From an uncultured Clostridia bacterium (GTDB lineage Bacteria > Bacillota > Clostridia > Christensenellales > Borkfalkiaceae): a stretch of DNA of 34,130 nt. The stretch spans positions 1 to 34,130 of the forward strand of contig CALVPY010000024.1 in NCBI GenBank assembly GCA_944354535.1, read 5' to 3'. The translations under genes were made by a program, and so were the position numbers. The notes under the pieces are model-generated. The model had not been told where the DNA came from. It was given only the letters and a program-made list of their open reading frames with translations, and searched no databases. This document shows, piece after piece, positions 1-34,130 of the stretch (position 1 is the stretch's first letter; every line of letters begins with the position of its first letter).

Positions 1-189
1 AACCCGAGGGCGGTGAAGGCGTTCAACGAAGTGTTCGGCGGCATCTTCACGGGCACGGAGATCGCCTGGATGAAGGGCGAGCCTAAGACATTGCAGTTCA
101 TGGCGGAATTCCGCGACATGGAAAAAAAGATGAAACTTTCCGACTTCCCCCATATGCTTAAACGCGCCAATGAGCTGTTCCAACAGTAA
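1..189 (+). CDS. C-terminal 62 residues of an unidentified protein (5' truncated)
   Basis: An open frame enters from the left window edge and ends at TAA 187-189. The visible tail is soluble-looking, with a Gly/Phe-rich stretch (EVFGGIFTGTEIAWMKGE) followed by a charged helical end that contains the segment MKLSDFPHMLKRANELFQQ. No transmembrane segment is visible. I do not recognise the family. A strong palindromic terminator follows 38 bases after the stop, so this is probably the last gene of its transcript. The reading frame is supported by normal codon use and by that terminator. Confidence 0.6.
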   Translation, partial: NPRAVKAFNEVFGGIFTGTEIAWMKGEPKTLQFMAEFRDMEKKMKLSDFPHMLKRANELFQQ

Positions 190-227
190 CGGGGAAGAGT
201 TTGTATCGAAACGTTCTTATCCACAGG

Positions 228-261
228 AAAGAGCGCTCCCTTTTATCGGGGAGCGCTCTTT
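228..261. terminator. Bidirectional intrinsic terminator, identical to the one at 884-917
   Basis: A 13-bp stem (AAAGAGCGCTCCC paired with its complement) encloses the loop TTTTATCG and is followed by TTTTGTTC on the plus strand; on the minus strand the stem is also followed by a short T-rich stretch. It lies between two converging genes, the unknown gene ending at 189 and the membrane protein gene ending at 283, so it can serve both. Confidence 0.8.
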
Positions 262-282
262 TGTTCGATCGGTAAAATTATG

Positions 283-801
283 TTATAGCAGAAGGACAAA
301 TGCTGCCGCATTCTGTTGCGCGCCGAGGATGAGTGCGGCGAGGAAGAACCACAGTAAGAACCATACGAGGTTTGCCGCGGCGATGACGATAAGCTGCCCT
401 AAGAACCGCATTACCACGTTCATCTTGGAGCGGGAGAGCGATATGTTGAAGAGAGCGGCAAGGCCGCAGAACAATGTGCTTAAACCTGCGCCGAGCGCCC
501 CGCAGAGGATGATGGCTGGCGTTATGCCGACGAGTGAGAGGGCGAGGATCAGCCAGTCATACCATTTGTTTTTGGCAAGCACGGTGTGTTCCATAGAGTC
601 GGTGGATACCGTCACGCCGCTGAAAAAGTTGCCCTGCACGGTATAAAAAGTTTCTTTGCCGTCTGCATCGGTGAAGCGAAACCGCTTTTTCGCGATCTTG
701 ACCGCAGGGACTCCGTTGATGGACAGATATTTTTTTCCTGACCAGAAGTTCTCTTCGTACAAAATGGTAGTCCCGTTTGCGCTTACAGCCGAAAGTTCCA
801 T
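283..801 (-). CDS. Small membrane protein of unknown function
   Basis: This is a 172-residue protein. Residues 1-78 look like a soluble beta-rich domain (short strands, many Gly/Thr/Val). Residues 80-172 hold about three hydrophobic segments, roughly 82-103, 105-122 and 131-160, with a basic SRSK loop before the last. There is no signal peptide or lipobox, so the N-terminal domain is probably cytoplasmic. The start is supported by GGGAGGG seven bases upstream. A TTGACA/TATCAT promoter lies just before it, so the gene is monocistronic. It is bracketed by two identical 34-bp terminators. No family is recognised and no function is proposed. Confidence 0.7.
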   Translation of the reverse strand: MELSAVSANGTTILYEENFWSGKKYLSINGVPAVKIAKKRFRFTDADGKETFYTVQGNFFSGVTVSTDSMEHTVLAKNKWYDWLILALSLVGITPAIILCGALGAGLSTLFCGLAALFNISLSRSKMNVVMRFLGQLIVIAAANLVWFLLWFFLAALILGAQQNAAAFVLLL

Positions 802-831
802 AAAAATTCCCTCCCTATAAATGATGTCTCA

Positions 832-860
832 ATGATACCATAGGGGCGGGCGGTTGTCAA
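832..860 (-). promoter_or_regulatory. Sigma-A type promoter for the membrane protein gene at 283-801
   Basis: On the minus strand, TTGACA (860-855) is followed by 17 bases and then TATCAT (837-832), with a TG one base upstream of the -10 (extended -10). The predicted start lies near 825, leaving a leader of about 24 bases that contains the GGGAGGG ribosome binding site. Confidence 0.75.
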
Positions 861-883
861 TATCTAAAACAAAAATACTTTGA

Positions 884-917
884 AAAGAGCGCTCCCTTTT
901 ATCGGGGAGCGCTCTTT
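884..917 (-). terminator. Intrinsic terminator after ridA, identical to 228-261
   Basis: The same 34-bp palindrome as at 228-261, in the same orientation as judged by the asymmetric loop. It lies 15 bases beyond the ridA stop on the minus strand and is followed there by a T-rich run. Confidence 0.8.
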
Positions 918-931
918 CATTCAAAAAAACC

Positions 932-1315
932 TTATTTCTGCGGCTCGACTTCGGCGATGACCTCGACTTCGGCGAGAACGCCCTTCGGAAGCGCCTTCAC
1001 TGCCACGCATGAGCGCGCGGGCCTTCCCGTAAAGTACTCGCCGTACACCGCGTTGAACGCCGCAAAGTCGCCCATATCGGCAAGGAAGCAGGTCGTTTTC
1101 ACGACGCGCTCCAACGAGGAGCCCGCCGCTTCCAGCACCGCTTTCAAATTCTCGCAGATGCGCTGCGTCTGTTCGGCAATGCCGCCTTCCACAACTTCGC
1201 CCGTCTTCGGGTCGATGGCGATCTGCCCCGACGAAAAGAGCAGACTTCCCGTCCTCACCGCCTGCGAATAGGGCCCGATCGCCTCGGGCGCATCCGCCGT
1301 ATAAATTTTCTGCAT
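932..1315 (-). CDS. ridA: RidA family reactive intermediate (enamine/imine) deaminase
   Basis: A 127-residue protein of full family length (Rid/YjgF/UK114). These cytoplasmic homotrimers hydrolyse the 2-aminoacrylate and 2-aminocrotonate released by PLP enzymes such as threonine dehydratase. Family motifs are visible: AIGPYSQAV near residue 12, the FSSGQIAIDP segment around 27-36, and RPARSCVAV with Arg101 at the position of the carboxylate-binding arginine, followed by the C-terminal VEVIAEVE strand. The start has GGAGG eight bases upstream. It lies 101 bases downstream of ilvA on the same strand, so the scavenger sits beside the enzyme that makes its substrate. It may be read from the ilvA promoter, but two hairpins lie between them. 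Confidence 0.93.
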   Translation of the reverse strand: MQKIYTADAPEAIGPYSQAVRTGSLLFSSGQIAIDPKTGEVVEGGIAEQTQRICENLKAVLEAAGSSLERVVKTTCFLADMGDFAAFNAVYGEYFTGRPARSCVAVKALPKGVLAEVEVIAEVEPQK

Positions 1316-1341
1316 ATCTGACCTCCAACTTATTTTTTAGC

Positions 1342-1404
1342 GCTGCCCTCGTTTCGGGCAGCCTTTCCGTTCAGCGCCGCCCCTTTGTCCGAGGCGGCTT
1401 TTTT
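1342..1404. other. Two hairpins between ilvA and ridA
   Basis: The first hairpin pairs GCTGCCC (1342-1348) with GGGCAGC (1356-1362). The second pairs GCCGCC (1376-1381) with GGCGGC (1393-1398) and is followed by six T on the plus strand. Neither has a good T-run on the minus strand, where the flanking genes are transcribed. They may slow or process an ilvA-ridA message rather than end it. Confidence 0.4.
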
Positions 1405-1416
1405 AAGCGCGCCTCT

Positions 1417-2613
1417 TTATTCGATGATCTTGAACCCCGCATCCTCAAGCTCCCTGCGGATGAGGGCGATGTGCCCGAAGTCCTTGGTCTCCATGTCGAT
1501 GCGAAGGGAACACCCGATGACGTCGCTGCCCGCGTGCGCGTGCTCGTGGTGGACGCCGACAACGTTCGCCCCGCATCTTGCGATGATCTCGGAAACGGCG
1601 ACGAGCTGGCCTGGTTTATCCAGAAGTTCGATGTTGAGCGTACACATCCTGCCCGTCATCAGAAGGCCTCTCTGGATGACGCGGCTTAAAATAGTGACGT
1701 CGATGTTGCCGCCCGAAATGAGGCAGCACACCTTCTTGCCCGCAAGGTGGGGGAGTTTCCCCGCCATCACGGCGGCAAGGGGCGTCGCGCCCGCGCCCTC
1801 TGCGATCATCTTCTGCTTTTCGATGAGCGTCAGAATGGCGGCAGCGATCTCGTCGTCCGTCACGGTGATGACGTCGTCCACATATTCTTTGCACAACTCA
1901 AAGGTGAGATGCCCGGGCTGTTTCACCGCGATGCCGTCTGCAATGGTCGAAACGGAGGGGAGCGTCTCGATGGCGCCGTCGTGCAGCGAATTTGCCATAG
2001 AGGGCGCGCCCGCCGCCTGTACGCCGTAAATTTTCACGCGCGGGTTGATGCTCTTGACGGCGAACGCCACGCCCGCGATGAGCCCGCCTCCGCCGATGGG
2101 CACCACGATGGCGTCCACGTCGGGCAGCTGCTGCAAAATTTCCAGGCCGATGGTCCCCTGACCCGCGATGACGTCCTCGTCGTCGAAGGGGTGGATGAAG
2201 GTGTAGTTGTGCTCTTTCTGAAGTTCGAGCGCGCGGTTGTAGGCGTCGTCGTAGACGCCGGGCACGAGGCAGATCTCCGCCCCGTACGAGCGCGTCGCCT
2301 CCACTTTGGAGATGGGCGCACCCTCGGGCAGGCAGATGACGGCGGGGATATGGTTCTTCTGCGCCGCAAGCGCCACGCCCTGCGCATGATTGCCCGCCGA
2401 GCAGGCGATGACGCCGTGCGACTTCGCCTCGTCGGAGAGCTGCGAAATTTTATAGTACGCGCCCCTCAGCTTGAAGGAGCCCGTCCGCTGCAAGTTCTCC
2501 GTCTTGAGGTAGATCTTTGCCTCCGAGGGGATGCTCGCGCGGATGACGGCGGTAGTAAGTGCCGCCTCATGGAGGACGCGCTGCGCGTCTTTGACTTTAT
2601 CGAGTGTAAGCAT
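1417..2613 (-). CDS. ilvA: Threonine ammonia-lyase with C-terminal ACT domain
   Basis: A 398-residue PLP enzyme that deaminates threonine to 2-oxobutanoate and ammonia through a 2-aminocrotonate intermediate. The fold-type II catalytic domain spans about 1-315. The Schiff-base lysine is Lys48 in SFKLRGA, the substrate loop is SAGNHAQG near 72-79, and the PLP phosphate-binding loop is GGGGL at 174-178. An ACT-like domain (about 325-398, beginning near LNIELLDKPGQL) follows. Its length matches the mid-length threonine ammonia-lyases (about 400 residues) rather than the 500-residue form of E. coli IlvA. Threonine and serine dehydratases are close relatives, so serine activity is possible. The ribosome binding site is weak (AAGGGC). 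A strong divergent promoter lies upstream, and ridA follows. Confidence 0.92.
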   Translation of the reverse strand: MLTLDKVKDAQRVLHEAALTTAVIRASIPSEAKIYLKTENLQRTGSFKLRGAYYKISQLSDEAKSHGVIACSAGNHAQGVALAAQKNHIPAVICLPEGAPISKVEATRSYGAEICLVPGVYDDAYNRALELQKEHNYTFIHPFDDEDVIAGQGTIGLEILQQLPDVDAIVVPIGGGGLIAGVAFAVKSINPRVKIYGVQAAGAPSMANSLHDGAIETLPSVSTIADGIAVKQPGHLTFELCKEYVDDVITVTDDEIAAAILTLIEKQKMIAEGAGATPLAAVMAGKLPHLAGKKVCCLISGGNIDVTILSRVIQRGLLMTGRMCTLNIELLDKPGQLVAVSEIIARCGANVVGVHHEHAHAGSDVIGCSLRIDMETKDFGHIALIRRELEDAGFKIIE

Positions 2614-2658
2614 ACCGTTGCCCTTGCGCCGCCCGCCGCACGGTCGGGACTTGCGCGC

Positions 2659-2670
2659 TTATGCGCATAA
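2659..2670. promoter_or_regulatory. 12-bp perfect palindrome in the ilvA leader, possible operator
   Basis: TTATGCGCATAA is a perfect palindrome lying about 24-35 bases downstream of the predicted ilvA transcription start and well upstream of its ATG. Its position would suit a repressor roadblock. No regulator is identified. Confidence 0.25.
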
Positions 2671-2699
2671 AACTGCGTAAATTCGTGTCGAACGGTATT

Positions 2700-2728
2700 A
2701 TTATACGTTCTTTTTGCGGGAAAGTCAA
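2700..2728 (-). promoter_or_regulatory. ilvA sigma-A promoter
   Basis: On the minus strand TTGACT (2728-2723), a 17-base spacer and TATAAT (2705-2700). The predicted start is near 2693, giving an 80-base leader. Confidence 0.85.
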
Positions 2729-2788
2729 CAAAATGGGGGAGCCGCCGCCCCTCCTTCGCAATTTTTCCCGCATTCCCGCCGATTGCAC

Positions 2789-2817
2789 TTGCAAAACCGC
2801 GGTAAAATCGTTATAAT
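2789..2817 (+). promoter_or_regulatory. lepA sigma-A promoter
   Basis: TTGCAA (2789-2794), a 17-base spacer and TATAAT (2812-2817). The predicted start near 2824 leaves a short leader carrying AGAAGGA before the lepA ATG. It is divergent from the ilvA promoter. Confidence 0.8.
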
Positions 2818-2844
2818 AACAGGGAAGAAACAGAAGGAACATCT

Positions 2845-4656
2845 ATGGCATCACCCAACCGCAATTTACGCAATTTCTGCATCATCGCCCACATCGACCA
2901 CGGCAAATCGACCATCGCCGACCGCATCATGGAGCTCACCGGGCAGGTGAGCAAGCGCGACATGGAAGAACAGCTCCTCGACAGCATGGACATCGAGCGC
3001 GAGCGCGGCATCACCATCAAACTCACGCCCGTGAGGATGTACTACACCGCCCTCGACGGCGAGGAGTACGAGCTCAACCTCATCGATACCCCCGGCCACG
3101 TCGACTTCACCTACGAAGTCAGCCGCTCGCTCGCCGCGTGCGAGGGGGCGATCCTCGTCGTCGACGCGACGCAGGGCGTGGAAGCGCAGACGCTCGCCAA
3201 CGTCTACCTGGCGCTCGAAAACGACCTCGAGATCGTTCCCGTCATCAACAAGATCGACCTGCAGTCCGCCCGCATCGACGAGTGCAGGAAGGAGATCGAG
3301 GACGTCATCGGGCTCGACGCCGAAAACTGCCCCTGTGTCTCCGCGAAGGAAGGCACCAACATCCGCGACATTTTGGAAGCGGTTGTAAAGCAAGTGCCGC
3401 CCCCCTCGGGCGATACCGAAGCTCCCTTGAAGGCGCTCGTCTTCGACAGCTATTACGATAACTACAAGGGCGTCATCCTCTTCGTCCGCCTCAAAGACGG
3501 CACCTGCAAGGTGGGGGATAAGATCAAGTCCTTCAATTCGGACAAGGTGTACGACGTCACCGAAGTGGGGGCGTTTGCGCCGCACTTACAGCCCAAAGAA
3601 AAGCTTGCGGCGGGGGAAGTCGGCTATATCGCCGCTTCCATCAAGTCCATCGAGGACGTCGCCGTCGGCGATACGGTGACGTTTGCCGATCGCCCCGCGC
3701 CCCAACCGCTTCCCGGTTACAAAAAGGTGCAGCCCGTCGTCTTCTGCGGCATTTACCCCCTCGACGGCAGCAAATTCCTCGATCTCAAAGAGGCGATCTT
3801 GAAGCTCAAGCTCAACGACGCCTCGCTCACCTTCGAGCCCGACAATTCGGTGGCGCTCGGCTTCGGCTTCCGCTGCGGCTTTTTGGGGCTGCTGCACATG
3901 GAGATCATCCAGGAGCGCATCGAACGCGAGTTCAATCTCGACATCATCACGACGGCGCCCTCCGTCTCCTACCGCGTCCACAAGACGGACGGCACCGAAT
4001 TTTTCGTCGATAACCCTTCGCATCTTCCGCCCGTCTCCGAGATCGAGTTCATGGAAGAGCCCATCGTCAAGGCAGAAGTGTATTCCCCGCCCGATTATTT
4101 GGGCGCCATCATGGACTTGTGCCAGGATAAGCGCGGCGTCTTCAAGGATATGACCTACCTCGATCCCCGCCGCGTCAAGCTCGAATACCGCCTTCCCCTC
4201 AATGAGATCGTCTACGACTTCTTCGACGAATTAAAGTCCCGCACCAAGGGGTACGCGAGCTTCGACTACGAGATCGTGGGGTACGAAAAGAGCAAGCTCG
4301 TCCGCCTCGACATTCTCTTGAACGGCGAGATCTGCGACGCGCTCTCCATCATCGTGCATGAAGACAGGGCATATACGCGCGGCAGGACGCTGTGCGAAAA
4401 CTTGAAGGACGCCATCCCGCGCCAGCTGTTCGAGATCCCCGTGCAGGCGGCGGTGGGGGGCAAGATCATCGCCCGCGAGACGGTGAAGGCGGTGAGAAAA
4501 GACGTCCTCGCCAAGTGCTACGGCGGCGACATCACGCGCAAGAAGAAGCTCCTCGAAAAGCAGAAAGAGGGCAAGAAGCGGATGCGCAAGATCGGCACCG
4601 TGGAAGTCCCCTCCGAAGTGTTCATGGAGATCCTCAAAACCAATAAAGATAAATAA
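2845..4656 (+). CDS. lepA: Elongation factor 4 (LepA), ribosomal back-translocating GTPase
   Basis: A 603-residue translational GTPase of normal length. The G motifs are in order: AHIDHGKST near residue 12 (G1), RERGITIK (G2), DTPGH (G3) and NKID (G4). These are followed by the beta-barrel and EF-G-like domains and the LepA-specific C-terminal domain, with the family signature near [17 protein letters not shown] and a basic tail [19 protein letters not shown]. LepA acts on stalled or mistranslocated ribosomes and in 30S biogenesis. The start is supported by an AGAAGGA site and its own promoter. The usual Clostridia neighbour hemW follows, but here it is separated by a repeat-filled gap and two extra genes. 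Confidence 0.97.
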
Positions 4657-4710
4657 ACGCGCAAAGCATCTGCGTCGCAATACTTTGTCGCGCTGCGGCT
4701 CGTCGAAGCA

Positions 4711-4780
4711 AGGCAAACCTTGCCCGCCCCTCCTTCGTCGGGGCAAGGCTTTGATGCCTGCTTCTCCTCTTCCCGCAAAT
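4711..4780. repeat. Partial E2-like palindromic repeat after lepA
   Basis: An 8-bp stem, CCTTGCCC (4718-4725) with GGGCAAGG (4741-4748), is embedded in sequence resembling the reverse orientation of the E2 element (shared GGCTTTG, GCTTTCTC-like and CTTTTCCC-like blocks as at 13585-13623). It directly precedes an E3 hairpin, as at 13500-13657. Confidence 0.5.
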
Positions 4781-4807
4781 CTTTTGCTTCGCAAAATCTT
4801 TGCGGGA
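4771..4807. repeat. E3 hairpin repeat, copy 1
   Basis: TCCCGCAAA (4771-4779) pairs with TTTGCGGGA (4799-4807) around an inner stem TTTTGC/GCAAAA with a TC/TC internal loop. The copy at 13621-13657 keeps the core but has a different paired outer stem. Confidence 0.65.
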
Positions 4808-4809
4808 AT

Positions 4810-4851
4810 CCTAAATGGGAGGTGGCAGCCCGCAGGGCTGACGGAAGGAGT
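4810..4851. repeat. E1 palindromic repeat, copy E (first stem truncated)
   Basis: It contains GGGAGGTGG, then the second stem CAGCCC (4826-4831)/GGGCTG (4835-4840), then the family tail ACGGAAGGAGT. The left arm of the first hairpin is missing. Confidence 0.6.
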
Positions 4852-4861
4852 CTCCTCATTT

Positions 4862-4971
4862 TAGGCTCCTCCCCCGGGGTCCCCAAAAAAGACAAAGTGT
4901 TTTTTTGGGGTGGGTTTGGGGGAGCTGGCTTGCCGTCCGAAGGTTTACCGAGACGGCAAGACTGAGGGAGT
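4862..4971. repeat. E1-like palindromic repeat, copy F (variant first stem)
   Basis: The first hairpin is replaced by a nested structure: GCTCC...GGGGGAGC outside and CCCCAAAAAA (4881-4890)/TTTTTTGGGG (4901-4910) inside. The second stem is CTTGCCGTC (4929-4937)/GACGGCAAG (4952-4960). The end GAGGGAGTAA resembles the family tail. With the preceding elements it fills the 378-base gap between lepA and the acetyltransferase gene; no gene is seen there. Confidence 0.55.
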
Positions 4972-5034
4972 AAAAAAGAGCAAACAAGAAAGCGAGGGAG
5001 TAACTTTCCGCCTCGACTGCACTTTATCACGCCT

Positions 5035-5589
5035 ATGTTACGCCGAGCAACTTTTCGGGACTATCCCGCCATGCTGCAAATTTATGCGCCCTATGTCGAG
5101 CAGACGACGGTCTCCGCCGAATACTTCGCGCCCTCGCCCGCAACGTTCGCGGCGCGCATGGAGGCGCTCCAAAACACATTCCCCGTCCTCGTCTATGAGG
5201 AAGAAGGGGAAATTTTGGGGTATGCCTATCTCGCGCCCGCCTTCGAGCGCCGCGCCTTTTCGTGGGACTGCGATCTCTCCGTCTACGTCCGCAGGGACGC
5301 CCGCGGCGGCGGCATCGGCACCAAGCTCGAAGGGGCGTGCGCCCGCATCGCAAAGGAGCTCGGTTACCGCCGCATCTATTCTCTCGTCACGGGGGAGAAC
5401 GCGGCGAGCCTTGCCTTCCACGAAAGGGCGGGCTATCATATCGCCGCTCGGCTTCCCGAAGCGCTCTTCAAGTCAGGGCGCTGGATGTCTTTGATCTGGC
5501 TGGAAAAAGAGGTGAACGCGTCCGAGTGCGCGCAAGCTTTCCCGCGCTCGCTCTCTGCGCTTCCCGCGTCCTTTTGGGAGGAGTTATGA
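5035..5589 (+). CDS. GNAT N-acetyltransferase, phosphinothricin acetyltransferase-like
   Basis: A 184-residue GNAT-fold enzyme that would transfer acetyl from acetyl-CoA to a small amine or amino-acid analogue. The N-terminus LRRATFRDYPAMLQIY matches the first strand and helix of the Pat/MnaT group. The acetyl-CoA pyrophosphate loop is near RRDARGGGIGTKL (about residues 86-98), and the end FKSGRWMSLIWLEKE matches the group's GRW segment. About 17 residues after that are an unusual extension. No ribosome binding site is visible before the chosen ATG, and the leader comes from repeat sequence, so the start is uncertain. Its stop overlaps the next gene's start (ATGA). The substrate cannot be inferred. 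Confidence 0.82.
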   Translation: MLRRATFRDYPAMLQIYAPYVEQTTVSAEYFAPSPATFAARMEALQNTFPVLVYEEEGEILGYAYLAPAFERRAFSWDCDLSVYVRRDARGGGIGTKLEGACARIAKELGYRRIYSLVTGENAASLAFHERAGYHIAARLPEALFKSGRWMSLIWLEKEVNASECAQAFPRSLSALPASFWEEL

Positions 5590-5900
5590 TTTTCGACGAA
5601 GCCGTCTATTCCTATCTTCTCACCGTGCCGAAGGGGTGCGTCGTCACCTACGGGATGATCGCTCTCGCGATCGGCCATCCCCGTGCCGCAAGGCAGGTGG
5701 GGAACGCCCTGCACCGCAACCCGCGCCCCGGCGAAATTCCCTGCCACCGCGTCGTCAACAGGGAGGGGCGGCTCGCTCCCGCCTTCGCGTTCGGCGGCCA
5801 GCAGGTGCAGGCAGACCTGCTTTTATCGGAAGGCGTTCCCTCGTTCGAGCGGGACGGGCTCTTATACGTCGATCTTGACCAATTTCTTTGGAGGCCTTAA
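5586..5900 (+). CDS. Single-domain methylated-DNA-protein cysteine methyltransferase (Ogt/MGMT type)
   Basis: A 104-residue protein corresponding only to the C-terminal DNA-binding domain of O6-alkylguanine-DNA alkyltransferases; the usual N-terminal domain is absent. The active-site motif PCHRVV is intact with Cys53, unlike the alkyltransferase-like ATL proteins that carry Trp there. The helix-turn-helix region includes VTYGMIALAIGHPRAARQVGNALHRNP, with the Tyr and Arg flipping residues plausible. The start is an ATG with GGGAGGAG just upstream, overlapping the previous stop; longer upstream readings in this frame are antisense-like and lack support. hemW begins immediately after the stop. 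It likely repairs alkylated bases or marks them for excision repair. Confidence 0.88.
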   Translation: MIFDEAVYSYLLTVPKGCVVTYGMIALAIGHPRAARQVGNALHRNPRPGEIPCHRVVNREGRLAPAFAFGGQQVQADLLLSEGVPSFERDGLLYVDLDQFLWRP

Positions 5901-7006
5901 ATGGCAGGCATCTATCTGCATATCCCATTCTGCAAACACAAGTGCACCTACTGCGATTTCACTTCCTTCGCGGGCCGCTCCGAGTACGCCGAAGCGTACA
6001 TGGCGTGCCTCATCAAGGAGATCGAGATGTGGGGCGAAAAACTCAAAGAGAAAACGTTCGATACCGTCTATTTCGGCGGAGGCACACCCTCTTTTATCGA
6101 CCCGAACTACATCTACGGCGCGATGAACCAGGTCACGAAGTGCTTTCATCTCACGAAAGACCCCGAAGTCACCATCGAGATGAATCCCGGCACGGTCAGC
6201 GAGAAAAAGATCGAAACGTACCTCCGCGCGGGCATCGACCGCTTCTCGATCGGGCTGCAGACCGCCATCGACGAGCAGCTTCAAGAGATCGGCCGCATCC
6301 ACAACGTGCGCGACTATTTATACTGCACCTCTCTTCTGAAGGGGCGCAACTTTTCCGCCGACGTCATGCTCGGGCTCAAGGGGCAGACGAAAGAGGACAT
6401 CCGCAAGACCATCGAGCTCGTCGCGGCGAGCGGGGCAAAGCACGTCTCTATGTACGCCCTCACGCCCGAGGACGGCACGCCCATCTACACCGATTATCTC
6501 AACGGCGAGCTCCCCGACGGCGACGAAGTGCGCGAAATGTACGATTTCGGCGTCACCCTCTTGAAAAAGCACGGGTATTTGCGTTACGAAGTGAGCAACT
6601 TCTCAAAGCCCGGCTTCGAGAGCCGCCACAACCTCAACTATTGGAAGCGGGGGGAATACATCGGCATGGGCGTCTCCGCAAGCTCTTTCTTAAGCGGCCA
6701 CCGCTTCACCAACACCTTCGACCTCGACGAATACATGAAGTGCATCCTCTCGGGCTTTTTCCCCATCCTCACCGACGAAGAGGTGAAGGGGGAGGAGGCG
6801 AAGTTCGAATTCGTCATGCTCGCGCTCCGCACAACGCGAGGCATTTCGTCCAAAGAATATAAAGATGCCTTCGGCAGCGATTGGAAGGAGGACTTCGCGG
6901 AAGCCTATCGCAAGACAAAACAATACTTCGTCGAGGAAGGGGACATCATCCGCATCAAGGACGAATATCTCTACGTCCAGAACCAGATCCTGTCCGATTA
7001 TATCCG

Positions 7007-7010
<4 letters not shown>
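5901..7010 (+). CDS. hemW: HemW-like radical SAM protein (heme chaperone / coproporphyrinogen oxidase-like)
   Basis: A 369-residue radical SAM protein. The 4Fe-4S cluster motif is C11-x3-C15-x2-C18 in FCKHKCTYCDF, followed by the GGGTPSF motif near residue 57 and the HemW-type C-terminal domain (YLRYEVSNFSKPG, LNYWKRGEYIGMGVSA). HemW was long annotated as oxygen-independent coproporphyrinogen III oxidase but is now regarded as a heme-delivery protein; the CX3CX2C plus following Asp-Phe fits that group. The start has GGAGG and follows the previous stop directly. The stop overlaps the UvrA-like start by ATGA. Placement downstream of lepA is common in Bacillota. Confidence 0.93.
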
Positions 7011-9490
<2,480 letters not shown>

Positions 9491-9496
9491 ACGGAA

Positions 9497-9535
9497 AAGC
9501 GGCGCCCCGCGCAATGTTTGCGCGGGGCGCCGCTT
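9497..9535. terminator. Strong bidirectional terminator between converging genes
   Basis: A perfect 18-bp stem (9497-9514 with 9518-9535) with a three-base loop separates the uvrA-like gene and the minus-strand hydrolase gene. T4 follows on the minus strand and CTTATAT on the plus strand. Confidence 0.85.
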
Positions 9536-9563
9536 CTTATATCGTTTTATATCGTCCGGAATG

Positions 9564-10466
9564 TTACCACAGCTCATCGGCATCGAAGCCGTACACCTGC
9601 ACGACTTCCAGAAGTTCGCTCCGCGCGATGTCGTTGCACGAGACGAGCGGCCCGCCGTCCGAATCGATGTCGTAGCCGAAGGCTTTGTATGCCTGCCATA
9701 CGAGGTGGCTGCAATGCGTCGTCTCGGGTGCGCTGCTCTGATCTTTGGCGTTGAAAAAGCCCGTGAACAGCGAATATTCGATGCCGCGCAGGTTTTCGTA
9801 TGCCCAATCGGCGATTTCTTTCCGCTCCTCGGAGGCAGTTCCTTTGAGGCGCAGCACCATGAAGTTTGTGCCTCCGCAGAACCAGTTTGCATCGCCGAGG
9901 GAACTCTCGACGCCCGGGCCGATCGCTTCGAGCACGCGGCGGCTCTCTGCGTCCACAACGATGGCGGCGTGTCCGTTGCGCCAACCGAAGGTATGGCAGG
10001 TGGAAGTCACAAGGATGTCTCCGTCCTCGAGCGGTACGAGCGGCGCTTTATAGGTCTTTCCGTTCTCATCCAGCAGCATACAGCGGGGGGTCGTGGGGGC
10101 AGCCATGCCGTGCGAGCGCTCCCCGTCGTAGAAGAACGCCTCCTGGAACGCAAGGAGATCCTCCCTTTTTTCGAGCGCATCCACCCCGAGGCGGGAAAGC
10201 CCCGTCTGATGATACAAGACGTCGTAATCTTCCTCGGAAAGCGTCTCCTTTTCAAGATAGGGGGTAAGGTCGACCTTTTCGCAGGAGGGCGTCGTGCGCG
10301 CCGAGTTTTCCACAACTGCCATTGCAAGTCCCATGCCGAGAAGGACGGAAAGGAGTATGCAAAGGAAAGCCGCAAAGAAGGCAAGCGCGAACGCCCCGCC
10401 CCGCGTTCTCCGTGCGGTGAGGGAGTGGCTCCGCCTCGAAGGATTGCCGAAGTTCTCAGCGGTCAT
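9564..10466 (-). CDS. Membrane-anchored permuted papain-fold (NlpC/P60-like, YiiX/YycO-type) cysteine hydrolase
   Basis: A 300-residue protein with a basic N-terminus (RRSHSLTARRTRGG) and a transmembrane or uncleaved signal segment at about 25-52, so the catalytic part should face outside. The catalytic domain shows the circularly permuted NlpC/P60 order: GDILVTS then the histidine in NGHAAIVV (His166), and later the cysteine in HCSHLVWQAYKAFG (Cys252). Members of this group are amidases or peptidases acting on cell wall or acyl-peptide substrates. Its ATG overlaps the true end of fumarase beta by 11 bases and has GGGAG upstream, so it is the last gene of the fumarase transcript. The substrate is unknown. 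Confidence 0.75.
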   Translation of the reverse strand: MTAENFGNPSRRSHSLTARRTRGGAFALAFFAAFLCILLSVLLGMGLAMAVVENSARTTPSCEKVDLTPYLEKETLSEEDYDVLYHQTGLSRLGVDALEKREDLLAFQEAFFYDGERSHGMAAPTTPRCMLLDENGKTYKAPLVPLEDGDILVTSTCHTFGWRNGHAAIVVDAESRRVLEAIGPGVESSLGDANWFCGGTNFMVLRLKGTASEERKEIADWAYENLRGIEYSLFTGFFNAKDQSSAPETTHCSHLVWQAYKAFGYDIDSDGGPLVSCNDIARSELLEVVQVYGFDADELW

Positions 10467-10980
10467 AGATGCTCCCGCCCTCGCTGTCGATGGCGACGAC
10501 GAGGGGAAATTCTTCCACTTCCATCTTGTACACGGCTTCGCTCAGAAGGTCGGGGAAGGCGACGCACTCCGCGCGCTTGACGGCGTTCCCGTAGGTGGGG
10601 CCCGCGCTGCCGATGTCGTCAAACTAGACGGCATTATTGCGGCGCAATGCCGCGCGCACCTCTTCGCTCATCTCGCCCTTGCCGATCATGCCGGGAAGCC
10701 CGAGGTCTAAAAGCCGCGGCGCAAAGCTGTTCATGCGGGCGGAAGTCGTCGGCCCGCAGCTGCCGCACGCCTTTCCTTCGGGCGCGGGGCAGGGGCCCGC
10801 ATAGTAGATGAAGGCTTCCCGAAGGGGGAAGGGGAGCTCCTTTCCCTCGTCGAGGAGCGCAAAGATGCGCTTGTGCGCGCAGTCCCGCGCCGTGTAGATG
10901 GTGCCCGTAAGAAGCACGCTGTCTCCCGCGCGCAGGCTTTTTCTTTGCTCTTTGGTCATGGGAAGGGTGATGCGCTTCAT
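10456..10980 (-). pseudogene. fumB: Fumarate hydratase beta subunit with in-frame amber codon
   Basis: The chosen ATG (10980) has GGAGG seven bases upstream and overlaps the alpha stop (TGATG). Translation runs MKRITLPMTKEQ through the GPTTSARMNSF active-site region to NNAV, where TAG (10626-10624) interrupts it. The same frame then continues for 55 sense codons that are unmistakably the rest of the family (FDDIGSAGP, AECVAFPDLLSEAVYKMEVE, FPLVVAIDSEGG) to TGA at 10458-10456. In homologues a tyrosine normally occupies the amber position, so one base change (TAC or TAT to TAG) explains it. The full-length product would have 174 residues; the truncated one has 118. TAG is a normal stop in two other genes here. 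It may be a recent nonsense mutation, a sequencing error or suppressed. Confidence 0.85.
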
Positions 10981-11816
10981 CACAGCACCTCCTTTTCACA
11001 GCGCACGCAGTGGCATTGGATGTTGACGGCGACGGGGAGCCCCGCAATGTGCGTCGGGGCAAGTTCGCAGCTCACGCCGATGGCGGTCGTCTTCCCGCCG
11101 AAGCCCTGCGGCCCGATCTCGAGCGCATTGATGCGGGCAAGCGCCTCTTCCTCGATGGAGGCAACGTCCGCGCGGGGATTGCGGCTCCCCACGTCGCGGG
11201 TGAGCGCCTTTTTCGCAAGGAAGGCGCACGAATCGAAGCACCCGCCGATGCCCACGCCCACATATACGGGCGGGCAGGGGCGCGAACCCGCCAGCCGTAC
11301 CGTCTCCACGATGGCGTTTACAATGCCTTCGCGCCCTTCGGCGGGGGTGAGCATATAGAGCCTGCTCATGTTCTCGCTGCCGAATCCCTTGGGAAGATAG
11401 GTGATCTCCACCTTATCTCCCTCTTCGATCTCCACATGCAGGTGTGCGGGGGTGTTGTCGCCCGTGTTGACGCGCGTCAAAGGGTCGCAGATGCTCTTCC
11501 GGAACTTCCCGTCCTCATAGGCGCGCCGTACGCCCTCGTTGACGGCGTCTTTCAAAGGCGCGCCCACAAGCTGCACGTCTTGGCCGAGCGATATAAGGAC
11601 GACCGTCATGCCCGTATCCTGGCACACGGGCATTTGTTCCCGCTTTGCGGTCTTTTCGTTTTCCAGGAGCGCGGAAAGCGCGAACTCCGCCGCCCCCGTC
11701 TCGCGCTCTTTGGCGCAGTTCAATGCCGCGCGGCAGCTGTCCGTCAGGGAGAGCCCCGCCCGCCGCGCCATTTGGTAGACGCGCTGCTCGATTTCTTTTG
11801 TGTCTATCGTTCTCAT
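10980..11816 (-). CDS. fumA: Fumarate hydratase (class I, Fe-S) alpha subunit
   Basis: A 278-residue alpha subunit of the two-subunit Fe-S fumarase or L-tartrate dehydratase type, which interconverts fumarate and malate. Probable cluster cysteines are Cys65 in MPVCQDTGM, Cys193 in GIGGCFDS and Cys268 in NIQCHC. GSENMSRLYMLTPAEG matches the family. A longer reading begins with GTG at 11840, but the promoter predicts a start near 11839 and the ATG at 11816 has GAGG at good spacing, so the shorter form is preferred. The beta subunit follows with a one-base overlap. Tartrate dehydratase is the main alternative. Product of the partner gene is interrupted, so activity of the complex is doubtful. 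Confidence 0.88.
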   Translation of the reverse strand: MRTIDTKEIEQRVYQMARRAGLSLTDSCRAALNCAKERETGAAEFALSALLENEKTAKREQMPVCQDTGMTVVLISLGQDVQLVGAPLKDAVNEGVRRAYEDGKFRKSICDPLTRVNTGDNTPAHLHVEIEEGDKVEITYLPKGFGSENMSRLYMLTPAEGREGIVNAIVETVRLAGSRPCPPVYVGVGIGGCFDSCAFLAKKALTRDVGSRNPRADVASIEEEALARINALEIGPQGFGGKTTAIGVSCELAPTHIAGLPVAVNIQCHCVRCEKEVL

Positions 11817-11845
11817 GGTGAGCCTCAATGGTGGTTTCACCCCTC

Positions 11846-11873
11846 ATTATATCCTTCTTTTGTGAAAAAGCAA
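11846..11873 (-). promoter_or_regulatory. Fumarase operon promoter
   Basis: On the minus strand TTGCTT (11873-11868), a 16-base spacer and TATAAT (11851-11846). The predicted start near 11839 excludes the GTG at 11840 as a start codon. Confidence 0.65.
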
Positions 11874-11892
11874 TGTTTTTCCCCGTATCGGC

Positions 11893-11921
11893 TTGGCTTT
11901 TTCCGAAAAAAATGCTAAGAT
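11893..11921 (+). promoter_or_regulatory. Promoter of the CPBP protease gene, probably giving a leaderless mRNA
   Basis: TTGGCT (11893-11898), 17 bases and TAAGAT (11916-11921). Only six bases separate the -10 from the ATG at 11928, and no ribosome binding site is present. Confidence 0.55.
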
Positions 11922-11927
11922 AGCGCT

Positions 11928-12851
11928 ATGAATGAAGTTTCGGAAACCGTTGCCGTCCTTCCGCCTGCCGACAGGCTGAAGGAATCGGGCATTGCATTCT
12001 CTTTGGCGGCGCTTTTGCCCGTCCTCGTCTCCCTCATCCTCTCCGTCTTTGTCGCGGCGGCGGGGAAGGGCGCGCAGGATACCGTCTGGTACCGCTATCT
12101 TTCTTATTTTCTGCCGCAGCTGTGTTTTGCCGCGGCGGCGGCTGTCTGTGTGCGCCGCCCGCGCCAGCCCTGTCCCGAGCTGTACCGCGGCGCAAAATGG
12201 CATTACTATCTCATCGCCGTTTTCATGCAGTTCGGGCTCCTGTTTTCGCTCGGAGATCTCAACGAGCTCTTCATCGGCTGGCTGGAAAAGTTGGGCTACA
12301 CCACTTCGGAGTCCCCGCTCCCGCCCCTCGACGGGGGCTGGCTCGCGCTCTCGCTCTTTGTCGTCGCCCTGCTGCCCGCCGTCTTTGAAGAGACGCTCTT
12401 CCGCGGTATCCTCGTGCGCAATATGCACGGGGCGGGCTGGGGCACCTGGGTCACCATCCTTGTCTCGGGTGCGATGTTCTCCCTCTTCCACGGGCGGCCT
12501 GAACAGACCATCTATCAATTTCTCTGCGGCTGCTGTTTCGCGCTCATCGCCGTGCGTTCGGGGAGCGTCCTGCCCACCGTCCTTTCGCACTTTCTGAACA
12601 ATGCGCTCATCCTCGTTCTGTCGGCGCTGGGTTTAGAGACGTTCTCGGGCACGGTCGGCATCATCCTGACCGTCGTCGGCGCCGTCTTCCTGGCTGGTTC
12701 GCTCGTCTTTCTCATCTTCTTTGATAAAAAGACAAACCGCAAGGGCGGCGCGCCGCGCGCGGGCGTATTCTTCCTCGCGGCGGCGGTGGGGCTCGTCATC
12801 TGCGCCGTGCAGTGGGCGAGCATGCTGCTTCTGGGGTTTATCAATGTTTAA
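11928..12851 (+). CDS. CPBP family intramembrane glutamic endopeptidase (CAAX/Abi type)
   Basis: A 307-residue polytopic membrane protein with about eight hydrophobic segments. The CPBP/Abi catalytic motifs are EETLFRG (Glu154, Glu155, Arg159), FSLFHG (His188) and HFLNN (His221, Asn225). The family includes eukaryotic-type CAAX prenyl proteases and bacterial proteins for bacteriocin self-immunity, envelope stress or sigma-factor release; the substrate here is unknown. The first 20 residues are polar and cytoplasmic. No ribosome binding site precedes the ATG. The stop overlaps the rlmH start by eight bases, so the two are probably cotranscribed. Confidence 0.88.
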   Translation: MNEVSETVAVLPPADRLKESGIAFSLAALLPVLVSLILSVFVAAAGKGAQDTVWYRYLSYFLPQLCFAAAAAVCVRRPRQPCPELYRGAKWHYYLIAVFMQFGLLFSLGDLNELFIGWLEKLGYTTSESPLPPLDGGWLALSLFVVALLPAVFEETLFRGILVRNMHGAGWGTWVTILVSGAMFSLFHGRPEQTIYQFLCGCCFALIAVRSGSVLPTVLSHFLNNALILVLSALGLETFSGTVGIILTVVGAVFLAGSLVFLIFFDKKTNRKGGAPRAGVFFLAAAVGLVICAVQWASMLLLGFINV

Positions 12852-13281
12852 GGTGCATCTTGTCTGCGTCGGAAAACTCAAAGAAAGTTATTGGCGGGAG
12901 GCGGCCGCGGAATACAGCAAGCGCCTTTCCCGCTTCTGTGCGCTCGACGTCCGCGAACTTCCCGAACGCGCCACGCTCTCCGAGGAAGCTGCCGACATTC
13001 TGCGCGCCGCAAAGGGGCATATCGTCGCGCTCGCGGTAGAGGGGAAGGGCTGTTCTTCCGAAGCGTTTGCGGGAAAAGTCGCCGCCGTGCGCGATAAGGG
13101 GGAGGAACTGACCCTTCTCATCGGCTCCTCCTGCGGCCTCGCACCCGAGGTCAAGGCGGCTTCCAAAGAGCTTCTCTCTTTTTCCGCCATGACGTTCCCT
13201 CATCAGATGATGCGCGTCATCCTCTTGGAACAGCTCTACCGCGCATTTATGATATTGAGCGGCTCGGAGTATCATAAGTAG
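12844..13281 (+). CDS. rlmH: 23S rRNA (pseudouridine1915-N3)-methyltransferase RlmH
   Basis: A 145-residue SPOUT-class methyltransferase that methylates pseudouridine 1915 in helix 69 of 23S rRNA in the 70S ribosome. The start MFKVHLVCVGKLKESYW and the C-terminal SAM-binding knot, HQMMRVILLEQLYRAFMI followed by GSEYHK, are diagnostic. The usual IGG.YG loop appears as LIGSSCGLAPEV. It is slightly shorter than the usual 155-159 residues. The ATG lies inside the end of the CPBP gene with GGGG upstream. It ends in TAG, showing that amber functions as a stop in this genome. A repeat cluster follows. Confidence 0.93.
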   Translation: MFKVHLVCVGKLKESYWREAAAEYSKRLSRFCALDVRELPERATLSEEAADILRAAKGHIVALAVEGKGCSSEAFAGKVAAVRDKGEELTLLIGSSCGLAPEVKAASKELLSFSAMTFPHQMMRVILLEQLYRAFMILSGSEYHK

Positions 13282-13294
13282 ATCCCTTATTATG

Positions 13295-13354
13295 GCCTCC
13301 CCTGTGTAAGGGGAGGTGGTTTGCCTTCGGCAAGCCGGAGGGGTTGTTGATCCC
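13295..13354. repeat. E1 palindromic repeat, copy A
   Basis: First hairpin CCTCCCC (13296-13302), loop TGTGTAA, GGGGAGG (13310-13316). Second hairpin GGTTTGCC/GGCAAGCC. Then GGAGGGGTTGTTGATCCC. It begins 14 bases after the rlmH stop and could end that transcript. Confidence 0.75.
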
Positions 13355-13359
13355 CTTTC

Positions 13360-13404
13360 TTTCCGCCGAATGCGTTATTTCAAGGCTCATTCGTTTCACT
13401 CCGC
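13360..13404. repeat. R4 45-bp repeat, left copy
   Basis: Matches 13761-13805 with a single mismatch (C versus A at the seventh base). Each copy contains GAATG and CATTC as inverted ends of a 25-base core. The two copies are 401 bases apart in direct orientation and each follows an E1 element. Confidence 0.85.
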
Positions 13405-13499
13405 GCCGTTTTTCAACTCTCACTTGCCTCCCGCGTCGCCGCAAGGCGTTTATGCGAGCGATCGCCTTACGGCAACCGCTGCGCTTTTTACGCCTGCTT

Positions 13500-13614
13500 T
13501 TCTCGCGCGGTAGTGCCCGCGCTCGGTCAGGAAACGGCGCGTACAATGCGCCGTTTCCAAGCTTGAAAGCGGTCAAAGCCACACCGTGGCTTTGCAAAGA
13601 AAGCGCTTTCTCGC
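13500..13614 (-). repeat. E2 structured repeat, copy b (reverse orientation)
   Basis: Read on the minus strand this is the same element as 23593-23707, about 80% identical by eye. It has three hairpins: CAAAGCCA/TGGCTTTG, GGAAACGGCGC/GCGCCGTTTCC around a loop beginning ATTGTAC, and CGCGG/CCGCG. The surrounding 13405-13499 and 13615-13620 hold further short palindromes and no convincing gene. Confidence 0.75.
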
Positions 13615-13620
13615 CCTTTT

Positions 13621-13657
13621 CCCAAAAAATCTTTTGCTGCACAAAATCTTTTTTGGG
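13621..13657. repeat. E3 hairpin repeat, copy 2
   Basis: CCCAAAAAA (13621-13629) pairs with TTTTTTGGG (13649-13657) around the same TCTTTTGC...CAAAATC core as the copy at 4771-4807. The outer stem bases differ but stay paired. Confidence 0.65.
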
Positions 13658-13670
13658 AGCCCTATCCTAT

Positions 13671-13722
13671 AAGCCCTCCCTGTGTAAGGGAGGGTGCCGA
13701 GCGAAGCGAGGCGGGAGGGTTG
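13671..13722. repeat. E1 palindromic repeat, copy B
   Basis: CCCTCCC (13674-13680), loop TGTGTAA, GGGAGGG (13688-13694), then a GCCGAGC-GAA-GCGAGGC second element and GGGAGGGTTGT. It immediately follows E3 copy 2. Confidence 0.7.
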
Positions 13723-13760
13723 TAAAGGTCGGGGTCACGCATAACGACAACTCTTCCGCC

Positions 13761-13805
13761 TTTCCGACGAATGCGTTATTTCAAGGCTCATTCGTTTCAC
13801 TCCGC
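13761..13805. repeat. R4 45-bp repeat, right copy
   Basis: See 13360-13404. This copy ends 25 bases before the ATG of the M14 peptidase gene and supplies most of a false N-terminal extension of that frame. Confidence 0.85.
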
Positions 13806-13830
13806 CCGTCCTTCCCGCATACAATGCAGA

Positions 13831-14739
13831 ATGGACATCTATCGCCGCATCCGCGCCGCCTACGGCGCATATACGGGAGAAAAACGCGTCATCGGCAGAA
13901 GCCTCAATGGCCGCGCCCTCTTCGCCTTCCGCATGGGAGAGGGAAGGCCTCTCGGCATCGCCGTCTATGCCGTTCACGCGCGCGAGTGGGTGACGGCGCT
14001 CCTCGCGCTCGAACACTTGAAGCGATCCGTTTCCTTCGGCAGCGTGTGGTTTGTTCCGCTCGTCGATCCCGACGGCGCCCTTCTCGTGCAGCGGGGTATC
14101 GAAAGCGTCCGCCCGTCCCGCCGCGAAGCGCTGCTCTCCCTCAACGGCGGCGATGATTTTTCCCTTTGGAAGGCGAACGCCGAAGGCATCGACCTCAACG
14201 TCAACTTCCCCGCGCGCTGGGGGAAGGGGAAACAAAACGTCTTTTCGCCCGCTCCCGCCAATTTTGTGGGCGAATGCCCGCTGAGCGCTCCCGAAAGCCG
14301 CGCCCTTGCCGCTTTCACGCTCAAAGAAAAGCCCGACTATACGCTCTCCTTTCACACGAAGGGTGAAGAAGTTTATTGGCATTTTCATCAGCCGCCCATC
14401 CGCCTTGTGCGCGACTTCTGTTTCGCCCGCGCCGTCGCGGCTGCTTCGGGCTATCCCCTGAAAGAGGCGAAAGGCTCTTCGGGCGGGTATAAAGATTGGT
14501 GTATCGAAGCGCTCCGTATCCCCGCGCTCACGATCGAGGTGGGGGAAGAGCATCTCGCCCATCCGTTGGGAGAGGAGGCGCTCCCCGCCATTTCGGAGCG
14601 GGCGGGGGAGACCGTCCGCGCGGCGTCGCGTGCCGCAAAGGAGTACCTATGGAAGAAAAATTCATGCGGGAAGCCATCAGGCTCGCCGAACGCGCCAAAA
14701 AAAGGGGGGAAGTCCCCATCGGCGCCGTTGTCGTTCTGA
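13831..14739 (+). CDS. M14 family zinc carboxypeptidase-like protein
   Basis: A 302-residue metallopeptidase with no signal peptide, so probably cytoplasmic. Zinc ligands fit His49 and Glu52 in VHAREW and His175 in SFHTKGEE. The substrate region DLNVNFPARW and the catalytic Glu236 in LTIEVGEE follow. The set resembles gamma-D-glutamyl-diaminopimelate peptidases (MpaA/ENP1-like) that recycle cell-wall peptides, but substrate assignment is inference. The ATG at 13831 is chosen because the upstream part of the frame is repeat sequence; no clear ribosome binding site is seen, and a TACAAT six bases away might be a -10. Its last 30 codons overlap tadA by 91 bases in another frame, giving an atypical Ser/Pro/Lys-rich tail. 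Confidence 0.82.
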   Translation: MDIYRRIRAAYGAYTGEKRVIGRSLNGRALFAFRMGEGRPLGIAVYAVHAREWVTALLALEHLKRSVSFGSVWFVPLVDPDGALLVQRGIESVRPSRREALLSLNGGDDFSLWKANAEGIDLNVNFPARWGKGKQNVFSPAPANFVGECPLSAPESRALAAFTLKEKPDYTLSFHTKGEEVYWHFHQPPIRLVRDFCFARAVAAASGYPLKEAKGSSGGYKDWCIEALRIPALTIEVGEEHLAHPLGEEALPAISERAGETVRAASRAAKEYLWKKNSCGKPSGSPNAPKKGGKSPSAPLSF

Positions 14740-15170
14740 ACGGGAAGATCGTCGGCAAGGGCTATAACCTGCGCACGAAATTGCAGATGGCGACGGCGCA
14801 CGCCGAAATGCGCGCCATCGACCGCGCCTGCAAGAAGGAACATTCCTGGCGGCTGCCCGAAGCCGAGCTCTACGTCACGCTCGAGCCATGCCCCATGTGC
14901 ATGGGCGCCATCCTGAACGCCCGGATAAAGCGCGTCTATTTCGGCGCATACGAACAGAAGGGCAGGAGCCTTACCGAGGAACTTGCCAACGCCAACCTCC
15001 TCAACCATAAGGTGGAAGTGATAGGCGGCGTGCTCGAAGAGGAGTGTTCGCGCGTGCTTTCCTCTTTCTTTATGGAAATGCGCGCGCGGGAGAAGGCGGA
15101 AAAGGAGAAGAAAAAGGCCAAAGCTGCGGCGAAAGCGGCGCGCTCCGATGCCGGCGGCGGCAAAAAATAA
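14649..15170 (+). CDS. tadA: tRNA-specific adenosine deaminase TadA
   Basis: A 173-residue zinc deaminase that converts A34 of tRNA-Arg(ACG) to inosine. The catalytic motif is H51-A-E53 and the zinc cysteines are C81 and C84 in PCPMC. The order of RLAERAKKRGEVPIGAVVV, then HAEMRAID, then LEPCPMCMGAI is that of TadA. The C-terminal 25 residues form a Lys/Ala/Glu-rich tail that extends past the usual end. AAAGGAG lies six bases before the ATG, inside the M14 gene. A promoter for prs follows after the stop. Confidence 0.95.
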   Translation: MEEKFMREAIRLAERAKKRGEVPIGAVVVLNGKIVGKGYNLRTKLQMATAHAEMRAIDRACKKEHSWRLPEAELYVTLEPCPMCMGAILNARIKRVYFGAYEQKGRSLTEELANANLLNHKVEVIGGVLEEECSRVLSSFFMEMRAREKAEKEKKKAKAAAKAARSDAGGGKK

Positions 15171-15186
15171 AATATTTCAAAAACGG

Positions 15187-15215
15187 TTGACTTTCCGCCC
15201 CAAAGAGGGTAGAAT
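15187..15215 (+). promoter_or_regulatory. prs sigma-A promoter
   Basis: TTGACT (15187-15192), 17 bases and TAGAAT (15210-15215). The predicted start near 15222 leaves a leader of about 57 bases. Confidence 0.8.
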
Positions 15216-15278
15216 AGTTTTCGCGGGTCTGTGCAAAGGCCCTTCACGAATGCCCGAAAAATTACAGAGGATGACGAA

Positions 15279-16226
15279 ATGATCACACACGGTAACGAAA
15301 TCAAGCTCTTTTCCGGCAATTCCAACCGCCCTCTTGCCGAGGCGATCGCCAAGAAGCTCAATACGACGCTCGGCGACATCGAAGTCGGCAAGTTTTCGGA
15401 CGGCGAGACGAGCGTCCATATCGGCGAAACGGTACGCGGCAGAGACCTCTTCATCATTCAGTCCACCTGCGCGCCCGTCAACGATAATCTGATGGAACTG
15501 CTCATCATGATCGATGCGGCAAAGCGTGCCTCTGCAGGCCGTGTGACGGCGGTCATCCCTTACTTCGGCTATGCCCGTCAGGACAGAAAGGCCCGCTCGC
15601 GCGATCCCATCACGGCAAAGCTCGTAGCCGACCTTCTCACGTCCGCCGGCGCCGACCGCGTCCTCACGATGGACCTTCACGCCGCGCAGATCCAGGGCTT
15701 TTTCGATATCCCCGTCGATAACCTTCTCGGCGGCCCTCTCCTTTACAGCTATTTCGAACACCAGATGGACGAAAGTTATGTCGTCGTCTCTCCCGATATC
15801 GGTTCGGTCAACCGCGCGCGCAAGGTCGCAGAGCGCCTCAACTGCCCGATGGCCATCATCGACAAGCGCCGTCCCAAGGCCAACGTCATGGAGGTCATGA
15901 ATATCATCGGTAACGTTGAGGGCAAGAAGTGCCTGCTCGTCGACGATATGATCGATACTGCCGGCACCATCGTGCAGGGCGCTCAGGCGCTCGTCGATCA
16001 GGGCGCAACGGAGATCTATGCCTCCTGTACGCACGCCGTGCTCTCGGGGCCCGCGCTGGAACGCCTAGCGGCTTCTCCCATCACGGAACTCGTCATGCTC
16101 GATACCATCCGGCTCCCCGAGGAGAAGCGCCTTCCCAAGATGAAGATCCTCTCGACGGCCGATATCTTTGCCGCCGCGATCGAGAACGTCTATCTCGACA
16201 AGCCGATGTCCAAGATCTACGACTAA
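15279..16226 (+). CDS. prs: Ribose-phosphate pyrophosphokinase (PRPP synthase)
   Basis: A 315-residue class I PRPP synthase that makes 5-phosphoribosyl diphosphate from ribose 5-phosphate and ATP, feeding purine, pyrimidine, NAD, histidine and tryptophan synthesis. Visible are [16 protein letters not shown] at the start, [12 protein letters not shown], the flexible-loop region [20 protein letters not shown], the divalent-cation histidine in [13 protein letters not shown], and the PRPP-binding loop [13 protein letters not shown]. The ATG at 15279 has AGAGG at eight bases; an earlier in-frame ATG falls in the leader. A GCAA-loop terminator follows the stop. Confidence 0.97.
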
Positions 16227-16244
16227 ACGTTTTGAACAAAAGAA

Positions 16245-16271
16245 CCGCCGCCGCAAGGCGGCGGAGTTTTT
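16245..16271 (+). terminator. Intrinsic terminator between prs and pth
   Basis: CCGCCGCC (16245-16252), GCAA tetraloop, GGCGGCGG (16257-16264) and AGTTTTT. It ends one base before an ATG and 15 bases before the preferred pth start, so the pth ribosome binding site lies directly after the T-run. Confidence 0.85.
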
Positions 16272-16286
16272 ATGGAGAAAGAAGTT

Positions 16287-16850
16287 ATGTATCTCATCGT
16301 GGGGCTGGGCAACCCCGAAAAAAAGTACGAAAAGACCTTTCACAATATGGGCTTTCTGGCGGCGGGGGACGCTGTTGAAGCGCTCAATACCAAATTCAAG
16401 AAGAAGGAGTGCGAAGCTTCCGTCGCGGAAGCCTTCGTGCACGGCGAAAAGGTGATCGTCGCCCGCCCCGTGACGTATATGAACGCCTCGGGACGCGCCG
16501 TCAAGCAGCTTATGGCAAAGTATAAAGTCTCTCCGCACGAGATGGTCGTTTTATATGACGATTACGACCTTCCCAAGGGGCACGTCCGCATCCGCCCCTC
16601 GGGCAGCGCGGGCACGCACAACGGGATGCGCTCGGTCATCGCGGAGATCGGCACCTCCGACTTCGCCCGCATCCGCATCGGCATCCGCGACCCGGAGATC
16701 AACGTCCCCATCATCGATTATGTGCTGCAAGACGTGAGGAAGGACGACTACGAACTGTTTTCCGCGGCGTGCCATAAGGCGGCGGAGGCGGCGCTTGCCC
16801 TCGCTTCGGGCGAAGAGGTGGAGCGCGTCATGACCAAATATAACGGATGA
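16287..16850 (+). CDS. pth: Peptidyl-tRNA hydrolase
   Basis: A 187-residue Pth that cleaves the ester bond of peptidyl-tRNA released from ribosomes. GLGNPEKKYEKTFHNMGF carries the catalytic His19. PVTYMNASG and YDDYDLPKGHVRIR hold the conserved Asn and Asp, and GSAGTHNGMRSV is the family signature. Two starts are possible, 16272 and 16287; the second is preferred because GGAG lies nine bases upstream, whereas the first directly abuts the terminator T-run. The stop overlaps the mfd start (ATGA), the usual Bacillota arrangement. No separate promoter is seen between the terminator and the start. Confidence 0.94.
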   Translation: MYLIVGLGNPEKKYEKTFHNMGFLAAGDAVEALNTKFKKKECEASVAEAFVHGEKVIVARPVTYMNASGRAVKQLMAKYKVSPHEMVVLYDDYDLPKGHVRIRPSGSAGTHNGMRSVIAEIGTSDFARIRIGIRDPEINVPIIDYVLQDVRKDDYELFSAACHKAAEAALALASGEEVERVMTKYNG

Positions 16851-19800
16851 AGGGATTTTTCTCGTTTGAACAACTGAGCGGCGAGTACGCGCTTCTCGGT
16901 CGGGACGTCGAACACGGCGTGCCCACGGCTTGCTACGGCCTTTCGGACGCGCAGAAGTACCTCATCGGCGCGCTCCCCGAGCGCCGCGTCGTCTATGTGA
17001 CGGCGGACGCCCTCACTGCAAAGCGCGCGAAAGAGAGCATCGCCGCACTCTCTGGCAAACGCTGTGCACTCCTTGCCGCAAAGGACGAGGTGCTCACTTA
17101 TCGGCGCGCCCTTTCCAAAGACGCGCTCTTTGCCCGCCTTAACGCCCTCTACGAATGGCAGACGGGCGCGGAAGTGCTCGTCTGCGACATCGAAGCGATC
17201 TTACAGCTCGTGCCCGCCCGCCTTCCCGTCGTCACGCTCGCGGCGGGGGGAGAGACAGAGCTTTCCGCCCTCCTTCGGACGCTCGTCTCGTTGGGGTACA
17301 GCCGCGAGTACAACGTGGAAGCCAAGGGGAGCTTCGCCCTCCGCGGCGACATCCTCGACATCTGGCCCGTCAACCTCGAACACCCCGTCCGCATCGACTT
17401 TTTCGGCGACGAGGTGGAGGCGATCAAGCCTTACGACGAAGTGACGGCGGAGCGCTATCCCGTCCTTGAACGCGTCGACATCTGTTCGGCGACGGACGCT
17501 TTCTACGAAGAGGGCGAAAGGGAGCGCGTCCTTGCCGCCATGAAGAAGGAGGTCCGCCGCGCCAGAACTTCGCAGGCAGCGGGCAGGATGGCAGACATCA
17601 TTTCCGCCATTGAGACCGAAGAGCAGGCGAGCGATTTTACTCTTCCGCTCCTTTCCTCCGCCGTTCCCTTCTTTTCTGTGTTGGACGGCGAAACGCTCGT
17701 CATCTTTGACGAGTGCAAACTCATTTCCGATAAGATAGACGGCCTCTGGAAGGAACATATGGAGCGCTGTTCTCAGCTCCTCGAAGGGGGCGAGGCGATG
17801 AACTTCTCCCTTCGGCAGTACGTTGCGCCCGAAGATCTGGAAGACGAGATCACGCTTCTGCCCAAACTCGCGCTCTCCGCCTTCCTCTCCGACGTCCGCC
17901 TCTTCCGCCCGCTCTCCGTCCATAATTTCACCTCCGCGCCCGTCCGCAGGTACTTAAATTCCTTTGAAGACCTTCTCTCCGACCTCTCCATCTGGAAGAG
18001 GACAGGCTACCGCGTCATGCTGTGGTGCGGCACTGCGGAGCGCGCCGAAAAGACCAAAGAACAGCTCTTCGACAACGGTTTTCCCTGCGTTCCGCTCCCC
18101 AAAAGGCTGTACGACTTCAAGGGTGTCAGCGTCCTCGAAGATACCCTTGAACAGGGCTTTTTAGTGCACGAGAGCAAGCTCGCCGTCATCGGCACGAGCG
18201 ATCTCTTCCGCAAGACTGCCTCCGCCCGCCGCATCAAGAAGAAGCGGGGGGATCTTTTCCTTGCACCCGAGGTGGGGGACTACGCCGTACACGAAACATA
18301 CGGCGTCGGCAAGATCACGGGCACCAAGAAGATCGAAACGACGGACGGCATCAAGGAATATGTCGCCCTCGAATACCGCGACGGCGACACCCTCTACGTT
18401 CCCGTCGAACAGATGGATATCCTCTCCAAATATATGGGGGAGGACAGCCCCGGGCTTTCCAAGATCGGCGGCGGTGAATTCGAGCGCGTCAAGGCGCGCG
18501 TGAGGGCGTCCCTCAAAAAGATGGCGCTCGATCTAAAGCAGCTCTATGCCGAGCGGCAGGAGCGCAGGGGCTATGTCTTCCCTCCTTACGAAGAGGAGAT
18601 GGAGGAGTTTGAATCGGCGTTCCCCTATGAAGAGACGCCCGATCAGCTCTCGTCCATCGCCGAGATCAAGGCGGACATGTGTTCGGACAAGGTGATGGAT
18701 CGGCTCCTCTGCGGCGACGTCGGCTTCGGCAAGACGGAAGTGGCTCTCAGGGCGGCGTACCTCTGCATCCTCGACGGCAGGCAGGCAGCCCTCATGTGCC
18801 CGAGCACCGTCTTAAGCGAACAGCATTTCCGCACCGCCGAAGCGAGGATGAAGGACTTCGGTGTGCGCATCGCCTGCCTCAACCGCTTCCGCAGCGAGCG
18901 GGAACAGACGAGAATTCTGGCTGCCCTTGAAAAGGGGGAAGTGGACCTTCTCATCGGCACCCACCGCCTCCTTTCCAAAGACGTGAAGTTCCGCGACCTC
19001 GGGCTCCTCATCCTCGACGAAGAGCAGCGCTTCGGCGTCGAGCATAAGGAAAAACTCAAGGACATCAAGCGCAACGTCGACTGTCTCACGATGACGGCAA
19101 CGCCCATCCCGCGCACGCTGCATCTCTCCCTTTCGGGCATCCGCGACATCTCCACCATCCAGACGCCGCCCCACGCGCGCCTTCCCGTGCAGACATACGT
19201 CGCCGAAGAGTCCGAATCGCTCATCCGCGACGCCTGCATCCGCGAGATCGCCCGCGGCGGCCAGGTCTTCATCCTCTATAACCATGTGGAGAGCATCCAC
19301 GCCTTCACAAAGCGCATGGGGGAGCTTATCCCGGAAGCGCGCATCACGCTCGCCCACGGCAGGATGGAAAAGCTTGCCCTCGAAAAGAACGTCTTCGGCT
19401 TCTACCGCGGCGAGTACGACATCCTCGTCACGACGACCATCATCGAGAACGGCATCGACCTTCCCAACGCAAACACCATCATCGTCATCGATTCCGACCG
19501 CCTCGGCATCTCCCAGCTCTATCAGCTTCGGGGCAGGGTGGGGCGGGGCAAGCGCCTCGCGCACGCCTATTTTACTTACAAGCCCGAGCGCATCATGACG
19601 CAGCAGGCTGCGGAGCGGCTGAAAGCCCTCATGCAGTTCACCGAGCTCGGCTCGGGCTTCCGCATCGCCATGCGCGATCTCGAGATCCGCGGCGCGGGCA
19701 ACGTCCTGGGCGCCGAACAGCACGGGCATATGGATAAGGTGGGCTACGAGCTCTACTCCAAAATTTTGCAGGAGGAGATCACGGGCGTCAAGCACGAGAG

Positions 19801-20242
19801 CGTCGATCTCGACATCCGCACGACGGCGTTCATCCCCGAAACTTACGTCGAGTCGGCGGCGGGCAGGATGGACTGCTATAAGCAGATCGCCGAGATCCGT
19901 TCGATGTCCGACTACAAGCGCGTCAGTGTTTCCATGGGGGAAACGTACGGCCCGCTCCCGCCCGAAACGCAGAACCTTCTTGTCATCGCCGTCTTAAAGA
20001 GCTATGCCGCGAAGTTTGCGGTCAGAAAGATCTCGGTGAGCGGGAAGGGGGGCGCCCTCGAATTCGCTTCCCTCGAAGCGCTCGCAAGCGAGAAACTTTC
20101 TGCCGCAATGGAGAAATACCGCTCGTATCTTTCGCTCGATATGACGAGTGCGCCCGTCGTGCGCTTTGCCTCATTGGGCGACGGGGGCAAGACGATGGTG
20201 CTCATGACAAAATTCTTGAAGTTTGCGGCAACTTTTGTTTGA
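16847..20242 (+). CDS. mfd: Transcription-repair coupling factor Mfd
   Basis: A 1131-residue translocase that removes RNA polymerase stalled at lesions and recruits UvrA. The N-terminal UvrB-homology region covers about the first 350 residues. The RNA polymerase interaction domain contains GDYAVHETYGVGKITG near 478. The RecG-like motor has Walker A GDVGFGKTE, LDEEQRFGVEHKEKLK (DEEQ box), TATPIPRTLHLS, and the translocation motif region in REIARGGQVFILYN to GRVGRGKRLAHAY. The TRCF C-terminal domain completes the length, close to the usual 1150. Translation starts within the pth stop (ATGA) without a clear ribosome binding site, so coupling is likely. Confidence 0.97.
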   Translation: MKGFFSFEQLSGEYALLGRDVEHGVPTACYGLSDAQKYLIGALPERRVVYVTADALTAKRAKESIAALSGKRCALLAAKDEVLTYRRALSKDALFARLNALYEWQTGAEVLVCDIEAILQLVPARLPVVTLAAGGETELSALLRTLVSLGYSREYNVEAKGSFALRGDILDIWPVNLEHPVRIDFFGDEVEAIKPYDEVTAERYPVLERVDICSATDAFYEEGERERVLAAMKKEVRRARTSQAAGRMADIISAIETEEQASDFTLPLLSSAVPFFSVLDGETLVIFDECKLISDKIDGLWKEHMERCSQLLEGGEAMNFSLRQYVAPEDLEDEITLLPKLALSAFLSDVRLFRPLSVHNFTSAPVRRYLNSFEDLLSDLSIWKRTGYRVMLWCGTAERAEKTKEQLFDNGFPCVPLPKRLYDFKGVSVLEDTLEQGFLVHESKLAVIGTSDLFRKTASARRIKKKRGDLFLAPEVGDYAVHETYGVGKITGTKKIETTDGIKEYVALEYRDGDTLYVPVEQMDILSKYMGEDSPGLSKIGGGEFERVKARVRASLKKMALDLKQLYAERQERRGYVFPPYEEEMEEFESAFPYEETPDQLSSIAEIKADMCSDKVMDRLLCGDVGFGKTEVALRAAYLCILDGRQAALMCPSTVLSEQHFRTAEARMKDFGVRIACLNRFRSEREQTRILAALEKGEVDLLIGTHRLLSKDVKFRDLGLLILDEEQRFGVEHKEKLKDIKRNVDCLTMTATPIPRTLHLSLSGIRDISTIQTPPHARLPVQTYVAEESESLIRDACIREIARGGQVFILYNHVESIHAFTKRMGELIPEARITLAHGRMEKLALEKNVFGFYRGEYDILVTTTIIENGIDLPNANTIIVIDSDRLGISQLYQLRGRVGRGKRLAHAYFTYKPERIMTQQAAERLKALMQFTELGSGFRIAMRDLEIRGAGNVLGAEQHGHMDKVGYELYSKILQEEITGVKHESVDLDIRTTAFIPETYVESAAGRMDCYKQIAEIRSMSDYKRVSVSMGETYGPLPPETQNLLVIAVLKSYAAKFAVRKISVSGKGGALEFASLEALASEKLSAAMEKYRSYLSLDMTSAPVVRFASLGDGGKTMVLMTKFLKFAATFV

Positions 20243-20259
20243 TTTTCACCGAGAATTAT

Positions 20260-20288
20260 TTGCACTTCAAGCGAAAATAAGGTATAAT
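20260..20288 (+). promoter_or_regulatory. Promoter of the lipoprotein-uppP genes
   Basis: TTGCAC (20260-20265), 17 bases and TATAAT (20283-20288). It is positioned just after the mfd stop. Confidence 0.8.
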
Positions 20289-20353
20289 AAGCAAGTATGG
20301 GACGCTATATATGCGTTTCCTAAAATGAGTAACGGTTCGGAGCAGAGAATTTT

Positions 20354-22453
20354 ATGGCATTCAACAAGAAAAAAACGGCGGCGGTCGGCATCGCGGCAGT
20401 CATGGCGCTGGGCGCGCTCGCAGGCTGCGATCTCGTGTCCGTCGATCTCCAAAAGGACTATCAGCAGGTGATCGCCGAAGTCGACATCACGAAGGGCGAA
20501 GATTTCGCGTCCGGCGGCAAGTATGCTGCCTATGCAGATGCGATCGAGTCCTCCTCGATCGTCAAGCGCGACCTGGTCGCAAGCTTCATGAACGTGGGCT
20601 ATCTCTATGTCGAGTCCTACGGCTATTCCTATGAAGAGGCTTACGATCTCATCAAGAACAGCCTCGTCAACCGCGCCATCTATCTCCAGTACGCGCAGGT
20701 CTATTTCTTCGAGATCGGCGACTACACCGTCGAAGGCTACGAAGCGGCGGTGAACGCAGCCGAAGAAGGGGATAAGGACATCGCGGGCCTTGCCTATTTC
20801 CTCGACGAGGAAGAGATCGCCAAGGCGGAATACGATGTGAAGGTCTCCCTCAATACCGCCATCGATTCCCTCGAGACGTCCATCATCAATTTTGAGGACG
20901 AACACGATCACGACGAAGCGCGCACGACTCCCACGGGCGTCGATACCGTCAACGAAGACTTCGTCGACCCCGCATACAAGGTCTACACGGGCTCCAACTC
21001 CGCTTCCGACTGCGGCTCTTACGAGACGGTGGAGCGCTCCACGCCCTCGACGCGCACCCGCGCCTACAAGCGCCTTCTTGCCAACCTCAACAGCTACGGC
21101 CTTATCCAAAAGGGCGAAAACACGAGCGACGTCACCGCGCTCTCCTATTATCAGATCCAGCGCAGGAACACCTACGAGGATGCCGTCATCGATAAGCTCG
21201 GCGAAGCCTTTGAAGCGGAAGCCGAGAAGGGCATCACCGAAGAGTGGGTGAAGGCGAAGTACGACGAGACGCTTGCTTCCCAGCAGCGGACCTTCTCGTC
21301 CGATACGACATCCTTCGAATCGGCGCTCGACAGCGTTTCGGATACCTCCTTCGTCCTCTATGCGCCCGACGAAAACTACGGCTTCGTCCTCAATATCCTG
21401 CTTCCCTTCAGCTCGACGCAGTCCGCTGCACTTTCCGCAGCTCCTGCCGACAGAGGGGATAAGAACGGCAATAAGTTCATGACGCGCGCTTCCCTTCTCG
21501 ACAGCGTCCGCGCCACCGATCAGCGCAAGACGTGGTTCACGGGCCATGAAGACTATTCCTTCGTCGCGGAAGAAGGGGATAACGCCTACACGGGCGGCAT
21601 CGAAGAGAGGCAGTACCTCTTCTTCGAAAACAACATGAAGAAGTCGGAAGGGGAGACCGCGCAGTACGAGCCCCTCAAGAACTACTACGGCAAGTACACC
21701 TACAACGGCACCGTCGATAAGACGGAGGGCGAAGACGGCAAGACGGAGTTCACCATCACGCCCAACAAGCTTACGATCGACGGCTTCCTCTCCGAAATGG
21801 AAGGCTACCTCTCCGCGAACGGCTACACGCTTGAAAAGACGATCTCCGCACCCGAAAGCTATTACGATAAGTCCCTCTCCGACTACTACAAAGAAGACGG
21901 CACGGTGGACTATTCCTCCTTCGTCTACTACGAAGCAAAGGTCAATGAACTTTCCGATTTCAAGGCCAACAACGTGTTCGTCGCGGGTTCGGACGAGAAC
22001 AACGTCATGTCCATGATGAACGAGCTTTCCTTCGCCTACAACACCGACACGGCAGGGCTCAACAGCTACCTCGGTTATGCCGTCTCCCCCAACTCGACCG
22101 ACTACATGAAGGAATTCGAGTATGCGGCGCAGGAGGCTGTGCGCGGCGGCGCGGGCACGATCGTCGTCGTTCCCACCGACTACGGCTGGCACATCATCTA
22201 CTGCACGTTCTCGTATGCGGGCAGCGCGCCCTACACCTTCGATTGGAACGAGATCGAAGAGGAGGGCACCTTCTCCAACCTTTACTACGAGGCGCTCAAG
22301 GCTTCCAACCTCACGACGTATTCCTCGAGCCGTCAGTCGGAGATCATCAACTCCTTCAACAACGACTCCTGTGTCACCGTCTACGAGAAGCGCTATTCCG
22401 ATCTCTTTCAGGACGGGTCGGAGAGCGATTCCCATGCGGGTCACAACCACTGA
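20354..22453 (+). CDS. Large lipoprotein, SurA/PrsA-like foldase candidate
   Basis: A 699-residue protein with a lipoprotein signal peptide: KKK, a hydrophobic stretch and the lipobox ALAGC with Cys25. It should therefore be anchored on the outer face of the membrane. The long middle is acidic and Tyr/Ser-rich, typical of secreted clostridial proteins. Near residues 600-640 the order YMKEFEYAAQEAV, GGAGTIVVVPTDYGWHIIYC resembles the end of a parvulin-type prolyl isomerase domain, and in Clostridia a SurA/PrsA-like gene often follows mfd. The isomerase core itself is not convincing, so the call is tentative. Two His/Asp-rich patches (EDEHDHDEA near 182 and the C-terminal HAGHNH) could bind metal. 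uppP starts 19 bases after the stop. Confidence 0.65.
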   Translation: MAFNKKKTAAVGIAAVMALGALAGCDLVSVDLQKDYQQVIAEVDITKGEDFASGGKYAAYADAIESSSIVKRDLVASFMNVGYLYVESYGYSYEEAYDLIKNSLVNRAIYLQYAQVYFFEIGDYTVEGYEAAVNAAEEGDKDIAGLAYFLDEEEIAKAEYDVKVSLNTAIDSLETSIINFEDEHDHDEARTTPTGVDTVNEDFVDPAYKVYTGSNSASDCGSYETVERSTPSTRTRAYKRLLANLNSYGLIQKGENTSDVTALSYYQIQRRNTYEDAVIDKLGEAFEAEAEKGITEEWVKAKYDETLASQQRTFSSDTTSFESALDSVSDTSFVLYAPDENYGFVLNILLPFSSTQSAALSAAPADRGDKNGNKFMTRASLLDSVRATDQRKTWFTGHEDYSFVAEEGDNAYTGGIEERQYLFFENNMKKSEGETAQYEPLKNYYGKYTYNGTVDKTEGEDGKTEFTITPNKLTIDGFLSEMEGYLSANGYTLEKTISAPESYYDKSLSDYYKEDGTVDYSSFVYYEAKVNELSDFKANNVFVAGSDENNVMSMMNELSFAYNTDTAGLNSYLGYAVSPNSTDYMKEFEYAAQEAVRGGAGTIVVVPTDYGWHIIYCTFSYAGSAPYTFDWNEIEEEGTFSNLYYEALKASNLTTYSSSRQSEIINSFNNDSCVTVYEKRYSDLFQDGSESDSHAGHNH

Positions 22454-22472
22454 GCTTCCAAAGGGCTGAAAT

Positions 22473-23294
22473 ATGGATTTTTTTACGGCGATCTGGCAAT
22501 CGATCGTTTTGGGAACGGTGCAAGGACTCACAGAGTTCTTGCCCGTTTCTTCAAGCGGACATTTGGCGCTTTTGCACCGCATCCTGGGCGCGGACTTCGG
22601 CGGCAACACGCTGTTCTTTGACATCATGCTGCACGTCGGCACCCTCGTCGCGGTCGTCGCGGTGCTGTGGCGGGATATTTTGGATCTCTTCAAAAAGCCC
22701 TTCAAGACGCTGCTCATCCTTATCGTTGCGACCATCCCCGCGGGCATCGTCGGGCTCTTATTCAACGGCTGGATCGAGGAGATCACGAACGGGCAGTACG
22801 GCGTCATCATCCTCTCGTGCTGTTTTGCCTTTACGGCCGTCCTCCTGCTCGTTACCGAACACATTGCAAAGAAGCGGCAGCAGGCGCAGCCTTTCGGCTG
22901 GAAGCACGGCATCTCCATGGGGCTCATGCAGGCGGTCGCGCTCTTTCCGGGCATTTCGAGGAGCGGATCCACCATCTGTGCGGGCGTTTTGTCGGGGGCA
23001 GACCGCAAGAGCGTTGCTCACTTTTCCTTTCTCATGAGCATCCCCGTCATCTTGGGCAGCGCCCTCGTGAGCGGGCTCGACATCGTCAAAGAGCCCGAGC
23101 TCGTCACCTCGATCGGCGCGAGCGGCTTCGTGGGTATTGCCGTCGGGGTCGTCTTTGCGGCGGTGAGCGGTTTCTTTGCCGTCAAGTTCATGCTCCGCAT
23201 CATCGAAAAGGCCAACTATAAGTGGTTCAGCCTGTATTTGGCTCTCCTTGCCGTCACCTGCATCTCGCTGTACGCGGCGGGCGTCATCGCCTGA
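22473..23294 (+). CDS. uppP: Undecaprenyl-diphosphatase (UppP/BacA)
   Basis: A 273-residue polytopic membrane protein that dephosphorylates undecaprenyl diphosphate outside the membrane to recycle the cell-wall lipid carrier; its overexpression gives bacitracin resistance. The family motifs are GTVQGLTEFLPVSSSGHLAL near residue 11 and FPGISRSGSTI near 155, with eight or so hydrophobic segments. Length is normal (265-275). It lies 19 bases after the lipoprotein gene and shares its promoter. Confidence 0.96.
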   Translation: MDFFTAIWQSIVLGTVQGLTEFLPVSSSGHLALLHRILGADFGGNTLFFDIMLHVGTLVAVVAVLWRDILDLFKKPFKTLLILIVATIPAGIVGLLFNGWIEEITNGQYGVIILSCCFAFTAVLLLVTEHIAKKRQQAQPFGWKHGISMGLMQAVALFPGISRSGSTICAGVLSGADRKSVAHFSFLMSIPVILGSALVSGLDIVKEPELVTSIGASGFVGIAVGVVFAAVSGFFAVKFMLRIIEKANYKWFSLYLALLAVTCISLYAAGVIA

Positions 23295-23360
23295 AAAAGT
23301 TTTTTCCCTGCGTATAGTCTTTCTCCTTCTGCACAAGATAGCAGTATCGGAGGTAACCAA

Positions 23361-23513
23361 ATGAGATTGAATTGCGGCGATACCTGTCCTAAGACGGGAT
23401 CCTACAAGGTAGTCAACGAGGAAGGCAGGGTGGTGAACACCGTCTACGTCGGCGAAGGCGAGACGATGCCCCCTACGCAGTATTCGAACTGCCATTACGA
23501 ATCGGAAAACTGA
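23361..23513 (+). CDS. 50-residue YjzC-like small protein
   Basis: An ATG with a near-perfect site (GGAGGTAACCAA) opens a 50-codon frame: it begins MRLNCGDTCPKTGSYKVVN, continues with an EEGRVV strand and a GEGETMPPT segment, and ends YSNCHYESEN before TGA. The layout, an N-terminal G..CPKTG.Y.VV segment followed by a GE.MPP turn, resembles the small YjzC-type proteins of Bacillota, whose function is unknown. Three cysteines at positions 5, 9 and 44 are present. A terminator follows 15 bases after the stop. It is 66 bases from uppP and may share that transcript. Confidence 0.75.
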   Translation: MRLNCGDTCPKTGSYKVVNEEGRVVNTVYVGEGETMPPTQYSNCHYESEN

Positions 23514-23528
23514 ATTACCGACGAAAAA

Positions 23529-23561
23529 AACGTCCGCCCCTCCTTCCGAGGTGCGGACGTT
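23529..23561. terminator. Bidirectional intrinsic terminator
   Basis: AACGTCCGC (23529-23537) pairs with GCGGACGTT (23553-23561), with an inner CCTC/GAGG pairing. Seven A precede it, giving a T-run on the minus strand, and TTTT ends it on the plus strand. It serves the 50-residue gene and probably the aldo-keto reductase gene beyond the repeat. Confidence 0.85.
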
Positions 23562-23571
23562 TTGCCATATT

Positions 23572-23790
23572 TTAGCCTCCCCTGTGTAAGGGGTGAGCAA
23601 GTGCTTTCTTGGCAAAGCCCTGGTGGGGCTTTGACCGCTTGCGAACTTGGAAATTTCCCATTGTGGGGAAATTTCCTGACCGAAGCGCGGTCTCTACCGC
23701 GCGAGACGGTGTCTCATCATTCGGCGAATGCCGATGATGAGACGGAGGGGTTGTTGATCCCGAAGGGGACGGAAGGAGTTATCTCACGAA
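23572..23790. repeat. E1 palindromic repeat, copy C, interrupted by an E2 element
   Basis: The left part is TTTAGCCTCCCCTGTGTAAG and GGG to 23593. After an E2 insertion the rest resumes with GGTG, a long second stem GTCTCATCAT-T-CGGC (23711-23725) paired with GCCGATGATGAGAC (23730-23743), then GGAGGGGTTGTTGATCCC and CGGAAGGAGT. The tail overlaps the stop of the aldo-keto reductase gene at 23784. No gene is seen in 23514-23783. Confidence 0.75.
23593..23707 (+). repeat. E2 structured repeat, copy a (nested in E1 copy C)
   Basis: Three hairpins: CAAAGCCC (23613-23620)/GGGCTTTG (23626-23633), GGAAATTTCCC (23649-23659)/GGGAAATTTCC (23666-23676) with loop ATTGTG, and CGCGG/CCGCG near 23686-23701. 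It aligns over its whole length with the reverse strand of 13500-13614. Confidence 0.75.
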
Positions 23791-24815
23791 TGCAGCACGC
23801 GCTCGATCTCGTCGAGCTCTTCCTGCGTGAAGGCAGGGTTTATCTTCAGATTGTCCAGGATCTGCGCCGAGGAGCTCGCGCCGATGATGACGGAAGCGAC
23901 CGTCTCATCTTTGAGCACCCACGAGAGGGCGAGCTCGGGCAGCGTCTCCCCGCGCGCTTCGGCGATGCGGCGGAGGCCGTCGAGCTGCTGCTGCAATTCG
24001 GGGGTCAGACGCTCTTCCTTGAGCGAAAAGCTCTTCTTGATGCGGCTGTCGGCGGGGATGCCGTAGCGGTAGCGGTCGGTGAGGAGCCCCTGCGCGAGCG
24101 GTGAATAGACGATGAGCCCGAAGCCGTTCTCCTTCGCGCAAGCAAGAAGGCCGTCCTCCTCCACATGGCGGTCTAAAAGATTATAGCACGACTGATTGAG
24201 GATAAAAGGGGTCTTGAGTTCGCGGAACACTTTGAGCGCCGCTTCCGTCTGTTCCCTGCTGTAATTGGAGATGCCGATATACAGCGCTTTGCCCTGTTCC
24301 ACGAGGCGGTGGAGGGTGTAGCACGTCTCTTCGATGGGCGTATCGGGGGCGGGACGGTGGTGGTAGAAGATGTCCGCATAGTCGATCCCCATGCGTTTGA
24401 GGCTCTGATCGAGGGATGCGACGAGATACTTCTTGCTGCCGCCGTCGCCGTAGGGGCCCTTCCACATCCCGAAGCCCGCTTTGGTCGAGATGACCATCTC
24501 ATCGCGGTAGGAGGAAAGCTGTTCGCGCAAGATCTTCCCGAAGTTTTCCTCGGCGGAGCCGTTCCTCGGGCCGTAGTTGTTGGCAAGGTCGAAGTGCGTG
24601 ATCCCGTTGTCAAAGGCAGTGAAGATCATGTCGCGCATGGTCTCGAAGTTGTCGAACGAGCCGAAATTGTGCCAGAGCCCCAGGGAGATCTCGGGGAGTT
24701 TCAGTCCGCTCCTGCCCGCGCGGCGGTAGTGCATCGTCCCCTTCTTATAGCGCATGGGATCGGGAATGCGTTCTTTGTTGGAAATCAGGCGCCTGAATTC
24801 GGTTTCGTCGTTCAT
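23784..24815 (-). CDS. Aldo/keto reductase (YghZ / L-glyceraldehyde 3-phosphate reductase-like)
   Basis: A 343-residue NADP(H)-dependent TIM-barrel oxidoreductase. The catalytic tetrad is visible as Asp and Tyr in HFDLANNYGPRNGSAE, Lys in ISTKAG and His in FYHHRPAP. The segments LGLWHNFG and NSAEENFGKIL-like GSAEENFGKIL match the YghZ/Gpr subgroup, which reduces methylglyoxal and L-glyceraldehyde 3-phosphate. The ATG at 24815 is chosen because it opens the conserved region and has GGGGTG upstream; a longer reading to 24872 overlaps the promoter. The gene ends inside the tail of E1 copy C. It is probably monocistronic. Confidence 0.9.
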   Translation of the reverse strand: MNDETEFRRLISNKERIPDPMRYKKGTMHYRRAGRSGLKLPEISLGLWHNFGSFDNFETMRDMIFTAFDNGITHFDLANNYGPRNGSAEENFGKILREQLSSYRDEMVISTKAGFGMWKGPYGDGGSKKYLVASLDQSLKRMGIDYADIFYHHRPAPDTPIEETCYTLHRLVEQGKALYIGISNYSREQTEAALKVFRELKTPFILNQSCYNLLDRHVEEDGLLACAKENGFGLIVYSPLAQGLLTDRYRYGIPADSRIKKSFSLKEERLTPELQQQLDGLRRIAEARGETLPELALSWVLKDETVASVIIGASSSAQILDNLKINPAFTQEELDEIERVLHS

Positions 24816-24843
24816 CGTTTTCACCCCAAGTAAATTTTTAATG

Positions 24844-24872
24844 AGGATAGCACACTTTGCCGCCGAAAGCAA
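24844..24872 (-). promoter_or_regulatory. Promoter of the aldo/keto reductase gene
   Basis: On the minus strand TTGCTT (24872-24867), 17 bases and TATCCT (24849-24844) with an upstream TGC (extended -10). Predicted start near 24837. Confidence 0.5.
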
Positions 24873-24917
24873 GCAAATCGCGCATTTTCCCTTTGTTTTA
24901 ATTGCGCCCTAAATAAA

Positions 24918-24940
24918 AGCTGCGCAGGGAGAGGACAGCT
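24918..24940 (-). terminator. Weak terminator after the radical SAM/DNA-metabolism pair
   Basis: On the minus strand AGCTG pairs with CAGCT and is followed by TTTATTT. The stem overlaps the stop codon of the gene at 24939. Confidence 0.4.
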
Positions 24941-25652
24941 ATTGAAACTCCGTCATAAATTTGCGGTAACGGACGGGCAGATACCCGCGCTGCTGCCGGA
25001 GCCGTTCGCGCGAGGGGATGTTGACGGCGGAATAATACGTCTTCCACAGCGTCTGCCAGCCGTCCTCATCGGCGGAGAGCATCACCTCGGCTTTTTCCAG
25101 AGGCGCGAGAAAGAGGTGCTCCCCGTCCCATACGGCAGCCTTTTTGCGCTTGACGTCGTGAAGGACGAAGGGGTACTCGGGCAGACGCTTCTGAAAGTGC
25201 CGCGCCAAAATGTCAACAATGTCGTTATCGGGCGAAAGGGGAGCGTACAGCGCGCCGCTTGCGCTCTCAGAAAAGCGCACAAAGCCCTTCATGCGGTCGA
25301 TCTCGTGGGCGACCCGCCTCAGAGCTTGTTCCGCTTTGAGTACGTCGGGATGAGAGAGCATCCCGCGCACCGGCCCGCCCCGCTTTGCGATGAGCAGCAG
25401 ATAGCGGAAGGCGGTCTGTATGTGCCCCTCGTCACCGCAGCGGAGAAGGCGGTCGAGCTCGCGCATACACCCGCCGTCGAGCTCCCGGAAGCGGCAGAGC
25501 GCCTTCTGCGCCCGTTTGGGGTCGGGTACGATTTCCACGCACGGCCCCAAGGGTCGTTTGTTCTTTGGCAGGAGCACGGCTTCCTCGTCGCCCCACGCCG
25601 CAAGGAATGCCGTCAAAAACCCGTCCCTCGTCCCGTCTGTCAGATAGATCAT
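24939..25652 (-). CDS. DNA-metabolism protein linked to radical SAM (TIGR03915-like)
   Basis: A 237-residue protein matching in layout the family called probable DNA metabolism protein (TIGR03915/DUF4130 type). It opens with MIYLTDGTRDGFLTAFLAAW, has the middle segment DEIDRMKGFVRFSE-like HEIDRMKGFVRFSESASG, then ILARHFQKRLPEYPFVLHDVKR and a C-terminal W.TYY..VNI..R.N..L...R...P.RYRK.. pattern seen as YYSAVNIPSRERLRQQRGYLPVRYRK. In many genomes it follows the radical SAM partner and is sometimes fused to a uracil-DNA-glycosylase domain; here it stands alone. Its ATG is four bases after the partner's stop. It ends in TAG. Molecular function is not established. Confidence 0.85.
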   Translation of the reverse strand: MIYLTDGTRDGFLTAFLAAWGDEEAVLLPKNKRPLGPCVEIVPDPKRAQKALCRFRELDGGCMRELDRLLRCGDEGHIQTAFRYLLLIAKRGGPVRGMLSHPDVLKAEQALRRVAHEIDRMKGFVRFSESASGALYAPLSPDNDIVDILARHFQKRLPEYPFVLHDVKRKKAAVWDGEHLFLAPLEKAEVMLSADEDGWQTLWKTYYSAVNIPSRERLRQQRGYLPVRYRKFMTEFQ

Positions 25653-25656
25653 AGCT

Positions 25657-27042
25657 TCACAATTCTCCCGTCAGCGCGGCAAGCGCCGTCTCCCGCGTGC
25701 CCAAAAGCCACACGGCGGGGGAGAGCATCCGCCCTTCGCCCGCGCCGCCCGCCGAGCCCGCGCCGCCCAAAATAGCCGCGCCGACCAACACGCCCGCCGA
25801 GTCGGCGCCGCCCAAGCTCCAACGCTCGGGCTCGTCGAACAAGCTCATCTGCCGCGCCTCGTCCTGGCGGGCGCCCAACGCAAGCAGCCCCTTCACGGCG
25901 CGCTCATCCTTGGCGCCCAGGTACTTCCCTTTGCAGGTGATGAAGTGCTTCGCCCGTTTCAGGACGATGCGCATCCGCTTCAGGTCGCCGAAATCGAGCG
26001 CCGCATACCGCCTTGCCTCGGTGATCTTATACGCGCCTCTGCCGCCGATGCCCGGCACCCGCAGCAGCATCTCGAGGGGCGCGGTATTCACTTCCACGGG
26101 GAAACACTGCGGGTTTCTCAGCGCCCACGCGCACTTCGGGTCGTATTCGAGGGGCAGGTTTTCCCCCTCGGGCGCGATCTCCTCCGCCGTGAAGCCGTAA
26201 AAGCGGAGCAGCCAGTCCGCCTGATAGAGGCGGTGCTCCCTCAGCTGCCCCACGGGGAGCGTCGGCAGCAGACTGTCCTGCACGACGGGCACATAGGAAG
26301 AATAGTACACGCGTTTGAGCCCCATCTTGTGATAGAGCGCCTCGGAAAGCCGCACGATGCGGCTGTCGGGCTCGGGGCTCGCGCCCACGATGAGCTGCGT
26401 CGTCTGCCCCGCGGGCAAAAAATGCCCCTTCTTGTGTTCTTCTTTGAATTCTGCCTTCTCCTTCACGAGCTGCCGCATGGGGGAGAGCAAGCTCTCCGTC
26501 GATTTCTGCGGCGCCAAAAGTTTCAAGCTCGCCTCGGTGGGGAGCTCCAAGTTATAGCTCATGCGGTCGGCGTATTTCGCGGCTTCCGAAACGAGCCCCG
26601 CATCCGCCCGCGGGATGCCTTTCAGGTGGATATACCCGTGAAAGCGGTACTTGGTGCGCAGCAGTCTGACGGCGGCGAGCAGCCGCTCCATCGTAAAGTC
26701 GGGCGTCTTTTCCACGGCGGAGGAGAGGAACAGCCCCTCGATATAGTTGCGCTTGTAAAAGTCGAGAGTCAGCTCGGCGATCTCTTCGGGCGTTGCGGAA
26801 GCGCGCGGCACATCGGCGTCCGCACGGTTGGGGCAGTAGCGGCAGGAATAGATGCAGCGGTTGGAGAGCAAGATCTTCAGAAGGGAGATACATCTCCCGT
26901 CGGGCGTGAAGGAATGGCAGCACCCTGCGGGCGCCGCGTTGCCCATGCCGCCGCCGTTTGTTCTGCCGCTCCCCGAAGAGGAGCAGGAAACATCGTATTT
27001 TGCCGACTCCGTCAGGATTTTCAGCTTTTCCTCCGAGATCAT
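25657..27042 (-). CDS. Putative DNA modification/repair radical SAM protein (TIGR03916-like) with C-terminal extension
   Basis: A 461-residue protein. The cluster motif is C63-x3-C67-x2-C70 (CIYSCRYCPNR), with extra N-terminal cysteines (C20, C41, C42, C51) typical of this family. The middle carries the radical SAM barrel (GLFLSSAVEKTPDFTMERL) and the C-terminal part has a helix-hairpin-helix, LRVPGIGGRGAYKI, suggesting DNA binding. The family normally ends soon after the LSLFD-like motif, here QMSLFDEPERW ending at residue 408. A further 53 residues form a Gly/Ala-rich tail. The ATG at 27042 is preferred because an upstream frame would lie inside a consensus promoter. Four bases separate it from the TIGR03915-like gene, with which it forms an operon. 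Confidence 0.85.
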   Translation of the reverse strand: MISEEKLKILTESAKYDVSCSSSGSGRTNGGGMGNAAPAGCCHSFTPDGRCISLLKILLSNRCIYSCRYCPNRADADVPRASATPEEIAELTLDFYKRNYIEGLFLSSAVEKTPDFTMERLLAAVRLLRTKYRFHGYIHLKGIPRADAGLVSEAAKYADRMSYNLELPTEASLKLLAPQKSTESLLSPMRQLVKEKAEFKEEHKKGHFLPAGQTTQLIVGASPEPDSRIVRLSEALYHKMGLKRVYYSSYVPVVQDSLLPTLPVGQLREHRLYQADWLLRFYGFTAEEIAPEGENLPLEYDPKCAWALRNPQCFPVEVNTAPLEMLLRVPGIGGRGAYKITEARRYAALDFGDLKRMRIVLKRAKHFITCKGKYLGAKDERAVKGLLALGARQDEARQMSLFDEPERWSLGGADSAGVLVGAAILGGAGSAGGAGEGRMLSPAVWLLGTRETALAALTGEL

Positions 27043-27048
27043 GCCTTC

Positions 27049-27077
27049 ATTATAGCACGCGGCTCGCCCATTGTCAA
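27049..27077 (-). promoter_or_regulatory. Full-consensus promoter of the radical SAM operon, probably leaderless
   Basis: On the minus strand TTGACA (27077-27072), 17 bases and TATAAT (27054-27049), identical to the sigma-A consensus. The ATG (27042) begins seven bases after the end of the -10, where transcription should start. Confidence 0.8.
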
Positions 27078-27109
27078 ACAAATGTTTGATAAAATTTCGT
27101 GCGCGCCTC

Positions 27110-27138
27110 TTGCCAATCGCCGTAAGATATGCTATAAT
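27110..27138 (+). promoter_or_regulatory. Promoter of the two-component operon
   Basis: TTGCCA (27110-27115), 17 bases and TATAAT (27133-27138), with TGC before the -10. The leader of about 105 bases would carry the palindromes at 27160-27213. A second TATAAT lies at 27216-27221 without a good -35. Confidence 0.7.
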
Positions 27139-27159
27139 ATCAAAAAGAAAGTCATTCTT

Positions 27160-27213
27160 GTGAACATTTCACGAAAAATTCACCCCGCGATGAAGTTCTC
27201 TTTATCACGCGGG
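27160..27213 (+). promoter_or_regulatory. Possible response-regulator operator and leader hairpin
   Basis: GTGAAcatTTCAC (27160-27172) is a palindrome, and TTCAC recurs exactly 11 bases later (27179-27183), the spacing of OmpR-family direct repeats. A hairpin CCCGCG/CGCGGG with an inner TGA/TCA follows at about 27184-27213. Autoregulation is plausible but not shown. Confidence 0.35.
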
Positions 27214-27250
27214 TATATAATAAGGAAAACATTATGCGAGGAGGCGGAAG

Positions 27251-27919
27251 ATGAAAGTTTTGATCGTGGACGATGAGGAGATGATCCGTGCGGTGCTCCG
27301 GGAGTATATCGAATTTGAAGACGGCGAGGCGGATGAAGCGCAGGACGGCATGGAGGCGGTCAAAAAGGCGCGGGAAAACGATTACGACATCATTCTGATG
27401 GACGTAATGATGCCAAAGCTCGACGGCTTTTCCGCCGTCAAGGAGATCAGGAAATTCAAAAACACTCCCGTTATCATGCTCTCGGCGCGCGGCGAGGAGT
27501 ACGATAAGCTCTTCGGCTTTGAGATCGGCTCCGACGACTATGTGACGAAACCCTTCTCGCCCAAGGAGGTGATGGCGCGCATCCATGCGGTCATCAACCG
27601 CTCGCAGGGCGCGGCGGGCCCCAAGCGCGACGTGTACGAGTTTGAAGGGCTCAAGATCGACATGGTGGGGCGCAACGTCTATGTGGACGGCGAGCGCGCC
27701 GAACTCACCCCAAAAGAGTACGAACTGCTCTTTTACTTCGTGGAAAACCGCGGCGTGGCGCTCACGCGCGAGCGGCTCTTGAACCAGGTGTGGGGGTACG
27801 ATTTTTACGGCGACGACCGCACCGTCGATACGCACGTCAAGATGCTGCGCGGAAACCTCAAAGAATACCGCAAGTTCATCGTCACCCTGCGGGGGTTGGG
27901 ATATAAATTCGAGGCGTAA
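27251..27919 (+). CDS. OmpR/PhoB-family response regulator
   Basis: A 222-residue two-domain regulator. The receiver domain (1-115) has the acidic pair Asp7/Asp8, the phosphorylation site Asp51 in LMDVMMPKLDG, and the conserved Lys in VTKPFSPKE. The winged-helix DNA-binding domain (about 127-222) shows LTPKEYELLFYFVENRG and the DDRTVDTHVKMLRGNL recognition helix, ending GLGYKFEA. GAGGAGG precedes the start. The partner kinase gene begins two bases after the stop. The signal and regulon are unknown. Confidence 0.95.
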   Translation: MKVLIVDDEEMIRAVLREYIEFEDGEADEAQDGMEAVKKARENDYDIILMDVMMPKLDGFSAVKEIRKFKNTPVIMLSARGEEYDKLFGFEIGSDDYVTKPFSPKEVMARIHAVINRSQGAAGPKRDVYEFEGLKIDMVGRNVYVDGERAELTPKEYELLFYFVENRGVALTRERLLNQVWGYDFYGDDRTVDTHVKMLRGNLKEYRKFIVTLRGLGYKFEA

Positions 27920-27921
27920 AT

Positions 27922-29394
27922 ATGCCCGCTTTTCCGGCACGAAAAACGCGAAAGCCGCATAAAAAATTTCAGCCCAGGAGCTTCAACCTCAATCTCATCC
28001 TGTGGATGAGCTTTTCCGTCTTCACCATCGTCGTCATCGCTTTTTTCGCCGTCGTGCAGAACGTGCAGATCAAGTATCAGTACCGCGATCAGACGGAGCG
28101 CTCTTTACGCGAGGCGGGCGACGAGATCGTGCGCTGCGCCATCGAGGACAACATCTTTTTTCAAAGCGTCGACTTATCGCGCCGGCTGCTTGCCATTGCC
28201 AACCGCTACAACGTCAGCGTCTATCTCTTCACGGTGGACGGCAGGTTCGTCTTTCCCGAGAGCCCTGACGAAGATCCGGATGAATACGCCGCCCTCTATG
28301 AAGAGGTGCGCGAACTGATCGGGGACGGTCGGTTCGTTTCGCCCTACGATACGGGCGACGGCAGCTATGCCTATGCGATGCGCCTCGAGCTCGTGGGCGG
28401 AGATTGGTATCTGTATCTGAGCAGCTCCACCGAGCACATCACGCGCGTGATGAACGAGATGGGCTGGCTCTCCCTCATCACGGGTCTGTTTGCGGTGGCG
28501 CTCGCGTTCGTCGTCAGCGGGCTCGTCTCGATGGTCATAACAAAGCCCATCAGCGAGGTCGCCGAAAAGGCGAAGGAACTTGCCCGCGGCAATTACGAGG
28601 TCAACTTCGAGAGCGAATCGTACGCCTGCCTCGAAGTCAAGGAACTCTCCGAATCGCTGAGCCATGCGAGCGCGGAAATTTCCAAAGCGGACAAGATGCA
28701 GAAGGAGCTCATCGCCAACGTCTCGCACGATTTCAAGACGCCGCTCACCATGATCAAGGCGTATGCCTCCATGATCCGCGAAATTTCGGGCGACGATAAA
28801 GTCAAGCGCGATAAGCATGCGCAGGTCATCATCGAAGAAGCCGACCGCCTCGCCGCCCTCGTGGGAGACGTGCTCGACCTTTCCAAATTACAGGCGGGCA
28901 TCGAGAAGGAAGAATTTTCCGTCTTCAATCTCTCGGAGGACGTCTACGCCGTCACGAATCGCTTTGATTTCTATGTCGAGACAGAGGGCTACATCATCAA
29001 TACCGACATCGACGACGATCTTTACACCTTCGCGGCGCGCGGCAGGGTGGAGCAGGTCTTGTATAACCTCATCGGCAACGCCATCAGCTATACGGGCGCC
29101 GATAAGAGTATTCTGGTGCGGTTAAAGGCAGGCAAAGACTGCTCGCACTTTGAAGTCATCGATACGGGCAAGGGCATCCCCAAGGAGGAGCTTGACACCA
29201 TCTGGGATCGCTACTACCGCTCGAACGAGGCGCACAAGCGCTTGAAGCGCGGCACGGGGCTGGGGCTCTCCATCGTCAAGAGCATCCTCGTAAAGTACGG
29301 CATCCGCTTCGGCGTGAAGTCGGAGGTGGGGAAGGGCAGCTGCTTCTGGGTGGACTTCCCGCTCCCCAACGGCAGGGAAAACAAAACGAAATGA
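27922..29394 (+). CDS. Membrane sensor histidine kinase, partner of the upstream regulator
   Basis: A 490-residue kinase. TM1 lies at about 24-47 after a basic tail, an extracellular sensor region at 48-180 and TM2 at about 182-206, followed by HAMP (206-258). The HisKA phosphoacceptor is His269 in SHDFKTPL. The HATPase domain holds the N box (LYNLIGNAISYT), G1 (DTGKGIPKEE), F box region (IWDRYYR) and G2 (GTGLGLSI). SHDFKTPL instead of SHELRTPL is a common clostridial form. It presumably autophosphorylates and passes phosphate to Asp51 of the regulator encoded two bases upstream. A weak hairpin terminator follows. Confidence 0.95.
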   Translation: MPAFPARKTRKPHKKFQPRSFNLNLILWMSFSVFTIVVIAFFAVVQNVQIKYQYRDQTERSLREAGDEIVRCAIEDNIFFQSVDLSRRLLAIANRYNVSVYLFTVDGRFVFPESPDEDPDEYAALYEEVRELIGDGRFVSPYDTGDGSYAYAMRLELVGGDWYLYLSSSTEHITRVMNEMGWLSLITGLFAVALAFVVSGLVSMVITKPISEVAEKAKELARGNYEVNFESESYACLEVKELSESLSHASAEISKADKMQKELIANVSHDFKTPLTMIKAYASMIREISGDDKVKRDKHAQVIIEEADRLAALVGDVLDLSKLQAGIEKEEFSVFNLSEDVYAVTNRFDFYVETEGYIINTDIDDDLYTFAARGRVEQVLYNLIGNAISYTGADKSILVRLKAGKDCSHFEVIDTGKGIPKEELDTIWDRYYRSNEAHKRLKRGTGLGLSIVKSILVKYGIRFGVKSEVGKGSCFWVDFPLPNGRENKTK

Positions 29395-29398
29395 TTTC

Positions 29399-29424
29399 AA
29401 GGCCTCTCCCTTCGGAGGGGCCTT
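29399..29424 (+). terminator. Probable terminator after the sensor kinase gene
   Basis: AAGGCC and CTCC pair with GGAG and GGCCTT across a TTCG-type loop. The T-run is poor (TTGGGCTT), so termination may be partial. Confidence 0.55.
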
Positions 29425-29473
29425 TGGGCTTCCCGCCCCGCCCGATCCCGCCGCTCCGCGTATAAAGAAAGAG

Positions 29474-29502
29474 TTGACAAATTTTCGCGGATATGCTATA
29501 CT
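29474..29502 (+). promoter_or_regulatory. Promoter of the sufC-sufB genes
   Basis: TTGACA (29474-29479), 17 bases and TATACT (29497-29502) with TGC upstream of the -10. Predicted start near 29509. Confidence 0.85.
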
Positions 29503-29530
29503 GCTCCTTCGGAAAAAAGAGAGGAATTCT

Positions 29531-30253
29531 ATGTTAGAACTTCAGAATATCACCTTCGAAGTGGAGGAGAACGGCCAAAAAAAGCGCATCTTAAACGACG
29601 TCTCCCTCACGATCGACGAACGTTTCGTGGCGATCACGGGCCCCAACGGCAGCGGCAAGAGCACGCTCGCCAAGATCATTGCGGGCATCCTGACGCCGAC
29701 GGGCGGCAAACTCATCTTCAACGGGGAGGACATCACGCCTCTCTCCGTCACCGAGCGCGCAAGGCGGGGCATCTCGTTTGCCTTCCAGCAGCCTGTGCGT
29801 TTCAAGGGCATCACGGTCAAAGACCTCATCTCGCTCGCGGCGGGCAAGCACATCACGGTGGGGGAGGCGTGCGGCTATCTCTCCGAAGTGGGCCTCTGCG
29901 CGCGCGATTATATCGACCGCGAAGTCAATGCTTCTCTCTCGGGAGGGGAGCTCAAGCGCATCGAGATCGCGACCGTCCTCGCCCGCGGCACATCTCTTTC
30001 CGTCTTCGACGAACCCGAAGCGGGCATCGACCTCTGGAGCTTCCAGAACCTCATCTCGGTGTTCGAAAAAATGTACGCAAAATCGCAGGGGAGCATCGTC
30101 ATCATCTCCCATCAGGAGCGCATCTTAAACATTGCCGATAAGATCGTGGTGCTCTCTGCGGGCAAGATCGAGCGCGTCGGCACCCGCGAAGAAATTTTGC
30201 CCTCCCTTCTCGGCACGAGCGCCTGCCGCGCCTTGACGGACAAGTTACAATAA
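29531..30253 (+). CDS. sufC: SufC/SmsC-type ABC ATPase for Fe-S cluster assembly
   Basis: A 240-residue stand-alone ATPase. Walker A is GPNGSGKST at 37-45, the Q-loop is in FAFQQPVRFKG, the signature is LSGGELKRIEIATVLAR and Walker B is VFDEPEAGIDLWSFQNL, close to the SufC form. It would drive assembly with the SufB-like scaffold encoded next. Genomes with only sufC and sufB have been described as a minimal SUF-like system (SMS). The start has GAGG upstream and a strong promoter; a longer frame from 29474 runs through the promoter and is rejected. No sufD, sufS or sufU is in the window. Confidence 0.92.
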   Translation: MLELQNITFEVEENGQKKRILNDVSLTIDERFVAITGPNGSGKSTLAKIIAGILTPTGGKLIFNGEDITPLSVTERARRGISFAFQQPVRFKGITVKDLISLAAGKHITVGEACGYLSEVGLCARDYIDREVNASLSGGELKRIEIATVLARGTSLSVFDEPEAGIDLWSFQNLISVFEKMYAKSQGSIVIISHQERILNIADKIVVLSAGKIERVGTREEILPSLLGTSACRALTDKLQ

Positions 30254-30322
30254 GCGCGGAAAGCTCCTCGTCTCGGAGACGATCGCTTCCCGAAGCTGAC
30301 CTCAATTTTAAGGAAAATCAAT

Positions 30323-31243
30323 ATGGACGAATTGGAAAAAATGCTGTTGATGCAGGTGGCGGACCTGCACCGCGTGCCGGACGGCGCGTATAACATCCGC
30401 AAGAACGGCGAAGGGGACGGCCGCCGCAGCACCGACCGCATCCGCATCGAAGATCGGAAGGACGGCCACGCGGGCATCGACATCTTCATCGCCCCCAACA
30501 CCAAAAACGAGAGCGTGCATATCCCCGTCGTCATCACCAAGACGGACTACCGCGAGCGCGTGTATAACGATTTCTATGTGGGCGAGAACGCAGATGTCCT
30601 CATCATCGCGGGCTGCGGCATCCACAACTGCGGGGTGGAGACGAGTGAACACGCGGGCGTACACACCTTCCACATCGGCAAGGGCGCGAAGGTGCGCTAT
30701 GTCGAAAAACACTACGGCAGCGGCGACGGGAACGGCGAGAACATCATGAACCCCGCGACCGTCATCTTTCAGGAAGAGGACTCCCGCTTCGAGATGGAAT
30801 CGACGCAGCTCAAGGGCATCGACTCCACCGACCGCGAGACGACGGCGACCTTGAAGGCGGGTGCAGAGCTCGTCGTGCGCGAGAAGATCTTCACGCACGG
30901 CAAGCAGTTCGCGCGCACCAACTTCATCGTCGATCTCAACGGTGAGGGCGCGGGCGTCGATCTCGTGTCCCGTTCGGTGGCGGCGGACGATTCCCGCCAG
31001 ACGTTCGGTTCGCGCATCAACGGCAACACGGCTTGTCACGGGCATTCGGAGTGCGACGCCATCATCATGGACCGCGCCTGCGTGACGGCGGTGCCCGAAC
31101 TCACGGCGAACTGTATCGACGCCGAACTCATCCACGAAGCCGCCATCGGCAAGATCGCGGGCGAGCAGATCGTTAAGCTCATGACCCTCGGCCTCACCGA
31201 ACAGGAAGCCGAAGAGCAGATCATCAAGGGATTTTTGAGCTGA
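30323..31243 (+). CDS. sufB: SufB/SmsB-type Fe-S cluster scaffold
   Basis: A 306-residue SufB/SufD-family protein, much shorter than SufB proper (about 470) and of the size reported for minimal-system SmsB. The beta-helix core is seen around NADVLIIAGCGIHNCGVET to GAKVRYVEKHYG. The C-terminal family signature includes GHSECDAIIMD and AELIHEAAIGKIAGEQI. Candidate cluster ligands are the cysteines near CGIHNC and ACHGHSEC and the Glu/His of IHEA. It is separated from sufC by 69 bases with AAGGAAA before the ATG. The pair likely builds Fe-S clusters for enzymes such as the radical SAM proteins and fumarase nearby. Confidence 0.92.
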   Translation: MDELEKMLLMQVADLHRVPDGAYNIRKNGEGDGRRSTDRIRIEDRKDGHAGIDIFIAPNTKNESVHIPVVITKTDYRERVYNDFYVGENADVLIIAGCGIHNCGVETSEHAGVHTFHIGKGAKVRYVEKHYGSGDGNGENIMNPATVIFQEEDSRFEMESTQLKGIDSTDRETTATLKAGAELVVREKIFTHGKQFARTNFIVDLNGEGAGVDLVSRSVAADDSRQTFGSRINGNTACHGHSECDAIIMDRACVTAVPELTANCIDAELIHEAAIGKIAGEQIVKLMTLGLTEQEAEEQIIKGFLS

Positions 31244-31264
31244 TCGTTCACTCTTTAGCCGCGG

Positions 31265-31283
31265 AGTTTGCCCGTTTCAAACT
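31265..31283 (+). terminator. Weak hairpin after sufB
   Basis: AGTTTG pairs with CAAACT around a seven-base loop, followed by TTGCTG. An alternative CTTTG/CAAAG hairpin overlaps it. Termination strength is doubtful. Confidence 0.35.
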
Positions 31284-31331
31284 TTGCTGCGTCAAAGCGT
31301 GAAAAAAAGTATCGCTGCCCTGTAAAAACAG

Positions 31332-31360
31332 TTGACTTTCCCGCCGAAAAGCCGTAAAAT
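31332..31360 (+). promoter_or_regulatory. tRNA-Val promoter
   Basis: TTGACT (31332-31337), 17 bases and TAAAAT (31355-31360), with transcription predicted to begin about nine bases before the mature tRNA. Confidence 0.8.
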
Positions 31361-31375
31361 AAAATAGCTTTTTGC

Positions 31376-31452
31376 GGGGGCATAGCTCAGCTGGTTAGAG
31401 CGCACGCTTCACATGCGTGAGGTCACAGGTTCGAGTCCTGTTGTCCCCACCA
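31376..31452 (+). tRNA. tRNA-Val, anticodon CAC
   Basis: A complete cloverleaf: acceptor GGGGGCA with TGTCCCC (one G-U pair), D arm GCTC/GAGC, anticodon stem CACGC/GCGTG around TTCACAT with anticodon CAC reading GUG, T arm ACAGG/CCTGT with loop TTCGAGT, discriminator A and an encoded CCA. It has its own promoter and terminator. Confidence 0.95.
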
Positions 31453-31474
31453 AAGCCGCCGCAAGGCGTAACCA

Positions 31475-31504
31475 AAGCAGCTTGAGCAAGCTCAGGCTGC
31501 TTTC
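31475..31504 (+). terminator. Terminator of the tRNA transcript
   Basis: AAGCAGC (31475-31481) pairs with GCTGCTT (31496-31502), and the inner TGAGC pairs with GCTCA across AA. It is followed by TCTT. Confidence 0.75.
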
Positions 31505-31574
31505 TTCATGCGCGGGGCTGTTCTCTGCGCGCTCGTCCGCTCATATGCGGCAGCATTCTACCAATGGAGGAACT

Positions 31575-33923
31575 ATGAAAAAAGCCATTCTGGCAGTCAA
31601 CATCGTACTTTGTGCGCTTCTCGTCCTCTTTTTCGCCCTCTCCGTGGCGGATACCGAGGAAGTGACGCGCAAGACGGAGATGGACACTTCCGCCATCTCC
31701 CGGCATATCGAAAAACTTTCCGAAAACGGCCCCCGTTCGCTCTTCCACCCCGAAGCCAACGAGGCAGCGCGCGACTACATCATCTCTTCCCTCGAAGCAA
31801 GCGGCTTCGTCGATGCGGACACCACCAAAGCTCCCGCCTATCAGGTGCAGGAGTATGTGGCGCACGACGAGGAATATCAGAACTTCTATCTCTCCAACGT
31901 CATCGCGCACATCCCCGCCAACGGCGAACACCCCACGGGGAAGGCCATCCTCTTCATGGCGCACTACGACTCCGTGCCGATGGGACAGGGCGCATCCGAC
32001 GACGGCGTCTCCGTCGCCACCATGCTCGAAGCCATCGACTACTTTACGGAGCGCATGGCGGAAGGCTACACCCTCAACAACGACCTCGTCTTTGCCTTCG
32101 TCAACGGCGAAGAATTCGGGATGTACGGTTCCAGGGCGTTCATGGGGCTGGACGGCGAGCCTGCCTTTGCGGGGTTCGACAACATCACCGAGCGCATCCG
32201 CTTCGGCGTCAATCTCGAATCGCGCGGCACGAGCGGCACCGTCATCATGTTCGAGACGGCGGCGAACAACTATCACACGATCGAGCTCTTCTCCAAACTC
32301 AACAAGAGCGTCTTCTCCTGCTCCATCGCGACGCTCGTCTACGACATGATGCCCAACTACACCGATTTCACGTCCATCAAGGACGTCTATCAGGGCGTCA
32401 ACATGGCGAACATCACGGGCGGCGAGAACTACCACACGCAGAACGACAGCCCCGAGAACGTCGGCATGAGCTATCTTTCGCAGCAGGCGGAGATCGTTCA
32501 TGATCTTATCGACGGCATGGGCAATTTCGACCTCGATACGCTCTACGAGGCGGAAGAGTCGGCGATCTTCTTTACCTATCTCAACGTGACGACGGTCATC
32601 TATAACCACGCGGCGAACGTCGCGCTTGCCGTCATCGTCCTTCTTATGCTCGTTCTCAACATCCTGCTCCGCGCCCTTTACCGCAAGGAAACGCGCGGCT
32701 GGGCGGCAACGGGCAAAGCGGTGGGGGCACTCGTTCTCGCCCTCGTCCTCGCGGCGGCAGCGGCGTATGTCTCTTACTTCGTCTTCCAGCTCATCGCCTC
32801 CATGTTCGGCGTCATCGACATCCACATGATCGGCACGATCACCTACACCAATATCCCGATCGTCATCGGCGTCGGCATTCTGACGCTTTCCATGATCGTC
32901 TTTGCGGTCTCCTATGCCGTCCGCCATTGGAAGGTGGGGCTGCGCGATCTCGTGCGTGCCTTTGCCTATGCGCACGGGGTGCTCGGCGCCGCCGTCGCGT
33001 TCGCGCTCCCCAATGCGGGATACTTATTCCTGTTCAGCGGCATCTTTTTGCTTGCCAATGAGCTCGCCGTCACCCTCGTCAAGAAGTTTGATTTTTCCGC
33101 CTTCCACGGCGAACTCCTCGTTACGGCGCTCTACTTCCCGCTCATCGTACCCGTCATCTTCCTTGCGACGAGCGCGCTCGGCCTTACGATGGCATACGTC
33201 TACGGCCTCGTGTTCGCGCTCGCGGTCTTTGCGGTCGGCGTCGCGCTGACGCCCTTCATGCGCTACTTCACCGTATCGTCGCTTATCCGCGCCATCCGCG
33301 GCAGAACGGCTGCCGTCGCGGCGGCAGAGGGCGGCGCGCATCTGCTTGCCGTCGCGCTCCTCATCTTCCTCGTCGTCAGCCTCATCCCCGCCAATGCGAG
33401 CGTCAATCTGCAGGGCAAGCAGAACATCGCCAAGCTCCCTTACGACGACGCCCTCATCTATGTGCAGGCGGCGGACGGCAGCGGCGAGTACCGCATCTAC
33501 GACCTCAACTCCATGCGCGCCCTCAGGGATCACGCGCCCGAAAAGATGGAGTATGTGACCGACCACTACACGGCGGAGGCGGAGAAGGACATCGCGCTTG
33601 AAGTGCTCTCTGAAGCGGAAGGCGGCGTTATCACTGTGAAAAAGTGTACAGAAGATGCGCTCGTCTACCTCACCTTCACGGCAGAGGAGGGTACGATCGT
33701 CACGCTCGACGACGGCGCGACTTCTTCCGAACATACGGTAGGGGAGAGCGGCGAGCTGCTCCTCACCCTGCATTCGGACTGCACCGTAACGGCGTCCGCG
33801 GCGGCGGAGGTCGAATATCTTGAAGTCATGCGCGACTACGCGCCCCTCATCCCCGAGGGGTACGAAGGCTCTTCCGAAAAGCTCCACTTCAACCTCTGGC
33901 TGACACAGAGCTTTACCTTATAA
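31575..33923 (+). CDS. Membrane-anchored M28-family metallopeptidase
   Basis: A 782-residue protein. TM1 (about 4-23) is followed by an M28 aminopeptidase domain facing outside: zinc site His130 in MAHYDSV, bridging Asp142 in SDDG, catalytic Glu179 with ligand Glu180 in NGEEFG, Glu215 in NLESRG and His287 in NYHTQNDSPEN. From about 370 to 680 there are some eight hydrophobic segments, then an outside C-terminal domain of about 150 residues. The layout resembles the ERMP1/Pff1 group of membrane M28 peptidases. The ATG has GGAGG upstream; the longer frame from 31413 begins inside the tRNA gene and is artificial. Substrate unknown. Confidence 0.9.
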   Translation: MKKAILAVNIVLCALLVLFFALSVADTEEVTRKTEMDTSAISRHIEKLSENGPRSLFHPEANEAARDYIISSLEASGFVDADTTKAPAYQVQEYVAHDEEYQNFYLSNVIAHIPANGEHPTGKAILFMAHYDSVPMGQGASDDGVSVATMLEAIDYFTERMAEGYTLNNDLVFAFVNGEEFGMYGSRAFMGLDGEPAFAGFDNITERIRFGVNLESRGTSGTVIMFETAANNYHTIELFSKLNKSVFSCSIATLVYDMMPNYTDFTSIKDVYQGVNMANITGGENYHTQNDSPENVGMSYLSQQAEIVHDLIDGMGNFDLDTLYEAEESAIFFTYLNVTTVIYNHAANVALAVIVLLMLVLNILLRALYRKETRGWAATGKAVGALVLALVLAAAAAYVSYFVFQLIASMFGVIDIHMIGTITYTNIPIVIGVGILTLSMIVFAVSYAVRHWKVGLRDLVRAFAYAHGVLGAAVAFALPNAGYLFLFSGIFLLANELAVTLVKKFDFSAFHGELLVTALYFPLIVPVIFLATSALGLTMAYVYGLVFALAVFAVGVALTPFMRYFTVSSLIRAIRGRTAAVAAAEGGAHLLAVALLIFLVVSLIPANASVNLQGKQNIAKLPYDDALIYVQAADGSGEYRIYDLNSMRALRDHAPEKMEYVTDHYTAEAEKDIALEVLSEAEGGVITVKKCTEDALVYLTFTAEEGTIVTLDDGATSSEHTVGESGELLLTLHSDCTVTASAAAEVEYLEVMRDYAPLIPEGYEGSSEKLHFNLWLTQSFTL

Positions 33924-33949
33924 TAGTTGTCTCTTGCTGGGGTCACCTT

Positions 33950-34044
33950 ATTTTAGCCTCCCCTGTGTAAGGGGAGGTGGCTTGCCGAAGGCAAGACGGA
34001 GGGGTTGTCGATCCCTCAGGAGCGGAAGGAGTCACTTCACAAAT
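33950..34044. repeat. E1 palindromic repeat, copy D
   Basis: The cleanest copy. First hairpin CCTCCCC/GGGGAGG around TGTGTAA, then TGG, the second hairpin CTTGCC/GGCAAG, ACGGAGGGGTTGT, GATCCC and CGGAAGGAGT followed by a TCAC end. It lies 26 bases after the M28 peptidase stop. Confidence 0.8.
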
Positions 34045-34048
34045 GAAA

Positions 34049-34083
34049 AGCGCGCCGCCGCGGCACTGCCGCGGCGGCGCTTT
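34049..34083 (-). terminator. Terminator for a minus-strand gene at the window edge
   Basis: A 14-bp GC stem (34052-34065 with 34067-34080, so the loop opens at least one pair more) ends on the minus strand with CGCTTTTC. It lies 17 bases beyond the TAA of the partial gene. Confidence 0.65.
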
Positions 34084-34099
34084 CCAAATTTTACAAGCT

Positions 34100-34129
34100 T
34101 TATCCGACGATCAGATTGACCAGCCTCCC
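34100..34129 (-). CDS. Last nine codons of an unidentified minus-strand gene
   Basis: The frame GRLVNLIVG ends with TAA at 34102-34100, directly before a strong minus-strand terminator. The peptide is too short to identify. The other two frames are less plausible because one stops sooner and one runs through the terminator. Confidence 0.35.
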   Translation of the reverse strand, partial: GRLVNLIVG

Positions 34130-34130
34130 G

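What the first reader, a model, noticed from the sequence alone, without database searches (positions are those of the whole stretch)
23593..23707. E2: 115-bp three-hairpin element in two opposite-orientation copies with compensatory stem changes
23593-23707 (plus) and 13500-13614 (minus) align end to end. In the central stem the outer GGAAA/TTTCC and the loop start ATTGT are constant, while the inner six pairs are TTTCCC/GGGAAA in one copy and CGGCGC/GCGCCG in the other. The first stem also shows a compensated pair (C-G versus A-T). Such changes are unexpected for a decaying repeat and suggest structure matters. Peptides read from both copies look alike only because the DNA is alike.
Basis: partly seen in the sequence, partly recalled or inferred. 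Interest (0 to 1): 0.75.

Follow-up and report, generated by a model that had tools for sequence, protein, structure and literature searches.

The report
Folded, jumping DNA repeat family
A 113-letter stretch of DNA, present in dozens of copies in an uncultured bacterium, keeps the same three-hairpin shape while its sequence changes, and looks like a tiny mobile element that hops into other repeats with the help of an enzyme not yet found.

Summary
E2 is 113 nt (23594-23706 plus; 13501-13613 minus), one of 37 strong copies in its genome. It occurs in 17 of 37 genomes of its genus in one survey, once in another genus of the family, and in none of 274 genomes taken to lie outside the family (strict filters). 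Stems covary massively: 97.9% of cells paired, 21 of 36 pairs changed on both sides within the genome.

Copies have sharp ends, no inverted-repeat ends, no target duplication, sit after RRGGG inside other palindromic repeats, are missing at matching sites, and form exact head-to-tail arrays in two relatives. None of the 37 lies in a called ORF. G.T and A.C mismatches are about equally common, unlike RNase P RNA.

Best reading: a passenger mobile element, REPIN-like in logic, whose folded, probably single-stranded, DNA is recognised by an enzyme in trans. That enzyme is unidentified: Y1 transposase was not found in this genome and does not track E2 among relatives. A small-RNA role is not excluded, but is not favoured.

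The parts
23594..23706 (+). E2 element, plus copy (113 nt)
   Evidence: CM E 1.8e-23; ends from 142 copies and from identity drop-off between host classes
23594..23645 (+). Hairpin 1: Y1-R52 pair, tandem GA/GA, 7-bp outer stem, 5' bulge, inner stem
   Evidence: pair 1-52 T-A:19, C-G:9, T-G:1 of 29, across GA/GA that is invariant but for one nearly invariant column
23649..23676 (+). Hairpin 2 (middle): outer GGAAA/TTTCC, inner six pairs variable, loop ATTGT
   Evidence: 7 of 11 pairs change on both sides, 99.1% of cells paired
23677..23683 (+). Conserved linker TGACCGA
   Evidence: TG[AC]CCG in 137 of 144 distinct copies; T84 G85 C87 C88 G89 invariant in 24 representatives
23685..23702 (+). Hairpin 3: GCGCGG/CCGCGC (this copy has an extra A before the stem)
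   Evidence: replaced as a whole in three copies, L024, L028, L035
23703..23706 (+). 3' end GAGA
   Evidence: G, A, G, A at 133, 139, 141, 139 of 142 copies
23575..23593 (+). Left part of host repeat E1 (GCCTCCCCTGTGTAAGGGG)
   Evidence: same stretch in E1 copies without E2 at 13294 and 33955
23707..23755 (+). Right part of host repeat E1 (CGGTGTCTC...GGAGGGGTTGTT)
   Evidence: E1+E2 not seen in the matching gap of the five relatives fetched
13501..13613 (-). E2 element, minus copy (113 nt)
   Evidence: CM E 1.9e-24
13614..13662 (-). Left hairpin of host repeat E3 (GGGCTCCCAAAAAAG...TTTTTTGGGAAAAGGG)
   Evidence: E3-type repeat without E2 around window 4764, minus strand
13294..13354 (+). E1 repeat without E2 (empty counterpart)
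   Evidence: family D5
33955..34015 (+). E1 repeat without E2 (empty counterpart)
   Evidence: family D5

Best explanation
E2 is a small non-autonomous mobile element. Shown: it is a dispersed family with fixed ends, it lies in several unlike host repeats directly after RRGGG, it is missing from matching sites, it forms exact head-to-tail arrays, and its three-hairpin fold is kept while the stem sequences turn over. Inferred: an enzyme supplied in trans recognises the folded strand, most likely single-stranded DNA at replication or repair. It reads the first and last hairpin, whose feet share the same tandem G.A cap (Y-GA-stem-GA-R), cuts just outside each foot (after ..GGG on the left, after GAGA on the right), and rejoins the piece after another RRGG or GAGA site. 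Selection acts when a copy spreads, so stems change in compensated fashion between spreading lineages, while resident copies decay.
For: Family and fold. Ends: left flank G at -3, -2, -1 in 130, 139, 117 of 142 copies; right end GAGA. Between copies in different host classes identity is 89-100% over the last 13 positions inside, 41 and 57% at the first two outside and 11-38% beyond (on the left the GGG is built into my class definition). Hosts: 48 E1-type, 16 E3-type, 7 E4-type, 15 unclassed of 86. Missing at matching sites: the gene gap that holds E1+E2 in the window shows neither in G034, G026, G061, G033 and G005, the five fetched (read by eye), although G034, G026 and G061 carry E2 elsewhere. 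L131 (filled) against L145 (empty) matches over 503 nt on the left and 108 nt on the right. Arrays: three exact 117-118 nt units in G034, two in G026, junction GAGA|CGAGC or GAGT|CGAGC. Sets of copies with near-equal scores in G025, G170, G242 (eight of the G170 and G242 copies read). Feet: YGA start in 122, GAR after hairpin 1 in 124, both in 118 of 144; pair 1-52 covaries. Decay is not RNA-like: G.T:A.C 18:16 distinct states against 35:8 in RNase P RNA of the same genus, Fisher p = 0.013.
Against: No mobilising enzyme is identified. Y1_Tnp has no match in this genome and does not track E2: 5 of 17 carriers against 4 of 20 others among G000-G036 (p = 0.70). On the other side, one E2 match in G017 lies about 1.2 kb from a Y1 gene (L093); the two Y1 loci that I read (L092, L093) look to me like ordinary IS200 with other ends. 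Lagging-strand bias is not significant (19 of 30, p = 0.20; tallied by hand, test). In the G170 and G242 copies read, the flanks are shared too, so there the moving unit may be the host repeat with E2 inside. A hairpin ending just left of E2 is only modestly commoner than at control positions (95 of 110 sampled copies against 150 of 220 at -5 kcal/mol) and the right flank gives the same 95 of 110. Most filled/empty comparisons rest on short repeat matches; the three E4-type ones also differ over 10-15 bases right of E2. The G.T/A.C test restricted to covarying pairs is weaker (12:13 against 20:7, p = 0.087).
Confidence: 0.6

Rival explanations
1. E2 is a functional structured RNA (small RNA or mRNA-tail element) kept because its transcript folds.
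For: Massive covariation and conserved unpaired stretches (bulge, TGACCGA, GAGA) across the genus; enrichment between convergent genes (14 of 35 copies with two neighbours against 47 of 293 gaps of 150 bp or more).
Against: G.U is hardly commoner than A.C; no Rfam match over E2; copies lie both ways relative to tandem neighbours (11 same, 7 opposite); TTTT within 15 nt downstream in 1 of 144; copies are nested in other dispersed repeats.
Confidence: 0.15
2. The stems match because quasi-palindrome correction (template switching; recalled) copies one arm onto the other; no selection on structure.
For: Whole half-stems differ between copies; mismatches are nearly strand-symmetric; hairpin alleles reassort among copies (all four combinations in 39 of 420, 5 of 150 and 31 of 280 squares of common alleles).
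Against: The tandem G.A mismatches at the feet and the bulge persist in most copies while neighbouring pairs covary; such correction would be expected to erase them. The same architecture holds in subfamilies with unlike stem sequences.
Confidence: 0.12
3. E2 does not move by itself; it is an inner module of larger repeats (E1, E3, E4) that carry it.
For: Shared flanks in the G170 and G242 copies read; in the window the whole E1+E2 composite is what the five fetched relatives lack.
Against: One E2 subfamily sits in at least three unlike host repeats at the same RRGGG| point, with E2-free counterparts of each (the E4 ones are imperfect); exact E2-only tandem arrays.
Confidence: 0.13

Closest known systems
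REPINs / REP-RAYT systems (PMC3116915, PMC8266576; passages seen)
   Same: Short, intergenic, many copies per genome; hairpins kept while stems change with compensation; non-autonomous; a short tag next to the hairpin foot.
   Different: 113 nt with three unlike hairpins, not two inverted REPs; RRGGG/GAGA and G.A feet instead of GTAG; no Y1_Tnp match in this genome.
IS200/IS605-derived non-autonomous elements (PMC6006769; passages seen; other features recalled)
   Same: No terminal inverted repeats, no target duplication, insertion next to a short fixed sequence, structured ends.
   Different: No TnpA found here; lagging-strand bias not significant; no autonomous relative with E2 ends found.
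Pneumococcal BOX / RUP / SPRITE (PMC3049150; passages seen)
   Same: Folded, sometimes modular, nested interspersed repeats of one bacterial lineage.
   Different: E2 has no terminal inverted repeats and no terminator-like T-run; sequence and fold not compared directly.
Bacillus cereus bcr1-bcr18 repeats (PMC3446304; passages seen)
   Same: Group-specific intergenic repeats; bcr1-bcr3 described there as MITE-like.
   Different: No sequence relation tested; about half of the repeat copies are transcribed there, unknown here.

Membership tests
MITE | terminal inverted repeats | tested here: not met
   5' TGAGCAAGTGCTT against reverse-complemented 3' end TCTCGCGCGGTAG
MITE | target site duplication | tested here: not met
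   no repeated flank in the comparisons or the flank counts
REPIN | two REPs in inverted orientation with a GTAG-type tag | tested here: not met
   three different hairpins; left RRGGG, right GAGA
REPIN | RAYT (Y1_Tnp) in the same genome | tested here: not met
   no PF01797 match at E <= 0.01 in this 92.8% complete genome; 5 of 11 E2 genomes have one
IS200/IS605 non-autonomous derivative | no TIR, no TSD, fixed short target | tested here: met
IS200/IS605 non-autonomous derivative | ends shared with an autonomous TnpA element | tested here: inconclusive
   two Y1 loci read by eye have other ends (L092, L093); R1 matches in 1 of 6 Y1 loci, 1.2 kb away; the rest not read
IS200/IS605 non-autonomous derivative | lagging-strand insertion bias | tested here: inconclusive
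   19 of 30 copies on contigs with clear skew
Structured non-coding RNA | covariation | tested here: met
Structured non-coding RNA | excess of G.U over A.C in stems | tested here: not met
Structured non-coding RNA | expression | not testable with these tools
   no transcriptome at hand
Intrinsic terminator | hairpin followed by T-run | tested here: not met
   TTTT within 15 nt downstream in 1 of 144 copies
Rfam families (4227 models) | covariance-model match over E2 | tested here: not met
   window at gathering thresholds; nine loci at E <= 1: no match lies on an E2 copy

The most novel reading that the evidence does not exclude
E2 is the passenger of an undescribed hairpin-recombining enzyme that is not a Y1 transposase and reads two end hairpins by a shared tandem-G.A foot (Y-GA-stem-GA-R), inserting after RRGG or GAGA, also directly behind itself. 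The covarying stems would be the record of that structure-only recognition.
Probability: 0.22. Interest if true: 0.75.

Novelty: new variant of a known kind. Interest (0 to 1): 0.52.

Why it matters
It shows very strong structure conservation with free turnover of stem sequence in a non-coding mobile repeat of an uncultured lineage. Covariation of this strength is usually read as proof of a functional RNA; here the near-symmetric mismatches, empty sites and tandem arrays point to selection at the moment of spreading, which is a caution for RNA-motif discovery. If the mobilising enzyme is not a Y1 transposase, a new hairpin recombination system may be found in genomes with many near-identical copies (G025, G170, G242).

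Tried and rejected
Y1 transposase as mobiliser: no match here, no co-occurrence, the two loci read have other ends. Reverse transcriptase: no match here; 4 of 11 E2 genomes have one. IS110-type (PF02371): 1 of 11. Phage carriage: an exact pattern for the third hairpin of the window's subfamily has no match in IMG/VR; other subfamilies were not searched there. Rfam: nothing on E2. Target-hairpin requirement: modest excess, and the right flank gives the same. Lagging-strand bias: 19 to 11, not significant. E2 copies with a gene inside: none among the enlarged copies that I inspected, most of which carry an E3 insertion. Published account: 'Gallimonas' with repeat terms returned, of relevance, only a list of names (listing); repeat-family searches were made; no listing or passage that I saw describes E2. 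Papers: passages only of PMC3116915, PMC3049150, PMC10969869, PMC8266576, PMC6006769, PMC3446304; outline and abstract of PMC2267715; PMC3733652 listing only.

Rows and choices: L023 (internal deletion) was left out of A2, made from 29 of the 30 copies. The 87-row set is A2 plus distinct matches of 111-119 nt holding TGACCGA and GCGCGAGA; one search drops 3 chimeric rows and the pair 19-41. start from 171 matches and keep 142 and 144 after removing duplicates, missing flanks and lengths outside 105-125; one search also required GACC or GCCC, and its hairpin test used a random 110 of the 142. Seven of the 67 matches in A3 were weak (E 0.15-0.86) and were counted. The eleven filled/empty comparisons were picked by eye from 377 pairings, whose printout was cut. 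In the strand tally I left out contigs C24, C26, C40, C41 and C48 (7 of 37 copies), where skew and gene direction disagreed or the contig was short. RNase P control: 27 of 30 fetched loci used (L232, L242, L243 not used); its structure came from RNAalifold, which may favour G.U. Gene names uppP and aldo/keto reductase, and 'IS200', are my recognition, not a call.

Full report
What is there. A BLAST search of the window's genome (G000, 1.93 Mb, 53 contigs, 92.8% complete) gave 56 matches, some of them fragments. From 29 full copies I made an alignment (A2) and a covariance model (R1). R1 finds 41 places at E <= 1 in the genome, 37 of them below 1e-8; several are split by other repeats.

Structure. 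The fold is three hairpins. Hairpin 1 has a Y-R closing pair, a tandem GA/GA mismatch, a 7-bp outer stem, a one-sided bulge and an inner stem with a short loop. Hairpin 2 is GGAAA-variable-ATTGT here. Then come the linker TGACCGA, hairpin 3, and GAGA. In 29 copies 97.9% of pair cells are standard (shuffles 83.0%, slid controls 32-54%), with 21 of 36 pairs changed on both sides and a covariation score of 0.437 against 0.165; the count of further pair types does not exceed shuffles. Over matches from relatives all 36 pairs change on both sides (shuffles 33.5; 17 of 500 reach it), score 0.826 against 0.196, but hairpin 2 is weaker there (85.8% of cells paired, the outermost pair unpaired in 23 of 43) and that alignment was fitted to the model. 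A plain MAFFT alignment of 24 representatives keeps invariant only one G, parts of TGACCG and the final AGA. Most of 37 copies folded singly show the same plan; L086 folds otherwise, the G026/G034-type middle hairpin is weak, and the G008/G009/G025/G011/G031 types have Watson-Crick pairs or other bases in place of GA/GA. A truncated piece of a second-subfamily copy folded only modestly (z -1.8).

Distribution. With R1, 17 of 61 genomes match, all among the 37 of the same genus (own included), and 0 of 24 from other families. A second draw of 297 genomes of the order gives 4: three of the genus (of 10 listed), one single copy in another genus of the family (of 13 listed), and none in the other 274, which I take to lie outside the family from the order of the listing; only 12 candidates per genome were scored, with strict filters. 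G061 carries E2-like matches by BLAST. An exact pattern for the third hairpin of the window's subfamily hits four assemblies in a scan of 84,980 species genomes: Candidatus Gallimonas gallistercoris and three uncultured Clostridia (the tool may leave out the window's own genome). It has no hit in IMG/VR.

Ends and targets. Over 142 distinct copies the left flank reads RRGGG and the element ends GAGA. Copies lie within other palindromic repeats: E1 (CCTCCCC..GGGG|AGG..GGAGGGGTTGTT), E3 (GGGCTCCC..GGGAAGAGG|) and E4 (..CGTGAGGGG|): 48, 16 and 7 of 86, with 15 unclassed, several of which look like variants of the same. E1 and E3 without E2 occur in the same window (13294-13354, 33955-34015, around 4764). 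Eleven filled/empty comparisons, picked by eye, show no duplication: for E1 and E3 an extra G on the left and changes of a few bases on the right; for the three E4-type pairs the right side differs over 10-15 bases. Most are comparisons of repeats; L131 against L145 has a 503-nt left match. The composite at 23575-23755 is not seen in the matching gap between the same two genes in the five relatives that I fetched (G034, G026, G061, G033, G005) of 38 genomes with any match (alignment of two of them is poor within the gap). In G034 three and in G026 two E2 units stand head to tail with no spacer. This fixes the unit length and shows that the element's own 3' end can be the left neighbour of the next copy.

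RNA or DNA. Among 84 distinct rows of the subfamily, stems hold G.T 41 and A.C 27 cells (18 and 16 distinct states). RNase P RNA from 27 genomes of the same genus, treated alike, holds 313 and 12 (35 and 8) (Fisher p = 0.013 on states, 0.087 when restricted to covarying pairs). Resident copies therefore do not show the G.U tolerance of a functional transcript. This speaks about decay after insertion; it does not by itself prove DNA-level recognition. E2 folds well as single-stranded DNA on both strands.

Context. None of 37 copies lies in a called ORF; 14 of 35 with two neighbours are between convergent genes against 47 of 293 gaps of 150 bp or more (p = 0.0006, or 0.004 weighted by length). 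There is no T-run after hairpin 3 (TTTT in 1 of 144), so it is not an intrinsic terminator. Leading/lagging placement is 11 to 19 (not significant).

Modules. Common alleles of the outer, inner and middle stems occur in many combinations, and L024, L028 and L035 carry the third hairpin of the second subfamily (L090/L091 type). Hairpins therefore seem to reassort between copies.

Mechanism. The two end hairpins share a foot: Y-GA-stem-GA-R at hairpin 1 (both halves in 118 of 144 copies) and C-GA-stem-GA-G at hairpin 3 (CCGA in 134, GAGA end in 134 of 144). The ends of the element lie just outside each foot. Insertion next to a fixed short sequence, lack of inverted-repeat ends and structured ends are what IS200/IS605 and REP elements show (PMC6006769, PMC8266576; passages seen, partly recalled). 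In REPINs the intervening stem is also kept only as a hairpin, with compensatory changes called common (PMC3116915; passage seen). Hence the proposal of a passenger element. The weak point is the enzyme: Y1_Tnp, reverse transcriptase and IS110-type families have no match in this genome and in 6, 7 and 10 of 11 E2 genomes searched, this one included. This may be loss after spreading, gaps in draft genomes, or an enzyme of another kind.

Verdict. A real, strongly structure-conserved, mobile, nested repeat family, not matched in Rfam and not seen in my paper searches, limited in these surveys to one bacterial family. It is of a known general kind (small folded non-autonomous repeats) but meets neither the MITE nor the REPIN definition.

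Noticed in passing
window 13294-13354, 33955-34015, 13672-13696, 23575-23755: E1 repeat family (CCTCCCC..GGGGAGG..hairpin..GGAGGGGTTGTT), itself dispersed; similar repeats flank E2 in relatives.
   Followed up: partly
L036 (G000:C3:26776-26997), L031, L033, L111, L124, L141: E3 repeats inserted inside E2, after TTTC, with loss of some E2 bases (read by eye).
   Followed up: partly
L039 near 1011, L013 near 1740, L017 near 1660, left flank in L002: A recurrent truncated E2: its first bases (to TTCTTG) joined to ATTTGTAAA or a like stretch.
   Followed up: no
window 13359-13404 and 13760-13805: 46-nt direct repeat, 98% identical, beside the minus E2 copy (D17).
   Followed up: no
window 227-262 and 883-918: Two near-identical 36-nt hairpin repeats, perhaps terminators (I2).
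   Followed up: no
G170:C41, C54, C57: Three RVT_1 matches in very long open frames (1109-1761 aa) in a genome with many near-identical E2 copies.
   Followed up: no
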